Source: Rubripirellula lacrimiformis (lineage in GTDB: Bacteria; Planctomycetota; Planctomycetia; Pirellulales; Pirellulaceae). From it: a stretch of 64,000 nt of DNA. The stretch is taken from assembly GCF_007741535.1 (NCBI RefSeq), contig NZ_CP036525.1:2108001-2172000 (forward strand), given 5' to 3'. The notes under the pieces are model-generated. The model saw only the letters and a program-made list of their open reading frames with translations, did no database searches and was not told the origin of the DNA. Of the stretch, positions 1-64,000 are shown piece after piece (the stretch's first letter is position 1; every line of letters starts with the position of its first letter). The position numbers and the translations under genes are program-made.

Positions 1-2371
1 TGTCGAACGAGACGCCCTGGATACGGCTGGCCGTGCCCACAAAGCATTTTTCGATGACTTCGTCGCGAAGTCCAAGTGCCTCGAAGATCTGAGCACCCTT
101 GTAGCTTTGCAGCGTGCTGATGCCCATCTTGGCCATGACCTTCAACATGCCCTTGGCAACGCCCTTGCGATAGGCTGCGACGACTTTATCGTCGTCCAGT
201 TTTGGATCCATCAGCCCGTCCAATCGAGCCTGCCATAGCGATTCGAACGCCAGGTATGGGTTGATGCCATCGGCACCGTATCCGATCAACAGGCAGTGGT
301 GATGGACTTCCCGAGCTTCGCCCGATTCGACTACCAAACCGATTCGTGTCCGCTTGGCTTGGTTGACCAGGTGGTGGTGAACGGCACCGGTGGCCAAAAG
401 AGCGCTGACAGGCACGCGGTCGTGCGAAACCCGGCGATCGCTTAGGACAACCAGTTGGATGCCTTTGTCGGCCGCGTCTTCGGCTTCGGCTGCGATCCGA
501 TCCAACGTCTTCTTCAGCCCGGCTTTGCCTTCGCTGCGATCGAACGTGATGTCGATCACCCGGCTGTGCCATCCTTCGTAATCGATGTGCTTCAGTGCAG
601 CGATCTCTTCATTGGTCAAGATCGGGTGATCGACCAGCAATCGGTGACAATGTTCGGGAGTTGCATCCAGCAGGTTTTGCTCGGGGCCGATGTAGCACTC
701 CAGCGACATGATGACTTCTTCGCGGATCGAATCGATCGACGGGTTGGTCACCTGAGCGAACAGTTGCTTGAAGTAGTCATAGATCATCCGTGGCTTGTCT
801 GACAAACACGCTAGCGCACTGTCGTTGCCCATCGATCCGACGGGGTCACGCAGTTCCGATACCAGCGGTCGAAGCATGAATTTCATGGTTTCGGTGGTGT
901 ACCCAAACGCTTGCATCCGTGGCAGCAGCGTGTCGCCGTCGAAACCGTGAGGTTCGTTTTGTGGGTTCAGGTCGGACAGGCGAATGCGTTGCTCTTTCAA
1001 CCAGTCGCCATACGGCATCCGGTGCGCAAATTCGCTCTTCAGTTCTTCGTCGGGAATCAAACGGCCTTGTTCGAAGTCCACCAAGAACATCTTGCCCGGT
1101 TGCAGGCGGCCCTTTTCTTTGACGATCGCAGGGTCGACCGGCAACACGCCGACTTCGCTGGCCATGATGACGCGATCATCGTGCGTGATGTAATAGCGGC
1201 TAGGACGTAGGCCGTTTCGGTCCAGTGTCGCACCGATGTAGTGTCCGTCGGTGAACGCGATCGATGCGGGGCCGTCCCAAGGTTCCATCATGCAGCTGAA
1301 ATACTCATAGAACGCACGCTTTTCTTCGTCCATCGTTTCGTGCTTTTGCCACGCCTCGGGGACCATCATCATGATGGCCTCTTGCAGCGTACGGCCGTTC
1401 ATCAGCATGAATTCCAGCACGTTGTCGAACGTGCCCGAGTCGCTGCCGTTGGGCTCGATGACAGGGAACAACTTCTGTAGTTCGTCGCCAAACAACTTGC
1501 TTTCAGCAGAGCCTTCGCGAGCTCGCATCCAGTTCTTGTTTCCACGCAGCGTGTTGATCTCGCCATTGTGGCTCATGAAACGCAGCGGTTGGGCACGGTC
1601 CCAGCTGGGGAACGTGTTGGTCGAAAAACGACTGTGCACCATCGCCAAGTGCGTTTCGAAATCTTCGTCACGTAGGTCGGGGAAATATGGCAACACTTGG
1701 GCGGGGGTTAGCATGCCCTTGTAGATGATGACCTTGGTGCTCAGCGAGCAGATGTAGAACATCAACGCCTGCTTCAGCTTGCTAGACGGTCCACGCAGTT
1801 GGTGGCTAGCCTGTTTGTGGATCATGTACAGTTTGCGATCGAACGCATCGTCCTTCAGTCCATCGGCTGCGCCGACGAATAGCTGTTCGATGAAGGGTTC
1901 GCTTTTGCGAGCGGTCGGTCCGACGTCGGCCAAGTCCGTCATCTGTGGAACGTCTCGCCAACCGATGAACTTCTGGCCCGACTCGGCGATCAATGTTTCG
2001 ATCGTCGACTTGCAGGTCGCTCGTTCGGCTTCGTCGCGAGGTAGGAAAACCAGACCAGCGGCAAAGCTGCCGGGGGCAGGCAGGTCGACACCGAGATCGG
2101 CTTTGGCGACTTTGCGGAGGAACTTGTGAGGCAGGCCGCACATGATGCCCGAGCCGTCGCCGGTGTTGGTTTCGCAGCCACAAGCACCGCGGTGGTCCAT
2201 GTTCTGCAGAATGGTGTCCGCGTCAATCACATTCTGGTGACTGGGGATTCCCTTGATGTGCGCGATGAAACCGACGCCACAGGCATCTTTTTCTTGCTCT
2301 GGGTCGTACAGGCCTTGCGCTGGCGGCAGGTGAAAGAGAGGAGTGTTGTCGCTATTTCCGTTGTTCATCAT
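1..2371 (-). CDS. gltB: Glutamate synthase large subunit, 5' part (cut by window edge)
   Basis: The reading frame starts at the ATG whose complement lies at 2369-2371 and stays open to the window edge, giving about 790 residues of an enzyme normally near 1500. It makes glutamate from glutamine and 2-oxoglutarate in ammonia assimilation. The N-terminal class II glutamine amidotransferase domain is clear: a short propeptide of about 30 residues precedes KDACGVGF, whose Cys31 is the expected catalytic nucleophile after processing. HSRFSTNTFPSW, SHNGEINTLRGN and the later GISTLQSYKGAQIFEA stretch are family hallmarks. A second ATG lies one codon downstream. The FMN and iron-sulfur domains lie outside the window. 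A LysR-family gene sits 142 bp upstream on the same strand. Confidence 0.95.
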   Translation of the reverse strand, partial: MMNNGNSDNTPLFHLPPAQGLYDPEQEKDACGVGFIAHIKGIPSHQNVIDADTILQNMDHRGACGCETNTGDGSGIMCGLPHKFLRKVAKADLGVDLPAPGSFAAGLVFLPRDEAERATCKSTIETLIAESGQKFIGWRDVPQMTDLADVGPTARKSEPFIEQLFVGAADGLKDDAFDRKLYMIHKQASHQLRGPSSKLKQALMFYICSLSTKVIIYKGMLTPAQVLPYFPDLRDEDFETHLAMVHSRFSTNTFPSWDRAQPLRFMSHNGEINTLRGNKNWMRAREGSAESKLFGDELQKLFPVIEPNGSDSGTFDNVLEFMLMNGRTLQEAIMMMVPEAWQKHETMDEEKRAFYEYFSCMMEPWDGPASIAFTDGHYIGATLDRNGLRPSRYYITHDDRVIMASEVGVLPVDPAIVKEKGRLQPGKMFLVDFEQGRLIPDEELKSEFAHRMPYGDWLKEQRIRLSDLNPQNEPHGFDGDTLLPRMQAFGYTTETMKFMLRPLVSELRDPVGSMGNDSALACLSDKPRMIYDYFKQLFAQVTNPSIDSIREEVIMSLECYIGPEQNLLDATPEHCHRLLVDHPILTNEEIAALKHIDYEGWHSRVIDITFDRSEGKAGLKKTLDRIAAEAEDAADKGIQLVVLSDRRVSHDRVPVSALLATGAVHHHLVNQAKRTRIGLVVESGEAREVHHHCLLIGYGADGINPYLAFESLWQARLDGLMDPKLDDDKVVAAYRKGVAKGMLKVMAKMGISTLQSYKGAQIFEALGLRDEVIEKCFVGTASRIQGVSFD

Positions 2372-2513
2372 TTTCTATCTCTTGTTCCAGTCAAAGATTG
2401 TATTGCTGTCGACCGTAGGTCCTGTTGATCGAAGGATTCGGTCGCTTCCGAGGCGGGCACCGGGGGTGCGGCCGCGGATGCGGAATCTGGTTCGATCGCA
2501 ACGATCGGGGGTC

Positions 2514-3488
2514 TCAAGCGACGATCGAAGTGCCGTTGCCGGCTTCGATCGAACCGCTTTCCGCAGCAGCCTTGCGGCTGCCGGATTTGCTCTTTATTTC
2601 CGATTCAATCGCTCGTCCAAGCAGTAATGAACCGAACTCGTTGGCGGCTCGGCTAAGACGTCCTGATCGACGGAAGATCATTCCAAGCGGACGCGTCATG
2701 CGCCACTCTCTGCAGGCCACTACGCGTAGCGAGCCATTGGCTGTTTCGCGGCGTACCGCCGCCTCGGGGATGATTCCCATGCCACGATTGGCTTGGATTG
2801 CCCGAATCATCGAATCCACGTTGTCAAACTCCATCCGGACGTTGACCGCAACGCCCGCGCGAGCCAAACAGCGATCGATTTCTTGTCGCAAAATCAACTC
2901 GCGGTCGAACCCGATCATGTCGGATCCGCGAAGCTGGTCCAGCGTCATCTGACGCTTTTCAGCCAGAGGATGCTCGGCTGAACAGACGATCCGCATCGGC
3001 TCTTGCTGCCAGGGAATGCACTGGATTCGCTTGGTGCTCTTGGGAAAGCTTACCAGTCCGAAGTCAACTTCGCCCTCGGTGGTCATTTCCACCACCCGAT
3101 CGGCGGACCCGAACTCGGTCATCACGTCGACTTCGGGATGCAGTCTGGCGAACGCTTCGGTCGCCGCCGGCATGTAGCTCAAGCCCACCGAAACGATCGT
3201 TCCGATGGTGATTCGGCCACGAAGGGTGCAGCTGATACTGCGGACTTCTTCCTCTAGCCGCTGGTAACTGCGAAGCACGCCACGCAGACCGCTGAGGTAG
3301 GTTTGCCCTTCGGGCGTCAGAACCAGCGGTCGCTTGGAACGGTCGATCAACCGCACGCCGAGCGATTCTTCCAGGTGCCCGATCGCCTGGCTGGCGGCAC
3401 TCTGGGTCAAATCGTGAGCCTCCGCAGCTTTCGAAAAGCTACGTTGCTCGGCAATCGTGCAGAAAAGTTCAAGCGTTCGTAGGTGCAA
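2514..3488 (-). CDS. LysR-family transcriptional regulator
   Basis: This 324-residue protein has the LysR plan: an N-terminal winged helix-turn-helix over residues 1-60 (SFSKAAEAHDLTQSAASQAI), a linker helix, then a two-lobed periplasmic-binding-protein-like effector domain from about residue 90 to 295. The start is a TTG; no ATG fits the family's N-terminus better. The last 30 residues are a low-complexity Ser/Gly/Ala tail not typical of the family. It lies upstream of and co-directional with gltB, so a GltC-like role in nitrogen control is possible, but that rests only on position. A LysR-type dyad lies 27-41 bp upstream of the start, suggesting autoregulation. The effector is unknown. Confidence 0.9.
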   Translation of the reverse strand: MHLRTLELFCTIAEQRSFSKAAEAHDLTQSAASQAIGHLEESLGVRLIDRSKRPLVLTPEGQTYLSGLRGVLRSYQRLEEEVRSISCTLRGRITIGTIVSVGLSYMPAATEAFARLHPEVDVMTEFGSADRVVEMTTEGEVDFGLVSFPKSTKRIQCIPWQQEPMRIVCSAEHPLAEKRQMTLDQLRGSDMIGFDRELILRQEIDRCLARAGVAVNVRMEFDNVDSMIRAIQANRGMGIIPEAAVRRETANGSLRVVACREWRMTRPLGMIFRRSGRLSRAANEFGSLLLGRAIESEIKSKSGSRKAAAESGSIEAGNGTSIVA

Positions 3489-3514
3489 AGATCCGGGCTG
3501 CTAAAATATCTTGT

Positions 3515-3529
3515 ATTAGTTTGTCTAAT
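3515..3529. promoter_or_regulatory. Candidate LysR-type binding box
   Basis: The sequence reads ATTAG-N5-CTAAT, a perfect 5-bp dyad matching the T-N11-A motif bound by LysR regulators. It lies directly upstream of the LysR gene start at 3488, where autoregulatory sites usually sit. AT-rich sequence (TATTTTAG on the minus strand) between it and the start could hold the -10 region. Binding is inferred from position and symmetry only. Confidence 0.45.
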
Positions 3530-3621
3530 GTTGCGGGCCTCAGCATGAAACCCTTTGATCGCAAGTTAAATCGCAACCCTTTGTTCGTCAATAGCTGCGT
3601 CCACTTGGTTGCCCTGAATCC

Positions 3622-3882
3622 CTAGGCCGCAGAACCGCGCCAACGCTTCGGTAGTGTGAATGCGTACAGTACCGTGATGGCACCGCCGGACAGGAATGCC
3701 CAAGGCATCCACTCCTTGGGCCGCCAAACACTGACATTGCTTGTGGGGATGCCAGCGGGATTGATGAACGACGATGGCCGGGTATCGCCCGCTGCGTATA
3801 GATTGGCGCTGTCAATCAGCAGAAATTCGACGCCTAGGATGACGGCCATGATGCCCAGGGCGATGAAAATTGAACGTCGCAT
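3622..3882 (-). CDS. Small two-helix membrane protein of unknown function
   Basis: This 86-residue protein has a hydrophobic N-terminal segment (about residues 4-27, FIALGIMAVILGVEFLLI), a polar loop with a PKEWMPW stretch, and a second hydrophobic segment (about 62-76, AFLSGGAITVLYAF) ending in a basic tail. It probably spans the inner membrane twice with the loop outside. I do not recognise the family. It stands alone between the LysR gene and the amidase gene, both on the same strand. The clean membrane topology and lack of competing frames support it being real. Confidence 0.6.
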   Translation of the reverse strand: MRRSIFIALGIMAVILGVEFLLIDSANLYAAGDTRPSSFINPAGIPTSNVSVWRPKEWMPWAFLSGGAITVLYAFTLPKRWRGSAA

Positions 3883-4051
3883 TCGATTGCTCTCTCGCAG
3901 GATCCAGAAGGCCGAAAACTCCTTCTTGAGTTATCGGCGTTTGGCTTGCTAGCAACGTAAAAAAGTCGGCCTGCCCGCATCGATGTCCCAGCCCTTAGGA
4001 CCGCTATTGGTGGATCCAGCGGTGGCGGACCCGCCGAGATGGCGGGAACCT

Positions 4052-4079
4052 GGGATGGGGGGGCTGGGGGGGGGCTGGG
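4052..4079 (+). other. G-quadruplex-prone G-run cluster
   Basis: Four runs of 3, 7, 9 and 3 guanines, separated by 2-bp AT or CT spacers, occupy 28 bases. This fits a short-loop G-quadruplex consensus on the plus strand. It lies in the 263-bp gap between the small membrane protein gene and aguB, downstream of the aguB stop codon. Confidence 0.6.
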
Positions 4080-4097
4080 AGGCTGCGGCGTATCCGT

Positions 4098-4124
4098 CGA
4101 TGGCGTCCGGATTGGACGCCATCG
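4098..4124 (-). terminator. 11-bp perfect hairpin downstream of aguB
   Basis: An 11-bp inverted repeat (4098-4108 and 4114-4124) with a 5-base GGATT loop starts 22 bp past the aguB stop codon. No T-tract follows on the minus strand, so it is not a canonical intrinsic terminator. It may stabilise the 3' end of the mRNA or act with the G-rich block beyond it. Confidence 0.4.
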
Positions 4125-4145
4125 GCTCTGCGGAATTGCAGCCGC

Positions 4146-5012
4146 CTAGTCCAGATATCGTTTGGTCAGGCCTTGGTAGGCGTCGATTCGGCGGTCTCGC
4201 AAAAACGGCCAGTGGGTTCGGACGACGTCGATTTCGCCGAGCTGGCAATCGGTGGTCACCAGCCCATCGTCAACACTGCCGGCCTGGGCCACCACCTCGC
4301 CGCGCGGAGATGCGATGAAGGATGATCCCCAGAATTCCAATCGGCCTTCGATTCCCACGCGATTGGGGGCGCCGAGCCAAAGTCCGTTGGCGATCGCGTG
4401 TGCTCGCATGGCGGTCCGCCAAGCGTCTTGTTGGCCTGCCCCGAATTCGTCTTTCTCTTCGTCAATCCAGCCGATCGCAGTGGGGTACAGCAGGATTTCG
4501 GCGCCAGCCAACGCGAACAATCGAGCCGCTTCGGGATACCATTGATCCCAGCAAATGCCCACGCCCAGTTTCGCATAGCGAGTCTGGATGGGGGTAAATC
4601 CTAGATCACCGGGCGTGAAGTAGAACTTTTCGTAGAACAACGGGTCATCGGGAATGTGCATCTTGCGATAGGTCCCGGCGACACTGCCGTCGGCGTCCAG
4701 AACGGCAACCGTGTTGTGGTACAGCCCAGGTGCCCGTCGTTCGAACAGCGGCGCGACGATCACAACCTCGCGTTTGGCCGCGATTTTGGCTAGCGTCTGA
4801 GTGGTTGGACCGGGGATCGCTTCGGCCAGATCAAACATCCGATGATCTTCGGCTTGGCACGGATATGGGCCGGTGAACAGTTCCTGCAGGCAAACGATCT
4901 GGGCTCCGTCATCGGCGGCCTTTTCGATCCAATGCACGGCTGCGTCAACGCAGGCCTGTGTCGAACCGGCGTCTCGCATTTGCACCAACGATAAGCGAAC
5001 ATTGCGTGTCAC
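4146..5012 (-). CDS. aguB: N-carbamoylputrescine amidase
   Basis: This 288-residue carbon-nitrogen hydrolase is predicted to hydrolyse N-carbamoylputrescine to putrescine, ammonia and CO2 in the arginine-decarboxylase route of polyamine synthesis. The nitrilase triad is present: Glu44 (CLQELF), Lys117 (YRKMHIPDD) and Cys154 (GICWDQWYPE). The CWDQW and MHIPDDP contexts are typical of the plant and bacterial AguB group rather than of nitrilases or beta-ureidopropionases. The start is GTG at 5012, with GAAGG eight bases upstream. The gene is divergent from bioD with only 41 bp between the starts, so the two promoters must be compact or overlapping. No agmatine deiminase gene is in the window. 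Confidence 0.92.
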   Translation of the reverse strand: MTRNVRLSLVQMRDAGSTQACVDAAVHWIEKAADDGAQIVCLQELFTGPYPCQAEDHRMFDLAEAIPGPTTQTLAKIAAKREVVIVAPLFERRAPGLYHNTVAVLDADGSVAGTYRKMHIPDDPLFYEKFYFTPGDLGFTPIQTRYAKLGVGICWDQWYPEAARLFALAGAEILLYPTAIGWIDEEKDEFGAGQQDAWRTAMRAHAIANGLWLGAPNRVGIEGRLEFWGSSFIASPRGEVVAQAGSVDDGLVTTDCQLGEIDVVRTHWPFLRDRRIDAYQGLTKRYLD

Positions 5013-5053
5013 AAGCCAAACCTTCAGTGATCAATCGGAAATAGAGCCCAAAC

Positions 5054-5794
5054 ATGACGTCGCCCCATGGTACGCCGCCGACCTTGTTTTTTGCAGGCAC
5101 CGACACCGATGTGGGGAAAACTTATGTCGCCTGCCTGGTGACCAAAGTCATCGCCGAGCGAGGGCGAGTGGTGGGTGTCTACAAACCGGTGGCCAGTGGG
5201 TGCCGGGAAGTCGACGGGGTGCGGATCGCCGACGATGCAGTCGCGCTGGCTGGGGCGGCTGGTTGTCCCGACGCGATGGACGTCGTTTGTCCGCAGCGGT
5301 TCTTAGCTCCTTTGGCACCTCCGGCGGCGGCGGCGGCGGAAGGCCGGGGCGTCGACAGCGATTTGCTTTTTCGCGGAGCGGATGCCTGGGCGGGCAATTG
5401 CGATGCGTTGATCATCGAGGGCGCCGGTGGTCTTTTCAGTCCGCTAGCCGATGGCGTGCTGAATATTGATCTAGCCCTGAAGTTTGACGGTTGCAAACTA
5501 ATCATCGTGGCCGCCAATCGGTTGGGGGCAATCCACCAAACTTTGGCGACCATCGCGGCGGCGCGTCACCGTGGGTTGAATCCCGATGGAGTCATCCTCT
5601 GTGATCCAACTGGACAAACCGATGGATCCATCGATGGCAATGCGGATCAGATTGCTCGTTATACCGACGTGCCCATACTGGCCGTGGTGCCCTATCAGTC
5701 TTTGGACGCGGATTGTGTCGACGCCGGTTCGTTTGACGATGTTTTGGGCGGTCTGGCTTTCACAAATTTCATCGACGCACTGTTCATGCAGTAG
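5054..5794 (+). CDS. bioD: Dethiobiotin synthetase
   Basis: This ATP-dependent synthetase closes the ureido ring of dethiobiotin from 7,8-diaminopelargonic acid and CO2, the penultimate step of biotin synthesis. The 246-residue length fits the family. The P-loop is GTDTDVGKT at residues 15-23, a BioD hallmark, followed by YKPVASG with the substrate-binding lysine and IIEGAGG for the second nucleotide-binding segment. No other biotin gene is nearby, so it appears as a stand-alone gene. Its last 100 bp overlap the 3' end of the convergent msrB gene, and both reading frames stay intact through the overlap. Confidence 0.95.
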   Translation: MTSPHGTPPTLFFAGTDTDVGKTYVACLVTKVIAERGRVVGVYKPVASGCREVDGVRIADDAVALAGAAGCPDAMDVVCPQRFLAPLAPPAAAAAEGRGVDSDLLFRGADAWAGNCDALIIEGAGGLFSPLADGVLNIDLALKFDGCKLIIVAANRLGAIHQTLATIAAARHRGLNPDGVILCDPTGQTDGSIDGNADQIARYTDVPILAVVPYQSLDADCVDAGSFDDVLGGLAFTNFIDALFMQ

Positions 5795-6330
5795 CGTTTG
5801 CCGGTTGGTGGTGGACCGTCGTTGAAAACATGTCCAAGGTGGGCATTGCATCGCGAGCAATGAACTTCGGTACGGGAATAGAAGAAATAGTTGTCCGTCT
5901 TGTATCCCACGTGATCAGCTTTCAGCGGTGCATAGAAGCTGGGCCACCCGGTTCCCGATTTGAACTTGGTTTTGCTGTCGAACAGATCGCGGCCGCAGAC
6001 AACGCATTCGTAGTGGCCATCGTCTTTGTTGTTCCAGTACTTGTTCCGAAAGGCAGGTTCGGTCGCTTCGTTTTGGGTCACGTCGAATTCGATTCGAGTC
6101 AACGATCGTCGCAGGCTAGATTCCGATTTCGGCACATAAGTGCTTTCGTCGTCGTCGGCGGCTTCGTCGGTATCTTCGGCGGACTTCAGTTGCGACTCGG
6201 GCGCCTTAGTGCTTTCGTCGGCTCGTGTTGTTAGGCTGCTCGATGCTATCAGGAGGACGATGATCGCGACGGCCGCTGATCCCGTTTTGAATCGGAACGA
6301 TTCGGCGATGTGGCGGAGGGTAGATTTCAT
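5695..6330 (-). CDS. msrB: Exported peptide-methionine (R)-S-oxide reductase
   Basis: This enzyme reduces methionine-R-sulfoxide in proteins. An N-terminal hydrophobic segment (residues 18-33) suggests export or membrane anchoring, and is followed by an acidic linker (about 38-70). The MsrB domain spans about residues 72-192, with zinc cysteines C109/C112 (CVVC) and C158/C161 (CSRC), the SGTGWPSF motif and the catalytic Cys181 in RYCMNSAS. A 20-residue polar tail after the domain is encoded in the stretch that overlaps bioD. Activity outside the cytoplasm would need a periplasmic electron donor, which is not visible here. Confidence 0.93.
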   Translation of the reverse strand: MKSTLRHIAESFRFKTGSAAVAIIVLLIASSSLTTRADESTKAPESQLKSAEDTDEAADDDESTYVPKSESSLRRSLTRIEFDVTQNEATEPAFRNKYWNNKDDGHYECVVCGRDLFDSKTKFKSGTGWPSFYAPLKADHVGYKTDNYFFYSRTEVHCSRCNAHLGHVFNDGPPPTGKRYCMNSASMKFVKARPPKTSSNEPASTQSASKD

Positions 6331-6397
6331 CAGGTGGGACTCCAGCTTAGGTGGGCGTTACCGAAAGCACGCCGCTTGAGATGCAAGACCGAAAGCG

Positions 6398-6565
6398 TCA
6401 CGAAAACAGGCCCTCAGCCGCCTCTCGGATCTTGCGACTGATGGTTACAATGTCGGTACCGGGGCTGGGTCCGTCATGATTGCGCCAGCCGTCGTCTGGA
6501 AAGCCGCCGAAACGCTCGGATCGGCGATACAGACTGCCCCCCCATTCTAACTTGCCCTTTTCCAT
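6398..6565 (-). CDS. Possible 55-residue protein of unknown function
   Basis: An ATG at 6565 opens a 55-codon frame ending at 6398 on the minus strand, upstream of msrB in the same direction. The translation is rich in Gly, Arg, Trp and Asp (for example GGSLYRRSERFGGFPDDGWR), which looks more like protein than random frame. However, its start codon overlaps the ATG of the divergent ABC gene within a CATG, so one of the two starts may be wrong. I do not recognise it. Confidence 0.25.
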   Translation of the reverse strand: MEKGKLEWGGSLYRRSERFGGFPDDGWRNHDGPSPGTDIVTISRKIREAAEGLFS

Positions 6566-7763
6566 GTCCCAAGTCGAACTTCGCAATATCGAGTCGACGT
6601 TGGGGGGAAACGTAGTGTTAAGAGGCCTGGATTTCGTCATTCCGCCCGAAATACTCGCTCAAGCGCCGCAACCCTACGTCGTCTTTCTGGGTGCCAGCGG
6701 AAGCGGGAAATCGACCACGCTGAAAATCATCGCGGGTCTGCAGGCGGCGGATTCTGGAAACGTCATCATCGACGGACGTGACGTGGGCGGTGTGCCAGCA
6801 CGCGATCGAGGGGTCGCGATGGTGTTCCAGCAGGATGCTTTGTACCCCCATCTGACGATCCGAGAAACGTTGGCGACGACGGTTCGATCGGTGGCTGATC
6901 GGTCGGTTCGGCAATCTCAACTGGATCAGGCAATCGAGTTGACGGGGATCGCCGCGATCGTTGATCGGTATCCGGATGGGCTCAGTGGGGGGGAGCTGCG
7001 TCGGGCTGCGATTGCAAAGGCGATCGCTCGAAATGCACCGGTGCGATTGTTGGACGAACCGCTTTCCGCCCTGGATGGCCCGATACGACATGCCTTGGCC
7101 GGCGACCTGAAACGCTGGCATTCGCAGCAGCCCGGTCTGACCATTCACGTCACGCATGACGGCGACGAAGCGATGCGGATGGCAGACGTCATTGCCGTGA
7201 TCGATGGTGGAACCATCGTCCAGATCGCCAAGCCCGAAACGATTTACGATGCGCCCGCTAGCCTAGCGGTGGCCAATGCGATTGGTTCGCCGCCGATCAA
7301 TCGGTTCCCGGCAATCATTCGTCGCGGCAAGATCGTTTCGCAAGACGAACGTGTTCAACTTGGAACGTTGAAGTGTCCGCAAGACGCCGCTACTGATCGT
7401 GCGGTGGTGTTGGCTGTTCGGCCCGATCGTTTTGTCATCGGAACATCGTTGGTTGGTGGTGTGGCCGCAGATGATTGGGGACTGTCTTGGTCGCCGCCAT
7501 TAGCGGATCGTTCCTGGTGCCGCGTGAGCCAGGGTGTGCAGTTGACTGCGCCGGTAGGTCCCGATGCGACACCTGGCGCCGGGTATCAAGGCGGCGGATC
7601 GAATCGTGACGGGCTAGATCGCAATTGGGCGACAGCCGTCCTGTCGCCCGCACCCACTGTGCCCCTGGATGGCGAGCTTGTGTTGTCCGCGTCCGTGGGC
7701 GACGTTCATGTGTTCGACGCGTCAACGGGGATGCGGATCGAAGGTGTCCACGTTGATGGATGA
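6564..7763 (+). CDS. ABC transporter ATP-binding protein (sugar-importer MalK/UgpC type)
   Basis: This ABC ATPase of about 399 residues has Walker A GASGSGKST (43-51), a Q-loop near 89-90, signature LSGGE (140-144), Walker B RLLDEP (161-166) and the switch His198. A C-terminal part of about 170 residues resembles the regulatory OB-like domain of MalK-type ATPases, with the DAPASLAVANAIGSPPIN stretch typical of that group. I chose ATG 6564 because it puts the protein start just before the first beta strand; longer upstream starts add non-homologous residues. It overlaps the next gene by 8 bp. No permease of its own type is adjacent, so its partners are unknown. Confidence 0.85.
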   Translation: MSQVELRNIESTLGGNVVLRGLDFVIPPEILAQAPQPYVVFLGASGSGKSTTLKIIAGLQAADSGNVIIDGRDVGGVPARDRGVAMVFQQDALYPHLTIRETLATTVRSVADRSVRQSQLDQAIELTGIAAIVDRYPDGLSGGELRRAAIAKAIARNAPVRLLDEPLSALDGPIRHALAGDLKRWHSQQPGLTIHVTHDGDEAMRMADVIAVIDGGTIVQIAKPETIYDAPASLAVANAIGSPPINRFPAIIRRGKIVSQDERVQLGTLKCPQDAATDRAVVLAVRPDRFVIGTSLVGGVAADDWGLSWSPPLADRSWCRVSQGVQLTAPVGPDATPGAGYQGGGSNRDGLDRNWATAVLSPAPTVPLDGELVLSASVGDVHVFDASTGMRIEGVHVDG

Positions 7764-8511
7764 ATGGATTTCGTTGTTGCCGATCACGATGATCTTGTGC
7801 TTCGGTATTTTTGTTCAGTCGGCAGCTGGCTTCGCGGCCGGCTTGCTGATTGTTCCCGCATTACTTTGGTGTGGTTACACGATTCCAGCGGCCCAGGCTG
7901 CGATGTTGGTTGCGACGATCCCCCAGAACGTTTGGGGCGTTTGGTCCCTGCGTGATTCCATCTCGCCCCGGCGAGTGGTCTGGCCCGCATTGGCCCGCGT
8001 TCTTTTCTTGCCTGTCGGCGTGATGTTGCTGTATTCGATGGAGTCGCTGCCGACCGATAGCATCCGACAGATTGTCGGTGGGGTCGTGCTGGCCGCGACG
8101 CTGGCGATCATGTGGTTCAACCCAGTGCCCCGAAGTTCGCTGCATCCGATTTGGGCGTGGCTCGCGTTTCCCGTTTCGGGATTTTTGCAGGGAGTGGTGG
8201 GAATGGGAGGGCCTGTGATGGTGTTCTGGGTCCAGGCTCACGATTGGGATTCCAAGCAGACGCGAGGATTCCTGTTCACGATGTATCTGATCAGCATCAT
8301 TCCTGCGCTGGCGATTCTGTACATCGCTTTCGGCGACCGGATTGTTGCACCGGCGGTGTCAGCCGCGGCATCGATTCCGGTGTTATGGTTGAGCGCCATC
8401 ATGGGGCTGCGTTTCGGCACATGGTTGGGGACCGAGCGGCTGCGTCGATTGACATTGGTGCTGCTATTGCTGCTGGGCGTCTCCGGCGTGACAGCACCGT
8501 GGTGGCGATGA
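7756..8511 (+). CDS. TauE/SafE-family membrane permease
   Basis: This integral membrane protein of about 251 residues has roughly eight hydrophobic segments and the two half-repeats typical of TauE/SafE anion exporters. The first motif is SAAGFAAGLLIVPALL near the N-terminus and the second is GFLQGVVGMGGPVMVFW about halfway. Family members move sulfite, sulfoacetate or other organic anions; the substrate cannot be read from sequence. ATG 7756 lies inside the end of the ABC ATPase gene (8-bp overlap), so translation is probably coupled, although this family does not need an ATPase. The last codons (APWWR, stop) form the first unit of a 22-bp tandem repeat that continues past the stop. Confidence 0.88.
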   Translation: MDEWISLLPITMILCFGIFVQSAAGFAAGLLIVPALLWCGYTIPAAQAAMLVATIPQNVWGVWSLRDSISPRRVVWPALARVLFLPVGVMLLYSMESLPTDSIRQIVGGVVLAATLAIMWFNPVPRSSLHPIWAWLAFPVSGFLQGVVGMGGPVMVFWVQAHDWDSKQTRGFLFTMYLISIIPALAILYIAFGDRIVAPAVSAAASIPVLWLSAIMGLRFGTWLGTERLRRLTLVLLLLLGVSGVTAPWWR

Positions 8512-8592
8512 TGGCGCAGTGTGGTGGCGATGATGACGCACCGTGGTGGCGATGATGGCGCAGTGTGGTGGCGATGATGGCGCAGTGTGGTG
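8499..8592. repeat. 22-bp tandem repeat between convergent stop codons
   Basis: Four complete copies of a 22-bp unit (GTGGTGGCGATGATGGCGCA plus GT or CC) begin at 8499, 8521, 8543 and 8565, followed by a partial copy to 8592. Differences are limited to one internal base and the two junction bases. The first copy includes the final codons and TGA of the TauE-like gene. The array ends 4 bp before the stop codon of the convergent DHPS-like gene. Confidence 0.9.
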
Positions 8593-8595
8593 TGA

Positions 8596-10062
8596 TCAGG
8601 CCGGTGGATTGTCCGGTGCTGATTCGATCTCGGATTGGCTTGGGGCAGTCGCGCGGTGACGGCTGCTGCGTTTGATTCGGTGCAGGTCTTCGGTTTTGGT
8701 CAGGATGCCCCAGTCCAGCGATTGGTCTTGGGAGTACTGTTTGCCGAGGGTCAGCGCGATGGATGCTTTGGCCATCTCGTATCCAAGATAGAACGCGTGT
8801 CCGGCATCCACGTTGTCCGAAACGCTCTCGTTCATCAGCCGATCAAACAATCGAAAAGGGTCTGAATCGTTAAGGTGCAGTCCAGCGGATAGCAAGTGGA
8901 TTTGATCGTCCTGTGCAAACAAACGGTAGTTGTTGTCCTTGATCGACTCCGCAAGTCCCGTTAACCCGGCCGATGGAAAGGGGCGTAGTTTGGCATCGCG
9001 AAGCATGACCAGCCCGTCCGACAAACGCTTGGGCGGAACCCCATGCCTGATGCTGTAGTGAGTCAGGCGTCTGGCTAAGTCACATTCGCGAACGGATGAA
9101 CGTGCCCAGTTGATGACTTGGGTCGTTAGCACGCTGTGAATTTTCAGTTCTTGGCAGATGGCCAACAACATGAAGTTGATTCCTGCCGAATCGACATCCG
9201 TTAGTTCGGTCAGGTTGCCGATGCCCATCATCATCGCAGCGTCGGGATAGTCACGTCGCACTTTCGCGTAACGCACCAAGCTTTCGGTAAAGCTGCCACC
9301 GATGGGTTCCAAAATCGGGTCCAAGCGAAACGGAACGTTGTTGTCGGACAAAAAGTCGATGGTTTTTTGGAAACTTTTTTCGTCGCCTGGTACGTCTGGA
9401 ATGGCGACGACTTCGCATCCCCAATCGACCGCAGCAAGGCGGTTGGTTGAGTTGACGGAAAGCACCAGCGAAGCGCCCCGCTTTGTTGCCGCGGCGGCTT
9501 CCCAAGGATCAAAGGTATCGATCGATACTCGCAGTCCTTGGTCCACTAATGCAGCAACGTAATCTCCCACCGCATTGCATCGCGTCGATGGGTCGCAGCC
9601 AAAGTCGATCACATCGGCGCCCTCGGCGCGGAGCTGATGTCCGATGCGAATGACTTCGTCGATGGACCTTCGTGGTGCGTGATTGATCTCGGCGATGATG
9701 TCGATGTCGTGCTGTCCGAAGTCCGCTTGTCTTTTTTTGCCGCCGAACAGTTCCGGGATAGCTCTGCAATCGTTTGGTCCGCAAATGACGGGGATTTGGA
9801 TCGATTCCGTCAGTTCTTCGATGCCGTTCTGGCAATAGCCAGGCAGGATGACATGCGTTGCTTGGGCTGGGATCTGCAGGTGTCGTTTTAGCCATTTGGG
9901 CGTCATCAAAGCCGCGACCGTGATGGGCATGACACCGATCGAAAAGGACAACGAATGTTGTTCGGCAAGCTCTTCGACAACCGCGCGCACGGCGGCCTCT
10001 GCCAATCGTCCAGTGACGAAGTGGTAGTGGTCGTTGGGTGCGACGGTAAGGGATGCGTTCAT
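8596..10062 (-). CDS. Dihydropteroate-synthase-like protein (tetrahydromethanopterin type)
   Basis: This 488-residue protein belongs to the DHPS-related proteins found with tetrahydromethanopterin C1-transfer genes in methylotrophs, archaea and planctomycetes. Residues 1-140 are a specific N-terminal domain (HFVTGRLAEAAVR at the start). The TIM-barrel DHPS core runs from about 140 to 400, with EGADVIDFGCDPST near 178-191 matching the pterin-binding region and VSIDTFDPWE a little later. The C-terminal part (LSAGLHLNDSDPFRLF and after) is also family-specific. It is presumed to act in H4MPT synthesis, but no other H4MPT gene lies in the window. Its 5' side faces the structured segment at 10112-10336. 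Confidence 0.85.
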   Translation of the reverse strand: MNASLTVAPNDHYHFVTGRLAEAAVRAVVEELAEQHSLSFSIGVMPITVAALMTPKWLKRHLQIPAQATHVILPGYCQNGIEELTESIQIPVICGPNDCRAIPELFGGKKRQADFGQHDIDIIAEINHAPRRSIDEVIRIGHQLRAEGADVIDFGCDPSTRCNAVGDYVAALVDQGLRVSIDTFDPWEAAAATKRGASLVLSVNSTNRLAAVDWGCEVVAIPDVPGDEKSFQKTIDFLSDNNVPFRLDPILEPIGGSFTESLVRYAKVRRDYPDAAMMMGIGNLTELTDVDSAGINFMLLAICQELKIHSVLTTQVINWARSSVRECDLARRLTHYSIRHGVPPKRLSDGLVMLRDAKLRPFPSAGLTGLAESIKDNNYRLFAQDDQIHLLSAGLHLNDSDPFRLFDRLMNESVSDNVDAGHAFYLGYEMAKASIALTLGKQYSQDQSLDWGILTKTEDLHRIKRSSRHRATAPSQSEIESAPDNPPA

Positions 10063-10111
10063 CCTGATAGCCTAGTCGAGTTCCGTGTCGGGTGGTGTCG
10101 TTAGGAACAGG

Positions 10112-10336
10112 AAGCTGCTTGCTAATTCCAAGCCTGGGGGGCGGTTCGACACGGCCTAATTGAGCGAGCAGCTTGGCGCAGGAAGATGCGGCGAAGCGTC
10201 GGAAAGATTTGGCAACTCGAACGAGGTCGGTCTTGACGCAAGGTGTCAAGACCATAAAACTTTTCATAGACGAGAGATCCGTCGATCGATTGCCAATGAT
10301 TTCGCAATCGTCGTGGCCGGGATCTCTCGTTTTTTT
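10112..10336 (+). ncRNA. Candidate structured RNA: three hairpins ending in a T-tract
   Basis: Three strong inverted repeats follow one another in the gap between two divergent genes. Hairpin 1 pairs 10112-10127 with 10158-10174: 16 base pairs including one G-U and one single-base bulge. Hairpin 2 pairs 10229-10237 with 10245-10253: 9 perfect pairs and a 7-base loop. Hairpin 3 pairs 10271-10280 with 10320-10329 (10 perfect pairs), contains an inner 7-bp stem (10287-10293 with 10304-10310) and is followed by seven T residues. I found no convincing open frame here. It could be a small RNA, or an attenuator leader for the downstream HTTM gene. On the minus strand the same stems could structure the 5' leader of the DHPS-like gene. 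Confidence 0.45.
10271..10336 (+). terminator. Intrinsic terminator with two-tier stem and T7 tract
   Basis: A 10-bp outer stem (CGAGAGATCC with GGATCTCTCG) and a 7-bp inner stem (CGATTGC with GCAATCG) precede TTTTTTT at 10330-10336. It would end a plus-strand transcript that contains no recognisable gene, about 140 bp before the HTTM coding region. Confidence 0.6.
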
Positions 10337-10473
10337 ATGCGCGTTCTGTTTGATCAAGCGTCATCGTCATCCCCCATGCTCTTTTCCTTTCGGTGTCTCT
10401 GTTGTCGGCATCTGTTTCCGAAACGCAACATCGCGATCAAACTTCGCAGGCGAAGTCTTGGGGCCAGTTGGCG

Positions 10474-11970
10474 ATGATACCGCGTTCGGCTAACGACGCC
10501 GTCGATTCGTTAATCCTGGTGTGGGTTCGAATCGTTGTCGCGATTGCAATTTACTGTTGGGCGGATTCGTTTTTGCGAAACGATCAGTATTTGGCGATCT
10601 TTGTCGAGCCACGATTCCTGTTCAAGTACGAACCGTTCCAGTGGGTCCAGCGATGGACTGCTGATGGGATGTGGTGGCACTTTGCGATCACCAAGATTGC
10701 TGCGGTTGGATTAGTTTTCGGATTGCTGTCGCGGGTCTGCGCTGCGACGCTTTGTTTTTCGATCGCCTATGTGTTGCTGGTCGAACGCCAGATCTACGTC
10801 AACCATTACTACCTCTTGTCGCTGACTGCAGGGCTGTTGGTGTTCCTGCCGGTTGGTGGGCGATGGTCGCTGGATGCGTGGTGGGGAATTCAGCGGCGCC
10901 GACGGTCTTTCCCTCGCTGGCAATTGTGGTTGCTTCGCTTCCAGTTGGGGTTGCCGTATTTCTACGGGGCAATCGCAAAGCTGAACGGTGATTGGTTTCG
11001 CGGTCAGCCTGGCGAACTGATCCTGCGAACACGCTTCGAAGTGGGCGGTCGCCCAATCAGTGAGTTGCCGGGCGTCGTGCAGGGGTTTGCGTACAGCGGG
11101 TTCGCTTACGATTTGCTGGTCGTGCCGATGCTGCTTTGGCGACCGACACGATGGCTTGCTGTGGCCCTTTCGTTGGTGTTCCATTTGACCAACGCGGCGA
11201 CACTGAACATCGGTGTTTTTCCTTGGTTTATGTTGGCCACGATGGTCGTCTTCTTCCCCCCCGATACACTGGGGCGGCGTTTGCGGTTATTTGTCGGGGC
11301 GAAGCCGGTCGACCCAGAAGTTGTCAGAAGTTGTTCGTCCAACGCTGTTCGATTGAACCCATCGCCACGCTGGGCCACGTCGTTAGCGTGGATGTACGTG
11401 ATCGTTCACCTTCTGTTGCCGCTGCGGGCCGCGATTTATCCAGGTGATTCGAACTGGAACGAACGGGGGCATCGGTTTGGTTGGCGGATGATGTTACGCC
11501 ACAAAGATGCGCTGACACATTATTTGGTGGTGGATCAGAATAGCGACGAATTTTTGTTTGTCCCATCGACGATCGTTTTGACCGGGTACCAGGCACAACG
11601 CGCCGATCATCATCCTGAATTGATTCGACAGACTGCGGTAGCCATCAGTGAAGCAGCGGCTGAGTTAGGAGTTCCCCAGAATCGTGTCTACGCCTTGGCG
11701 CTGGTTTCTTTGAATGGTCGCAAGCCGGTGCCAATGGTGGATCCCAATGTTGACTTGACGCAGGTCCGACGAGGGTGGTGGCGCGACGATTGGGTTCAAG
11801 ATGATCCGGGGCCGTTTCGAGACAAGGCTTGGGACGTGCCAAAGGATCGATGGTGGAGCGAGCTTGATTTGCCGGAACCGTTCGTGCCATTGCAGGGACG
11901 ATCGCCGACGGAACTGGAACGTTTCCTGAAGCAACTCTCTAATGAACGCCCCGACCAGGATGCCAAGTGA
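10474..11970 (+). CDS. HTTM-domain membrane protein (vitamin K-dependent gamma-carboxylase-like)
   Basis: This multi-pass membrane protein of about 498 residues has the HTTM region of gamma-carboxylase homologues: an N-terminal bundle of hydrophobic helices, NHYYLLSLTAGLLVFLP, the YGAIAKLNGDW segment with a conserved lysine, and LSLVFHLTNA. The C-terminal soluble part contains WNERGHRFGWRMMLR, a family hallmark. In animals this family carboxylates glutamates of secreted proteins; the bacterial role is unsettled. An in-frame GTG at 10393 would add 27 residues without homology, so ATG 10474 is preferred. A structured segment with a terminator lies upstream. A hairpin follows about 55 bp after the stop. 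Confidence 0.85.
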   Translation: MIPRSANDAVDSLILVWVRIVVAIAIYCWADSFLRNDQYLAIFVEPRFLFKYEPFQWVQRWTADGMWWHFAITKIAAVGLVFGLLSRVCAATLCFSIAYVLLVERQIYVNHYYLLSLTAGLLVFLPVGGRWSLDAWWGIQRRRRSFPRWQLWLLRFQLGLPYFYGAIAKLNGDWFRGQPGELILRTRFEVGGRPISELPGVVQGFAYSGFAYDLLVVPMLLWRPTRWLAVALSLVFHLTNAATLNIGVFPWFMLATMVVFFPPDTLGRRLRLFVGAKPVDPEVVRSCSSNAVRLNPSPRWATSLAWMYVIVHLLLPLRAAIYPGDSNWNERGHRFGWRMMLRHKDALTHYLVVDQNSDEFLFVPSTIVLTGYQAQRADHHPELIRQTAVAISEAAAELGVPQNRVYALALVSLNGRKPVPMVDPNVDLTQVRRGWWRDDWVQDDPGPFRDKAWDVPKDRWWSELDLPEPFVPLQGRSPTELERFLKQLSNERPDQDAK

Positions 11971-12019
11971 AGGAATGGCTGATCGCCGTTCTTTCTAGCA
12001 TGGAGATGGGAATCCCAAG

Positions 12020-12054
12020 AAAAAAACCTCGCACCGTCCTGAGACGATGCGAGG
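12020..12054 (-). terminator. Intrinsic terminator between convergent genes
   Basis: A 12-bp stem with one mismatch (12027-12038 and 12043-12054) has a CTGA tetraloop. On the minus strand it is followed by a seven-base T run (complement of 12020-12026), 35 bp beyond the stop of the polysaccharide export gene. On the plus strand only CTTTTG follows, so it serves mainly the minus-strand gene and possibly both. Confidence 0.75.
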
Positions 12055-12088
12055 CTTTTGATTTCTGATCGCGATGCCTGAGTCAGCC

Positions 12089-13453
12089 TTAGCGAGCTTG
12101 TCGGAAGATCTCTGCGATACCGAAGGTGAAGAACGTCGACAGACCGAAGTTGATCGCCTCTTCTTCACACTTGTACTGCAGGATCAGTGTGTCGCCAGCT
12201 TTCACAAGTGGGCGTTGTCGTGGGTCGTTGATCGCAGCGGATAGATCCACTTCGATGGCGACCTGTCCACCACAATCGTCTTTGCGAAGGATGTACAGCA
12301 TTCCTGGTGGTACACCCTGCACGCCTCGGCCGATCGATGTGCCGAACTGGCTAGCCGTTCCACCGACACTGGATCCGGCAATCGAGATCGCCCCAAGAAC
12401 ATCCAAGTCATAGTCACGAGGCAGCGGGAATTCGCCACCGTTTAGCAAGCCGCCGGTGTAGTAAACTTCGGTTTCTCGCGACTCGATGTAAACAATGTCT
12501 CCGTCGTTCAGAACGATCTGGTCTTCCGGGATGTTCGGAACAACACCTGGTTTGACTCGCAAAGGAATCCTTAGGATCGAAGGATCCTCTGGCAAAGGTG
12601 GTGGGCACGAACAAGGGTCCAGTTTGGCAGCTTGTTGTTGAGCGTACCACTGTTGCATGAACTGAGCACGCATCCGTTGGTCGGCTCGGTTGGCTCGCAG
12701 AACTTTGACTTCGTTCTTCGCATTCAAGCCGGGCAGACCACCGGTTTCGACCAGAGCGTGAAGGATGTCGTTCTGGTATGCGGGAAGCTTGACCAAACCG
12801 CCGGATGCACTTCGGTCGCTACCGCCACTGAAGAACTGAGCGGCCACGTTCTGGGTTGAAAGAGATCCGTTCCCGGTGCCGCCGCCATCTTCGCGAACCA
12901 CGATGACGTCGTAGGTTCGTTCTTTGATGATCGTGACGATCGGGCGAACTTTTTCAGGACGCAGGATGTCCTCGTCGATGTATTTGTCGCGAATCGCGTC
13001 GCGAACTTGTTCCAAGGTCAGGCCTTCGACGTCCAAAGGTTCGACCAAGGGAAGCGAGAGCGTGCCGTCATCTTGGACCGCGATGGGGTATCCGATCGAT
13101 GGTGGCAGCGTGCTTTCTGCATCCGGGAAGTTAACCGGAGGCGGTTCGGGTGGTTGGTTGGGCGGGTTGAAAGGCAAAACGCCTTCCACATAGATGCCCA
13201 GGATGTCACCACCGGAGATTTGGTAGTTGCGGGGTGGTTCGATCGACAGCAGAGCAATGTCGACAGGCACCAAGTCATTCTTGGGCTCGGCAAAGAACTG
13301 CGGCGGCAATCGATCTGCCGGCACTCCGTTGATCGGCTGCGTCAAAGCCGAGCACCCAGAAAGTGCCGTGGCAACCAGGCTGGCCGCAACGGCTGTCGTT
13401 GCGGAGCGGATCAAACGCCGTGTCCGCTCGACGGCTGGAATTTTAGTTTTCAT
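12089..13453 (-). CDS. Polysaccharide export lipoprotein (Wza-like)
   Basis: This 454-residue protein has an N-terminal signal ending in a lipobox (ATALSGCSA, Cys about residue 34), so it should be an outer-membrane or periplasmic lipoprotein. A poly_export domain starts near residue 77 (YQISGGDILGIYVEG) and continues through LSLPLVEPLDVEGLTLEQVRDAI. SLBB-like segments follow (GGLPGLNAKNEV and YYTGGLLNGGEF). Wza-type proteins form the channel that exports capsular or exopolysaccharide. A proline-rich loop near 95-115 and a Cys-rich CSCPPPLPEDP loop are unusual. It is co-directional with and 141 bp downstream of another lipoprotein gene, and divergent from an initiating transferase. Confidence 0.9.
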   Translation of the reverse strand: MKTKIPAVERTRRLIRSATTAVAASLVATALSGCSALTQPINGVPADRLPPQFFAEPKNDLVPVDIALLSIEPPRNYQISGGDILGIYVEGVLPFNPPNQPPEPPPVNFPDAESTLPPSIGYPIAVQDDGTLSLPLVEPLDVEGLTLEQVRDAIRDKYIDEDILRPEKVRPIVTIIKERTYDVIVVREDGGGTGNGSLSTQNVAAQFFSGGSDRSASGGLVKLPAYQNDILHALVETGGLPGLNAKNEVKVLRANRADQRMRAQFMQQWYAQQQAAKLDPCSCPPPLPEDPSILRIPLRVKPGVVPNIPEDQIVLNDGDIVYIESRETEVYYTGGLLNGGEFPLPRDYDLDVLGAISIAGSSVGGTASQFGTSIGRGVQGVPPGMLYILRKDDCGGQVAIEVDLSAAINDPRQRPLVKAGDTLILQYKCEEEAINFGLSTFFTFGIAEIFRQAR

Positions 13454-13594
13454 CCCTGAACTCTCTTGGTAGGGCTCGATTCTGAATTGCTGGAAGCCGT
13501 GGCCAGAGCCGCCGGTCTAACGAATGGCCAAGGAGGTAGCCTCGGCCAGATGAACGATCCCGAAATCCTTTCGAAATCGCCTTGTCTTGTCGCG

Positions 13595-14545
13595 TTACTC
13601 GAAACTGAACGGAAGCGAGTTGTCGTCTTCGTCACTGATGGTGACCGATCCCGACGAAGCGCCGAAAACCTGATCAATATCGATGTCGCTGTTATCCGTC
13701 ATCGCGGTATAGGCTTCTGCCTGCGATGAATCGAAACCGGACTCGTAGTCCGACAGCGACGAAGATCCAGTCGGATCAAAGCTGGCGCTGTTGGACGGCG
13801 CCAGTGTTTCGATGACTTCCGAAGCTCCGGAGGGCACGTCAAAATTGGCCGGTCCAGGAACGATATCGTGTTCTTGGTAGAACGGGTTCGCAGGCGTCGA
13901 TTCGATCGGAACAGGAGTCCCATAGGGCATCGGTGGCGGTGCCATCGCAGGCTGCTGGGTCGGACGTGTTTGAACGCTAACCTGGCTCCAGTTTCCGATT
14001 CCGTCTTCTTCGGCTGCGCGAGCACCCTCGGGGAATCCTTGGAACCAAGCGTTCACGGCGCCTTGGCCATTGGCCGACTGATAACGCCATCCCCAGTACT
14101 TCGATGGTGCCATTGCCGGCGTGCAAGCGTAGCCGCCTTGTGCAACTTCCATGTAGCCTTGGATGAATCCGTCTTTGAATTCTTTGCCGTAGCACTGCTT
14201 GCCAAACTGGCTCTTGCGGCAGTGCCATGCTTTCTCGGCTAACGCTTTGTTGCGATACCCGATCATAAAGTCGTCGATGCACTCGGAGTGGGCTAACGAC
14301 CGGCCGAAGCCTGCCGTCATCGTGCAGCCGGTCGATCCGACAACGATCAGTCCAAGACAACCAGCTGTTAACCATCGACGCAGCGAGCGAAGTTTAGGTG
14401 TACATTTGGTTGCCGGATCGATCGCATCAGAACCGGCACAGCCCAGTTCCAGTGAGTTCGTCGCGACGGATTTCGACTCGGCCACATTGACCCAGTCAGA
14501 TTTGTTCTGTTGAAGTGCTTTCGCACCAATGGAACGAATCGCCAT
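13595..14545 (-). CDS. Planctomycete lipoprotein of unknown function, exopolysaccharide locus
   Basis: This 316-residue protein has a long polar N-terminus (about 55 residues), then a basic stretch, a hydrophobic segment and a lipobox-like site (GLIVVGSTGCTM, Cys near 74). The start may therefore lie further downstream than annotated. The middle part (residues about 85-175) is rich in Cys, Trp and Gly (CIDDFMIGYRNKALAEKAWHC, GFPEGARAAEEDG). The C-terminal 130 residues are Pro-, Ser- and Asp-rich low complexity. I know this only as a type seen beside planctomycete export genes. It probably shares an operon with the Wza-like gene. Confidence 0.75.
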   Translation of the reverse strand: MAIRSIGAKALQQNKSDWVNVAESKSVATNSLELGCAGSDAIDPATKCTPKLRSLRRWLTAGCLGLIVVGSTGCTMTAGFGRSLAHSECIDDFMIGYRNKALAEKAWHCRKSQFGKQCYGKEFKDGFIQGYMEVAQGGYACTPAMAPSKYWGWRYQSANGQGAVNAWFQGFPEGARAAEEDGIGNWSQVSVQTRPTQQPAMAPPPMPYGTPVPIESTPANPFYQEHDIVPGPANFDVPSGASEVIETLAPSNSASFDPTGSSSLSDYESGFDSSQAEAYTAMTDNSDIDIDQVFGASSGSVTISDEDDNSLPFSFE

Positions 14546-14960
14546 TTTGGCCCCCCTTGGCTACAACGGCATTCGGTATGTCAGTCATGCAGATCGTGCG
14601 GGTCGTGTCGATGAGACACGTCGCTCTGGACTACTTATCGCCCCATCGAAGGGGCCGGATTAGACAAAAACACCGAAAATCGTAACTGTGCCGGTTGAGT
14701 CTTGTCTAACTGTCCTGGCGATGGCGCGGCTTCGGCACGTCCTGCAAGTCTTCCAAAACGGCTAAGCGTCGCATCCGGACGTTAAAACTTGCGGTAATTA
14801 CGAGTTCACCGGTTTTGTCTGATTCAAGCGACCTTATACTGTGCACCGGGCGTTGCGACCTGCTGTTGACTTTGGTGTTGACAGCACGAAAAGTTGCCTT
14901 TCGGCCACCTTGTTTGCTCAGATTCTCATCTTTGATTCCCTTTCGCGTCGGCATTATTTC
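14546..14960. other. Divergent regulatory gap between lipoprotein and transferase genes
   Basis: This 415-bp gap has no supported gene. It holds a 6-bp hairpin at 14604-14620 (CGTGTC/GACACG), a 5-bp GCCCC/GGGGC hairpin at 14640-14655, the TTAGACAA inverted pair at 14660-14709, and a TATACT hexamer at 14835-14840. The last could be the -10 box for the plus-strand transferase gene, with a weak -35 near 14812-14818. Confidence 0.5.
14660..14709. promoter_or_regulatory. Inverted octamer pair, candidate operator
   Basis: TTAGACAA at 14660-14667 and its exact complement TTGTCTAA at 14702-14709 are separated by 34 bp, so their centres lie 42 bp apart, close to four helical turns. They sit between two divergent envelope-polysaccharide genes, where a shared regulator could bind. 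Confidence 0.35.
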
Positions 14961-16571
14961 ATGGCATCGTTGATTGCGATCTCGCTTGCATTTTCTACTG
15001 TGGCGGCACTGATCTTGGTGCCATTGGTTCGGGCTATCTCACGAGCCACGGGGGTTGTTGATCGTCCTGATCAGCAGCGGAAACTGCAGTCCAAAGCGAT
15101 TGCTCTTGGGGGCGGTGTCGCTGTCTATGCCTCACTCGCGTTGGCCTTCGCCGGAACGATCCTGGTGGATCGTCTGTATTTTGGCCAATCGCTTGGGGCA
15201 ATCTCCATTCGGTGGTACATCCTGTTCGGCGCCGCTGCGGCTATGTTGCTAGTCGGATTGATCGACGACGCTTGGGGGCTTCGTGGCCGTCAAAAGTTGC
15301 TGCTGCAATGTTTGATCATCGCCTGCTTGGTTGGTGGCGGCACTGTGATCCACCGAATCAGCTTGTTCGGGGCTACTGTCGAATTGGGTGTCTTTTCATT
15401 CCCATTGACGATGCTTTGGTTATTGATCGCGGTCAACGCACTGAATTTGATTGACGGTGCCGACGGCATGGCCACCACAGCGGGGCTGATCATTTGCATC
15501 GGAATGGGGCTATCCGCTCTGTTTTTCAATTCGATGCTAAGTGTGGTTGTCGGATTTGCCCTGGCAGGGGCGCTGTTCGGATTCTTGTGCTTCAATCGTC
15601 CGCCAGCCAGCATTTATCTTGGGGATGCGGGCAGCATGATGATCGGATTGTTTCTTGGCGTGCTGGCGATCTGGAGCAATTTCAAAGAGTCCGCAGTGTT
15701 GGCTTCCGCGCCGATCGCGATTCTGGCCATTCCGCTGTTCGATTCCAGCGCGGCGATTCTGCGGCGTTGGCTAACCGGACGAAGTATCTATGTGACCGAC
15801 CGTGGTCACTTGCATCACCTGCTGCAGTTGAAATTCGGCAATCGCGGAATGCTGTTGGTGGTCGCTTTAATGTGCGGCATCACGACGACCATGTCGGTCC
15901 TTTCGCTGTATCTGCACATGCCGGCGCTGGCCGCTGTGGGCGTCGCAATCGTGATCGGTGCGTTGATCTATTCGCGAACGTTCGGGCATGCCGAAGCAAG
16001 GTTGTTGGTGGGGCGTGCAGCGAATGTCGTCAACTCATTTGCGGTCAACAGTGCACGCTGTGAAACGCTGAAGCACCAGCGACGTGTGCCTTTGCAAGGC
16101 AATGGAGATTGGGAGACTGTTTGGGAGCCTTTGGTTGAATTTGCGAAGAGCCACGACTTGGCCAAAGTCAAGATCGATTTGAACTTGGCATGGCTTCATG
16201 AGGGCTATCACGCCAACTGGCAGAGTGTTCGTTTGCCAGAAAAAGCGTTTCAAATGACCGTCTCGATCCCGCTGTTCACGCATCGTTCCGGATCCGATCA
16301 GCGACCGACTCAGATCGGGCGATTGGAAGTGGTGGCACTTGCCGAAGATGTCGACGCCTACCAAAAGATCAGCGAATTGAGCGATCAGCTTGCTGACATG
16401 ACACCCGAGATCGATCGGATTGTTTCTAGTTTGGAGCAGAGCCAATCGCCTGGCAGCGTAACAACTGGCATCGATTCGCCCGAGGCCCTGGTGCCGTCAG
16501 ACGGTACGGTTCCTGCCGAGCTGGAAGCGACGAGCAGCGACCTGCAAAAGTCTTCGGTCCCCAGCTCCTAA
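14961..16571 (+). CDS. WecA/MraY-family phospho-sugar transferase with C-terminal extension
   Basis: This 536-residue protein is predicted to move a sugar-1-phosphate from a UDP-sugar to undecaprenyl phosphate, starting polysaccharide assembly at the inner membrane. Motifs include LLVGLIDDAWGLRGRQK (aspartate pair), NALNLIDGADGMA, FLCFNRPPASIYLGDAGSM and DRGHLHHLLQLKFGNR, all typical of the WecA branch. About ten hydrophobic segments occupy residues 1-340. A soluble extension of about 190 residues follows (with WLHEGYHANWQSVRLPEKAF and an Asp/Glu-rich tail) and has no counterpart in WecA. ATG 14961 directly precedes the first membrane helix; an upstream in-frame GTG at 14841 adds unrelated residues. 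Confidence 0.88.
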   Translation: MASLIAISLAFSTVAALILVPLVRAISRATGVVDRPDQQRKLQSKAIALGGGVAVYASLALAFAGTILVDRLYFGQSLGAISIRWYILFGAAAAMLLVGLIDDAWGLRGRQKLLLQCLIIACLVGGGTVIHRISLFGATVELGVFSFPLTMLWLLIAVNALNLIDGADGMATTAGLIICIGMGLSALFFNSMLSVVVGFALAGALFGFLCFNRPPASIYLGDAGSMMIGLFLGVLAIWSNFKESAVLASAPIAILAIPLFDSSAAILRRWLTGRSIYVTDRGHLHHLLQLKFGNRGMLLVVALMCGITTTMSVLSLYLHMPALAAVGVAIVIGALIYSRTFGHAEARLLVGRAANVVNSFAVNSARCETLKHQRRVPLQGNGDWETVWEPLVEFAKSHDLAKVKIDLNLAWLHEGYHANWQSVRLPEKAFQMTVSIPLFTHRSGSDQRPTQIGRLEVVALAEDVDAYQKISELSDQLADMTPEIDRIVSSLEQSQSPGSVTTGIDSPEALVPSDGTVPAELEATSSDLQKSSVPSS

Positions 16572-17087
16572 AGATTCAGCTCCTGAACATCTTTTCAGGC
16601 GTGTCTCTTCCCCAGGCGTCGCACCAGAGTCCCCGGTGGCTAAGTGTCGAATGGCGAAACTCAGGTTTTCGCATGTTCCGACGCGTGCGGCCTGAACGGC
16701 CGGAGAAAGCTTTTCCTGCGTCTTTGCTTCGCAGCGGTGAAAGTTCCGTGGGCTGCTCAACAAGATTTTCTTTCTCTTGAGTCAGATTCGTGTTGACAGT
16801 GCCTGTCTGCTATGGCTATTCCCACTCACTGCAGGGTCTCTGGGTCTGCGGCTAATGCCCATCGAACGGGGCTTTGGCGGAAACCGAGGAACGGTTTCCG
16901 CCGAAGTAATCCATCAGCCGTAGGTTGCCAGCAAATTTTGATTAGCAAACGGTAGGGCAACCGCCAGCGACTTCTGCAAACATCGGACGGGAGCGGACAA
17001 CAACTCAGGTTCAGTCTTTTTGGCGACACCTCGGTTTGTGAATCTGTCCCACTTATTGAAGTCTCACCGCGAAGAAGGAGTGTCGCG
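16572..17087 (+). other. Structured leader region upstream of the secretin gene
   Basis: This 516-bp gap has no supported gene. A TTGACA hexamer lies at 16793-16798. It is followed by a GCCC/GGGC hairpin (16857-16871), an 11-bp perfect hairpin (16876-16886 with 16892-16902, loop AGGAA) and a 7-bp stem (16923-16929 with 16956-16962). The secretin gene starts at 17088 behind a strong AAGGAG at 17075-17080. The stems suggest a structured 5' leader; they match no riboswitch consensus I recognise. Confidence 0.45.
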
Positions 17088-20000
17088 TTGAACCGCCTCG
17101 TACCCGCACACAGTCGTCGTCTCGCTTGGGTGGCCGCCTTTTGGCTCCTCGCACACGCCGATGCGCCAGCACAGTTCTCGATGCCCGTCCCAACCGACGA
17201 AGCGTCGACCGCCACCACGACGTCGCCACCGACGATCGCGACCGGCCAACAGAAGATCGCCGAAGTCCGCAGGGCCATTGCAGGTCAGGACTATCACACG
17301 GCGGTTCAGTCCTATCGAGCAGCGGCTGCATTGCAGTCGAAATTTCCTCAGTTGGCTGGTGAGCTGCAAGGCTTGCGAGGCCAGCTGGAAAACATCGGTA
17401 TCGATGCTGCCCTGTTGACGATGCCACCACAGTTGGGCATCACCAAAATGCCTGAAATCGGCAACGCGATTCCGCTGGATGGCCTCGCCCAATCAGTCGC
17501 AAAGAATCCGAAACAAGAAGCGTTGCGTCTGGTCGCTATCGGCCGCGCAGCGTTGGATCGCGGAGATGTCACCACGGCATTGTCCCTAGCCCACAAGGCC
17601 GAGTCGCTGAATGTCCCCGAAAAGGACTTTGCAGCCGGCGAGCCGCGTGTTTGGCAGCTTGTGTTAGATGCTGAGTCGGCAGCACGCCGAAGCGGTATCG
17701 CGCAAGTGTCCGGCACCAGCCCGTGGCCAAGCGGAGTTCAGCCGGCGATGGCAGTGGGTGATGGAAACCCCGTCGCACAAATGCTGTACAGTGCGGACGC
17801 CGATACGTCGGCTGTTCAGCAAGTACAGAACACCGTGCCTTTGAACGGCAACCGAGCGTCCGCTGCAAACGAGATGTTTGATGCCGGGATGCGTGCACTA
17901 TCAAGCGGCGACAAAGCACTCGCGCTGCAAAACTTCCGCGAAGCGTGGAAGAATGAAGCCGATCTGGATCCTACCCAGCGTAGTCAGCTGAAAGACAAGT
18001 TGACCCTGTTGCAGCCAACCCGTTTGGGCGCCGCTGCAAAAGACCAAGGTGAACTGACCGCGATCGACAAGGCACAACTTGAATCGCAAGAAAAGACTCG
18101 TCGCTTGTACCGCGAGGTAACGGCCGAGCTAGCGAAGAACGAACAGAGCAAGACTGCGGCTCCGTTGGATGCCCTGGATCAACTGGAACGACTTCGCGGA
18201 CGAGTCGAAGATGCCGATTTGGACGCCAGTGCGAAGCGATCCTTGGCCGTGATGGTCGATCGTGCTGTGTCGGCTCAAAAGAAGTACATCGCTGACAACA
18301 AGGCGAAGATCGAACTGGATCTGCAGAACCAGGCCGTCCGTATGGAGATGGACCAAGAGAATTCTCGCGAAATTCGTATCGATCAAGAAATCTCGACCCT
18401 GGTCGAAGACTTCAACGATCTGATCAAAGAACGTCGCTATCAAGAAGCCGAAGTCTTGGCCAAGCAAGTCCAAGAACTGAAGCCTTCGGACCCGATTGCA
18501 ACCAGCATGTTCCAAATGAGTCGTATGGGGACTCAGATCATGTTGAATCAAGAAGTTCAAGAAGACAAAGAGTTGGCTTACTTGAACAACATGTTGGACG
18601 TCGAACGTGCATCGATTGGTCCGGATCCGGATCGGCCCATGACTCTGCCCGACGCTCAGGTGTGGGAAAACCTGTCGATGTCGCGATTGCCATCGCGCGG
18701 CGACGGAGACCCTCGTCTAAGCCCAGCAGAAAACGCGATCAAGCAGAAGCTGTCGACTCAAGTCAACATCAAGTACCGAGCCCGTCCACTGGGTGAAGTG
18801 CTGGACGACTTGGCCGCTGTGACCGGCGTTCCCATCGTGATCGATGAACGTGCCCTCAGCGTGGTTCGAGTGACTCCGGAAACTCCGGTAACGCTACAAC
18901 TGCAGAACGATATCTCGCTGAAAAGTGCACTGAATATCATCCTGGAACGATTGGAACTGACGCACGTTATCGAAAACGACGTTTTGACGATCACCAGTAT
19001 CGAAGCCAAGCGAAGCAAGGTGTTTCCGCGGACTTACCGTGTTACCGACCTGGTGACGCCCATTCCGAACTTCACCAGCAGCTACGAAGACGGTTTGGCA
19101 GGAGCACTTCGCAACGCCTACCAAATGTCGAATCCGCGAAGTGACGTCCAAGTCGTGCCTGTATCGATGACCGATCTGGGCACCGGCATGGCACAGAAAA
19201 TGTCGCCGATGAGCATGAATAACCCCAGCGTGCTGGGACAGTATCATTCGATGGGATCGCAAGGTGGCTTCGGCATGGGCAATCCGCCCGGCGGTGGCGG
19301 CGGTGCGGGGGGAGCCTCGTTCGCGAACTTTGACAGCCTGATCGACCTGATTCAAACCACTGTCGTTCCCGATACTTGGGATCAACTTGGTGGTCCTAGT
19401 ACGATGAAGGAATATTCGCAAAACCTTAGCTTGGTCATCAGTACGACCAGCGATGTTCACGACCAGATCGCCGACCTGCTTGAATCGCTCCGCCGATTGC
19501 AAAACCTGCAGATCACGATTGAAGTTCGGTTCATCACGCTATCGGATACCTTCGCCGAACAGATCGGTGTCGACTTTGACCTCAGCTTCGATGACAACAC
19601 TCGTCAGGTACCCGACGATGACACCGGACCGAGCGTAACGGTGGGGATCGGTGCCAGCGGTGTGCCTACGGCTGACTTGGACATTAAGTTTGACCAAAGC
19701 GTCAGTGCCGGTGTTCCCACCTTTGGTGGTGCCAATATCGGGACTCCATCGTCACTCGGTTTTGCAATCCTTAGCGACATCGAAGCCTTCTTCTTCCTGC
19801 AAGCGGTGCAAGCCGATACACGTACCAACGTGATGCAGGCTCCGAAGGTTACCCTGTTCGACGGACAATTCGCAACGATCAGCGACGTGTCACAACGACC
19901 GTTCGTGACCAGCATTACGCCGGTTGTCGGTGACTTCGCAGTCGCTCAACAGCCCGTCATTGTGGTTCTGAACGAAGGCACACAGTTGAACGTTCAAGGC

Positions 20001-20483
20001 TTGGTCAGTGATGACAAGCGGTTCGTGCGACTGACGCTGGTTCCTTTCTTTAGCCAGATCGGAAACGTCGACACCTTCACTTACGAAGGCCGACGTACGA
20101 CCAGCAACAGCAGCCGCGATGAAACCGACACCAACGGTGACGGTGTGATCGACGAAGACGACGAAACCGATACCGAGGATTCAAACGAGATCGTCGAAGG
20201 TACCACGGTTCAGTTGCCGACCTTTGCTTTCACATCGGTCAGCACCACAGTCAGTGTTCCTGATGGTGGTACGATCCTGTTGGGTGGTATCAAGCGTCTG
20301 TCCGAAGGCCGAACTGAAAAGGGTACGCCGCTGTTGAGCAAGATTCCGTATGTCAGCCGCCTGTTCCGAAACGTGTCGGTGGGACGTACTGCTCAAAGCC
20401 TGATGTTGATGGTCACACCGCGGATCATCATCCAAGAGGAAGAAGAGCTAGCACAGACTGGGTTCGATCCCAATCGCCGCTAG
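17088..20483 (+). CDS. Large secretin (type II/III secretion or pilus-type outer-membrane channel)
   Basis: This 1131-residue protein forms an outer-membrane secretion pore. The start is TTG at 17088, supported by AAGGAG seven bases upstream and a signal peptide (WVAAFWLLAHADAPAQ). Residues about 60-500 are helical and TPR-like, rich in Ala, Gln, Glu and Lys. An STN/N0-type domain follows near 556-640 (YRARPLGEVLDDLAAVTGVP). After a Gly-rich linker near 730-745 and a secretin N domain near 750-800, the secretin core runs from about 806 to the end, with VPDGGTILLGGIKRLSEG and LMLMVTPRIIIQEEEE. A DTNGDGVIDEDD loop (residues 1014-1025) inserted in the core fits an EF-hand calcium site. A strong terminator follows. 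Confidence 0.92.
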   Translation: MNRLVPAHSRRLAWVAAFWLLAHADAPAQFSMPVPTDEASTATTTSPPTIATGQQKIAEVRRAIAGQDYHTAVQSYRAAAALQSKFPQLAGELQGLRGQLENIGIDAALLTMPPQLGITKMPEIGNAIPLDGLAQSVAKNPKQEALRLVAIGRAALDRGDVTTALSLAHKAESLNVPEKDFAAGEPRVWQLVLDAESAARRSGIAQVSGTSPWPSGVQPAMAVGDGNPVAQMLYSADADTSAVQQVQNTVPLNGNRASAANEMFDAGMRALSSGDKALALQNFREAWKNEADLDPTQRSQLKDKLTLLQPTRLGAAAKDQGELTAIDKAQLESQEKTRRLYREVTAELAKNEQSKTAAPLDALDQLERLRGRVEDADLDASAKRSLAVMVDRAVSAQKKYIADNKAKIELDLQNQAVRMEMDQENSREIRIDQEISTLVEDFNDLIKERRYQEAEVLAKQVQELKPSDPIATSMFQMSRMGTQIMLNQEVQEDKELAYLNNMLDVERASIGPDPDRPMTLPDAQVWENLSMSRLPSRGDGDPRLSPAENAIKQKLSTQVNIKYRARPLGEVLDDLAAVTGVPIVIDERALSVVRVTPETPVTLQLQNDISLKSALNIILERLELTHVIENDVLTITSIEAKRSKVFPRTYRVTDLVTPIPNFTSSYEDGLAGALRNAYQMSNPRSDVQVVPVSMTDLGTGMAQKMSPMSMNNPSVLGQYHSMGSQGGFGMGNPPGGGGGAGGASFANFDSLIDLIQTTVVPDTWDQLGGPSTMKEYSQNLSLVISTTSDVHDQIADLLESLRRLQNLQITIEVRFITLSDTFAEQIGVDFDLSFDDNTRQVPDDDTGPSVTVGIGASGVPTADLDIKFDQSVSAGVPTFGGANIGTPSSLGFAILSDIEAFFFLQAVQADTRTNVMQAPKVTLFDGQFATISDVSQRPFVTSITPVVGDFAVAQQPVIVVLNEGTQLNVQGLVSDDKRFVRLTLVPFFSQIGNVDTFTYEGRRTTSNSSRDETDTNGDGVIDEDDETDTEDSNEIVEGTTVQLPTFAFTSVSTTVSVPDGGTILLGGIKRLSEGRTEKGTPLLSKIPYVSRLFRNVSVGRTAQSLMLMVTPRIIIQEEEELAQTGFDPNRR

Positions 20484-20509
20484 ATAACCTTCCTCGGAAA
20501 GTCTCTACG

Positions 20510-20539
20510 AAAAGGTCCCGCTTCGGCGGGGCCTTTTTT
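20510..20539 (+). terminator. Intrinsic terminator after the secretin gene
   Basis: GGTCCCGC (20514-20521) pairs with GCGGGGCC (20526-20533) over 8 pairs including one G-U, with a TTCG tetraloop and a run of six T residues at 20534-20539. It lies 27 bp past the secretin stop codon. This is a textbook rho-independent terminator. Confidence 0.92.
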
Positions 20540-20833
20540 CGTTGGGGAACAAACTGGGACAAGCATTGAAAGAACGCGGATCGGGCCAGCGAAGATAGAT
20601 CGCTCGACCGCCGTAGCCTGGACAAGATCAGACCTAGAGCCTTCGCCTCGGAACCCGCGTTACCGGTTGCGATGCCATGGGCCACAAGTCACTTGCATCG
20701 ATATCAGCGGCAGCATTACCGGCAACCGTGTTATCGGTCACCACTGGCCTGCACCGAAACCACTGATCTGGGGTTCGGGACGCTCGCGTCAGCAATGCAA
20801 GCGCCGCGAATAGCTTAAAGAATCACCGATCAA
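20540..20833. other. Intergenic region with no supported feature
   Basis: I see no gene, strong hairpin or repeat between the secretin terminator and the stop codon of the small zinc-ribbon gene. Short open frames here lack protein-like composition. Confidence 0.5.
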
Positions 20834-21070
20834 TCAGTTGACGACGGCTTTTTGTTTCGCCGCTCGCTGAAGCGCCTCTTCCACTCGAACCATCAGCGGG
20901 TCCACGGTTTCAGTGGCCTGTGGTTCGACCGATCCTTGGCAAACATCCGTGCACTCGGCGACAAATTCTGCATTGCAGTGCTGGCACGCGACGGTATATC
21001 CCATCAGCGAAGCACGGATCTGCACACGCCGACCGCAGGTCGGGCATGATTGGGTGAATCTGATAGACAT
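20834..21070 (-). CDS. Small zinc-ribbon protein
   Basis: This 78-residue protein has two CxxC knuckles (CPTCGRR near residue 9 and CQHCNAEF near 31) separated by about 20 residues, a typical zinc-ribbon fold. An acidic and helical C-terminal half follows (DPLMVRVEEALQRAAKQ). The ATG at 21070 has GGAG seven bases upstream; a GTG one codon earlier is less well placed. Small ribbons of this kind are common in planctomycetes, and their partners (nucleic acid or protein) are not known to me. It stands alone between two long intergenic gaps. Confidence 0.7.
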   Translation of the reverse strand: MSIRFTQSCPTCGRRVQIRASLMGYTVACQHCNAEFVAECTDVCQGSVEPQATETVDPLMVRVEEALQRAAKQKAVVN

Positions 21071-21654
21071 CACAAAACTCCATTAGTGAGTGGACAGGCA
21101 ACCGATGTCCTTGAAGGTGCGATCTTATCCCTTCCAGGCGATTACGGCAAGTAAGTTTGCCAATGTCGTTTGGGCTTTCGCAGCCACGACGGTTGTGTCA
21201 GACACCCTTCGTTAGATAAGTATTCCTTTTCCTCCCCCTCGGGAGAGGTGCCTAGGATAGCAGCTGCTGACGCAATTTCTATGGTTTGATTGGGAATAAT
21301 CTGAGTAGAGCCGCAGACAGCGCCAAACGCATCGTTTCCAACGTCATCTTCGTTAGGAACCCCTCGTTTGGATGACTTGCAGCACCTTTTTACCGTGGCA
21401 TCTCGACTCGCTTATGGATGCAATGAGCGGGCGGTAGGTTCGGCCGCCAGAATCCCTTACGCTTAGGCCAGACAGACCTATGACAGGTCTTCCAAAGGCC
21501 TTGGGCTTTTCTGGTTGAGGAATCAGAGAGATCGGTTGGACACTTCATCCGGCCGGCTTTCCACCCAAAAACAGGGCCGACCCATCGGACATTTGTTTTT
21601 GATGCCTCGACATCCCCTGAACACCTACCCCCCCGCACGGGAAGCGACGAAGCG
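21071..21654. other. Long intergenic region with a hairpin series
   Basis: This 584-bp gap has no supported gene. Three dyads follow each other at 21430-21448 (GGCGG/CCGCC), 21474-21490 (AGACCT/AGGTCT, 5-base loop) and 21494-21510 (AAAGGCC/GGCTTTT, 3-base loop). The last resembles a small terminator on the plus strand. The downstream phosphatase gene starts at 21655. Confidence 0.4.
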
Positions 21655-22155
21655 ATGAATACCAAGCGTGTACTGTTTGTTTGCATGGGAAACATTTGTC
21701 GGTCTCCTGCCGGCGAGGCCGTGATGCAGCGTTTTGCGACTGAATTTGGCGCCGATGTGGAAGTCGATTCGGCTGGCACACACGGCTACCACGTCGGCGA
21801 GCCTGCCGACGAGCGAATGCAGGCTGCAGCCGAGGCGCGGGGCTACGAACTGACTAGCCGTGGCCGAAAGGTCACCGAAAGTGATTTGGACCCCAGCCGA
21901 TTTGATCTGGTGTTAGCCATGGACACCGAGAACCACACGATTCTGCAGGATATGGCGGGCGGAGTGCAGACGCATGTGCGGATGTTCAGCGACTATCTTG
22001 ACGACACTTGGCCCACCGACGTCCCCGATCCGTATTACGGTGAGGACGATGGGTTCACCAAAGTGCTAGACATGCTGGAAGAAGGTTGCCCCATCATCTT
22101 GCAAACGCTAACCGGCGAAGACATCTTCGCGGGCGAGTTCGAAGAAGACCAGTAA
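21655..22155 (+). CDS. Low-molecular-weight protein-tyrosine phosphatase
   Basis: This cytoplasmic phosphatase of 166 residues has the P-loop C(X)5R at its N-terminus (FVCMGNICRSP; Cys10 nucleophile, Arg16) and the general-acid DPYYG motif near residue 123. Family members dephosphorylate protein tyrosines and in many bacteria control exopolysaccharide tyrosine kinases. The envelope-polysaccharide genes a few kilobases upstream make such a role possible, but no BY-kinase is visible. The C-terminal tail is acidic (GEFEEDQ). The start has no strong Shine-Dalgarno, but the P-loop position fixes it within a few residues. Confidence 0.93.
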   Translation: MNTKRVLFVCMGNICRSPAGEAVMQRFATEFGADVEVDSAGTHGYHVGEPADERMQAAAEARGYELTSRGRKVTESDLDPSRFDLVLAMDTENHTILQDMAGGVQTHVRMFSDYLDDTWPTDVPDPYYGEDDGFTKVLDMLEEGCPIILQTLTGEDIFAGEFEEDQ

Positions 22156-22321
22156 ATCGCTTTCGACAGGGGGGGCACTTCGATGTCGCCCCGCCGCGGG
22201 AAGACCGCCGGGGATGACTGGTTCGCACTGGCCGCGCCAGAGTTTAGCGGCCAATGTCGTCCGGCGTAGATTGTCTTTCGGCAGATCGCTTCTGCTGGCA
22301 ACCGCTTTGTTTCATGCTTCG

Positions 22322-22996
22322 CTAGCGAGACGATCGCGTTCGGCGTTCTCGCTTGAATCGGATTTGGCAGCCGATCGGGACCGTTTCGGTGACCTTCGGA
22401 TTCTTGCCGGCCAGCACCGCGTCTAAGGCCTCGGCAACATATCGTTGCGTGATCTGTTTGCCGTCGGGGCTGTCGTCCATCGAACCCATGTAAGCCACTT
22501 TGCCAGCTTGGTTGATGACAAAGCACTGGGGCGTGAACTTGGCTCCAAACTGCTTGGCGATTTGTTGACTCGGATCGATCAGGTAGGCAAACGGGAACGC
22601 CTTGGATTCGGCTTTTTCCTTCATCGCTGGCAGCGAGTCTTCGTCGATCAGATTGACATTGATGGCAACCACAGCGACATCGCGTGGCGAGTAGTTCTCG
22701 TGCAACCAGATCAGCCGGTCTTCCACATCGACCGCGTACGGGCAACTGTTGCAAGTGAAGACAACGACGGTGGCAGCCTTATCGCTCGTCTCAGCTCGCG
22801 AATGATGCTTTCCATCGACACCTTCCAGCGCTTCCCACGACGGGGCAGCGTCACCGACGCTGATCACGCTGTTGTACTGGCCGGCTGCCGCAATCCCGGA
22901 CACCCCGCCTGTGCCGGATCCCGCCAAAGCTAGAAACACAATCGTTAGGGACCGTAGACCAAAGAATGACTGCATGGCTTGGGCGACTCTGGGCAT
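22322..22996 (-). CDS. Exported thioredoxin-fold protein (AhpC/TSA-like)
   Basis: This 224-residue protein has a signal peptide (FFGLRSLTIVFLALAGSG, then small residues to about 38) and a thioredoxin-like domain from about 45 to 205. The redox site is FTCNSCPYA (CxxC), followed by an AINVNLIDEDS strand and a cis-proline region (AKFTPQCFVI). Proteins of this type are common in planctomycetes and are predicted periplasmic thiol reductases or peroxiredoxin-like proteins. The C-terminus is unusually basic (RFKRERRTRSSR). An internal Met8 at 22975 is an alternative start that would place the signal peptide at the very N-terminus. The gene is convergent with the phosphatase gene. Confidence 0.85.
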   Translation of the reverse strand: MPRVAQAMQSFFGLRSLTIVFLALAGSGTGGVSGIAAAGQYNSVISVGDAAPSWEALEGVDGKHHSRAETSDKAATVVVFTCNSCPYAVDVEDRLIWLHENYSPRDVAVVAINVNLIDEDSLPAMKEKAESKAFPFAYLIDPSQQIAKQFGAKFTPQCFVINQAGKVAYMGSMDDSPDGKQITQRYVAEALDAVLAGKNPKVTETVPIGCQIRFKRERRTRSSR

Positions 22997-23062
22997 GGGG
23001 GGAAGGTTGCTGGGTTCGCGATCGCGACGGGTTCGCCGCGGTTGGGGGATGACTCGATTCCG

Positions 23063-24163
23063 CTAGACCATTTTTCGCAGCAATTCGATTCCCCGATGCA
23101 GCGTCTCGTCGGGAGCAGCGAAACTGATGCGAAAGTGTGTGTCACGATGGCTGAAAATATTGCCTGGGATGATCAGCAGACCCTTCTCGATCGCTTTCTC
23201 GACGAACTTCGCACCGCTGGCGATCGGCGACTTGGGAAACACATAAAACGCACCACCCGGTTTTGCGATTTCGAACTTATCCGAAAGCCCATCGACGATC
23301 AGGTCGCGTTTGCGTGCGTAGTCTGCGATGTGTCCGTCCAGATTGACCTCCATCGCACGAAGAGCACCCCACTGGGCCGGTTGAGGCGAACAGACAAACG
23401 AATACTGTTGGATTTTCAGCATAGTGTTGATGATGGCCGATGGTCCGTGAACGTATCCGACTCGCCAACCGGTCATCGCGTGACTCTTGCTGAATCCGTC
23501 AATGACGATCGTTTGTTCATTGAAGGCTGCGGGCGACGAGAATTTGCCGTCGTAGAAGAAGCGGCTGTAGATTTCGTCTGATACCAGCGCGATGTTTCGA
23601 TCAGCCGCGATCTTGGCGACCGCTTTCAGTTCGTCTTCGGTGGCCGTGACACCGGTCGGATTGGCGGGGCTGTTGACCAGGATCATTTTGGTCTTTGATG
23701 TGATCGCGGCCTCGATCTTGGCAGGGTCTAGCCGGAAATCGGGATACGAATCGACCGGCACCGGTACACCGCCACACATCTTCACCAGGGCCGGATACAT
23801 CACAAAGTAGGGATCCAGGTAGATCACTTCGTCGCCCGGATTGATCATCGCTAGCATCGCCAGCATCAAACCGCCGCTGGTTCCGCTGCTGACAAAAACG
23901 TCGCGATCGGCGTGTGAGTACAGTTCTTTGACTTCGCTGGCGATGGCTTCCCGCAGCGGGCCGATTCCCTGCGTTGGCGAGTAAGCGTTTTTGCCGGACT
24001 GGATCGCTTCGATGGTCGCCGACTTGATTTCGTCGGGGACGTCAAAATCGGGCTGCCCAATGGATAGGTTGATGGGATCTTTAAGTTTGGCGGCGAGGTC
24101 AAAGACTTTGCGAATTCCGCTGCTGTCAAACGCGTTGGTCCGGTCGGCAATCCAAGGATGCAT
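23063..24163 (-). CDS. Class I/II pyridoxal-phosphate aminotransferase (aspartate aminotransferase-like)
   Basis: This fold-type I aminotransferase of about 366 residues contains INLSIGQPDFDVP near the N-terminus, NSPANPTGVTATEDEL (PLP-binding Asn), VSDEIYSRFFYDG (Asp and Tyr of the PLP site) and the Schiff-base lysine in GFSKSHAMTGWRVGY. The conserved C-terminal arginine for the substrate carboxylate is in FRISFA. It most resembles aspartate or broad aromatic/aspartate aminotransferases; the donor cannot be fixed from sequence. The frame extends upstream to 24448, but homology starts at the Met at 24163, which I chose. It is divergent from the DUF4416 gene. Confidence 0.9.
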   Translation of the reverse strand: MHPWIADRTNAFDSSGIRKVFDLAAKLKDPINLSIGQPDFDVPDEIKSATIEAIQSGKNAYSPTQGIGPLREAIASEVKELYSHADRDVFVSSGTSGGLMLAMLAMINPGDEVIYLDPYFVMYPALVKMCGGVPVPVDSYPDFRLDPAKIEAAITSKTKMILVNSPANPTGVTATEDELKAVAKIAADRNIALVSDEIYSRFFYDGKFSSPAAFNEQTIVIDGFSKSHAMTGWRVGYVHGPSAIINTMLKIQQYSFVCSPQPAQWGALRAMEVNLDGHIADYARKRDLIVDGLSDKFEIAKPGGAFYVFPKSPIASGAKFVEKAIEKGLLIIPGNIFSHRDTHFRISFAAPDETLHRGIELLRKMV

Positions 24164-24305
24164 GGGGTTTCTGGCTCGAGTTGGCTTGAGGAATCCGTCA
24201 CGCTGCGTGAAACTAGACTGCGTGAAACCAAAATTGTAGCAACGATTCAGCATATCCGGCATCCGCACCAGGACACCCGGCATCCGCCTTCGGAGAGTCT
24301 GCGAA

Positions 24306-24869
24306 GTGTCATCGATTCGTTTGATCGAACCCGTCGTTCGTATTTGTGCCGTGATCACGCGGCACCCGGTGGCGCACCGGTGGGCGATCGAAAAAATCAG
24401 TGCCGCCTGGGGGGCAGTCCAAAAGACATCGCAGCCGGTGCCGTTCATCGCGGGCGGTTTTTACGATGACACGATGGGCGTCGGATTGCAAAAGACGTTG
24501 ATCGCCTTTGGCGACTATCAAGATCCCGGCGGGCTGGCCGATTGGAAGATTCAAACCAACGATTGGGAATCTGAATACGCCGGGCTAGGTGGTCATGACG
24601 AGCCACGGCCCATCAATTTAGACGTCGGCTATCTAAGCCAGGCCAAACTAGTCTTGGCGACGATCAAAGATCGCGATCATCGGATCTACTTGCGACGCGG
24701 GATTTTTGCCGAAGTGACGCTGAATTACGTCGGCAAGAACTGGCAACACCATCGTTGGTCGTACCCCAGCTATCGCACCGACGAAGTTGCCGATTTTGCT
24801 GGTCGTTGCCGCACCGACCTACGTGCCTATTTGGAACAAACCGGTCAGATCCGGCGTGTTGTGAAATAG
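24306..24869 (+). CDS. DUF4416-family protein
   Basis: This 187-residue soluble protein matches the DUF4416 pattern. Signs are FIAGGFYDDTMG near residue 50, then RPINLDVGYLSQAKLVLAT and RIYLRRGIFAEVTLNY in the middle, and a tryptophan- and tyrosine-rich WSYPSYRTDEV near the end. The family is conserved in planctomycetes and delta-proteobacteria and has no established function. The start is GTG at 24306; other GTG or ATG codons nearby would change it by a few residues. It lies alone between the divergent aminotransferase gene and a secreted-protein gene. Confidence 0.8.
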   Translation: MSSIRLIEPVVRICAVITRHPVAHRWAIEKISAAWGAVQKTSQPVPFIAGGFYDDTMGVGLQKTLIAFGDYQDPGGLADWKIQTNDWESEYAGLGGHDEPRPINLDVGYLSQAKLVLATIKDRDHRIYLRRGIFAEVTLNYVGKNWQHHRWSYPSYRTDEVADFAGRCRTDLRAYLEQTGQIRRVVK

Positions 24870-25021
24870 GGCCTGCAACGAATCGCTGGCCCGAATAACC
24901 GGCTTAATCGTTCGTGCATTCAAATTCGGTGGGACCGGCGGTCGATGAATCACTGGGAACGTGATTGGCGATGGATGCCAGTTTCACGCCAATTTTGATT
25001 CACCGATCCATGGATGGACCG

Positions 25022-25597
25022 ATGCGACCCAATACGACCCCTGTGGCTCTGGCCAGCGTTGACTTTACGCGATCCTTGTTGACCCGCACGGCGGTCGCCG
25101 CAGTGATCGTGGTGTCCGCATGTGCCAGTGCCGATGCCCATCACCCGGATCGTGAAAACCAACCCGTCCATGCCCGAGTCGATGTGATCGGCCCGTTGGG
25201 GAACCGTTTGCCGGCTTCCTATCGCCGACGATACAACCGCCCAACCAATATCGGCGGAAAAATTGCGTATTGGATCGCGCCGACCAGCCAAGAAGCGATG
25301 GCCTGGCACAAGGCGACGCATCAAAAGGCCTACGAATGTGACCGACCCCGTTTGGAAACACACTACTTCTACCCCAAGCCATACGAGGCTCTGAAGGTCG
25401 GGCCACGGCCGAAGCCCGAAGCGGACGTCGCGCGAGCAAAACTCAATACGTTTGATAACGAAGGCGACGCCAACGCGGCGGCAGAAGCAGAGGCCGACTT
25501 GAACGGTCCCGCCGTCGATCCACTCGGTCAGACCCAGGGACTTCTCGAAGATGTGATCGACGCCACCGGCGAAGGCCTGGGCGAATCAGGGCTGTAA
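25022..25597 (+). CDS. Secreted planctomycete protein of unknown function
   Basis: This protein of about 191 residues has a signal peptide (RTAVAAVIVVSACASADA) followed by a mature part with YRRRYNRPTNIGGKIAYWIA and HKATHQKAYECDRPR, and an HYFYPKPYEAL motif. I associate this type with planctomycetes but know no function. The C-terminal 60 residues are Ala/Glu/Asp-rich. ATG 25022 gives a standard basic n-region; upstream in-frame starts at 24965, 24971 and 25010 would only lengthen the leader. It lies 326 bp upstream of a TolC-type gene on the same strand, so the two may work together in the envelope. Confidence 0.65.
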   Translation: MRPNTTPVALASVDFTRSLLTRTAVAAVIVVSACASADAHHPDRENQPVHARVDVIGPLGNRLPASYRRRYNRPTNIGGKIAYWIAPTSQEAMAWHKATHQKAYECDRPRLETHYFYPKPYEALKVGPRPKPEADVARAKLNTFDNEGDANAAAEAEADLNGPAVDPLGQTQGLLEDVIDATGEGLGESGL

Positions 25598-25923
25598 GTC
25601 CCCCCCCCCGAGCCGCTGGGCGGTGTCCTTGAGGGTCCGTCGCGGTCGCAAAAACTGCGTGAAATACGGGGGATCGTGCGCGGCCAGCCGCCCGGGATCC
25701 GCCACATTCGACGTGGGAAAAGAAACTTCACCATTTTTGTAGGAACCGTCAAAGTTTACCAACCAGGACTCCGATAACTTCATTGGGCGAGGTTTCCTCT
25801 TTTCAGGGGAAACACCGTGGGGGGCTTCCACACTCGACCCGCTTAGGGAACATGCCATAGTCGCGTGGTGCGACTGTTGGTGTCGGCATGTTTTACGGCG
25901 GCACGACCCCGGAAGTCTAAACA
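25598..25923. other. Intergenic region upstream of the TolC-type gene
   Basis: This 326-bp gap begins with a run of nine C residues (25601-25609) just after the preceding stop codon. I see no gene, and no strong hairpin or promoter match. It presumably contains the promoter and leader of the outer-membrane efflux gene. Confidence 0.4.
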
Positions 25924-28266
25924 ATGAATCGCGTTCTGATTCGACAAGCAACTTACGTGCAACTGGTTCTCGCTGTCCTGATGGCGACGGGCTGTTCGAC
26001 GACTCAACCGTTCTTTGCGGGCGAGTCACCGGACTTGCAGTACTATCTGAACACCGCGACACGGATCGAGTATCCCGATGTCGAAGTGGACAGCTTGCCT
26101 GAAACCACCTTGGCCACTCAGCCCCTGATGATCGGCAATCACGATTATCAGTTTTGGGATTTGACGGTCGAAGAATGCGTTTCGATCGCTCTGCAAAATG
26201 CCAAGTTCTTTGTCACCACCGGCGGCAACGCCGAGTTCCGACAAAACGTGGCGGCACAGTTCACCAGTGCCAGCGCCGATCAGTTGGGCAGCATCTACGA
26301 CGTCGCCATTCAACAGTCGACGACTCAGTCGGTTCCGTTGACCGTCGACAGCAGCGGCAACCGCGTCCTGCCACGAGGCGTTCTGCGAGCCAATCAAGTC
26401 GGCGGAGTCGAAGATGCATTGGCCGAATTTGATGCCCAAGCCAGCGGGTTCATCAACTACGGCACCACCGACCGACCTCGCAACACCGGCGCACTGAATA
26501 CCGTCAACCCGCAACTGTTCAATGCGACTGACGTCACTCAGCAAGCCGCGATCAGCAAACGATTCGCAACCGGTGGTGTCGCCACCGTGCGTCAACAAAT
26601 CATCTACTCGCGAAACAACGCCGAAGTCGGCCCGATCTCGCGAGCCACTGCCAGCGATTACACCGCCGTCGTCGAAGCCCAAGTGCAACACCCGCTGATG
26701 CGGAACCGTGGCACTCTGATCAACGGTATCCCGGTTGTGTTGGCTAGCTTGAACGAAGACATCTCGATCGCCGACTTTGAAATCCAAGTTCGTAACTTGG
26801 TCCGCGACGTCGAAGTGACCTATTGGAGTCTGTACGTCGCCTATCGGGGCGTATCGACAGCCGTGATCGGTCGTAACAGTGCGATGGCAACGGCCAACTT
26901 TGCCGAACTGAATCTGAAGAACGGTACCGGTACGATCCAAGAACTGAAACAGGCTCAAGAACAGTACTACAGTTTCCGTTCGCGTTTGGAAGGTGCCCTG
27001 TCGGGATCCAACCTGCCAGGCGACGACCGCTTCGGAGTGTATGGCAACGAACGTGCACTGCGTGAACTGATGGGCCTTGCACCCACCGATGGACGCTTGA
27101 TCCGACCGATCCAAGAACCGACTTTGGCCCGCGTGGAATACGACTGGGACGAAATCACGACTCAAATGCTTTACTTGAGCCCGGAACTGCGTAAAGGACG
27201 CACCGTGATCAAGCAACGCGAACTCGAACAGATGTCGGCCAAGAACCAGTTGCTGCCCGAAGTCAACTTGTCGCTGCTGTACCGCTTTGTGGGTGTCGGT
27301 GACGAACTAGGATTCGGTTCACGCACCGATGTCCCTGGTCCGCTGCCCGGCAGCAGTGCCTTGAACGATTTGACCGGTGGCGACTACCAGGAAGGTGTGC
27401 TTCGATTGGACATCACTCCACCGGCGATCGGTGGCCGCCGCGAACGGGCTCGCATCCGTGGGTCGCAACTGCGGTTGCACCAATCGCGTGCCTTTTTGCA
27501 GGACGCCGAACGTTTGATGGTCAGCCAAATCAGCGATGCCGTTGCCAAGGCTGCCACTCACTATGGACAGATGCAATCCAACGCCCAGCGTTGGCAGGCT
27601 GCGGAGACCGAAGTCGAAGCTCGATTGACCGAGTTCAAGGGTGGACGAAGCACGATCAACGTGGTGCTGCAAAGTCAGCAACGCAAAGCCGAAGCCGAAA
27701 TCACCTACTACCGTGCACTTGGCGAATACAACAAGTCGCTGAACTATGTCGACTACCTCAAAGGCACCTTGTTGGCGAACAGCAACATCACGCTGGCCGA
27801 AGGCCCTTGGAACAAGAAGGCATACTGGGACGCGTTGGAACGAGCACGTGAACGAAGTGCTGGCAAGAAGGTCGTCTACGGAGTCAGCCGACCCGGAGTC
27901 GTCCGCCAAGGCCCTGTCCGTGATGCGGATTCCGTACCGGCTGCGATCGGCAGCGGTGTTGATCCAAGCGGACAACTGCCACCCGGCATGACCTGGCAAG
28001 AAGAAGACGCAATGTCCCAGTCGATCAATGCACCCCTGCAGTCGCCGCTGAGCGACATGGGATCAACGATCGACGAAATGATGCAACCCAGCATCCAGTC
28101 CGAACCAACCTTGGCACCCCTGCCATCACCTGATTCGTTGCCCGATCGTTTGAACGATGCCGGCGACATTCAACAAATGGGCTACCAAGGTCACGTCGGC
28201 GACGTGCAGATCGATGGGGCACCTGTCCCCGTCCGACGCACGCCACTACCAACTCAGGTTCGATAA
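25924..28266 (+). CDS. TolC-family outer-membrane efflux lipoprotein
   Basis: This 780-residue protein has a lipobox signal (LAVLMATGCSTT, Cys about 24) and two outer-membrane efflux repeats spanning about residues 80-640. These contain long helical stretches such as NLVRDVEVTYWSLYVAYRG, LKNGTGTIQELKQAQEQYY and AETEVEARLTEFKGG. TolC proteins form trimeric channels across the outer membrane and periplasm for export of drugs, proteins or polysaccharides. It is longer than classical TolC (about 470 residues); the extra length is mostly a Pro/Ser-rich tail of about 120 residues after the barrel. No cognate membrane-fusion protein or pump is adjacent. A clear terminator follows. Confidence 0.92.
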   Translation: MNRVLIRQATYVQLVLAVLMATGCSTTQPFFAGESPDLQYYLNTATRIEYPDVEVDSLPETTLATQPLMIGNHDYQFWDLTVEECVSIALQNAKFFVTTGGNAEFRQNVAAQFTSASADQLGSIYDVAIQQSTTQSVPLTVDSSGNRVLPRGVLRANQVGGVEDALAEFDAQASGFINYGTTDRPRNTGALNTVNPQLFNATDVTQQAAISKRFATGGVATVRQQIIYSRNNAEVGPISRATASDYTAVVEAQVQHPLMRNRGTLINGIPVVLASLNEDISIADFEIQVRNLVRDVEVTYWSLYVAYRGVSTAVIGRNSAMATANFAELNLKNGTGTIQELKQAQEQYYSFRSRLEGALSGSNLPGDDRFGVYGNERALRELMGLAPTDGRLIRPIQEPTLARVEYDWDEITTQMLYLSPELRKGRTVIKQRELEQMSAKNQLLPEVNLSLLYRFVGVGDELGFGSRTDVPGPLPGSSALNDLTGGDYQEGVLRLDITPPAIGGRRERARIRGSQLRLHQSRAFLQDAERLMVSQISDAVAKAATHYGQMQSNAQRWQAAETEVEARLTEFKGGRSTINVVLQSQQRKAEAEITYYRALGEYNKSLNYVDYLKGTLLANSNITLAEGPWNKKAYWDALERARERSAGKKVVYGVSRPGVVRQGPVRDADSVPAAIGSGVDPSGQLPPGMTWQEEDAMSQSINAPLQSPLSDMGSTIDEMMQPSIQSEPTLAPLPSPDSLPDRLNDAGDIQQMGYQGHVGDVQIDGAPVPVRRTPLPTQVR

Positions 28267-28351
28267 CCATCGGACCAACCGTAAATCTCTGGGCGGAGGC
28301 TTGCGAGGACTACCGATTCTAGCGCGTCGGAAAATATAGTTCTCGTACACG

Positions 28352-28390
28352 AAAAGCTTGAGCACGCTGAAAAGCGTCTCGAGCTTTTTG
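28352..28390 (+). terminator. Intrinsic terminator after the TolC-type gene
   Basis: An outer stem (AAAAGCTTGAG with CTCGAGCTTTT, one G-U pair) encloses an inner stem (ACGCT with AGCGT, GAAA tetraloop), and T residues continue to 28389. It lies about 85 bp past the stop codon. Confidence 0.85.
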
Positions 28391-28648
28391 TCGTTGACGG
28401 ATGGAGAATTCGTAAACGCCGCCAGCCGCCGCTGGCCATGACTTGCCAGCGATTTCTCTAACAGAACCGAATGGTGAATCGGCACGTGGCACTGCGACGG
28501 CCCGATCGGCGGCATGACCGCCCGTCGGGGCGGCGCAGTGCTTGGACCGGTGCGACCACTGGTTGTCCGCTTGCAATCGAGACCTGCGGATGCATGCCTG
28601 TTTGGCGGCGGCAAGTTTGCGTGATTGTCACGTCGCTGCATTGCGATT
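28391..28648. other. Intergenic remainder, nothing recognised
   Basis: Between the TolC terminator and the stop of the minus-strand WYL-like gene I see only open frames with arginine/cysteine-rich shadow composition and no clear repeat or hairpin. Confidence 0.4.
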
Positions 28649-28927
28649 TTAGTGGCTTGCGCACAGTTCTCTCGCTCCATCAACCGAAGTCATCGGGACC
28701 GGCATCATCACATCCGTCGCAGGGACCAAACGGATGTTCTTGCAGCGTGAAAGCTGGAATTGACGCGGTTGTTCGCGGCATAAGCACAGCCCCAAAAATC
28801 GGTAGCTGCCCATGAACTTGATGGGGCTAACGACGCGGTGAGTGCGATTGCCCTTGGCGTCTGCATAGTCCATCTCAATGACGTAGTTGTCGCAATCTTG
28901 CATGGCTTGACGAAGTAAGCGATTCAT
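28649..28927 (-). CDS. Stand-alone WYL-like domain protein
   Basis: This 92-residue protein looks like a single WYL-type beta-rich domain. It contains YVIEMDYADAKGNRTHRVV, then PIKFMGSYRFLGLCLCREQ, then RQFQLSRCKNIRLVPA, matching the I-x-Y, R-x-V-x-P, and R-x-F-x-L-x-R pattern of WYL domains. WYL domains usually sit behind a helix-turn-helix in regulators of defence or DNA-damage responses, where they bind nucleic acid; here no DNA-binding domain is present. ATG 28927 has a purine-rich GGGGGGAAA five to six bases upstream; the frame extends further but loses homology. Confidence 0.65.
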   Translation of the reverse strand: MNRLLRQAMQDCDNYVIEMDYADAKGNRTHRVVSPIKFMGSYRFLGLCLCREQPRQFQLSRCKNIRLVPATDVMMPVPMTSVDGARELCASH

Positions 28928-29437
28928 CGTGTTTCCCCCCGGAAAGTGTTCTGTTGGCTCTCTGACACTTTTAGTATTGGCCGGCCCCGTGACACGTATG
29001 GTCACGCGGTGGGGAACAAGTTTCGCGAACTCGCGTTTTGGCTGCCGATAGCGATGTCGATCGCGATCGGGGGGGGGAGAGCAGCGAGCGGTCTGGATTG
29101 CGGAGCCCGGTTCAGGCAGGAACCGTCGCCTTTCAGGACGCGTGCAGCAGAGAAGTTCGAGTTTAAGTTCGAGTTCGAGTTTAAGTTGTCCTCGAGAATG
29201 CGATTCGAATGCCCGTGCCCGTGCCCGTGCCCGTGCTCGAACTTGAACTCGAACTTGAACTCGAACTCGTGCTCGAACTCGTGCTCGAACTCGAACTCGA
29301 ACTCGAACTCGAACTCGAACTCGAACTCGAACTCGAACTCGAACTCGAACTCGAACTCGAACTCGAACTCGAACTCGAACTCGAACTCGAACGCTTCCCC
29401 GTTCGAATCACCAACTCTATCAACCTAAACCGACGCT
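28928..29437. other. Intergenic region dominated by a hexamer microsatellite
   Basis: This 510-bp gap holds the promoter side of the WYL-like gene and, from about 29150 to 29392, the hexanucleotide repeat described separately. A G8 run occurs near 29070. Long frames here (poly-Ser on one strand, Leu-Glu or Asn-Ser on the other) are products of the repeat. Confidence 0.6.
29150..29392. repeat. Hexanucleotide microsatellite with inverted arm
   Basis: From 29284 to 29392 there is an uninterrupted CTCGAA tandem run of about 18 units. It is preceded by degenerate hexamers from 29209 (CCCGTG, GAACTT and GAACTC variants). On the left, at about 29155-29190, related units appear in the opposite orientation (GAGTTC and GAGTTT), so the two parts can pair as a long hairpin. 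It lies 46 bp from the stop codon of the NHL lipoprotein gene. Confidence 0.92.
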
Positions 29438-30466
29438 CTAACCCGGCATTTGGATCCGTTGAACCCGGTGGTTATTGCTGTCCAGAACATGGACGCGATT
29501 TTTCGAATCCACCACGATCCCCCAGGGTTGGTTCAGCATTCCGGGCTCAAAACCGGGGCCTCCCCAGCTGGCGATCCAGTCGCCCTGGGGGCTCAGTCGC
29601 TGGACCCGGTTGTTCTTGTATTCGACGACCAGCACGCTGCCGTCGGCAGCGATCGCCAGATCGTAGGGATAATAGAACTGGCGATGTTCGGTGCCCGGCC
29701 CGCCCCAGACGTCGATCAACCGAGGCGTCTCTTCGCGGATGTCGAATCGCTGGATACGGTGATTGCAGGCATCGGCGACCCACATCACGTCGTTGTGGAT
29801 CACCAGGCTTTGCGGGCGTACAAATTTCCCCGGTGTATCGCCGGTGCCGCCCCACTGGGTGACGAATTTTCCATCGGGATCAAATTTTTGGATGCGATCC
29901 GAGGCGTTGTATTCGCCCATATAAACGAAGCCGTGTCGGTCGCTAACGGCATCGGTAACGAATGCGAATTCGCCCGGCAACGGGCCCGCGGTGCCGCCGA
30001 TCTGTTGATCCTGAAGCAGTTGGCCTTCGGGCGTATAAGCCAGCATTCGATAGTAATGGGTGTCGGCGACCAGAATTCGGGCTTGTCCGGACGGATTGGA
30101 ATCGGCTGCTTGGAACGACAGTCCGGTCGGCCGGCCATTTTCCGTTTCCGGGGTCTGCCAGGATCGGATTGGCTGGCCGTCGGTGTCAAAAACCTGGATT
30201 CGTCCGGTGGTGTCGACGATGTAAAGTTGGTCAGCATCGTCGATCGTGATCGCGCGAGGTTTGACGAATCGGCCCGTACTGATTCCGTGCCGACCCCAAA
30301 CCAATTCGGGGATATCGCCCGAACCGGTGGGGACGCAGCCGCCGGTTCCAGCAGCCATGATGCCGGCGGCCGAGAATCCGAGGCTGCGGATCAGCGTATG
30401 CGTGATAAAATCGCGTCGATCCAATGGATCGGTCCGTCGGGGCGATGGAGGCCTAGAATGCATCAA
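29438..30466 (-). CDS. Tat-exported NHL-repeat lipoprotein
   Basis: This 342-residue protein has a twin-arginine signal (LDRRDFITHTLIRSLGFS) ending at a lipobox-like Cys (AAGTGGC, about residue 44). It should therefore be exported folded and lipid-anchored. The mature part is a six-bladed NHL beta-propeller from about 60 to the end. Repeats such as PRAITIDDADQLYIVDTTG, HNDVMWVADACNHRIQRFD and DSKNRVHVLDSNNHRVQRI each carry the NHL-type core. Such propellers bind ligands or partners; no enzyme motif is visible. It is divergent from the Sua5-fusion gene, with 100 bp between the starts. Confidence 0.88.
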   Translation of the reverse strand: MMHSRPPSPRRTDPLDRRDFITHTLIRSLGFSAAGIMAAGTGGCVPTGSGDIPELVWGRHGISTGRFVKPRAITIDDADQLYIVDTTGRIQVFDTDGQPIRSWQTPETENGRPTGLSFQAADSNPSGQARILVADTHYYRMLAYTPEGQLLQDQQIGGTAGPLPGEFAFVTDAVSDRHGFVYMGEYNASDRIQKFDPDGKFVTQWGGTGDTPGKFVRPQSLVIHNDVMWVADACNHRIQRFDIREETPRLIDVWGGPGTEHRQFYYPYDLAIAADGSVLVVEYKNNRVQRLSPQGDWIASWGGPGFEPGMLNQPWGIVVDSKNRVHVLDSNNHRVQRIQMPG

Positions 30467-30566
30467 AGATGGGCCGACTTGTGAAGGCGATTCGGTGGCT
30501 TTTACAATGGTTGGTTGTCAGTTCAGTTTACCCGACAGGTGGCCGAGAGGTCATGTAGCGTCTTCT

Positions 30567-31763
30567 ATGTCCAAAATTCTTGACCTCCGGGCGACCGATG
30601 ACCCTCGCGACATCGTCCACCGATCGGTCCAGGCGTTGGTGGAGGGCAGCGTTGTAGGGGTGCCCACGGATACCGTTTACGGGTTGGCGGCCAGTGCGTT
30701 ATCGGAAACCGCTCTCGAACGATTGTGCGAAATCAAAGGCCGCGACAAGGCATCTCCGCTCGCTATCTCAGTGGCCAGCCGCGAGGCGGCGGAAGATTTT
30801 TATTGCGGAATCGCCCCGCTGGCCCGTCGTTTGGCTTCGCGATGTTGGCCAGGACCGTTGACTTTGGTGATCCCCTGCGAATCATCTCACTCAGCCGTCC
30901 GACAATTGCCCGCCGCAGTCCAGGAACGAATTCGTGGAGAATTCGGCTGTGTCGGTTTTCGCGTGGTCGACCATCGCGTGATCACGCATATCCACCGTTT
31001 TTTGTCGGCTCCATTGCTGTTGACCAGTGCGAATTTGACGGGCCAGCCCGTTGCTACGACCGCCGAACAAGTCGAACAGCAATTGGGGGGGCAGATACCA
31101 CTGCTGCTCGATGACGGCCCGACGCGTTATGGTGGTGCGTCGACGGTGGCCCGCGTTCGGGGCAACCAAATGGAAATCCTTCGCGAAGGGGGTATCGAAC
31201 GAGCCGCTATGAATCAATTTATCAAGCCGATTATCGCTCTGGTCTGCACCGGAAACACCTGCCGCAGCCCGATGGCAGAAACGTTGCTGCGCGACCAGTT
31301 GGCGAAGAAACTGGGCTGTGAAGACGCCGTTCGTGTGCTTTCGGCTGGCGTTGCAGCGTCGACCGGCAGCGGAGCGACACCGCAAGCGATTGAGGTGATG
31401 GGGCGACGTGGTCTGGATTTGACTGGGCACAGCAGTCGGCCGCTGGATGATTCGGTCATGGGAGTCGCCGATTTGGTGCTGACGATGACTCGCGGTCACC
31501 GGGCTGCCATCCTGGCCGCTTGGCCGGGCCTGCACGATCGCGTGTTCACGCTTCGTCGCGATGGCGGGGATATCGCCGATCCCGTCGGGATGCCGGTCGA
31601 TGTCTACGAAGGGTGTGCCGACCAAATCAGCAGCGAATTGTCCGCCTGGATCGAAGCCCTGGATGACGACTTTTTCCCTGACTCGGACTCCGCACAGACA
31701 TCGTCCAGCCAGCCCACACCACCGACTGACGCCTCGTCAGATTCCGATTCCAACCAAGCGTAG
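30567..31763 (+). CDS. Fusion: threonylcarbamoyl-AMP synthase (Sua5/YrdC) plus LMW phosphatase domain
   Basis: This 398-residue protein joins two domains. Residues 1-210 are a Sua5/YrdC domain, which makes threonylcarbamoyl-AMP from Thr, bicarbonate and ATP for tRNA t6A modification. Its motifs include PTDTVYGLAA, KGRDKASPLA, RCWPGPLTLV and TSANLTGQP. Residues 220-360 are a low-molecular-weight tyrosine-phosphatase domain with an intact VCTGNTCRS P-loop (Cys227, Arg233) and a DPVGMP acid loop. The C-terminal 40 residues are Ser/Asp/Pro-rich. ATG 30567 starts the homology; the longer frame to 30246 is antisense to the NHL gene. It leads an apparent operon with rpiB (13-bp gap) and holB. Confidence 0.9.
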   Translation: MSKILDLRATDDPRDIVHRSVQALVEGSVVGVPTDTVYGLAASALSETALERLCEIKGRDKASPLAISVASREAAEDFYCGIAPLARRLASRCWPGPLTLVIPCESSHSAVRQLPAAVQERIRGEFGCVGFRVVDHRVITHIHRFLSAPLLLTSANLTGQPVATTAEQVEQQLGGQIPLLLDDGPTRYGGASTVARVRGNQMEILREGGIERAAMNQFIKPIIALVCTGNTCRSPMAETLLRDQLAKKLGCEDAVRVLSAGVAASTGSGATPQAIEVMGRRGLDLTGHSSRPLDDSVMGVADLVLTMTRGHRAAILAAWPGLHDRVFTLRRDGGDIADPVGMPVDVYEGCADQISSELSAWIEALDDDFFPDSDSAQTSSSQPTPPTDASSDSDSNQA

Positions 31764-31776
31764 AAACGAGATCACC

Positions 31777-32292
31777 GTGTTCAAAATAGCTATTGGAAGC
31801 GACCACCGCGGCGTGAAAATCAAGAATCGCTTGGTGCAGTCACTGACCACCGCCGGCTACACCATTTTGGATGCCGGTACCCACAGTGATGCAGCCGTTG
31901 ATTATCCCGACATCGCCATGCAGGTGGCTGCCAAGGTCAGTGCCGGACAGGCCGATCGCGGTATCTTGATCTGCGGAACCGGGATCGGGATGTCGATTGC
32001 CGCTAACAAATTTGACGGTGTGCGAGCGGCGTCCTGTTATGACGAAGTCATGGTGGAAATCAGCCGCCGACACAATGACGTGAACATCCTGTGTTTGCCC
32101 GGTGACATGATCGGTGACCGGCCGATTGATGATCTGGTCCTGATGTGGTTGCAAACGGACTTCGATGGTGGACGCCATGCGGTCCGCATCACCAAAATTT
32201 CGGAACTGGAACGTCGCGGAACATCGCCAACACCAGCCAGTCCATCGTCTCAGAACTCATCGTCACCTGCGGCGTCCTCTGAATCAGCATGA
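31777..32292 (+). CDS. rpiB: Ribose-5-phosphate isomerase B
   Basis: This sugar-phosphate isomerase of about 171 residues interconverts ribose-5-phosphate and ribulose-5-phosphate. IAIGSDHRG opens the fold, DYPD binds phosphate or base, and ICGTGIGMSIAANK carries the catalytic Cys66. The RAASCYDEVM and RRHNDVNILCL segments follow as in the family. The start is GTG at 31777; the longer in-frame extension overlaps the previous gene and has no homology. The C-terminus has an extra Ser/Pro-rich tail of about 25 residues. It overlaps holB by 4 bp (ATGA), indicating translational coupling. Confidence 0.93.
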   Translation: MFKIAIGSDHRGVKIKNRLVQSLTTAGYTILDAGTHSDAAVDYPDIAMQVAAKVSAGQADRGILICGTGIGMSIAANKFDGVRAASCYDEVMVEISRRHNDVNILCLPGDMIGDRPIDDLVLMWLQTDFDGGRHAVRITKISELERRGTSPTPASPSSQNSSSPAASSESA

Positions 32293-33332
32293 CAACCGAA
32301 ACCGCCACCAAGATGACCGATTGGTCGACGCTGATCGGACATGATCAGGTCCGCCAGTGGTTCGCTGCTGCGATCAAACAGAATCGGCTCGGTGGCAGCT
32401 TCTTGTTCGTCGGATCACCGGGGATTGGCAAACGGACGGTTGCCAATTTGTTGGCTCGGACGCTGCTTTGCCAACGTAGCGAAGCTGCCGCCATGAACCC
32501 CTGTGGGGTGTGCCCGTCGTGTTTGCAAGTCGAAGCCGGCACGCACCCGGACGTGGTTCGAGTCGCCAAGCCAGCCGACAAAAGTCTGATTCCCGTTGAA
32601 CTGCTGATCGGTTCACGCGAGGCTCGGATGCAGGAAGGTTTTTGCCGAGACCTGCGGCTGCGTCCTAGTCTGGGAAGTCGCAAAGTTGCAATCCTAGAGG
32701 ACGCGGACTATCTGAACGAAGAAGGCGCGAACTGTTTGCTGAAAACTTTGGAAGAACCCCCGGCGGGCGCCATCGTGGTGCTGGTGGGGACCAGCGAACA
32801 GCGACAGTTGCCCACCATTCGATCACGTTGCCAAATTCTGCGAATGGGGCCTCTGTCGGTGGCCGACGCGTCGCTGTTGCTGCGGAAGGTTCACGGCGTC
32901 GAAGCGGACGACCAGCAAATCGCGTCCGCCATGGACGTGGCGGGCGGAGACATCGAAGTTGCCATCCGGTTGCTAAGCGGTGAATCGGATCAACTTCGGC
33001 ACGCCGTCACCGCCCAGTTGGACGCCGAGTATCCCGATCCGGTGGGATTGGCTCGAGTCGTGACGGCCCACGTCGATGCGGCCGGAAAAGACGCCGGGAA
33101 ACGCCGCGGTGCGATGCGCGATGTGTTTTCGATGGCGGTCCAGCACTTTCGCCGGCAAATGCGAGCCGGTGCCCTGCAAGGCGATGTCTCGCCATTGACT
33201 CTGGCCCGATTGGACCGCTGTGTGCGAGCCCTGCGGGAAGTCGATCGAAGTGCCAATCAGGCGACCTTGATCGAGTGCTTTGCCGCTGACATTGCGTCGG
33301 GAGTCACCGGGGACCGAGGCGAAATCGGATAA
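32289..33332 (+). CDS. holB: DNA polymerase III delta-prime subunit
   Basis: This 347-residue AAA+ clamp-loader subunit helps load the sliding clamp during replication. The Walker A region is GSPGIGKRT (42-50), a zinc module uses Cys61, Cys72, Cys75 and Cys78, and ILEDADYLNEEGANCLLKTLEEPP covers the Walker B region and the delta-prime signature. The SRC motif is in TIRSRCQIL. The first AUG overlaps rpiB; a second Met at residue 9 also fits. Co-transcription with a t6A gene and rpiB links housekeeping functions without an obvious pathway. Confidence 0.9.
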   Translation: MTTETATKMTDWSTLIGHDQVRQWFAAAIKQNRLGGSFLFVGSPGIGKRTVANLLARTLLCQRSEAAAMNPCGVCPSCLQVEAGTHPDVVRVAKPADKSLIPVELLIGSREARMQEGFCRDLRLRPSLGSRKVAILEDADYLNEEGANCLLKTLEEPPAGAIVVLVGTSEQRQLPTIRSRCQILRMGPLSVADASLLLRKVHGVEADDQQIASAMDVAGGDIEVAIRLLSGESDQLRHAVTAQLDAEYPDPVGLARVVTAHVDAAGKDAGKRRGAMRDVFSMAVQHFRRQMRAGALQGDVSPLTLARLDRCVRALREVDRSANQATLIECFAADIASGVTGDRGEIG

Positions 33333-33482
33333 AACCGTCGATTTGACTTCGAATGCGTCGTCGCGGGACTCGCCAGAATTCTTGCGGAATAAGATGAATG
33401 GCGTCGTCCGCTACGTCGGTTCTGCCCTCGGATTCCGTTTCCGGTCACTCTCCTACGCACCTCTTCCAGTGAGAAATTTAAG

Positions 33483-34214
33483 ATGCTGATTTACCGTTTT
33501 GCGATGTCGGTCTGCTGTGGCATGATCATTCCATTCGCGGGCGCACATGCCGATGCACCGGAAGAACGTGTGTTGTTCGCTGACGATTTTCAGCGCCAGG
33601 AATCGGAACCACATTTGGAACAGGTGGGCAACGGTTGGGGGACCAACAGTCGGGCCCGAGCCAAAGGGAACAAGCAGGTCGACTTGGCCGATGGTGCGAT
33701 GCATATCACCAGGCATGCCGAGGCCGATCACGGCGTCTCGGTCACACAGGATGTGGCGTTTCGGGATGCCACGATTCAAATGCGATTCAAAATCGGTCCG
33801 AAAGACGATCTAGGAATCAACATTGCCGACATGCAGGAGAAGTCGGTTCATGCCGGGCACCTGTGCATGGCCCGCATCCGAACCAATCAGATCGAGATCA
33901 CGGACCTGAAGACTGGGAAGATGAATCTGGAACTTCGCAAGCGACGCTTGGAGAAAACGTCCGATGATGCCGACGCAAAGTTGGTGGCCCAAAAGTCCAA
34001 GCGTACCAAGGTTCAGTTGGCTGCCGATCAATGGCACGATCTTGCCGTCACCATTGCCGGTGACGAGATGACCGTTTCGATCGATGGAAAAAAAGTGGAT
34101 AGCTTTGCATCGCCCGGCATCGCACACGCCACCAAACGCAGATTGCGATTGGCTGTGGGGCGCGATGCCTGGGTCGACGACGTGCGAATCACCACGCCCG
34201 ATCCGGCCAAGTAG
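33483..34214 (+). CDS. Secreted DUF1080/LamG-like protein
   Basis: This 243-residue protein has a signal peptide (residues 1-24, ending AGAHADA) and a single jelly-roll-like domain. FADDFQRQE opens it, and AADQWHDLAVTIAGDEMTVSIDGKKV closes it; both are patterns seen in DUF1080 and LamG concanavalin-like folds. Such proteins in planctomycetes are thought to bind or hydrolyse sugars. I see no clear catalytic residues. Its stop lies one base from that of the convergent sugar-isomerase gene at 34216. Confidence 0.65.
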   Translation: MLIYRFAMSVCCGMIIPFAGAHADAPEERVLFADDFQRQESEPHLEQVGNGWGTNSRARAKGNKQVDLADGAMHITRHAEADHGVSVTQDVAFRDATIQMRFKIGPKDDLGINIADMQEKSVHAGHLCMARIRTNQIEITDLKTGKMNLELRKRRLEKTSDDADAKLVAQKSKRTKVQLAADQWHDLAVTIAGDEMTVSIDGKKVDSFASPGIAHATKRRLRLAVGRDAWVDDVRITTPDPAK

Positions 34215-34215
34215 T

Positions 34216-35064
34216 TTAGCCCAGGATTTCGCTTCGCAGGCGAGTCAGCAAATCGATGGCGCTGCCGATTTCGGCTTTCTGTCGCTCGGGATCCTGCGGG
34301 ATTTCGCGTTCGATCGTTAGCGGGCCTTCGTAGCCAATCTCTTTCAGCGTTTTCAAATACGCTTCCATGTTGACGTCACCTTCGCCAAGCGGCACTTCAC
34401 AGCCCCAGGTCTTGCCGGGCTGGTCGCTCCAGGTCCCGTCTTTGCAGTGGATGCTGCGGACGTGTTTGCCCACTTTACGCAGGGCTTCGATCGGTTCGCC
34501 CGTGCCGTACAGGATCATATTGGCCGGATCGAAATTGATCTTCAGGTTCGATCGATCGACGTGCTGGATGAATTCGAGCAGCCCGTCAGCGGTTTCCTGT
34601 CCGGTTTCCAGGTGCAGGTACTGGTCGTTGCTGGCCGCGTGATCGCACAGTTCTTGGGTGACTGCGACAATCCCGTCGTAACCGGATTCCGATGGGCCTT
34701 CGGGCACAAATCCCAGGTGCAGTGCGATCGCGTCACAGCCCAGGTGCTTCGAAAAGTCCGAGATGTCTTTCATCTCTTGCAGCCGGCTTTGCCGGGTTGC
34801 TTCGGGGACCAATCCAATGGTTTTGACAACCGTTGGGATGTCGGCATAGCTTTCGCCGTCGAAGCCACCAAAGACCGCAGTGCACTGAACATTCATGTCA
34901 GCCAATTGGCTGGCAAGAGCACGGGCAGAGTCGGCGGTTCGCTTGTCCGGATGCGGTGCGTGAAGCTGAATGGTCGGCAGCTTCAATTCCGAGATCACAT
35001 TCCAAGCGACCCCCAAGCCTGCGTCGACGGATGCAAATACTCCGATAGGCCATGATTCCATCAT
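34216..35064 (-). CDS. Sugar phosphate isomerase/epimerase (xylose-isomerase-like TIM barrel)
   Basis: This TIM-barrel protein of about 282 residues belongs to the AP-endonuclease-2-like sugar isomerase/epimerase family. Candidate metal and substrate positions are in AIALHLGFVP, LHLETGQE, NFDPANMILYG and RSIHCKDGTW, matching the family's Glu/Asp/His pattern. The substrate is unknown. Two adjacent ATGs at 35064 and 35061 follow an AGGAAGA; I use the first. The gene is 47 bp downstream of a co-directional SDR gene, and together they look like a short sugar-catabolic operon divergent from the DeoR regulator. Confidence 0.85.
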   Translation of the reverse strand: MMESWPIGVFASVDAGLGVAWNVISELKLPTIQLHAPHPDKRTADSARALASQLADMNVQCTAVFGGFDGESYADIPTVVKTIGLVPEATRQSRLQEMKDISDFSKHLGCDAIALHLGFVPEGPSESGYDGIVAVTQELCDHAASNDQYLHLETGQETADGLLEFIQHVDRSNLKINFDPANMILYGTGEPIEALRKVGKHVRSIHCKDGTWSDQPGKTWGCEVPLGEGDVNMEAYLKTLKEIGYEGPLTIEREIPQDPERQKAEIGSAIDLLTRLRSEILG

Positions 35065-35111
35065 TCTTCCTCGATTGTAGGTGGGCTGTGTGTAGGTGGG
35101 CTGTGCAGGAT

Positions 35112-35909
35112 TCAGTTGGTTCCAGCTGGCTTTTCCTTCGTCCGGTACATCTCGCGCCACGGCAGTTGGATTCCGCCGTCGATCGTTAGCGTGCTGCCGG
35201 TGATGTACTGGCTTTTCGGATCACAAAGGAAGACGACACCGTAGCCGATTTCGTCGGGAGCCCCCAATCGGCCCATCGGCAGTTTTTCGCCTTCGCGTTG
35301 CAGTGTTTCTTCCGAGAAAAATTTGCGTTCGCCCGGCGTGTCCGTCCAGCCCGGGTGAATGATGTTGACGCGAATGCCATGGTGGGCCAATTCGCAGGCC
35401 GCGGTACGCGCCATTTGATCATTGGCTGCTTTGGCCATGTTGTAGGCCATCGCACCGGGGATTGCCATGTGCGCGTGGGGGCTGCTGATGACAACGATGT
35501 TGCCGCCACCCGCTTCGATTAACTTCTGTGCACCCGACCGGACCAGGTAGAACGCCCCCCACATGCTGATGTCGATGGTCTTGCGGAATTCGTCCAAGTC
35601 CGATTCCAGCATTAGGTGACGATCGCTGTAAGCCGCGTTGCTGATCACGATGTCCAAGCCGCCCATCTTGGCCGCGGATTCGTCAACCAATCGCTCGACT
35701 TCGGATTGAATCGCTAGATCCGCTTGGATCGCGTGCGCTTTCCCACCGGCAGCTTTGCACAGTTCAACCACCTCGTTGGCTTCCTCGGGATGGCTGCGAT
35801 AATTGATGATCACCTCTGCCCCGGCGGTGGCCAGCTGGATCGCGATACCGCGCCCAATGCCGCGAGACGATCCCGAGACAATCGCTCGTTTTCCATTCAA
35901 ATCGGTCAT
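35112..35909 (-). CDS. Short-chain dehydrogenase/reductase (SDR)
   Basis: This classical SDR of 265 residues has the GSSRGIGRG cofactor loop (13-21), NAAYS after the fourth strand, and the catalytic Ser142/143, Tyr156 and Lys160 (AYNMAK). An Arg-containing stretch (NYRSH) after strand 2 hints at NADP preference. It resembles sugar or polyol dehydrogenases and 3-oxoacyl reductases; the neighbouring isomerase/epimerase favours a sugar substrate, which is inference. Its promoter lies in the 154-bp gap shared with the divergent DeoR-type gene. Confidence 0.88.
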   Translation of the reverse strand: MTDLNGKRAIVSGSSRGIGRGIAIQLATAGAEVIINYRSHPEEANEVVELCKAAGGKAHAIQADLAIQSEVERLVDESAAKMGGLDIVISNAAYSDRHLMLESDLDEFRKTIDISMWGAFYLVRSGAQKLIEAGGGNIVVISSPHAHMAIPGAMAYNMAKAANDQMARTAACELAHHGIRVNIIHPGWTDTPGERKFFSEETLQREGEKLPMGRLGAPDEIGYGVVFLCDPKSQYITGSTLTIDGGIQLPWREMYRTKEKPAGTN

Positions 35910-36022
35910 ATCAATGTCGTAGTGGCTGGGGGACGAATCAGGTGTCGAAGTGCTCGGAAACAGCCTAACGGCCGATCGCGTTAGGGTCGATATCCCCGCG
36001 ACAAATGAAAATGTTGCGAATA

Positions 36023-36060
36023 TTCTGTCAAAACACCTTCTGGGTGATTGTTTTCTGTCA
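36023..36060. promoter_or_regulatory. Direct TTCTGTCA repeats between SDR and DeoR genes
   Basis: TTCTGTCA occurs at 36023-36030 and again at 36053-36060, spaced 30 bp (close to three helical turns), immediately before the DeoR start at 36064. Between them, AAAACACC and GGTGATTGTTTT form an imperfect dyad. This is a possible operator for autoregulation. Confidence 0.35.
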
Positions 36061-36063
36061 TCG

Positions 36064-36933
36064 ATGAGAGAAAACTATCGCTGTGTGAAGATGGCTGTTC
36101 TAGGTGGCCTTGGATGGAGATCGTGGGTGCGAAGCCAACCCATTAGCGCAAAGCGACGCGACCGACTTCGTGACCTGGTTCAGGCTCGCGGGTTTGCGTC
36201 GTTGGGCGAATTGGCGGCTTCTTTGGAAGTCAGCGAGTCCACGATTCGGCGTGATTTGGAACAGCTGGAAAAGGATGGCCATGCACGGCGTACCCACGGC
36301 GGCGCGTTTTGGACGGGGGATCCGGACACGATGGAGGTCTTCCAGACCCGTCGCGACGATTCCTGGCCGGCCAAGGTCGCGATCGGCGTCGCGGCATCGT
36401 CGATGATCGAAGACCACGACACCATTTTGTTGGATGGAGGCAGTACGACCTACGAATTGGCACGCCACTTGGTCCAGCGACCTCTGCAAGTGGTGACCAA
36501 CAGCCTGCCGGTGGCTCACCTTTTATCGGCCAGCGAATCGATCGACTTGGTCATGATCGGCGGCTGTGTGCGAGGGCGAACGGCGGTGACGATTGGGCCG
36601 ATGGCCGACACGATGCTGCGAAGCATCAACGTCGGCAAAGCGTTTTTGTCGGTCGCTGGAATCACCGAGCGAGGGTTTTTCAACAGCAACATGATGTTGG
36701 TGGAAAGCGAAAAAGTGATGATCGAGGCGGCTGACCGGACGATCGTGGTCGCCGACAGCAGCAAGTTCGGAAAAGTCAGTCTAAGCCGACTGTGCGGATT
36801 GCAGGACGTGGACACGGTGGTCACGGACGCCGGACTGCAAAGCGAATGGAAACAGCATCTGGAAATGGCAGACGTCGAACTAGTCTTGGCGTCTAAGAGC
36901 GAACACAAATCAACTCACCTAAAAACATCGTGA
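36064..36933 (+). CDS. DeoR-family regulator of the microcompartment locus
   Basis: This protein of about 289 residues has an N-terminal DeoR helix-turn-helix (KRRDRLRDLVQARG, then VSESTIRRDLEQLEKDGHARR, HGGA) and a C-terminal sugar-phosphate-sensing domain with ILLDGGSTTYELARHL and ADSSKFGKVSLSRL. It is the only regulator in front of the BMC operon. It probably represses the operon until a sugar phosphate (for example rhamnulose- or fuculose-phosphate) binds; this is inferred from family and position. Start choice is uncertain: ATG 36064 or ATG 36091. The stop codon lies inside a CGTGATCACG palindrome. Confidence 0.88.
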   Translation: MRENYRCVKMAVLGGLGWRSWVRSQPISAKRRDRLRDLVQARGFASLGELAASLEVSESTIRRDLEQLEKDGHARRTHGGAFWTGDPDTMEVFQTRRDDSWPAKVAIGVAASSMIEDHDTILLDGGSTTYELARHLVQRPLQVVTNSLPVAHLLSASESIDLVMIGGCVRGRTAVTIGPMADTMLRSINVGKAFLSVAGITERGFFNSNMMLVESEKVMIEAADRTIVVADSSKFGKVSLSRLCGLQDVDTVVTDAGLQSEWKQHLEMADVELVLASKSEHKSTHLKTS

Positions 36934-37012
36934 TCACGCGACCCGAGGTCCTTCCAACGGGCGCTCGGGCCGCATCACCACTGTGGTCACACCCTGAATA
37001 TCGTGATCCCGC
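36929..37012. promoter_or_regulatory. Candidate operators in front of the BMC operon
   Basis: Three symmetric or repeated elements fill the gap before pduL. They are a 10-bp palindrome CGTGATCACG at 36929-36938, an ACCAC-T-GTGGT dyad at 36977-36987, and ATCGTGATCCCGC at 37000-37012, which repeats the left part of the first palindrome. They are plausible binding sites for the DeoR protein. No clear -35/-10 pair stands out. Confidence 0.4.
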
Positions 37013-37041
37013 ATTCCATGCAAACGAGCTAATTCACCCCT

Positions 37042-37776
37042 ATGAATTCATCCATCATTGATCGAAGCGTGATTGAACAGTTGGTTCGTGGCGCTCTGCG
37101 CCAAACGGGCAGTTCGTCTTCGGCACCCGCGACCGCGGCTGCGGCCCGGGTCGCCAATCCGGCCGGTTGGGTCGACGGAAAACCGAATTTGCGAGTCAGC
37201 ATTTCGGCCCGTCACTGCCACCTAACCGATGAACACGTCGAGACGTTGTTTGGCCCCGGCGCCGTGCTGGTTCCCGAAAAAGACCTGTATCAGGATGGGT
37301 TCTATGCGGCCCAGCAGACCGTCATGGTCGTGGGCCCACGCCGCCGAATGTTGGGCAGCGTCCGCGTGCTAGGTCCGACCCGTCCCTTCAGCCAGGTTGA
37401 ACTGGCGCTGACCGATTCGATTTCGCTGGGCATCGACGCACCGGTTCGCCACAGCGGCCAGATCGACGGCACGCCCGGATGCGTGTTGGTGGGGCCGGTT
37501 GGCAGCGTCCAACTGGACCAAGGCGTCATTCGCGCCGCCCGACACGTGCACATGAACCTGTCCGACTGCGATTACTATGACGTCAAAAACGGCGACATGA
37601 TGCAGTTGAAAATCACCAGTCCCGATTGCAGCGTCAGTTTTGAAGACGTGCTGGTCCGTGCCGACAAGGCCGCCAAGTTAGAGGTCCACATCGACACGGA
37701 CGAAGGCAACGCATGCAATCTGGATGCGGCGACTGAGGTTGTGCTGAAGAAGAGCGGCTGCGGCTGCCAAAAATAA
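37042..37776 (+). CDS. pduL: Microcompartment phosphate acyltransferase
   Basis: PduL converts an acyl-CoA (here probably lactyl-CoA) to acyl-phosphate inside the microcompartment, recycling CoA. The 244-residue protein starts with an amphipathic helix (SIIDRSVIEQLVRGALRQT) and an Ala/Ser-rich linker, the layout of an encapsulation peptide. The two PduL repeats follow, with zinc-binding motifs ISARHCHL and ARHVHMNL and the RVLGPTRPFSQVEL core. The Cys-rich tail (GCGCQK) is unusual. It heads the BMC operon and is followed by two hexamer shell genes. Confidence 0.93.
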   Translation: MNSSIIDRSVIEQLVRGALRQTGSSSSAPATAAAARVANPAGWVDGKPNLRVSISARHCHLTDEHVETLFGPGAVLVPEKDLYQDGFYAAQQTVMVVGPRRRMLGSVRVLGPTRPFSQVELALTDSISLGIDAPVRHSGQIDGTPGCVLVGPVGSVQLDQGVIRAARHVHMNLSDCDYYDVKNGDMMQLKITSPDCSVSFEDVLVRADKAAKLEVHIDTDEGNACNLDAATEVVLKKSGCGCQK

Positions 37777-37860
37777 ACGACGTCAGTGCTGGAACATCAT
37801 CTAGCACTGAAAACCAATACCAAACTCCTACTTTCCCTCCTTTTCAAAGGTAGTTTTACG

Positions 37861-38154
37861 ATGGCAAAAGTTAGCGAAGCGCTCGGCATGATCGAGACCA
37901 AGGGATTCATTTCCTTGGTGGAAGCATGCGATGCGATGATGAAGGCAGCAAACGTTCAATTCATGGGCTGGGACAAGGTCGGCAGCGGCCTGTGCAGCGC
38001 ATTCGTCACCGGCGATGTGGCCGCGGTCAAAGCCGCCACCGACGCTGGTGCTGCCGCAGCAGGACGCGTGGGTGAAGTCGTCAGCGTGCAAGTGATTCCT
38101 CGACCGCACGAAGACATCGCCAAGATCCTGAAGACCCCACCAGCCAAGAAGTAA
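37861..38154 (+). CDS. BMC-H hexameric shell protein (first)
   Basis: This 97-residue protein is a single Pf00936-type BMC domain that forms hexameric tiles of the shell facets. [20 protein letters not shown] is the typical opening helix-strand, [19 protein letters not shown] the pore-flanking region, and VIPRPHEDI the closing motif. ATG 37861 follows a short leader; an upstream in-frame start gives unrelated residues. A short Lys/Pro tail (LKTPPAKK) distinguishes it from the next shell protein. Confidence 0.95.
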
Positions 38155-38219
38155 TTCGGCTTCGAATGCTTTCTTTGACGACCTATCCAACACAAATACC
38201 ACTTTGAAGTAGCTCTCTT

Positions 38220-38489
38220 ATGAACGATGCAATCGGGTTGATCGAAACCAAAGGCTTGTTGCCCCTGATCGAAGCCACCGACGCCATGGCGAAGGCCGCA
38301 AACGTCCAAATCGTAAAACGAGTCGACATTGGCGGCGCGTATGTTACGACCGTCGTCAGCGGTGACGTCGGCAGCGTCCGCGCAGCAGTCGAAGCCGGTG
38401 CAGCAGCAGCTGCCCAAGTCGGCGAATTGGTCGGCAGCCACATCATCGCTCGGCCTGCCGAAGGTCTTGCTGCCGCGTTGTTGTCCTAA
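38220..38489 (+). CDS. BMC-H hexameric shell protein (second)
   Basis: This 89-residue single BMC domain begins directly with AIGLIETKGLLPLIEATDAM and ends HIIARPAEGLAAALLS. It lacks the Lys-rich tail of the preceding paralogue, so the two hexamers probably have different pore or edge properties. It lies 65 bp downstream of the first BMC-H gene in the same operon. Confidence 0.95.
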   Translation: MNDAIGLIETKGLLPLIEATDAMAKAANVQIVKRVDIGGAYVTTVVSGDVGSVRAAVEAGAAAAAQVGELVGSHIIARPAEGLAAALLS

Positions 38490-38622
38490 ACCTCCAACGC
38501 AGCCTTAGGCAGTCGCGACACGTCGTTTGCGCTGTGTCAGTCGTTTGGCCGGGCTAGGAGCCCGTGTCGTACTGTGCATGTTTCCCAACCCCTTTTTCAG
38601 ACTCCCCTGGACGGAATAACCA

Positions 38623-39810
38623 GTGCTAGTTCTTGTAGCGAATCTAGGATCGACCAGCTTCAAGTATCGATTATTCGATATGGCCGACGAACGTTGTTTG
38701 GCGCGAGGTGCGGTGGACCGCATCGGTGATGCGCAAAGCGAATGTTCTGTTGAAATCGGTGATTGGAAAGAAACACGTACCATGCCGGTGCCGGATCACG
38801 GTGTGGCAGTGGCGGCGTGTTTGGAACAATTGACGGACCCTGAACATGGCGCACTGAAAGATGCATCGGAGGTTGCCGCGATTGGATTCAAGGCAGTTCA
38901 CGGTGGTCGGTTGTCAGGTGTGTTTGTGGTCGACGACGAAGTGCTAGATGCGATGGCAGAGATGAACGCGGCTGCGCCCGCGCACAATCCGCCTTACATC
39001 GCGGCGATGAAGTTGTTGCGAGATCGGTTCCCCAACCTGCCGTTGGTGGCCGCCTTCGAAACCGACTTTCATCGCACCATTCCGGCAGCTCGTCGTGAAT
39101 ATGCGATCCCACGGGATTGGGCGGACCAGTTCCATATCCGGCGTTACGGATTCCACGGTGCCAGCCATCGGTTCATTGCCGGTCGGGTGGCTCAGTTGCT
39201 TGGTCGTAGCGATGCACGCGTGATTTCGTGTCACTTGGGCGGCAGCAGTTCGTTGACCGCGATCCAAAACGGAAACAGCGTGATGACGACCATGGGCATG
39301 ACCCCGCAGACGGGAGTGCCTCAGAACAACCGGGTCGGCGACTTCGACCCATTTGCGTTGCCATTGATCATCCAGCGAACCGGCATGACGTTGGACGAAG
39401 TGCTCACCCGCTTGGCCAGCCAAGGTGGTCTGCTGGGGCTTAGCGACAACAGTGGCGACATGCGAGATCTGGAAACGGCTGCCGCGGCCGGTGACCAGAA
39501 ATCTCAGTTGGCACTGGACGTCTTTGTTGAAGAGGTTCGTCGTCACATGGGCGGCATGATCGTTGCCATGGGCGGCGTTGACGCGATCGTGTTTACCGGT
39601 GGCATCGGCGAGAAAGGAAAAGAGGTTCGGGCGGCGATCTGCGCGAATCTGGAACAGCTTGGCGTTGTGGTGGACCGCGCTGCCAACGAAGCCATTGATG
39701 GCGAAGGGAACTTTCATGACAGCGACAGTCGTACGCAGTTGTGGGTGATCCCGACCAACGAAGAAGTGATCGTGGCCCGGCAAACTGTCGAGCGGTTGCA
39801 AACCTCTTAA
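38623..39810 (+). CDS. ackA: Acetate-kinase-family acyl kinase of the microcompartment
   Basis: This 395-residue protein should transfer phosphate from an acyl-phosphate (probably lactyl-phosphate made by PduL) to ADP. The ASKHA fold is clear: NLGSTSFK at residue 7, RYGFHGASH, CHLGGSSS, FTGGIGEKG and IPTNEE. Compared by eye with Methanosarcina thermophila AckA, His121, His178, His204 and Arg237 are kept. However, Lys90 replaces Arg91, Glu146 replaces the catalytic Asp148, and Gly207 replaces Asn211. The start is GTG at 38623. The substitutions suggest an altered substrate or weakened activity; lactyl-phosphate specificity is inference from the operon. Confidence 0.85.
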   Translation: MLVLVANLGSTSFKYRLFDMADERCLARGAVDRIGDAQSECSVEIGDWKETRTMPVPDHGVAVAACLEQLTDPEHGALKDASEVAAIGFKAVHGGRLSGVFVVDDEVLDAMAEMNAAAPAHNPPYIAAMKLLRDRFPNLPLVAAFETDFHRTIPAARREYAIPRDWADQFHIRRYGFHGASHRFIAGRVAQLLGRSDARVISCHLGGSSSLTAIQNGNSVMTTMGMTPQTGVPQNNRVGDFDPFALPLIIQRTGMTLDEVLTRLASQGGLLGLSDNSGDMRDLETAAAAGDQKSQLALDVFVEEVRRHMGGMIVAMGGVDAIVFTGGIGEKGKEVRAAICANLEQLGVVVDRAANEAIDGEGNFHDSDSRTQLWVIPTNEEVIVARQTVERLQTS

Positions 39811-39845
39811 GTCCAACGGTGAGTGCCGAAAGGCCTTTTTGAAAC

Positions 39846-40160
39846 ATGTTCATCGCACGCGTTACCGGATCGGTCGTTGCCACCCAAAAAGTGGGGTCAA
39901 TGACCGGTCACAAACTGTTGGTGGTCGAACCGTATCGATTGGAAGAGAAGAAGCGAGGTTCGCTGGTCCCGACCGGGCGAACGTTCATCGCCGTCGATCC
40001 CCTCGGCAGCGGCGAAGGCGACTATGTGCTGATTTGCCAAGGCAGCAGTGCTCGGTTGACACCGGAGACAAAAGATCTGCCGATCGACGCGGTTGTCATC
40101 GGTCTGGTCGACAGCGTTCACATTGAAAAGACAAACGTTTATTCCCGAAACGATAGCTAG
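39846..40160 (+). CDS. BMC-P pentameric shell protein (first; EutN/CcmL family)
   Basis: This 104-residue vertex protein has the EutN/CcmL pattern: it opens MFIARVTGSVVATQKVGSM, continues LLVVEPYRLEE, and has AVDPLGSGEGDYVLICQGSSAR and VIGLVDSVHI. Pentamers cap the vertices of the shell. It is the longest of the three BMC-P proteins here and lies 2 bp before pduP. Confidence 0.94.
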   Translation: MFIARVTGSVVATQKVGSMTGHKLLVVEPYRLEEKKRGSLVPTGRTFIAVDPLGSGEGDYVLICQGSSARLTPETKDLPIDAVVIGLVDSVHIEKTNVYSRNDS

Positions 40161-40162
40161 AC

Positions 40163-41584
40163 ATGCAATTTGACGAAAACACGATCCGCAGCGTTGTCGC
40201 CCAAGTCTTGGCCGAAGTCGGTCCTCTGCCATCCGCCCAGCCTGGTGCATCAGCCGGTGGCAAGCACGGCATCTTTTACGACGCTGACTCTGCCGTCGCT
40301 GCTGCTCGCGCAGCCTTCGAACAGTTTCGCACGCGGCCCTTGGCGACTCGCAAGCAAGTGATCGACATCATTCGCAAGATCGCCATCGAGAACAGCGAAG
40401 AACTTGGTTTGATGGAGATGAATGAAACCAAGATCGGTCGACCCGAGCACAAGATTGAAAAGCTGCGAGCGCTCGGCGAGATGTCGCCAGGAGTCGAGTT
40501 TTTGGAAACCAAGTGCTACAGCGGTGACCACGGTCTAGCCGTTATCGAACGGGCTCCCTTTGGCGTCATCGGTGCAATCACGCCTGTGACGCACAGTTTG
40601 CCGACGATCACTGGCAACGCGGTCAGCATGTTGGCCGGTGGGAATACCGTTGTTGTGAACCCACACCCATCGGGCAAATTGGTCGCTGCCGAAGGGGTGC
40701 GACGGTACAACGAAGAAATCTCGCGACAAATCGGTATCGACAATCTGATCTGCGTGATCGCTGAACCGACTTTGGAAAGTGCCGAAGCGTTGTTCAAAAA
40801 CCGCGATGTCTCGCTGATCTGTGTGACCGGTGGGCCTGCGGTTGCACGTGCGGCGCTGAACAGTGGCAAGCGAGCCATCGTTGCCGGTCCAGGCAATCCG
40901 CCTGTGGTGGTCGACGAAACGGCCGACTTGGACAACGCCGCTCGCTGCATCATCCAAGGTGCTGCCTACGACAACAATTTGCTTTGCATCGCGGAAAAGG
41001 AAGTGTTTGTTGTCGAAAGTGTTTTCGACGAAATGATGGCTGCTATGCGACGCGCCGGCGCCGTCCAGTTGGATGCCGGTCAGATCGCAAAGCTGACAAG
41101 CAAAGCCATCGTCAAGGTGGGCGACGACCAACACGACGCAGCCTGCAAGGACTTTATCGGCCAAGACGCATCGGTCCTTGCTGCGGCAGCCGGTGTCACC
41201 GTTCCCGAGGGAACCGAGTTGGTGTTTGGCGAAACCGATGAACATCACCCGTTTGTCACCGTCGAACAGATGATGCCGTTCGTTCCATTTGTCCGTGCAC
41301 GATGCGTTGACCACGCCATTTCGCTGGCCAAAGAATACGAGCATGGGTTCCGTCACACTGCCATCATTCACTCTCGTAACGTTCACAATATGACCAAAAT
41401 GGGTCGTGAATTGGACACGACGCTGTATGTCAAGAATGGACCTTGCATGGCATCGCTCGGTTTGGGCGGCGAAGGGTACATCTCGTTCTCGATCGCGGGT
41501 CCAACCGGCGAAGGCGTGACAACACCCAACACGTTCACCCGCGAACGTCGCTGCAGCATGATCGATGAACTGCGAGTGGTTTGA
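40163..41584 (+). CDS. pduP: CoA-acylating aldehyde dehydrogenase (PduP-type)
   Basis: This 473-residue enzyme oxidises an aldehyde (lactaldehyde in this type of locus) with NAD+ and CoA to the acyl-CoA inside the shell. The N-terminal helix (DENTIRSVVAQVLAEVG) with a Pro/Ala/Gly linker is an encapsulation peptide. The ALDH fold follows from about residue 38, with VIGAITPVTH, VVNPHPSGK, the VTGG loop and catalytic Cys275 in DNNLLCIAEKEV. The lack of the usual ALDH general-base Glu fits CoA-acylating members. Gaps to the flanking shell genes are 2-3 bp, so translation is tightly linked. Confidence 0.94.
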   Translation: MQFDENTIRSVVAQVLAEVGPLPSAQPGASAGGKHGIFYDADSAVAAARAAFEQFRTRPLATRKQVIDIIRKIAIENSEELGLMEMNETKIGRPEHKIEKLRALGEMSPGVEFLETKCYSGDHGLAVIERAPFGVIGAITPVTHSLPTITGNAVSMLAGGNTVVVNPHPSGKLVAAEGVRRYNEEISRQIGIDNLICVIAEPTLESAEALFKNRDVSLICVTGGPAVARAALNSGKRAIVAGPGNPPVVVDETADLDNAARCIIQGAAYDNNLLCIAEKEVFVVESVFDEMMAAMRRAGAVQLDAGQIAKLTSKAIVKVGDDQHDAACKDFIGQDASVLAAAAGVTVPEGTELVFGETDEHHPFVTVEQMMPFVPFVRARCVDHAISLAKEYEHGFRHTAIIHSRNVHNMTKMGRELDTTLYVKNGPCMASLGLGGEGYISFSIAGPTGEGVTTPNTFTRERRCSMIDELRVV

Positions 41585-41587
41585 TCC

Positions 41588-41842
41588 ATGCAAACCGCCC
41601 GTGTACTCGGTTCGACTCGCGCCACCGTCAAAGATAAAAGCCTTGGCGGCGTTCGCTTGGTGATTGTCCAACCGTTGCTATTGAATGATTCGCCCGACGG
41701 ACCACCGTTGATTGCGGTAGATGGGTTGGGTTGCCGACGCGGCGACCAAGTGATGTTGACCAGTGACGGCACACTGGCACGCGAGATTACACAAAACGAA
41801 AATACTCCGGCGCGTTGGAGCGTCGCAGGCATACTGGACTGA
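41588..41842 (+). CDS. BMC-P pentameric shell protein (second)
   Basis: This 84-residue EutN/CcmL-type vertex protein opens MQTARVLGSTRATVKDKSL, continues LVIVQPLLLNDSPDG, and has AVDGLGCRRGDQVMLTSDG and ARWSVAGILD. It is shorter than the first BMC-P, lacking the extension after the last strand. It lies 3 bp after pduP and 5 bp before the unassigned cargo-like gene. Confidence 0.93.
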   Translation: MQTARVLGSTRATVKDKSLGGVRLVIVQPLLLNDSPDGPPLIAVDGLGCRRGDQVMLTSDGTLAREITQNENTPARWSVAGILD

Positions 41843-41847
41843 TTCGA

Positions 41848-42513
41848 ATGCCCAACGGCAAAACCACAGCGACGACCGACTCCGCCTGGGTTTCCCAGAT
41901 CGCGGCTGAGGTGGTTGCGCGGTTGCGGGCGACCGGATCGGAAACCAGCCGGGCAATCCATGCTGGTTCGATCATTGCAGATTCCGCCGGTCCGTCGGGA
42001 TCCGTCGGATCAGACTCCGATGTCCCACAAAGTGCTTTGCTGAAGGTCATCGATACCACGGTGATTGCAAGCACGGCGGCCGGCACGGTTTTGGATGTAT
42101 CCGCCCAAGCGGTGATCACACCGGCGGCGAAAGACGATGCCAAGCAAAAGAACATCACGATTTCGAGGTTGGCAAAGTGCGCACCGCCCCAACCGGTTTC
42201 GGATCCGTCGCTGACCGCCGGCATTGTTGATGTGGATACAGATCGTGGCCGATCGGTCGCCGACCAGTTGGCACGCCGAGGCATCCGGTCGATCGGTGTC
42301 GGCATCGTCCTCAGCGATACTCCCGCGCTTGATCTGGTGGGCCAATTTGCGAAAGGATCCCGAGCGGCGATGGCGGGATCGATCGAAGAAATTCGGCGGT
42401 TCGGCAGCGAGGTCGATCCCGATGTCTGGGTGCTGGACATGAAACGCATGAATTTGGTGACGGCCATCAATGCCATCGCAATCATCGCACGAACCAACGG
42501 AGCCAGATCATGA
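41848..42513 (+). CDS. Unassigned microcompartment protein with cargo-like helix and RpiB-like domain
   Basis: This 221-residue protein has no function I can name. Residues 12-28 (SAWVSQIAAEVVARLRA) form an amphipathic helix like the encapsulation peptides of PduL, PduP and the aldolase, followed by a Ser/Gly-rich linker (29-60). A VITPAAKD motif (89-96) resembles a segment found in several BMC accessory proteins. Residues about 124-215 look like a degenerate RpiB/LacA fold: VDVDTDRG aligns with the GSDHRG opening of RpiB, and GSRAAMAGSIEEI with its GVRAASCYDEV, but the catalytic CGTGIG loop is not preserved. It ends in a 4-bp overlap with the next BMC-P gene. Confidence 0.8.
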   Translation: MPNGKTTATTDSAWVSQIAAEVVARLRATGSETSRAIHAGSIIADSAGPSGSVGSDSDVPQSALLKVIDTTVIASTAAGTVLDVSAQAVITPAAKDDAKQKNITISRLAKCAPPQPVSDPSLTAGIVDVDTDRGRSVADQLARRGIRSIGVGIVLSDTPALDLVGQFAKGSRAAMAGSIEEIRRFGSEVDPDVWVLDMKRMNLVTAINAIAIIARTNGARS

Positions 42514-42791
42514 AGATGGCAAGAACGATTGGCACAGTAACGCTGTCCCGTGCACATCCGGGACTGCAAGGTGCTCAGCTTCGCTGCGTCGAAGTGATCG
42601 AATCGATCGACCAACTGGATACGCAACCATTGGGCGGCGAAATGATCGTCGCCTGGGATTTGTGCGGCAGCGGAACCAATGACTTGGTGGCGCTGGCCGA
42701 AGGCCCGGAAGCCGCTCAACCGTTTCGGCCAGACGTCAAACCTCTGGATGCTTCGATCGTAGCCCTGCTAGACGAAGTCGATTTGGGCTGA
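42510..42791 (+). CDS. BMC-P pentameric shell protein (third)
   Basis: This 93-residue EutN/CcmL-type protein has MARTIGTVTLSRAHPGLQG, RCVEVIESIDQ, VAWDLCGSGTNDLVALAEG and ASIVALLDEVDL. Its ATG overlaps the stop of the preceding gene (ATGA), suggesting coupled translation with that protein. Three distinct vertex proteins in one locus suggest specialised vertices; this is a known trait of planctomycete-type BMC loci. Confidence 0.92.
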   Translation: MKMARTIGTVTLSRAHPGLQGAQLRCVEVIESIDQLDTQPLGGEMIVAWDLCGSGTNDLVALAEGPEAAQPFRPDVKPLDASIVALLDEVDLG

Positions 42792-42872
42792 TCGCCCAAG
42801 CCAACCAACCAACTCAACCAACCAATACTTCACCCTGCGAATTACGACTCGAAATTACGCGAGAATCTCATC

Positions 42873-43733
42873 ATGCAAAACATTCATAAGATCAAGCAAG
42901 ACATGTGCGACATCGGCCGTCGCATCTACAACCGTCAATTCGCTGCGGCCAATGACGGCAATATCACTGTGCGAGTCAGCGAGAACGAAGTGCTTTGCAC
43001 GCCGACGCTTCATTGCAAAGGCTTTCTAACGCCGGATGATATTTCCTTGGTCGATATGACTGGCAAGCAACTTTCGGGGCGTAAGAAACGGTCCAGCGAA
43101 GCGTTGCTGCACCTGGAAATTTACAAGCAACGCGACGACATCAAAAGTGTCGTTCACTGCCACCCACCGCACGCCACCGCTTTCGCAATCGCACGCGAAC
43201 CGATTCCACAATGCATTTTGCCAGAAGTCGAGGTGTTCCTCGGTGACGTGCCGATCACCAAGTACGAAACGCCTGGCGGGCAAAGCTTTGCCGATACGAT
43301 CATCCCATTTGTTCATCGCACGAACGTGATGATCTTGGCCAACCACGGTACGGTTAGCTATGGCGAAACGGTCGAACAAGCTTTCTGGTGGACCGAAATT
43401 TTGGACGCCTACTGCCGTATGTTGATCCTGGCAAAACAGCTTGGCAACGTGTCCTACCTCAGTGGCGAAAAGTCTCAGGAACTGTTGGATCTGAAGGACA
43501 AGTGGGGCTACAAAGATCCACGCAACACACCGGAGTACGAAGATTGCGATATCTGTGCCAACGATATCTTCCGCGATTCGTGGGCCGAATCCGGCGTTGC
43601 CCGTCGAGCCTTTGCTGCACCGCCGGCGCTGAAAAAAGCCGCTAGCAGCGCCGCATCGGGTGCCGGGATCAACGAAGAAGCGTTGGTCAAAGCGATCACC
43701 GACGAAGTGATGCGTCAGATGCGAAAAGGCTAA
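42873..43733 (+). CDS. Class II aldolase with C-terminal encapsulation peptide (fuculose/rhamnulose-phosphate aldolase type)
   Basis: This 286-residue zinc aldolase is predicted to cleave L-fuculose-1-phosphate or L-rhamnulose-1-phosphate to dihydroxyacetone phosphate and lactaldehyde. By analogy with FucA, the zinc ligands are His95, His97 (VVHCHPPH) and His158 (ANHGT), with Glu76 as acid/base. After the aldolase domain (to about residue 245) comes an Ala/Ser linker and a terminal amphipathic helix (INEEALVKAITDEVMRQM), which should target it into the shell. It is the entry enzyme of the pathway in this operon. Confidence 0.93.
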   Translation: MQNIHKIKQDMCDIGRRIYNRQFAAANDGNITVRVSENEVLCTPTLHCKGFLTPDDISLVDMTGKQLSGRKKRSSEALLHLEIYKQRDDIKSVVHCHPPHATAFAIAREPIPQCILPEVEVFLGDVPITKYETPGGQSFADTIIPFVHRTNVMILANHGTVSYGETVEQAFWWTEILDAYCRMLILAKQLGNVSYLSGEKSQELLDLKDKWGYKDPRNTPEYEDCDICANDIFRDSWAESGVARRAFAAPPALKKAASSAASGAGINEEALVKAITDEVMRQMRKG

Positions 43734-43798
43734 TCGCTGGGATCGCAAATCCCAACTACCACGAATATCAGACATCCTGAACGAAAAGACGAAATCGT

Positions 43799-44734
43799 AT
43801 GAAAGTTTCCATCATCGGCGCCGGTGGATTGGTCGGTTCCTGTGCCGCCTACGCGCTACAGTGCGGCGGCATCGCTAGCGAACTAGCACTGTTGGACGTC
43901 AATCAAGAGATGGCCATCGGTCAGGCTTTGGATCTTCAGCACGGCAGCCCCAGCGTTGCCAATCAAGTGATCCGAGGCGGTGGTTACGAGCATATCCCCG
44001 ATAGCGATGTGATCTGCATCACGGCCGGTTTGCGGCGTAAACCGGATGAATCGCGACTGGACCTGATCAATCGGAATACCGACTTGTTCATGCAGATTTT
44101 GACAGATGTCAAAGCTGCTGGACTGAAACAGTCGGCCATTGTGTTGGTGGTCAGTAACCCGGTCGATATCCTGACCTATGTCGCAGCCGAAAAACTGGGG
44201 CTGCCGGTCAATCAAGTGATCGGGCTTGGAACACAACTGGATACCATTCGTTTCTGCTCGCTGATTGCGGAGCAGCTCAATGCTCCACCGACCCAGACCA
44301 AGGCATTGATCTTGGGCGAACACGGCGAATCGATGGTGCCGATCTGGAGCAGCGCGACGATCGCCGGACTGCCACTGGATAAGTACCCCGGTTGGAATCC
44401 TAGCCTGGCCAACCAGTTGTTCACGCGAACACGCGGCAGCGGTGCCGAAGTGATCAAGCGAAAAGGTGGTGCCGGGTTCGCAGTCGGCATTGCGATTCGC
44501 GACGTGATCGATGCCATTGCCCTGGACAAGCGGTCAGTGCTGCCGGTCAGCAGCGTCCAATCCGGTTGTTACGGAATACGCAACGTTGCATTGTCCGTTC
44601 CCACCGTCGTCGGACGCAGTGGAGTCGTCGATCGTCTAGAAATCGATCTGTGGCCGAAAGAGATTCAAGGAATTCGATCCAGTGGATCGGCCCTTCGAAA
44701 AACCTTAGAGAAAGTGCTAGCACGCGTCTCCTAG
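43799..44734 (+). CDS. Lactate/malate dehydrogenase-family enzyme of the microcompartment operon
   Basis: This 311-residue NAD-dependent 2-hydroxyacid dehydrogenase has the IGAGGLVGS Rossmann loop, Asp148/Arg151 (LDTIRF), and the catalytic His175 (GEHGESMVP). The substrate-specificity position equivalent to LDH Gln102 is Arg80 (AGLRRKPDESR), the residue of malate dehydrogenases, whereas Glu84 follows the LDH pattern. No encapsulation peptide is visible. As the last gene of the operon it may reoxidise NADH from the PduP step. Whether it uses pyruvate/lactate or oxaloacetate/malate is open. Confidence 0.9.
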   Translation: MKVSIIGAGGLVGSCAAYALQCGGIASELALLDVNQEMAIGQALDLQHGSPSVANQVIRGGGYEHIPDSDVICITAGLRRKPDESRLDLINRNTDLFMQILTDVKAAGLKQSAIVLVVSNPVDILTYVAAEKLGLPVNQVIGLGTQLDTIRFCSLIAEQLNAPPTQTKALILGEHGESMVPIWSSATIAGLPLDKYPGWNPSLANQLFTRTRGSGAEVIKRKGGAGFAVGIAIRDVIDAIALDKRSVLPVSSVQSGCYGIRNVALSVPTVVGRSGVVDRLEIDLWPKEIQGIRSSGSALRKTLEKVLARVS

Positions 44735-44965
44735 AGATCTCGTTGGATTACATTGGTTGATGTCGAATGCCTCGAAACGGGGTGCACAGGTTAGTGATGT
44801 CGCAATTTAACGGCTGCGTACTGAATTTTCCTGTGACTCCCTTTCGGGGCATTTTTCGTTGAATGACACGGGGGAAGGTCAGGCCTTCGGTGGCAAACAT
44901 CGGGGCGCCGTGGCCCGTGTTTCAAGTTGCGTGACACAAGCTGAGTGACCTGCGACGGGGGCGTC
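44735..44965 (+). other. Hairpin-rich 3' region of the BMC operon
   Basis: This 231-bp stretch after the last BMC gene has a CCC-TTTC-GGG hairpin followed by T5 near 44839-44856, a weak terminator candidate. A larger structure pairs ACACGGG (44866-44872) with CCCGTGT (44914-44920) and encloses GAAGG/CCTTC (44874-44888). No gene is supported. Confidence 0.35.
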
Positions 44966-45217
44966 ATGCTCTCGTCTTTAGCGATGTTGCGATCGGCCCG
45001 CGACACATCGGGACGCCCGATCGCACGCCTTCATCATCCGCCGTGCGATCGCACCGGTTCCGAGGCGGGACTGATTGCCCGATCAGAGTCGGACTTCTAT
45101 CGCAAGGCTCGCTGCCTGGCCAGTGAATCTGGTTGGCGTGGGGGAGTGCGAATGGGGCTGCATCGCGGTTGGTCGGCCGAAGGAAGCTACATCTTTGTCT
45201 TAGCGGACAAGGACTAG
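44966..45217 (+). CDS. Possible 83-residue protein of unknown function
   Basis: An ATG at 44966, five bases after a GGGGG stretch, opens an 83-codon frame. The second half (SESDFYRKARCLASESGWRGG, then SAEGSYIFVLADKD) has plausible protein composition; the first half does not stand out. Its stop codon lies in a 14-bp tandem duplication shared with the convergent anti-sigma-like gene, with a 4-bp overlap. I do not recognise it, and it may be spurious. Confidence 0.28.
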   Translation: MLSSLAMLRSARDTSGRPIARLHHPPCDRTGSEAGLIARSESDFYRKARCLASESGWRGGVRMGLHRGWSAEGSYIFVLADKD

Positions 45218-45231
45218 CGGACAAGGACTAG
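45201..45231. repeat. 14-bp tandem duplication across convergent stop codons
   Basis: TAGCGGACAAGGAC occurs twice back to back (45201-45214 and 45215-45228), then TAG. It contains the final codons and stop of the minus-strand anti-sigma-like gene (ending LVLVR) and the stop of the small plus-strand frame. Confidence 0.85.
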
Positions 45232-46452
45232 CACCTGAGCATTGACCTGAGGCCCGCTTGGGATGGCGGCGGCTGCCGACATGCTTTGCTTCAGCGGCAC
45301 GAATTTCATCCGCGATAGCCGCGATGATAACGCTTGTGCTTGTTCCGAATCCGTCGCGATCATCTGCATCCCACCGTGCTGGACGGAGGTTGGATCGATG
45401 GAGGTCGCGTTCACAAGATCCAACAATGGAGCATCCATCGCGATCGTCATTCCAACCGACGCGATCCCCTCGGAATCATCCAGCAGAGTTAAGTAAAACT
45501 CGTCCAATGCCTTCGCCGGTGCTTGCAGGTACATCAAAGCGACTTTTTCCTCGCTGTCGATGCCTACCGTTTCGGTTGCCGAATTGGCGATCGGAAGCGA
45601 GACTTGTTGACGATTGTCGTTGCTGATGTTGGCCGTTCGCATCGCTCGTTGAATGGCACCCGATGCACGTCCGGATTCGGTTTGGTGGACATCTAATACC
45701 AACACCGCCGACAGTGCCACCTTGGCGCCGGAGGGCGTGCTTTCAGCGGTCATCAGCGACGGGCCAGCAGCAGGCTCTGTGGTCAGTGGTGGCTGATTTG
45801 CCATCGGGGCGGACGCTGCGATCGTGTCTTGCGAAAGCTGGCTGTCAATGGAATCGTTGACATCTGAACCAGGGATGTTTGCATCGGCCGCAGGCGTCTG
45901 GGCCAGGCGGGATTCCGTGTTGTTCAGCGGATCCACGTCACGCTGCTGTTGGGCAGTTGGGGAACCCGCAACTTGCGATTCGGCCTGGCTCGATCCATCA
46001 GCAAGTGACGAATTGGAAGGTGACGAATTCGACTGTGCGATCGGAGGTGTCGTAGGGCTCAGGACAACGATCGCTAAAGCAACCGATGCCGCCAACGCAG
46101 CAGTGATGCCGACAATGCGACCCCAGGACACAGGTGCGTAGGAAGATGCGATGGACGTCGGTTGTTCCGAGACGCGGACCAATGGATGGTCCTCTGCCAA
46201 GCCTTCCGAACGAGCTCGTGCGACGGCTAGTTCCAGAACTCGGTTCGCAAAACCCGGGTCCAGTTTCACCTGTCGGTCTTGGCTGGAAATGGCTTGCAGG
46301 GAACGACGCTGTTCTTGCAACTGTTCCAATTGGTCAGCGACGATCGCATCCGTGCGGATCCATTGCTGGACCTCGATTCGTTCTTCGGCGCTTAACGCAT
46401 CGTCCAGGTAGGCGCTAAGCATCTGGTCGATGTGGGATTGGGGAACTGTCAT
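45214..46452 (-). CDS. Anti-sigma-factor-like membrane protein
   Basis: This 412-residue protein has a cytoplasmic N-terminal domain (SHIDQMLSAYLDDALSAEER) resembling zinc-finger anti-sigma domains but without the usual Cys pair. A single membrane helix follows near residues 110-131 (IVGITAALAASVALAIVVL). Next comes a Ser/Ala/Pro/Gln-rich periplasmic linker of about 110 residues and a C-terminal domain from about 245. Such proteins normally sit downstream of an ECF sigma gene; none is upstream here, only a 419-bp gap. Its partner and signal are unknown. Confidence 0.7.
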   Translation of the reverse strand: MTVPQSHIDQMLSAYLDDALSAEERIEVQQWIRTDAIVADQLEQLQEQRRSLQAISSQDRQVKLDPGFANRVLELAVARARSEGLAEDHPLVRVSEQPTSIASSYAPVSWGRIVGITAALAASVALAIVVLSPTTPPIAQSNSSPSNSSLADGSSQAESQVAGSPTAQQQRDVDPLNNTESRLAQTPAADANIPGSDVNDSIDSQLSQDTIAASAPMANQPPLTTEPAAGPSLMTAESTPSGAKVALSAVLVLDVHQTESGRASGAIQRAMRTANISNDNRQQVSLPIANSATETVGIDSEEKVALMYLQAPAKALDEFYLTLLDDSEGIASVGMTIAMDAPLLDLVNATSIDPTSVQHGGMQMIATDSEQAQALSSRLSRMKFVPLKQSMSAAAAIPSGPQVNAQVLVLVR

Positions 46453-46871
46453 CGCATAAAACCGTGAATCACTAGGTGGGGGTGACGAAAGTGATTTCCG
46501 CCCGGATTCCCCTGGCCCGCTACTGCCGTTTTCCTGAGTGGATCGCGTTATCGATGGCTGACAATCTGTGTCCTGCCGCGATACTGATCCGGTGTGGCAT
46601 GATAGCGGTAATGGAAAGCAATCGTTGCTCTCAACCCCGGTCGGATGCTTGGCGCGGTAGCAAAGTTCCCTTCGTGGCGGTCAAATCGCGTTCATTGACG
46701 CGAAATCCCGCGATACTGGGATCGTTTCACACCCTGCAGCGATCACTGTGGCGGCCAGCACGCCCCATCAGAAAGTTGTTTTTTGATCGTTTTCGGGTTC
46801 CTTGGTTTCAAAAGCATGGCGCACAAGCGAACAGTCGTCTGTGGCCCGATAGATAGCGAGAGCACGGATTG
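46453..46871. other. Intergenic region between divergent genes with a possible promoter
   Basis: This 419-bp gap has no supported gene. On the plus strand, CTGACA (46558-46563) and GATACT (46580-46585) are spaced 16 bp, a reasonable sigma-70-type pair, about 285 bp upstream of the methyltransferase gene. An ATCCC/GGGAT dyad lies near 46705-46722. Frames here have shadow-like composition. Confidence 0.35.
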
Positions 46872-47753
46872 ATGGCATCTGAGGACTACCTTCGCACGAA
46901 TCGGCGGGTTTACGATTCGATGGCCGCGGCCGGCAATCCGCTGTGTCGACCGGCAAAAGATTCCGAATTAGCGGATCCGTTGGCAACCGTTGATGCGGCA
47001 GGCTGGTTGGGGAAATCGATTCGGGGCTGCCGATTGCTTTGTTTGGCGGCGGGCGGCGGGCGGCAGAGTTCGTTGTACGCGGCGGCCGGAGCGATCGTGA
47101 CGGTCGTTGACATCAGCGGGGCGATGTTGGAACTGGACCGCCAGGTTGCCGGTCAACGCGGCTATTCGCTCCGCCTATTCGAAGCATCCATGGACGACCT
47201 ATCGATGCTGGGCCGAGGCGAATTCGATATCGTCATCCAACCGGTCAGCACCTGCTACGTTCCGGATATCGCGAAGGTGTATGCCGAGGTGGCCAGGGTC
47301 TCGCGTCCCGGCGCGATCTACATCAGCCAGCACAAGCAGCCGACCAGTTTGCAGGCGTCGATGGACCCCCAGCCCGCAGGCGGATACGGCCTACTGCATC
47401 CCTATTACCGCGGTGAAAGGGATCAGAATCATCCTGTGCCGGCGAGCGATTCGACCGGGCGTGCGGCGAAACGGCTGCGAGAATCCGGGGCGGTTGAATA
47501 CCTGCACCGTTGGGAACAGATCGTGGGCGGGATGTGCCGAAGCGGTTTCGTGATCGAGGACCTCAGCGAACCCTTCCATGCGAAGTCCGAAGGCGGCCCG
47601 GGATCGTTCGCACATCGCGCCGGATACGTGGCTCCGTACGTCCGAATCAAAGCTCGGCGAACCGTCCGCGGAAACGACAACACGCCGCCGCAGCCCGGAG
47701 ATCTGAATGCAGCACCTGCGGCGAAAAAAGAGATCTGGTTGCCCGGAAAGTAG
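46872..47753 (+). CDS. Class I SAM-dependent methyltransferase
   Basis: This 293-residue protein has the SAM-binding Rossmann motifs: LLCLAAGGGRQSSLYAA near residues 55-71, VTVVDISGAMLELD after strand 2, and FDIVIQPVSTCYV for motif II. A C-terminal region of about 100 residues probably shapes the substrate site; the last 30 are Pro/Asn/Ala-rich. The acceptor is unknown. It is convergent with a type III polyketide synthase gene 146 bp away, so O- or C-methylation of a polyketide is possible but unproven. A TTG one codon before the ATG is an alternative start. Confidence 0.8.
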   Translation: MASEDYLRTNRRVYDSMAAAGNPLCRPAKDSELADPLATVDAAGWLGKSIRGCRLLCLAAGGGRQSSLYAAAGAIVTVVDISGAMLELDRQVAGQRGYSLRLFEASMDDLSMLGRGEFDIVIQPVSTCYVPDIAKVYAEVARVSRPGAIYISQHKQPTSLQASMDPQPAGGYGLLHPYYRGERDQNHPVPASDSTGRAAKRLRESGAVEYLHRWEQIVGGMCRSGFVIEDLSEPFHAKSEGGPGSFAHRAGYVAPYVRIKARRTVRGNDNTPPQPGDLNAAPAAKKEIWLPGK

Positions 47754-47899
47754 CCGCCCACCACGATCACCTGGCACCGCCGACCAATGTCCGCGGCAAG
47801 AGGCCGAAAGCCACTGCGTGGGGATCGGGCAACAAATCCCGAGGCGACGACCGTTGATTGCCGGTCGTCTTGGCCATCGGATGTTTGTTCGCTGAGCCG

Positions 47900-49072
47900 T
47901 TAGCGGATCAGCGCGACTTCGATTTCCAATCCAGGTCCAAAACCCAGCATCAGCCAAGGTTTCGGCTTATCGGCTTTCGTGAACCGTTCCAGGATGAACA
48001 GCATGGTTGCCGACGACATGTTGCCATGATCCGACAGCACGCCCCGCGAAGTATCGACCGCGTCACCAGGGAGTCCAAGGGTGGATTCGGCTGCGGTCAG
48101 AATGCGAGATCCACCCGGGTGGACTGCCCAACCCTGAATCGAATCGATCGTTTCGCCTTGTTCGGCCAACCACGGCTCCAAGAACGATTTCAGGTGTTTT
48201 TCGATCAAACCGGGCACTTTGGCTGACAACGTCATCTCGTAACCGAAGTCACCGATTCGCCAAGTCATTGCATCTCGGCTGGCGGGGACCAGGCACGAAC
48301 CGGTGGCGGCCACGCGATGGGCGGTATTCCCAAACGCGGTGGTGTCCATTTCGGGCGATTCGATCTCGTCGATGTTCAAGCTGTTCAGGACCATCGCTGC
48401 GGATCCGTCGGCAAACAAGGCACCGCTGACGATCCGGTCCGGGTCATAGCCGTACTGATAATGAAGGCTGCATAGTTCGACGCTGCACATTAAAACGTTC
48501 GCCCCGGGCGAAGCCGCGACCAGGCCCGAAGCCGCTCGCAATCCGTTAATCGCTCCGTGACAGCCCATGAACCCAACTTGAACACGTTGAGTGGTCGCTG
48601 GCAGTCCAAGCTGGTCGATCAATTCGATGTCAATTCCGGGGGCACTGAACCCCGTGCAGGAAACGGTCACCAGGTGGGTAATCGAATCGACGGTGATGCC
48701 GCTGTTGCGAATCGCCGCTCGCGAAGCGCCAAGCGCCAATGCGGGCGCCTCCAACGCGTAACGATCGCTACGCAATTGGGTCGTGGGCCCACGGTCCTCG
48801 GGGGACGAAAGCGGCGGATAGAAGTCGTTCACGATTTCTGAGTGCGCGTTCTGGTCCAACAGGACGCTGCCGCGATGCTCGATTCCCGTCCGTCGATACA
48901 GCGCAGCCACTTTCCGCGACTGGCTGGAATTATTACACGACATTTTGTCGGCAAAACTGGCGCTGGCCAAATGATCGGCGCGATATTTGGGCACCGAAGT
49001 CCCCATGCCTCGAATCACAGCAGTGATGGACGACGTATCGGATGGGTTGGCGATGGTGTCAGTCGGATTCAT
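47900..49072 (-). CDS. Type III polyketide synthase (chalcone/stilbene synthase family)
   Basis: This 390-residue homodimeric-type enzyme condenses malonyl-CoA onto an acyl-CoA starter to give alkylpyrones, resorcinols or related phenolics. The thiolase-fold triad is intact: Cys171 (GFMGCHGAING), His317 (WAVHPGG) and Asn350 (DHGNMSS). FGPGLEIEVALI at the C-terminus is the family GFGPG loop. The first 15 residues are a polar Thr/Ser leader not conserved in the family. Starter and chain length cannot be deduced from sequence. Nearby methyltransferase, sigma-54 activator and GT1 genes may form a small biosynthetic neighbourhood. Confidence 0.93.
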   Translation of the reverse strand: MNPTDTIANPSDTSSITAVIRGMGTSVPKYRADHLASASFADKMSCNNSSQSRKVAALYRRTGIEHRGSVLLDQNAHSEIVNDFYPPLSSPEDRGPTTQLRSDRYALEAPALALGASRAAIRNSGITVDSITHLVTVSCTGFSAPGIDIELIDQLGLPATTQRVQVGFMGCHGAINGLRAASGLVAASPGANVLMCSVELCSLHYQYGYDPDRIVSGALFADGSAAMVLNSLNIDEIESPEMDTTAFGNTAHRVAATGSCLVPASRDAMTWRIGDFGYEMTLSAKVPGLIEKHLKSFLEPWLAEQGETIDSIQGWAVHPGGSRILTAAESTLGLPGDAVDTSRGVLSDHGNMSSATMLFILERFTKADKPKPWLMLGFGPGLEIEVALIR

Positions 49073-49712
49073 GGGCCCCGTTCGGATAAGCTAGTGCAAA
49101 ATAGATGCTGCGGAGAAAACGGTGCGCCGCGGTCATTTCAATCATTGTCCCGCGGCAACCATTCGATTCCGCCCGCTAAACGGGGGGGCTTTGGTAAGAC
49201 GCGATCACAATCGGACTATCCCTACGGTAATGCAGAAACAGTTTTTCGGGCAGGTGCAAAATGAGTGCCGTTTTGGCGTTGCTGCCCGAACCGATCCCTC
49301 GCGGTGGTCGCCATCGCGTGCTCAGGTGCCTAAAATGACTCCCAAGCGTAGGTCTGCGGCGCACGTCAGAGGGGCCGTTGGCGAACGGGGCGATGGACGC
49401 GATCGGGATGGATTCTGGGTCTGGGAATCGGAATGTCGTCCGGCAGCCCATCGGTGTGGTCATCGGCCCGTCGAAATCTCCATTGCGTTTCGGATTCGAG
49501 GCGTTCGGTCCTCCCTTTGCTGCGTAACAGGCCATCTTTCGTCACCCAGGCCGTTTCGTTGGCTGTTCCGAACCGTTTCATGGGCTAGTCTGGCGGTCAG
49601 CAGCGTCGACGGGCTTCGTCGGTCTGCTTGGCGGCCGGTTTTTATGGGGGGGCTGGTCAGGGAGATGTGAAGGGATGAACACGCTCTGTTCACATATTGT
49701 TCCATTCTCGAG
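49073..49712. other. Long divergent intergenic region with a strong hairpin
   Basis: This 640-bp gap between the PKS and the FHA-activator genes has no supported gene. A hairpin at 49245-49290 pairs TTCGGGCAG with CTGCCCGAA (9 perfect pairs) and has an inner CAAAA/TTTTG stem. No T-tract follows, so it is not a terminator. A CCCG/CGGG dyad lies near 49170-49190. Long frames in the gap have Arg/Ser-rich shadow composition. Confidence 0.45.
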
Positions 49713-51566
49713 ATGCATGAACGAATCATGGTTGCGTATTTGGCGGTCCGTAGTGGTCCTGAAAAGGGAAAGCAATTTCCACTGGACCGATCACGGCCGA
49801 TGCACATTGGACGCGGCGCGTCCTGCGAGATCATGCTTAGCGATCCGATCAGTTCGCGGTTCCATGCGGTGGTTTATTTCGAAGATGGCAACTGGCATCT
49901 GCGTGACACCAGCAGCCGCAACGGCACCCAGGTCAATGGTCAAAAGGCTGATCACGCACGGCTGTTGGACGAAACCGTGATTTCGATCGGCACCACGGAC
50001 ATGCAGTTGGTCGAGCCCCAATTCGAGTCCAACGACGATGCGATGCACACGCAAACTTTGGTCGATGAGTTTCCGGCCACAGGGAGCTGGCGAAACGAGT
50101 TCGACGATCCGGTGGCCAGCGTCGCCAAAGCTGGGCACCTGATCGATCTGTATTCGTTAAGCCTGACTTTGTTGAAAAGTGAACATACCGACGAGGTCAT
50201 CGAAATCGTATTGGAACTACTGTCCGACCGAACGTCGTCGGATGCTGTTGCCATTTCGTTTGATGCTGGCGAAGGAAAACTGAAAGTCCTGCGTGTCTTG
50301 CCGCAGGAAAAATCAAAAGTCGTTGCGATCAATCGGGCGATCGCGAAACGTGTGGTTCGTGATCGCGAATGCATTTGGATCAAGCGTGAACTGGATACCG
50401 ACGGATCGGTGAATGATCTAGATCTGGCCAAAGCCAAACAGCCTTGGGCGGACGCGATTTACGTTCCGCTGGATAACGACGACAACCGTTACGGGGTGTT
50501 GCACCTGTACCGGCAGACGTCGACGTTCGAAGAAAAACACTTCGAACTGGCGACGGCGGCGGGGCGTCTGTTGGCCGTTGGCCTGTCGCGGGCGTTTGCG
50601 AACGATTCGTTGCGAGCCGAACGACAGCGAATCGCGGATCGCAACGCGGACTCGGACGAATTCATCGGCAGCAGTCCGACAATGCTGAAATTGAAGGCCA
50701 AGATCGAACGCGTTGGCAAAGCAAACGGGTCGGTTTTGATTCGTGGGGAAAGTGGTGCCGGAAAGGAACTGGTCGCTCGTGCGGTGCATCGATCGAGCCA
50801 ACGGGCCAAACGGCCGATGTTGACCGTCAACTGTGCTGCGATCCCAAGTGAGTTGATCGAAAGTCAGCTGTTTGGGCACAAGAAAGGTGCGTTCACCGGG
50901 GCAGATGCGGATCACACCGGATGGTTTCAACAGTCGCACACCGGGACATTGTTTCTGGACGAAATTGGCGAACTGACCTTAGAGGGGCAAGCCAAGTTGC
51001 TGCGGATTCTAGAAGGGCATCCGTTTCTGCCGGTCGGGGCAACCGAGGAAGTCTTGGTGGACGTGCGGGTGCTTGCGGCGACCAATCGCGATCTGGCCGA
51101 ATTTGTAAGAGAGAAGAAGTTTCGCGAAGATCTGTTTTATCGGCTCAGTGTGTTCGAGTTGGTGGTGCCACCGCTTCGTGATCGGGGCGATGACTTGGAT
51201 CATTTGATCGACCATTTTCTAGACCACTTTCGCCGACAACATGGACGCAGTGGGTTGGTGCTGTCGGATCCTGCCAGAGTTCGGCTGCGTGAATACGCTT
51301 GGCCCGGAAACGTGCGGCAACTTAGAAACGTGATCGACAGCGCCGTCGTGATGGCGGATGACCCGTCGATCAACGTGGATGATTTGGGCCTTCGTGACGC
51401 GGGGTTGAGCCAACTCGATACGCTGCGGATTGACGAGTGGGAACGCAGGTTGATTCGCAAAGCACTCGGTCGCACCGACGGCAGCGTGCCCGATGCGGCC
51501 CGGTTGCTAGGGATCAGCCGCGCGACGGCGTACCGGAAAATTGCCGAATACGAAATCGAGCGTTAG
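49713..51566 (+). CDS. Sigma-54-dependent activator with FHA and GAF domains
   Basis: This 617-residue enhancer-binding protein has an N-terminal FHA domain (about 28-85: HIGRGASCEIML, SSRFHAV, SSRNGTQVNG), which reads phosphothreonine signals. A GAF-like domain follows near 145-295, then a AAA+ core. The core has Walker A GESGAGKEL near 343, the sigma-54-contacting GAFTGA near 393, and LFLDEIGEL for Walker B. The C-terminus is a Fis-type helix-turn-helix (DAARLLGISRATAYRKI). An FHA input implies control by a Ser/Thr kinase, common in planctomycetes. The GT1 gene starts 2 bp downstream, so they form an operon. ATG 49728 is an alternative start. Confidence 0.92.
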   Translation: MHERIMVAYLAVRSGPEKGKQFPLDRSRPMHIGRGASCEIMLSDPISSRFHAVVYFEDGNWHLRDTSSRNGTQVNGQKADHARLLDETVISIGTTDMQLVEPQFESNDDAMHTQTLVDEFPATGSWRNEFDDPVASVAKAGHLIDLYSLSLTLLKSEHTDEVIEIVLELLSDRTSSDAVAISFDAGEGKLKVLRVLPQEKSKVVAINRAIAKRVVRDRECIWIKRELDTDGSVNDLDLAKAKQPWADAIYVPLDNDDNRYGVLHLYRQTSTFEEKHFELATAAGRLLAVGLSRAFANDSLRAERQRIADRNADSDEFIGSSPTMLKLKAKIERVGKANGSVLIRGESGAGKELVARAVHRSSQRAKRPMLTVNCAAIPSELIESQLFGHKKGAFTGADADHTGWFQQSHTGTLFLDEIGELTLEGQAKLLRILEGHPFLPVGATEEVLVDVRVLAATNRDLAEFVREKKFREDLFYRLSVFELVVPPLRDRGDDLDHLIDHFLDHFRRQHGRSGLVLSDPARVRLREYAWPGNVRQLRNVIDSAVVMADDPSINVDDLGLRDAGLSQLDTLRIDEWERRLIRKALGRTDGSVPDAARLLGISRATAYRKIAEYEIER

Positions 51567-51568
51567 TC

Positions 51569-52825
51569 ATGCGAGCCATCCTTTCGGCGCCAGGGTCACG
51601 TGGCGATGTCAATCCGATGGTGGCCATCGGCCGGGCGCTCAAGCAGCGCGGGATGGACGTGATCATTTCGTTGGCAGAACCGTACGCACCGGTCGCCGAA
51701 GCTGCTGGTCTGACAGCCGTGCCAATCATCACAACGGCACGATTTGAACATCTGCTTGGCGACGCCAATGTGTGGAAGCCGGTCCGAGGTGCCAGAGCGA
51801 TCTTTCGCGAAGTCGCAGGGAATTTCCTGACCAAACATTTCGATGTCATCCGTCAAAACCATATCGCCGGCCAAACGGTCCTGGTGTCGCACCCTCTGGA
51901 TCTGGCATCACGCGTGCATCGCGATTGGGACCCCGCCACGCCGTTGGTGGACGTGCATTTGGCACCATCGATGCTTCGCACTTTGGATGATCCGCCGCGG
52001 ATGACACCGTGGGCGATTGAACATTTCGGGCCACAGTGGTTGTTGCGAGCGGCGTACTGGGCCGCGGATCGGTTCGTGATCGATCCGGTCATCGCTGGGC
52101 GTGTGAACCAGATGCGGAAAGACCTTCGCTTGGCGCCGGTCACCCGATTGATCGACCAGTGGTGGCTGTCGCCCGATCGTATCCTAGCGATGTACCCCGA
52201 TTGGTATGCCGCGGCGACCAAGTCGTTTGGTCCACGTCTGATGCATTGTGGTTTTCCGCTCGACGACGCCGTCGTTGATTCCGCCGCCGATCGCACTGCT
52301 CAGGTTCTACCCAGCGATCGGCCGATCGTGTTCACCGCTGGTACGGCGCACCAGCATTGCCGCGAATTCTTTGCCGATGCGGTTGCCGCATGCCTGGCGA
52401 TCGACCGGCCCGGCTGGCTGGTTTCGTCGTACCCCGGCAACTTTCCGGACCAACTTCCGCCATCGATCCAGGCGCACAGTTACGTTTCGTTCGGGGAATT
52501 GTTCCCGCACGCCTCGGCGGTGGTCCACCACGGCGGGATTGGAACCACGTCACAGGCCTTGGCCGCGGGCGTGCCGCAATTGATTCAGCCGATGGCGTTT
52601 GACCAGTTCGACAACACGAATCGCGTTCAGCGGTTAAACTGTGGTCGTTGGTTGCGTCGTCCTCGCCATTTGGCCGCCGCTCTGCAACAGTTGCTAGACG
52701 ACGAATCGATTCAACGATCCTGTCGCTTGGTTGCCGATTCGATGGAACGAGGATCGCCCACAGTGGCGGCTTGTGAAATCCATCGGCTGTTGTGTTCGAC
52801 GGGTTCCGATGGGCGATTGAAATGA
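51569..52825 (+). CDS. GT1-family glycosyltransferase (MGT/YjiC type)
   Basis: This 418-residue GT-B enzyme transfers a sugar from a nucleotide sugar to a small or lipid acceptor. The N-terminal Rossmann half begins MRAILSAPGSRGDVNPMV with the family's acceptor-binding Gly/Asp pattern. The C-terminal donor site is ASAVVHHGGIGTTSQAL, followed by GVPQLIQPMAFDQFDNTNRV, as in macrolide, sterol and flavonoid glycosyltransferases. ATG 51569 lies 2 bp after the activator's stop; the longer frame overlaps that gene and has no homology. Possible acceptors include a product of the nearby type III PKS (inference) or a sterol- or hopanoid-like lipid. Confidence 0.88.
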   Translation: MRAILSAPGSRGDVNPMVAIGRALKQRGMDVIISLAEPYAPVAEAAGLTAVPIITTARFEHLLGDANVWKPVRGARAIFREVAGNFLTKHFDVIRQNHIAGQTVLVSHPLDLASRVHRDWDPATPLVDVHLAPSMLRTLDDPPRMTPWAIEHFGPQWLLRAAYWAADRFVIDPVIAGRVNQMRKDLRLAPVTRLIDQWWLSPDRILAMYPDWYAAATKSFGPRLMHCGFPLDDAVVDSAADRTAQVLPSDRPIVFTAGTAHQHCREFFADAVAACLAIDRPGWLVSSYPGNFPDQLPPSIQAHSYVSFGELFPHASAVVHHGGIGTTSQALAAGVPQLIQPMAFDQFDNTNRVQRLNCGRWLRRPRHLAAALQQLLDDESIQRSCRLVADSMERGSPTVAACEIHRLLCSTGSDGRLK

Positions 52826-52863
52826 TCGTGGAACGTTCGATGTCGACTGCCAACTCCTACCTA

Positions 52864-52891
52864 CCCTCCACCCTCCACCCTCCACCCTCCA
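52864..52891. repeat. 7-bp tandem repeat, four copies
   Basis: CCCTCCA is repeated exactly four times (28 bp) in the 79-bp gap between the glycosyltransferase and sulfatase genes, ending 14 bp before the sulfatase ATG. Length changes here could alter the leader of the sulfatase gene. Confidence 0.9.
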
Positions 52892-52904
52892 TTGCCCCAA
52901 TCAG

Positions 52905-54479
52905 ATGGTCATGTCGCATATTTTACGTTTGGCTAGTGTTGCGCTGCTAGCGATCGCGGCCGGCGATGCCTTTGCTGTGGCGCCGAATCGTCCCAACGTG
53001 GTCTTCATCTTGGTGGACGACTTGGGGATGCACGATCTATCGATCGAAGGCAGCCAGTTTTATCAGACACCCAACGTTGACCAGTTGGCGCGCGGTGGGA
53101 TGCGGTTTACCCAAGGCTATGCGAACTGCCGTGTGTGCAGCCCATCGCGAGCCAGCATCCAGCTTGGGAAATTCACGGCCCGTCACGGCATCACCCAGTG
53201 GATTGGCGCGGCGTCCGGAAAGGCCTGGGATCGCGACGATCGATTGTTGCCAGCCGAATATCGACATGATCTCCCCTCGGAAGATGTCGGCCTTGCCGAA
53301 GCGATGCAGGAAGGTGGCTACCAGACCTTCTTTGCTGGGAAGTGGCACCTTGGCGGCGACGGATCGTTACCCACCGATCACGGGTTTGACATCAACGTCG
53401 GTGGCCACCACCGCGGCAGCCCACCCGGTGGCTATTTTTCGCCCTACAAGAATCCGGAAATGGAAGACGGCCCCGACGGTGAATCGTTGACGCTGCGGTT
53501 AGCCGACGAAACATCCAAGTTCATCCAAACTCACAAAGACAAACCTTTCTTTGCAATGTTGTCGTTCTACACCGTTCATGGACCTGTCCAGACGACGAAC
53601 GAATTGTGGAAGAAATATCAGGCCAGTGCACCGGAGTTGCCCGAAGGCGCGTCGCGATTCAAAGTGGACCGCACGCTTCCCGTTCGCCAAGTCCAAGATC
53701 ATCCCATCTATGCCGGCATGATTGAAACGATGGATACCGCAGTCGGCCGCGTGATGAAGACGTTGGACGACTTGGGACTAGCCGACAACACGATCGTGAT
53801 TTTCACCAGCGACAACGGCGGTGTTTCGTCGGGCGATGCGTTTTCGACCAGCAATTTGCCGCTTCGCGGTGGCAAGGGGCGACAGTGGGAAGGTGGGATT
53901 CGCGAACCCTATTACATTCGCTATCCCGGAAAAGTTCCAGCGAATTCGACCTGTGATACCCCCGTCACCGGCGCTGACTTTTACCCCACGCTGCTGGACT
54001 TGTGTGGATTGCCCGCACGGCCCGAACAACATGTCGATGGCGTCAGCTTGGTGCCTTGCCTGGACGGTGGTGATCTGGATGCTCGGCCGCTGTACTGGCA
54101 CTATCCCCACTACGACAACCAAGGGGGCGAACCGAGTTCGCTTTACCGCGAAGGAAAGTGGAAACTGATCCACTATTACGAAGATGGTCGCAACGAACTG
54201 TATGACCTGTCGGTTGATCCGGCCGAACAAAGTGATCTGTCACTGACACTGCCTGTCCGCACCAAACGGATGGCCGCTGAATTGGACCAATGGCTGCGCT
54301 CGGTGGATGCGAAGTTCCCCGAGCCCGACCCACGCTACGATCCGGTACGCGGCGAGGCCAAATTCCAGCGGATTCATACCAAGGTCAAGCAACGACTTGA
54401 AGACGAGCATGCTAAGATGCTGCAGCCTGATTGGCAGCCCAATGCCGATTGGTGGGGCAGCCGAATTACCAAAGATTGA
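52905..54479 (+). CDS. Exported sulfatase (arylsulfatase A family)
   Basis: This 524-residue formylglycine-dependent sulfatase has a signal peptide (residues 1-25, ending GDAFAVA) and the N-terminal metal site PNVVFILVDDLG (Asp38/39). The activation motif is CSPSRAS, with Cys78 converted to formylglycine, followed by GKWHLGG and TSDNGG for the remaining ligands. It hydrolyses sulfate esters, in planctomycetes typically on algal polysaccharides. The Tat-exported Gfo/Idh/MocA oxidoreductase gene lies 51 bp downstream, suggesting an operon for sulfated-sugar use. A four-copy heptamer repeat sits just before the start codon. Confidence 0.95.
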   Translation: MVMSHILRLASVALLAIAAGDAFAVAPNRPNVVFILVDDLGMHDLSIEGSQFYQTPNVDQLARGGMRFTQGYANCRVCSPSRASIQLGKFTARHGITQWIGAASGKAWDRDDRLLPAEYRHDLPSEDVGLAEAMQEGGYQTFFAGKWHLGGDGSLPTDHGFDINVGGHHRGSPPGGYFSPYKNPEMEDGPDGESLTLRLADETSKFIQTHKDKPFFAMLSFYTVHGPVQTTNELWKKYQASAPELPEGASRFKVDRTLPVRQVQDHPIYAGMIETMDTAVGRVMKTLDDLGLADNTIVIFTSDNGGVSSGDAFSTSNLPLRGGKGRQWEGGIREPYYIRYPGKVPANSTCDTPVTGADFYPTLLDLCGLPARPEQHVDGVSLVPCLDGGDLDARPLYWHYPHYDNQGGEPSSLYREGKWKLIHYYEDGRNELYDLSVDPAEQSDLSLTLPVRTKRMAAELDQWLRSVDAKFPEPDPRYDPVRGEAKFQRIHTKVKQRLEDEHAKMLQPDWQPNADWWGSRITKD

Positions 54480-54530
54480 ATCCAACTCTGTTCACACCTC
54501 TGACACGAATCTCTACATCGGAATAATCAC

Positions 54531-55862
54531 ATGAATCATCGTTCTGTTTCTTCCGCGGCACTTGATCGTCGGCGTTTCCTTCAATCGACGACCGCGACGG
54601 CGGCGGCCGCTTCGGTGGCAGGTGGATTTTGGACCGAAACCAGCGCCCAAGGCACCAATTCGGCCAACCAAAAACTAAAGATCCTTTGCATCGGTACGGC
54701 CAATCGTGCGGCCGAAGATATCAAGGGAGTCCAGGGCGAAGACATCGTCGGTATGTGTGATGTCGATAGCAATTACTTGGACCGCGCGGCTGCGAAATTC
54801 AGTGGTGTGAAAAAGTACGCTGACTATCGCGAAATGTATGCCGCCGAAGCGGATCGTGTAGATGCGGTCGTGATCGGTACGTCCGACCATCATCACGCAC
54901 CGGCAACGATGCGAGCCATCAACGCCGGGCTACACGTCTACTGCGAAAAACCGTTGACGCACACGGTGGCCGAAGCCCGCATGATCGCCGAAGCGGCCAA
55001 GGCCAAGGGCGTCGCGACTCAGATGGGCACTCAGATTCACGCCACTAACAACTACCGACGCGTGGTCGAAATCGTTCAAAGTGGCGCCATCGGTGACGTT
55101 GGCGAAGTGCACGTTTGGGTCGGCAAAGGTTGGGGCGGTGGCGACCGACCTGACAAAGCCGATCCGGTACCAGAACACTTGAACTGGGACCTATGGCTAG
55201 GTCCAGCGCCAGAACGTCCTTATGCCAGCGGACGTTACCACCCGGCACAATGGCGTCGTTGGTGGGATTTCGGACAAGGAACGCTCGGCGACATGGGTTG
55301 CCACTACATGGACCTTCCGTTCTGGGCATTGGGGCTGCGGCATCCGATTTCTTGCGAAGCCGAAGGTCCGGAACTGAATCCCGAAACCTGCCCGCTGGGA
55401 TTGACGGTGAAGTACAAGTTCCCGTCCCTGGATGGCCGGCCAGCGGTTGATTTGACGTGGTACGACGGTGACCGTTGCCCACGCGAAGTTGCTGGTGAAC
55501 GAGTGCCCGGCAGTGGCGTCATGTTCGTCGGTAGCGAAGGGAATCTGTTCGCAAGTTATTCGAACTACAAGCTGTTCCCACGCGAAAAGTTTGCGGACTT
55601 CACACCGCCCGCCGAGTCGATCCCAAATTCGATCGGTCACCATGCCGAGTGGATTGCCGCCTGCAAAGATGGTTCGCCGACGACCTGTAACTTTGACTAT
55701 TCCGGCGCGTTGACTGAATCGGTCCTGTTGGGCAACGTGGCCTATCGCACCGGCAAACAACTCGATTGGGATGCCGCCGCCTTGAAGGCAACCAATTGCC
55801 CCGAAGCGGACGCGTTCATTCGCAAAGAATATCGCAAGGGCTGGGAAGTCGAAGCTGTCTAA
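54531..55862 (+). CDS. Tat-exported Gfo/Idh/MocA-family oxidoreductase
   Basis: This 443-residue NAD(P)-dependent sugar or inositol oxidoreductase has a twin-arginine signal (LDRRRFLQSTTATAAAASVAGG) and a Rossmann domain opening KILCIGTANRA. It has the family Lys-Pro (CEKPLTHTVAEARM) and a C-terminal substrate domain with HYMDLPFWALGLRHP. Export with a bound nucleotide cofactor needs folded transport, in line with the Tat signal. These proteins are greatly expanded in planctomycetes and their substrates are mostly unknown. It follows the sulfatase gene by 51 bp. Confidence 0.93.
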   Translation: MNHRSVSSAALDRRRFLQSTTATAAAASVAGGFWTETSAQGTNSANQKLKILCIGTANRAAEDIKGVQGEDIVGMCDVDSNYLDRAAAKFSGVKKYADYREMYAAEADRVDAVVIGTSDHHHAPATMRAINAGLHVYCEKPLTHTVAEARMIAEAAKAKGVATQMGTQIHATNNYRRVVEIVQSGAIGDVGEVHVWVGKGWGGGDRPDKADPVPEHLNWDLWLGPAPERPYASGRYHPAQWRRWWDFGQGTLGDMGCHYMDLPFWALGLRHPISCEAEGPELNPETCPLGLTVKYKFPSLDGRPAVDLTWYDGDRCPREVAGERVPGSGVMFVGSEGNLFASYSNYKLFPREKFADFTPPAESIPNSIGHHAEWIAACKDGSPTTCNFDYSGALTESVLLGNVAYRTGKQLDWDAAALKATNCPEADAFIRKEYRKGWEVEAV

Positions 55863-55986
55863 AGTACCGGTTGGAAATCACTTCGCTCTCCCCGCCCGCG
55901 GGGAGAGCGTGTTTCCAAGCGATCACTGATGGCTTGGTTTTCGATCCTGTTGAAGATCCCCCAAATCCTGCTACGGAGTATCCGCG

Positions 55987-57036
55987 TTGTTACGTAAAGT
56001 CCTATTGGCTGCGGCCTGCTATGCATCGGTCGGCTGTACCCCTTCGGCTCCCGCGCCCAACGCAGAGTCCGATACCAAGCAAGCTGCCACCACGCCGGCG
56101 GTCGCTGCAAAAACGGTTGCCGATGATCCGGCAGCGGTCGAATCGATCACGGCGATCACTGACAAAATTCGACGCAATTCGGCCGGTGCGATCATCGGAT
56201 TGGATTTTCGCGAAACGAGTGTCAGCGATGACGACTTGGTTGCGGTCGGAAAATTCGCGGCCTTGGAACAATTGGACCTTCGGGAATGCGCGATCAGCGA
56301 CGCCGGTCTGGCGCATCTGGTTTCTTTGCCCAAGTTGAAAGCGCTGCGTCTATCAGGGAAAAGCGGCGATTGCAGCGTCAGCGATGATGGCATGCAACAC
56401 GTCGCTAATCTTGCCAGCCTGAAACTCCTAGCGCTCGATTACCTGTGGGTCAGCGAAATCGGTTTGGCGGATCTGAAAGGGCTGGGAAACCTACAAGAAC
56501 TGTACATGGCCGAAACCACAATCGGCGATGAAGCGATCGCGGTGATGGCGAACTTTCCCAAGTTGAAAAAGTTGCGATTGGCTCGCACTCAGATCGGCGC
56601 CGATGGCATTGCGGCGCTTCCGCAGTTGAAAAACTTGGTGGACCTGGACCTCAGCGAATGTGCCCAGATTTCCGACACCGCAATGGAACCCGTCGGTCAA
56701 TTGACCAGTCTTCAGAAGCTGAATCTGTGGCGAGTCAACCTAACCGATGATGGGATCAAGCCACTGGCCAACCTTGCCAACCTGGAATCATTGAACCTTG
56801 ACAACACTCGGCTAAGCGATGATGGCTTGTCGGCGCTTAGCGGGCTGACCAAGTTGACGTTTTTGCACCTAGGGTCAACCTCCATCACCGATGCTGGGTT
56901 GGTGAATCTGTACCCGTTAACGGCGCTCAAAGATTTGATCGTGACGCGTACCGCCGTTACTCGCGAAGGCGTCGATGAACTGGCGAAAACGTTGCCCAAC
57001 ACGAAAGTTCAACTGCTGTATCTTGGCGATCAGTAG
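55987..57036 (+). CDS. Leucine-rich-repeat lipoprotein
   Basis: This 349-residue protein starts at TTG 55987 with GGAG eight bases upstream. It has a lipobox (AACYASVGCTP, Cys about 17) followed by an Ala/Pro/Thr linker. From about 65 to the end it has around ten LRRs of the cysteine-containing/RNI type, for example LEQLDLRECAISDAGLAHLV and LESLNLDNTRLSDDGLSAL. Such horseshoes bind proteins or polymers at the cell surface. The next gene starts 1 bp after its stop codon. Confidence 0.9.
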   Translation: MLRKVLLAAACYASVGCTPSAPAPNAESDTKQAATTPAVAAKTVADDPAAVESITAITDKIRRNSAGAIIGLDFRETSVSDDDLVAVGKFAALEQLDLRECAISDAGLAHLVSLPKLKALRLSGKSGDCSVSDDGMQHVANLASLKLLALDYLWVSEIGLADLKGLGNLQELYMAETTIGDEAIAVMANFPKLKKLRLARTQIGADGIAALPQLKNLVDLDLSECAQISDTAMEPVGQLTSLQKLNLWRVNLTDDGIKPLANLANLESLNLDNTRLSDDGLSALSGLTKLTFLHLGSTSITDAGLVNLYPLTALKDLIVTRTAVTREGVDELAKTLPNTKVQLLYLGDQ

Positions 57037-57037
57037 C

Positions 57038-57718
57038 GTGGACGCGTCGACCAACGCAGCGACGAAACGATCCATCAATGGCCAAGTGGGGTTGGTCGTT
57101 TTGACGGGAATCATGGCGTTGGTTTCCTGTTGGGATGCACCCTTCCCCGCCGAGCTGAAACTGCAACATATTCCGACGGTCGTCATCCTGTTGTTGATGA
57201 CTTGGTCGACGTTTGCGTGCCGGTTTTCGATGGCGTCGTTTGTTTGTGTGGCCGTGTTTCTGTGGTTGCATATTGTCGGGGCTAGGTGGATCTATTCGTT
57301 CGTTCCTTATGACGATTGGTCCCAATCGGTTTCGGGATCCAGTTTGTCGCAGCGTTTCGATTGGCGCCGCAATCACTATGACCGTTTGGTGCACTTTGCA
57401 TCGGGGATATTGATCGCGGTACCGGCGGCGGAATGTCTGCAGCGTTGGGGCGGGATGCGTCCCTTGGGTGCCGCGATTGTCAGCATCGCAATCGTGGTGG
57501 CGATCGGTGCTGTGTACGAAATCTTGGAATGGCAGATCGCAACCTTCTTTGCGCCGGCCGTGGCAGAGGCCTACAACGGTCAACAAGGCGATGTTTGGGA
57601 TCCCCAGAAAGACATGGCGCTGGCCTGGTTCGGGGCAACGATATCGGCTGGGTTGCTGTTTCGCTATCGCTTTGAATCAGCCGCCGGTGGCTCCGTCGTC
57701 GATTCCGTCACGGATTAG
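57038..57718 (+). CDS. DUF2238 (YjdF-type) membrane protein
   Basis: This membrane protein of about 226 residues has six or so hydrophobic segments and the DUF2238 pattern. Signs are ARWIYSFVPYDDW, RRNHYDRLVHFASGIL, VYEILEWQIA and QQGDVWDPQKDMALAWFG, with conserved Asp, His and Glu that could bind metal or lipid. The function is unestablished. The GTG at 57038 is the first good start after the LRR gene stop (57036), which suggests an operon. A longer frame inside the LRR gene has no homology. Confidence 0.85.
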   Translation: MDASTNAATKRSINGQVGLVVLTGIMALVSCWDAPFPAELKLQHIPTVVILLLMTWSTFACRFSMASFVCVAVFLWLHIVGARWIYSFVPYDDWSQSVSGSSLSQRFDWRRNHYDRLVHFASGILIAVPAAECLQRWGGMRPLGAAIVSIAIVVAIGAVYEILEWQIATFFAPAVAEAYNGQQGDVWDPQKDMALAWFGATISAGLLFRYRFESAAGGSVVDSVTD

Positions 57719-57726
57719 GCCAAACG

Positions 57727-58911
57727 TTAGTCATTTGATTTCCAGCGGGATGGGTTTTGGTACCACACGACGTTTTTGCTTCCACGTCCGGCGACCAGTA
57801 GGTCAAGATCGCCATCAAGGTCCATGTCCACCGCGCGGATGTCATAGGATTCCTGGTCGGTGCCCACGATGTGGCGTGTGAAGTGGCCTTCGCCATCGTT
57901 TTCGTACCAGGCAGCGATCTTGTCACCAAAGGCACAGGTGGCCGCGTCGACGTCGCCATCGGCGTCCATGTCGATGGCGACCAGGGCGTGCGGTTCCTTG
58001 ATCGATGGATCGATGTCGTGCCGGGTCCAATGGGGGCCTTCGAACCAGACGATGCCCCGGCCGTGACCGCGTGACGCGATGAAGTCCACCTTTCCGTCCG
58101 CGTTGACGTCGGCGGGGTGGATGTTGGTGGCGCCGGGTTCCTGATCGCTGATCATTTGTTTGGTCCAGGTATCGGTTGGATTTGATGGTGCACGCCACCA
58201 AGCGAAGTATTCGCCGGTCGACGTGGATTGGGGGCCACCTTTGGCGCCGGTCGCAGCGTCTAGATGGCCGTCACCGTCGACGTCGCCCACGCCGATGTAG
58301 TGCGTCAGCCCAGGGGCATCGCCGTCGGCGAATATTTGGGGCGTCCATCGCGGGGCCGAACTGGGATTGCTGGGAATTGCAAACCATGCCAGCGATTCGG
58401 CGTGCGGAGCCGTCGGTTGGGCGCTGGTCGCAAGCAGTTCCATTTTTCCGTTGCCTACCACATCGCCTTTCATCAGCCCGTGGATCCCGTGGACGGTGTC
58501 GTCGATCAGTCGTTTGGTCCAACGCATCGATTCCCCCTTGGTTGGCTGTTCAAGCCAGACGATCTGGCCCGGGTTGTACTGGGCGCCGATGTAATCCAGG
58601 TCGCCATCACCGTCGATGTCAAAGCATTCGCTGTGAATGTAAGTTTTCCCACCCGGATGTTCATCCAACAGAACTTCCGTCCAGTCGGGTGCAACGAACA
58701 GCCGAGTGGTGTTGCCGCTGTCGGCGATGACATCGGGCAACCCGTCACCGGTAAAGTCACCCGCCACCGCGGTCATCGTATGCAGTCCTTGGTGGACGAC
58801 ATGTTTCGTCCACTGGGGGGCCGCTGTGGGGGCGGCGGGCGATTGGCCCGTCGCGTGGTGAAGGTTCCATCCGACTGTGATCAGGGCTGTGGCCAGTGCA
58901 ATTCGTTTCAT
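57727..58911 (-). CDS. Secreted FG-GAP/VCBS-repeat protein
   Basis: This protein of about 394 residues has a signal peptide (KRIALATALITVGWNLHHATG) and a seven-bladed FG-GAP/VCBS beta-propeller. Several blades carry calcium-loop motifs such as DIDGDGDLDYIGA, GDVDGDGHLDAATG, DVNADGKVDFIAS and DMDLDGDLDLLVAG. Such propellers bind calcium and ligands or cell-surface partners. ATG 58911 gives the signal peptide; the longer frame upstream is non-homologous. It is convergent with the DUF2238 gene (8-bp gap between the stops). Confidence 0.9.
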   Translation of the reverse strand: MKRIALATALITVGWNLHHATGQSPAAPTAAPQWTKHVVHQGLHTMTAVAGDFTGDGLPDVIADSGNTTRLFVAPDWTEVLLDEHPGGKTYIHSECFDIDGDGDLDYIGAQYNPGQIVWLEQPTKGESMRWTKRLIDDTVHGIHGLMKGDVVGNGKMELLATSAQPTAPHAESLAWFAIPSNPSSAPRWTPQIFADGDAPGLTHYIGVGDVDGDGHLDAATGAKGGPQSTSTGEYFAWWRAPSNPTDTWTKQMISDQEPGATNIHPADVNADGKVDFIASRGHGRGIVWFEGPHWTRHDIDPSIKEPHALVAIDMDADGDVDAATCAFGDKIAAWYENDGEGHFTRHIVGTDQESYDIRAVDMDLDGDLDLLVAGRGSKNVVWYQNPSRWKSND

Positions 58912-59082
58912 GATGCGATTTCGTTTTGGGAGGCTGGCAGGTGATTCTGTAAGGTTGAAGCACCCTGATTGCCGACAAGGAACCGATGCCGTGTGACTTT
59001 GGTTAGCACTGTAGCATTGGAAAGTTCGGTGGCGTTGGTTCAGAAACGTCCTATCCACAGGCGAGTTGGCGGATCTGCGATC

Positions 59083-59691
59083 ATGGCAAAACTGTTCTTT
59101 TACTATTCGACGATGAATGCCGGCAAGTCAACGATCCTGCTGCAGGCTAGTTACAACTATCGCGAACGTGGAATGAACACGTTGGTGCTGGCGCCAGAGA
59201 TCGACAATCGGTCAGGCGTGGGCAAGGTCGCATCACGGATCGGCATCTCTGCCGAAGCCGAAATTTTCGACACGGCGGACAACCTGTTTATCGTAGTCGA
59301 CCAGCGACTGGCGCGAGAACCGATTCATTGCGTGCTGGTGGACGAAGCCCAGTTTCTGACCAAAAAACAAGTGCATCAGTTGAGTGATGTTTGCGACCAG
59401 TTGGACATCCCGGTGCTGACCTACGGGCTGCGGACCGACTTTCAGGGCAATCTGTTCGAGGGCAGCGACGCACTGCTCGCTTGGGCCGACACGTTGACCG
59501 AGATCAAAACGATCTGTCACTGCGGCAGCAAAGCCACCATGGTGCTGCGTTTGGACGATGCCGGTCGGGTCGTCAAAGAGGGACATCAGGTGCAGATCGG
59601 CGGCAACGAACGGTACGTGCCGGTGTGCCGCAAACACTTCAAAGATGGGCTGGCCCAGGGCGGCGACCGACAGTTGCCGCTGCTGGATTGA
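59083..59691 (+). CDS. tdk: Thymidine kinase
   Basis: This 202-residue type II thymidine kinase salvages thymidine to dTMP. The P-loop is STMNAGKST (about 9-17), the catalytic Glu89 is in DEAQFL, and the zinc site uses Cys145, Cys147 (CHCGSKA), Cys182 and His185 (VCRKH). The lasso segment with [10 protein letters not shown] matches the family. ATG 59083 starts the homology directly. It is a stand-alone gene divergent from the FG-GAP gene. Confidence 0.95.
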
Positions 59692-59738
59692 TCCGCAGCG
59701 GTGGAGTGCTGCACCGCTGCGGATTGCGTGTCCGAATT

Positions 59739-60446
59739 TTACGGCAGTTCGCGAACTTGGATGTTGCGAAACAGGATCGGCGCGCCTTCGGATTCTAGGC
59801 ACAGGTAACCTTCGGATGGGTTACAGTCCTTTCCACCGGAGACTTCTTCGCCGTTGACCCAAAGGCGGATTTCGCCGTTCACGCCGCGAACGTAATAGTG
59901 GTTCCAGTGGCCGAATCCCTTGGAAACTTCCTTGGATGGAAAGGACCGGCTTCCATTAGGGGAAAGCGGTGGGAATGGTTTCATGGTCGATTTGCCCACG
60001 GCGAATATATCACCGTTAGTCGAAAACCAGTCGCCTTTCTTTCCGGTGGACGATTCGTACTTGTGGGTATAGCCATGATCCAGCATTTGGATTTCGATCC
60101 CGGCTTTGGGCAGTTGGCCGGGCGGCAAGCCTTCCAGAACGGAAAGTGGGACCCACGCAAAGACGCCCGAGTTTCCGCCGTCGGATTGGTGCTGCCACTC
60201 GATCGAAAGTTCGAAATTCTGGTAGCTCTTCTTCGATCGCGTGACGCCGATCGGCGTGCCGCTGCCAATCGCCACACCGTCTTTCCAGGTCAGCGTTAGG
60301 TCGTCGCCGTTGACCCGGACAAAGTCGTCTTCGCCCAGCGTCACCCATCCGGGGCCTTCGCCCACTTGGATAGGCCATGTTTGGGCAGAGGCATTGGCAA
60401 TGCAGCTAGCAGCAATGATCAGCGAAAAAAGCGATCGAAGGATCAT
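59739..60446 (-). CDS. Secreted DUF1080 (3-keto-disaccharide hydrolase-like) protein
   Basis: This 235-residue protein has a signal peptide (residues 1-21, SLIIAASCIANASA) and a concanavalin-like DUF1080 domain: FELSIEWQHQSDGGNSGVF, AGIEIQMLDHGYTH, HYYVRGVNGEIRLWVNGEEV and ESEGAPILFRNIQVREL. Members bind or cleave keto-disaccharides or act as lectin-like modules. It overlaps the upstream thioredoxin gene by 4 bp, which suggests co-translation. Confidence 0.9.
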   Translation of the reverse strand: MILRSLFSLIIAASCIANASAQTWPIQVGEGPGWVTLGEDDFVRVNGDDLTLTWKDGVAIGSGTPIGVTRSKKSYQNFELSIEWQHQSDGGNSGVFAWVPLSVLEGLPPGQLPKAGIEIQMLDHGYTHKYESSTGKKGDWFSTNGDIFAVGKSTMKPFPPLSPNGSRSFPSKEVSKGFGHWNHYYVRGVNGEIRLWVNGEEVSGGKDCNPSEGYLCLESEGAPILFRNIQVRELP

Positions 60447-61672
60447 TCGTCGTCTCCGGATTCTTTCGAGGCGGGTTCGGCAGGGGCCGAATCGTTGGGG
60501 GAAGGATCGCCCAGCATACCTGAAAGCAAGCGATCAAGTTCCTTTCCGCGGGCTCGCATCGAAACCACTTTTCCATCCTGGTCGACCAAGATCGCCGTCG
60601 GGATCCCCGAGATGCCGTAATAGTTGGCCACCGGGTTGTCCCAGCCCATCTCGCCCTCTTTGTCGCTGATCAGGTTCGTCCAGGTCAGTTCTTGTTCGTC
60701 CACGTATTCGTTGCAAGCGTCCAAGGTCCGATCCAGATTGATTCCCACGATGTCAAAACCGCGATCGCTATACAGATCCAGGTTGCGTTTCATGTTCGGA
60801 ATCTCGGCTCGGCACGGGCCACACCAAGACGCCCAGAAGTCCACCAAGACGACTTTTCCGCGATATGCGGACCAATCGAATTGGTCTCCGGTCGTTGTCT
60901 TGCCTTCTAGGGTCAGCAGATTGCCGGGCAGTCGCATCCGCCGTGCGGCGCCGGCCATCTTGGACGCTCGTTGTTGGATGGCTTCGTCTTTGGAATCCTG
61001 CATCCACTCGGCCATCTGTTCGTAAAAGCCGGCTGCCAGATCCGTGTTCTCCGAGGCACCGATTCCGCTGGCCAACGTGTACGCAAGGCTAAACGCAGTG
61101 CGATCGAACGAACCCGCGTCGACCATCGTTGTGATCTCGTCGATCATCTTCTGCTGTTCGGCTTTGCTGGCCCGTGGGGCGCCTGCGATCTTGATCTTGA
61201 AGCCTTCGGTCTTGGCGATCTGCTGCAGTTCGGGGCTTTCGTCCTGTGCCAATTCAGCCAGCAGGCTTTGCAAGTCTTGGTTGCGATTGCGTTGGAAACG
61301 TGCCAGGAAAGACAGGGCGGCGATCTGTTCTTCGATCGCATCGACCAGCATGCCTTGGGGGGCATCGTCAAGCTGCCGCATCGCTTCGGCCGCCTCGATC
61401 ACTGCCTCGGCGCTGGCAGTGGCAGTTTTTAGGGTGCGTCCACGCAGTCGTTTGACCGCACGGATGTGGGCCGTCAACGCGGGGGCGTCGGCATCGGCCG
61501 GAAGCGCCAGCGGGTCGGCCTCCGTCTCTGCTTCCGCGGTGCGGGCTTCATAATCTGCCCGGTCTTTCGCGTCCTGAGCCGAAGATGGATTCGCGACCAG
61601 TCCGTGGACTAGAACGCCAGCCAACGCCAATGTCGCCAACCGAAAAGTCGGCGCACCAAAGAAATGTGTCAT
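60443..61672 (-). CDS. Exported thioredoxin-like protein (TlpA/ResA type)
   Basis: This 409-residue protein has a signal peptide (ATLALAGVLVHGLVANPSSA), a helical N-terminal region (about 40-255, Ala/Glu-rich) and a C-terminal thioredoxin-fold domain from about 262 to 385. LVDFWASWCGPCRAE is the redox site, and SGIPTAILVDQDGKV has the cis-proline. TlpA/ResA proteins reduce disulfides in exported proteins. The last 20 residues are acidic and Ser/Pro-rich. The helical domain of about 220 residues before the thioredoxin module is typical of planctomycete versions and may mediate interactions. It overlaps the DUF1080 gene by 4 bp. Confidence 0.9.
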   Translation of the reverse strand: MTHFFGAPTFRLATLALAGVLVHGLVANPSSAQDAKDRADYEARTAEAETEADPLALPADADAPALTAHIRAVKRLRGRTLKTATASAEAVIEAAEAMRQLDDAPQGMLVDAIEEQIAALSFLARFQRNRNQDLQSLLAELAQDESPELQQIAKTEGFKIKIAGAPRASKAEQQKMIDEITTMVDAGSFDRTAFSLAYTLASGIGASENTDLAAGFYEQMAEWMQDSKDEAIQQRASKMAGAARRMRLPGNLLTLEGKTTTGDQFDWSAYRGKVVLVDFWASWCGPCRAEIPNMKRNLDLYSDRGFDIVGINLDRTLDACNEYVDEQELTWTNLISDKEGEMGWDNPVANYYGISGIPTAILVDQDGKVVSMRARGKELDRLLSGMLGDPSPNDSAPAEPASKESGDDE

Positions 61673-62206
61673 CGAAACTTGCCTGCGCTCGGGGGGGAAG
61701 GTGAAGGAGATCCGCCTACGCTAAAAGCTTAGCGATCCCGTCCCCACGGCACAAACTAGCACCGGGCAGCGGGCAAGCAAAAAAGAACTGGCCCTTCCGG
61801 GTTTGTCTTGGGAAGCGATCGGTCTGGCCATCGTAGAAATCGATTGCCGTCTTGAAGTTTTGCTAAATTTCGATAGCCGCCGACGCGACGTTTGATCGGC
61901 ATGGTCTTGCCGTTGGCGGGAATCACGCGTTTGAACCTGTGCTTTGAAAAGCACCGTTGCCGAGGAAGTGTCACGACGGACACGGATCGATCCAGGCAGA
62001 CTACGGTCCAAGACTCGCTTTCCTGTGCTGCGTTCGATCCGAGCGGGCGTCCGTCCTTTGTGTGGCTGCGTGCCTGAAATGTGCGTTGTTGTGAGAATCG
62101 AACCTGGTGGTAGTATTCGCTGGCATAGAGAGGAACGCGAACGTTCCTTTTCGACACCGCGGCGTGATACTGAGTGTCGCTACAACGAATGGAAAGACAA
62201 GAAATC
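61673..62206. other. Long intergenic region upstream of the royal-jelly-like gene
   Basis: This 534-bp gap has no gene I can support. It holds a CGCTAA/TTAGCG hairpin near 61719-61734 and, at 62131-62148, an AGGAACG/CGTTCCT hairpin (7 bp, CGAA loop) followed by a short T run. The latter may end a short transcript or structure the leader of the gene at 62207. A 150-codon minus-strand frame here lacks recognisable domains. Confidence 0.4.
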
Positions 62207-63376
62207 ATGAATTTGCAAAAGTATCATTCGATCGTCGCCTTTTTCGTAGCGAGTGTCGTCATGTCGTTGCTCGTCCCGTTTGTTTCCGCACAAGAGAAGG
62301 CGAGCAAACCGACGGGGCAACGCGAGACTGAATTGGAACTTTATGCCTCGCTTGATCAAGCCGTCGGCAATATTGCGTTCATGTCGAACGGACAGCTCGT
62401 CTTTAGTCATCATCCGTTTTTTAAACCTGATGTCCGTGTCGCGACCTATGACGCAGCGACTGGGGCCGTTACCCCTTTTCCAAACCAGCAATGGAATACA
62501 CCTCGTAGCGAAAACGATTGGTACCTCGACGACGTGTTGGGGATTCGCAACGACGGCGACGGAGTTGTTTGGATTCTGGATATGGGGACTCGAAACGATA
62601 TCACGCCAAAACTGGTTGGCTGGGACACCCAAAAGAACGAACTTCATCGGCTTCATTACATCCCGTCTCCGGCAAGTCGCGAAACATCGCAGCTTAATGA
62701 TTTTGTGGTCGATACGAAGCGTCAGTTGGCGGTGATCGCCGATGAAGGCATCGGTCGCGGTGGCGATGGATCCAAGGCAGCACTGGTGGTTGTCGACTTG
62801 AAGACGGGGAAGACTCGCCGCTTGCTGGAAGGACGTGCCATGACAAAGGCGGACACGAGTTCGCCCATTCTGATCGACGGAAAACCCATGAGCGTCTCGC
62901 GTGATGGCAAGCAGTCGCCGATTTACGTCGGTTGCGACGGAATCACGTTGGACGCAGCTAGCGAGTGGCTTTACTTCTGCCCTCTATGCGGCACGCAAAT
63001 GTATCGCGTTCGCATGGACGCCGTCGCAAACGAGTCGCTTTCTGAAGACGAATTGGCAAAGGCGGTGGAAACGTACAGCGACAAAGTCAACAACGGCGGA
63101 CTCTCGATCGACACCGCCGGAAACCTGTACTCGACGAATGTCGAAAGCCGTAGCATTGGCTTCGTTTCCGGTGACAAAAGAAAATACTCTCCGTTGGCCT
63201 TCGATGATCGGATGCTTTGGCCCGACGGAATCAGTTTTAACAAAGATGGATACATGTACGTATCCGCAGCTCAGGTTCACTTGGGCGCACCCTTCAATGG
63301 CGGCATCGATCAAACGTCCAAACCGTTCTATATCTTTCGATTCAAGCCCCAAGCACCGGGCATCATCGGTCGCTAG
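62207..63376 (+). CDS. Secreted major-royal-jelly/yellow-like protein (dopachrome-tautomerase-related)
   Basis: This 389-residue protein has a signal peptide (YHSIVAFFVASVVMSLLVPFVSAQ) and a six-bladed propeller of the yellow/MRJP family. Motifs include LDDVLGIRNDGDGVVWILD, DGITLDAASEWLYF, GGLSIDTAGNLYSTN and MLWPDGISFNKDGYMYVS, typical of bacterial members called L-dopachrome tautomerase-related. The reaction in bacteria is not established. FCPLCGT carries a CxxC pair within a blade where relatives usually have PLSG or PLTG. ATG 62207 directly precedes the signal; an upstream in-frame ATG at 62174 adds 11 polar residues. Confidence 0.85.
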   Translation: MNLQKYHSIVAFFVASVVMSLLVPFVSAQEKASKPTGQRETELELYASLDQAVGNIAFMSNGQLVFSHHPFFKPDVRVATYDAATGAVTPFPNQQWNTPRSENDWYLDDVLGIRNDGDGVVWILDMGTRNDITPKLVGWDTQKNELHRLHYIPSPASRETSQLNDFVVDTKRQLAVIADEGIGRGGDGSKAALVVVDLKTGKTRRLLEGRAMTKADTSSPILIDGKPMSVSRDGKQSPIYVGCDGITLDAASEWLYFCPLCGTQMYRVRMDAVANESLSEDELAKAVETYSDKVNNGGLSIDTAGNLYSTNVESRSIGFVSGDKRKYSPLAFDDRMLWPDGISFNKDGYMYVSAAQVHLGAPFNGGIDQTSKPFYIFRFKPQAPGIIGR

Positions 63377-63539
63377 CGTTTCCTCCGCTTGATCGGCTTG
63401 CCAAGGTAGGCCGGTCTGGTCACCACTGCTAGAAACACGACTGAAAACGACGCATCGATACCGGAGTGCTAGCCGCAAGACTTATTCGTCGGGCGGCATG
63501 GCATTTCGGTTCATTTCGCCAACATCGAAAATGTGAGCC

Positions 63540-64000
63540 ATGTCCAAACAAATCACCGTCGGCGTAACCGATCTCTCGTTTCATCATGTCGCCGGCGCCC
63601 TGGTCGCGAATGTTCTGACCGAGATGGGGTTTGAGGTCGAGCGAGTTTACTCGCCTCACGAAGCGAACTTTCAAAAATTGAAGTCCGGCGAAGTGGACAT
63701 GTTGGCTTCGGCATGGCTGCCGTCGAGCCACGGCGGATACAAAGGGGAAGTCGAGCGGACGGTGCCGCTGATCGAACTGGGCCTGCACTATGAACCGTAC
63801 GCGCTGTGGGGCGTGCCAGAGTACGTTCCCGCGGACGATGTGCGAGAGATTGCCGATCTGCTGAAACCTGATGTCGTCAAGAAAATGAAAAGCGATATCC
63901 AGGGTATCAACCCAGGAGCCGGAATCACGCGTTTCTCGATCAAGATGATGGACGAGTATGGTTTGAACGATGCAGGGTATCGTTTTCATAGCGGCACCGA
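63540..64000 (+). CDS. Glycine-betaine-binding-like (OpuAC) protein, 5' part, without signal peptide
   Basis: The frame opens at ATG 63540 and runs off the window, giving 153 residues. The fold is an OpuAC/ProX-type substrate-binding domain: ITVGVTDLSFHHVAGALVANV, then LKSGEVDMLASAWLPSSH, GLHYEPYALWGVPEYVP and INPGAGITRFSIKMM. Family members bind glycine betaine, choline or proline betaine for ABC importers. There is no signal peptide, and a TGA two codons upstream in the same frame excludes an N-terminal extension. It may therefore be cytoplasmic or have a fused or sensor role. The C-terminus is outside the window. Confidence 0.85.
   Translation, partial: MSKQITVGVTDLSFHHVAGALVANVLTEMGFEVERVYSPHEANFQKLKSGEVDMLASAWLPSSHGGYKGEVERTVPLIELGLHYEPYALWGVPEYVPADDVREIADLLKPDVVKKMKSDIQGINPGAGITRFSIKMMDEYGLNDAGYRFHSGT

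Follow-up and report, generated by a model that had tools for sequence, protein, structure and literature searches.

What does a 221-residue protein do when its gene, here called gene X, lies between two shell pentamer genes of a microcompartment operon? A preliminary description, made from the letters alone, had proposed a new lumen protein with an encapsulation helix and a dead RpiB-like domain, acting either as a sensor of a sugar phosphate or as a scaffold. We analyzed gene X in the window, i.e. the whole stretch of 64,000 nucleotides, whose nearest named homologs are from Rubripirellula. The features considered are as follows.

31777..32292, + strand: the genome's ordinary rpiB, listed for comparison, with intact catalytic motifs (PF02502, E 3.8e-52; motifs)
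35950..36933, + strand: DeoR-type regulator, start uncertain (ORF, synteny)
37042..37776, + strand: PduL phosphotransacylase with N-terminal helix (PF06130, E 8e-69)
37786..38154, + strand: BMC-H shell gene, start uncertain (ORF, synteny)
38220..38489, + strand: BMC-H shell gene (ORF, synteny)
38623..39810, + strand: acetate kinase (ORF, synteny)
39846..40160, + strand: third BMC-P gene (PF03319, E 5.5e-28)
40163..41584, + strand: aldehyde dehydrogenase of the operon (ORF, orthologs in synteny)
41588..41842, + strand: BMC-P (EutN/CcmL pentamer) gene upstream of X (PF03319, E 2.5e-22)
41848..42513, + strand: gene X, 221-aa putative RpiB-derived pseudoenzyme of the PVM microcompartment (ORF, homologs, synteny, co-occurrence)
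41881..41961, + strand: predicted N-terminal helix of X, residues 12-38, encapsulation-peptide-like, conserved core IxxIVREVxxRL (AF2 model, alignment, profile)
41962..42030, + strand: Ser/Gly-rich linker of X, residues 39-61, predicted disordered (pLDDT <50 at 43-59)
42034..42171, + strand: 'TPAARD' module of X, residues 63-108, common to the N-termini of EutQ/EutT and the C-termini of PduM/TIGR02536
42208..42510, + strand: predicted RpiB/LacAB-fold domain of X, residues 121-221, without catalytic or phosphate-binding motifs
42510..42513, + strand: ATGA overlap of the gene X stop and the next pentamer start (ORF coordinates)
42510..42791, + strand: BMC-P (EutN/CcmL pentamer) gene downstream of X (PF03319, E 2.8e-16)
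42873..43733, + strand: class II aldolase, PVM signature enzyme (PF00596, E 3.3e-48)
43799..44734, + strand: lactate/malate dehydrogenase (PF00056, E 4.3e-38; PF02866, E 1.2e-30)

Gene content of the operon and distribution of gene X

The operon runs in the order DeoR, PduL, BMC-H, BMC-H, acetate kinase, BMC-P, aldehyde dehydrogenase, BMC-P, X, BMC-P, class II aldolase, lactate/malate dehydrogenase. The Pfam scan covered PduL, the pentamers, the aldolase and the lactate/malate dehydrogenase; the other genes were named by sequence recognition, so that 40163..41584 is presumably an aldehyde dehydrogenase, and the names of the acetate kinase, both BMC-H genes and the DeoR-type regulator are likewise presumptive. 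The gene content of the operon matches that of the PVM microcompartment, which has a PF00596 aldolase as its signature and degrades L-fucose and L-rhamnose (available part of PMC4207490).

As proposed earlier, the open reading frame of 221 residues lies between two pentamer genes, in both of which PF03319 was found. Its start is separated by 5 nt from the stop of the upstream gene, and its stop overlaps the start of the downstream gene by the four bases ATGA. The frame of X is also open 5′ of the ATG, where many relatives carry conserved MERHGDFGL-like residues (window positions 41815-41847; loci L005-L020); the upstream pentamer gene ends within this stretch, and its frame is probably what accounts for the conservation.

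A first search yielded 24 proteins including the query, a profile search 105, and a profile of distant orthologs 156 matches (120 of them listed). A narrow X profile was positive in 161 of the 297 genomes of the class, while pentamer genes were present in 236; PF03319 was found in all 161 X-positive genomes, and X in none of the 61 pentamer-negative ones.

In all 20 loci picked for carrying X, the second pentamer gene precedes it and the third follows. Among 12 loci from pentamer-positive genomes missed by the narrow profile, a diverged X was in place in 10 and not found in L111 and L118. A further set (the best 80 of 521 relatives of the aldolase) was chosen independently of X: both flanking pentamer genes were present in 56 of these loci, and X lay between them in 55, L183 being the locus where it was not found. 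In 10 more, X is located between the dehydrogenase and the aldolase, and the search found no adjacent pentamer gene; the remaining 14 are truncated or show the aldolase alone. As some genomes occur twice in the locus sets (e.g. L088 and L129), the loci are not fully independent.

An X gene without an adjacent pentamer gene was seen in the Phycisphaerae loci L136, L138, L139, L140, L142, L143, L145, L146, L148 and L153. Clustered pentamer genes occur elsewhere in most of these ten genomes, and PF03319 was found in 10 of 11 genomes when that of L141 is included.

Gene X thus shows what is expected of a PVM component – a conserved position in the locus, and presence only together with shell genes. 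No Verrucomicrobiota title appeared among the best 80 of the 521 aldolase relatives, and in a verrucomicrobial locus the consecutive gene numbers leave no room for X between the pentamers (available part of PMC13274419). Taken with loci L111, L118 and L183, where X was not found, this gene numbering means that such shells can form without X.

X is the fastest-evolving gene of the operon: its product is 47% and 45% identical to those of the two genomes with the closest X, against 79-97% for the other eleven operon genes in the same genomes. The gene is nevertheless under purifying selection: for each of the 29 pairs sharing 55% identity or more, drawn from 13 genus sequences, dN/dS is 0.15-0.35, and dS exceeds 1.4 in several of them.

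The RpiB-like domain

The preliminary description had read the order of RpiB motifs in the C-terminal half of the protein. This kinship is undetectable in pairwise comparison, and it becomes significant via intermediate sequences and by fold. The protein itself (P0001) gave no match to PF02502 at the Pfam gathering score, which one of eight distant orthologs passed (29.7 bits); 62 of 148 relatives matched PF02502 at E up to 0.1. A profile of close relatives was not significant against E. coli RpiB (E 0.45), and against the PDB it returned three unrelated rows, RpiB being absent. Comparison of alignments, by contrast with these pairwise searches, joined A5 to A7, the alignment of 18 SPU-type RpiBs, over 212 columns (E 8e-22), and A1 to A5 (E 7.8e-22).

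Structure prediction followed by a structural search, which had been set beforehand as the check, placed RpiB/LacAB on top. The first 22 and 23 rows of the searches were RpiB/LacAB entries plus one DhuI entry (4u8f), a presumed relative of these; the next rows below this block stood at 5.3 and 9.1. Foldseek alone gave a best E of 0.013 for P0001. The predicted fold of the protein is therefore that of RpiB, and not an unrelated one.

The 18 proteins of A7 (loci L089, L091-L105, L109 and L110) come from other planctomycete genomes; in them the helix, linker and TPAARD module known from X are joined to an intact-looking RpiB domain. The deoC gene lay within the fetched stretch in 18 of 18 loci, and pentamer genes adjoin 11 of the 18. 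DeoC plus RpiB is the signature of the SPU (sugar-phosphate-utilising) microcompartments (available part of PMC8217296). The gene order is pentamer, RpiB, pentamer(s), DeoC in SPU-type loci with pentamers, and pentamer, X, pentamer, aldolase in PVM loci. A locus of SPU-like type, in which a class II aldolase accompanies an RpiB-like protein, has been described, and is plausibly an intermediate between the two, as far as the available part of PMC4207490 goes.

The residues of RpiB which we take to be catalytic or phosphate-binding are D9/H10, the C66 loop, H99/N100 and R133/R137. All 18 SPU-type proteins contain the DH, 66-69 loop, HNxxN and RHxxR patterns. Among 104 PVM proteins the loop and HNxxN are absent (0/104 each), DH occurs once (L087) and RHxxR twice (L113, L170). 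These counts and the alignment agree with the earlier view that the catalytic Cys loop is missing, and leave its suggestion of sugar-phosphate sensing or binding unsupported. In the alignment, no PVM protein has the D9+H10, H99+N100 or R133+R137 pair, and each keeps at most one of these six residues, all of which are kept by the 18 SPU-type proteins (the count covers 105 entries, including an aldehyde dehydrogenase ORF of L118, which is not X, and L063, whose X lacks the RpiB part). A different alignment puts the DH of L087 at the D9/H10 place.

The SPU RpiB (pfam02502; available parts of PMC8217296 and PMC4207490) shares with X the helix-linker-TPAARD-RpiB architecture and the full-length homology, and differs in the motifs, of which X has none; from canonical RpiB/LacAB (PF02502), X differs both in this loss and in its additional N-terminal helix and module. 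As the motifs that all 18 SPU-type proteins keep are missing, the protein is, on the evidence of its sequence, derived from RpiB, yet not an RpiB. All 18 SPU-type proteins have an Asp at the place of the catalytic Cys66 of E. coli RpiB (DGxG vs CGTG), the other motifs being kept. The label 'RpiB/LacA/LacB family sugar-phosphate isomerase' is carried at NCBI by the orthologs P0107, P0126 and P0157, among the matches listed; under these ids they lie outside the 104-protein motif count.

The VITPAAKD motif noted at first is present at residues 89-96, and none of the 148 sequences of A4 departs from it at T91, P92 or D96. In a 38-sequence class alignment T91 and P92 are the sole invariant residues, and no polar set survives. 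At genus level, LSDTPA and WVLDMKRxN are invariant or nearly so, and D157, D197, R184 and R200 are conserved in the 24-sequence family.

Compared with the family profiles, 93 of the 104 PVM proteins matched both the helix/module and RpiB parts, 2 the first part only, and 9 the RpiB part alone; of these nine, a contig start cuts at least L131 and L184. In seven loci (L063, L221, L222, L223, L224, L225 and L226), X consists of the helix and module alone, about 80-115 residues, without the RpiB part; these short forms end within about 80 nt of, or overlap, the next pentamer ORF. The helix and module are still conserved there, and the flanking pentamer and enzyme genes are kept. In L227, X is split into two frames, one with the helix and module and one with the RpiB-like part, owing to either a sequencing error or decay of the gene. 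Because these eight loci (seven short forms and L227) were selected for short or broken frames, 7/8 is not a frequency.

A converse form was observed in L113, L117, L123 and L124, which have an RpiB-like domain without helix and module, ending GHAHR, GYAHR or RHAHR. As these are not cut by the contig start, the module is not indispensable, and each part survives without the other in some lineages.

Several explanations of the domain can be weighed against these data. Pseudoenzymes often retain ligand binding, and the domain might, as an allosteric sensor or ligand-binding subunit, still bind a sugar phosphate or a lactaldehyde-derived metabolite and tune the aldolase or the aldehyde dehydrogenase; the adjoining aldolase uses sugar phosphates, new residues became (nearly) invariant at genus level (LSDTPA, WVLDMKRxN), some lineages retain the RpiB-like part alone, and the DH of L087 can be aligned with D9/H10. 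We consider this unlikely, because the motifs presumed to hold phosphate and sugar (D9, H10, the 66-71 loop, N100, R133, R137) are lost, the new residues are lineage-specific, only T91 and P92 being invariant across the class, and seven loci have dropped the domain.

A changed enzyme, in which a new active site for a lactaldehyde or fuculose step arose on the RpiB fold, would agree with purifying selection and with the conserved D157, D197, R184 and R200, but it is very improbable for a protein which outpaces all of the operon's enzymes by far in its rate of evolution, lacks a polar set across the class and is without its domain in seven loci that keep flanking pentamer and enzyme genes; nor is a missing pathway step evident.

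RpiB and LacA/LacB are oligomers, and an intact rpiB lies about 10 kb upstream in the genome, which raises the idea that X is a heterodimer partner or dominant regulator of the ordinary RpiB, capturing it or its product in the shell. Of all the readings we give this one the least credence, as rpiB is outside the operon and pentose phosphate has no evident place in fucose breakdown.

Finally, X could be a decaying SPU leftover which the compact operon merely tolerates, its sole remaining use perhaps being translational coupling to the next pentamer gene. X evolves faster than the rest of the operon, was not found in three loci, is reduced to either part in some lineages, is in two frames in L227 and overlaps the next gene by ATGA. 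Against this are the dN/dS values of all 29 pairs, the fold and module kept across the class, the conservation of helix and module where the RpiB part is gone, and the retention of X in ten loci without adjacent pentamer genes, which together make a mere remnant improbable, albeit the least so of these four alternatives.

The N-terminal helix and the TPAARD module

The AF2 model of X has a helix at residues 12-38 followed by a disordered linker (pLDDT <50 at 43-59). The linker had been foreseen, and so had an amphipathic helix at residues 12-28: the helix is predicted and conserved, although its amphipathic character in P0001 is not above that of shuffled sequences (hydrophobic moment of residues 12-28, 0.243, a value reached by 53% of shuffles). 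Across the family the median is 0.452, with 39 of 146 members <0.05 and 100 of 146 <0.2. All 146 relatives have hydrophobic residues at positions 15, 18 and 26, and 145 have V at position 22.

Encapsulation peptides are terminal amphipathic helices of 15-20 aa on a flexible linker (available part of PMC8217296). In a profile comparison with 79 E. coli proteins, the helix of X resembles the N-termini of PduD, EutC and PduB; PduD and PduB have known targeting sequences (PMC12108088), and EutC1-19 serves as a targeting tag (PMC4827028; available parts of both). Overall, the data support a protein of lumen type with an encapsulation-like helix, a linker and a catalytically dead RpiB-like domain, much as first described.

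The module connects X with other organelle proteins. When the 148 relatives were compared with NCBIfam, RpiB-type models aside, TIGR02536 was matched by 109, the PduM models by 70 and 50, EutQ by 24 and EutT by 3, against 8 for the commonest unrelated family; for the 18 SPU-type RpiBs, the figures were TIGR02536 8, EutQ 6, and PduM 4 and 3. In a control, the profiles were compared with the 79 E. coli proteins, which come from four regions. With profile A1, EutQ, PduM and EutT ranked first through the module, and PduD, EutC and PduB were in the top seven through the helix; rpiB was in the top three for A4 and A5, and absent from the top nine for A1.

Single comparisons with PduM were modest (E 2e-4 to 0.011). 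P0001 gave no match to the PduM models TIGR04493 and NF011957 at E up to 1, and the best relatives reached 1.3e-5 and 4e-6 (model cut-offs, 50 and 179 bits). The layout is shared: PduM, like X, combines an N-terminal helix, of targeting type, with a TPAARD-like module, and its gene immediately precedes a gene of the EutN/CcmL pentamer family, as that of X does. The pduM of E. coli E24377A lies directly 5′ of such a gene, which we take to be pduN. PduM also resembles the short X forms, which are helix and module only; it differs from X in having the module at the C-terminus, after about 90 other residues, and in lacking an RpiB domain.

Deletion of PduM partly separates the shell from the core (PMC9132943), and its N-terminal helix suffices to target GFP to the core (PMC12108088), while mutual binding of PduM and PduB is disputed (PMC12108088; all in the parts available). 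According to a 2025 description of PduM, no sequences homologous to it are known outside Pdu organelles (available part of PMC12108088).

EutQ and EutT also resemble X in an N-terminal segment which aligns with the module (EutQ residues 3-49, E 2.5e-5 vs A7; EutT 3-47, E 5e-4), and differ in that the module is joined to a cupin (EutQ) or an adenosyltransferase (EutT). Residues 1-100 of EutQ are needed for binding of EutM, and its authors assume that EutQ binds the cytosolic face of EutM (available part of PMC4827028); this segment spans more than the module. An NCBIfam EutA model aligns at its start with residues 6-92 of E. coli EutQ (E 1.6e-9; noted at L125:18306-19004), perhaps because the model is mis-built or because EutA is a further carrier of the module.

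Linkers of the CcmN/CcmM type join core and shell of carboxysomes and carry a targeting helix. They are like X in this proposed role and in the helix, and have different domains. The same linkers have been compared with PduM (available part of PMC9132943).

Probable role of the protein

As judged from sequence and model, what survives in the protein is its helix, its TPAARD module, its RpiB fold and its position amid the pentamer genes; the active and phosphate sites are lost. The active site being lost and the targeting end and shell-gene position being kept, X was probably reused as an assembly part; its encapsulation and structural role are inferred. We therefore favor, with a probability of roughly 0.6, the view that X is a pseudoenzyme which arose from an encapsulated SPU-type RpiB and now serves as a PduM-like structural protein joining core and shell during assembly. 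Of the two functions suggested at the outset, scaffold fits better than sugar-phosphate sensor.

According to this proposal, the helix of X would sit in the enzyme core, where the helices of PduL, the aldolase and the aldehyde dehydrogenase would lie as well, and the module, common to PduM and the N-terminus of EutQ, would contact a shell protein; with the helix in the core and the module on the shell, X would work like PduM. The helix and module would be the working unit, because seven PVM loci keep only those. The dead RpiB body, where kept, would make the link multivalent, as it is probably an oligomer like RpiB.

The module is also found on enzymes (SPU RpiB, EutT, EutQ) and so is alone no proof of a structural role, and the position of X away from pentamer genes in 10 Phycisphaerae loci speaks against a tether. 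So do the assumed action of EutQ on the outer face, the dispute over PduM-PduB binding, the modest PduM comparisons, and the lineages in which helix and module, or X altogether, have been lost. More tentatively, and with somewhat less than an even chance, TPAARD may be a shell-docking module across Pdu, Eut, SPU and PVM organelles, the dead PVM isomerase being a PduM-equivalent tether sometimes whittled down to helix and module.

The family can be called new only with reservations, being widespread in Planctomycetota, with some orthologs already labelled as isomerases. As an organelle component, however, we found no description of it in the open-access papers searched (supplementary files and the founding PVM paper, PMC3993161, aside). 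X is probably a pseudoenzyme serving as a metabolosome accessory protein, which puts in question the database labels that name some of its orthologs sugar-phosphate isomerases.

For the joining of core and shell in metabolosomes, PduM is a leading candidate linker, and the module common to PduM, EutQ, EutT, SPU RpiB and the PVM protein provides a short, testable segment. Lined up from SPU RpiB over the dead-domain protein to helix and module, the proteins would record how an encapsulated enzyme lost its active site and then, in places, the entire domain, with the targeting helix and the position of the gene unchanged. If the docking reading is true, the organelle turned its own cargo enzyme into an assembly protein, and PduM would share its module beyond Pdu organelles.
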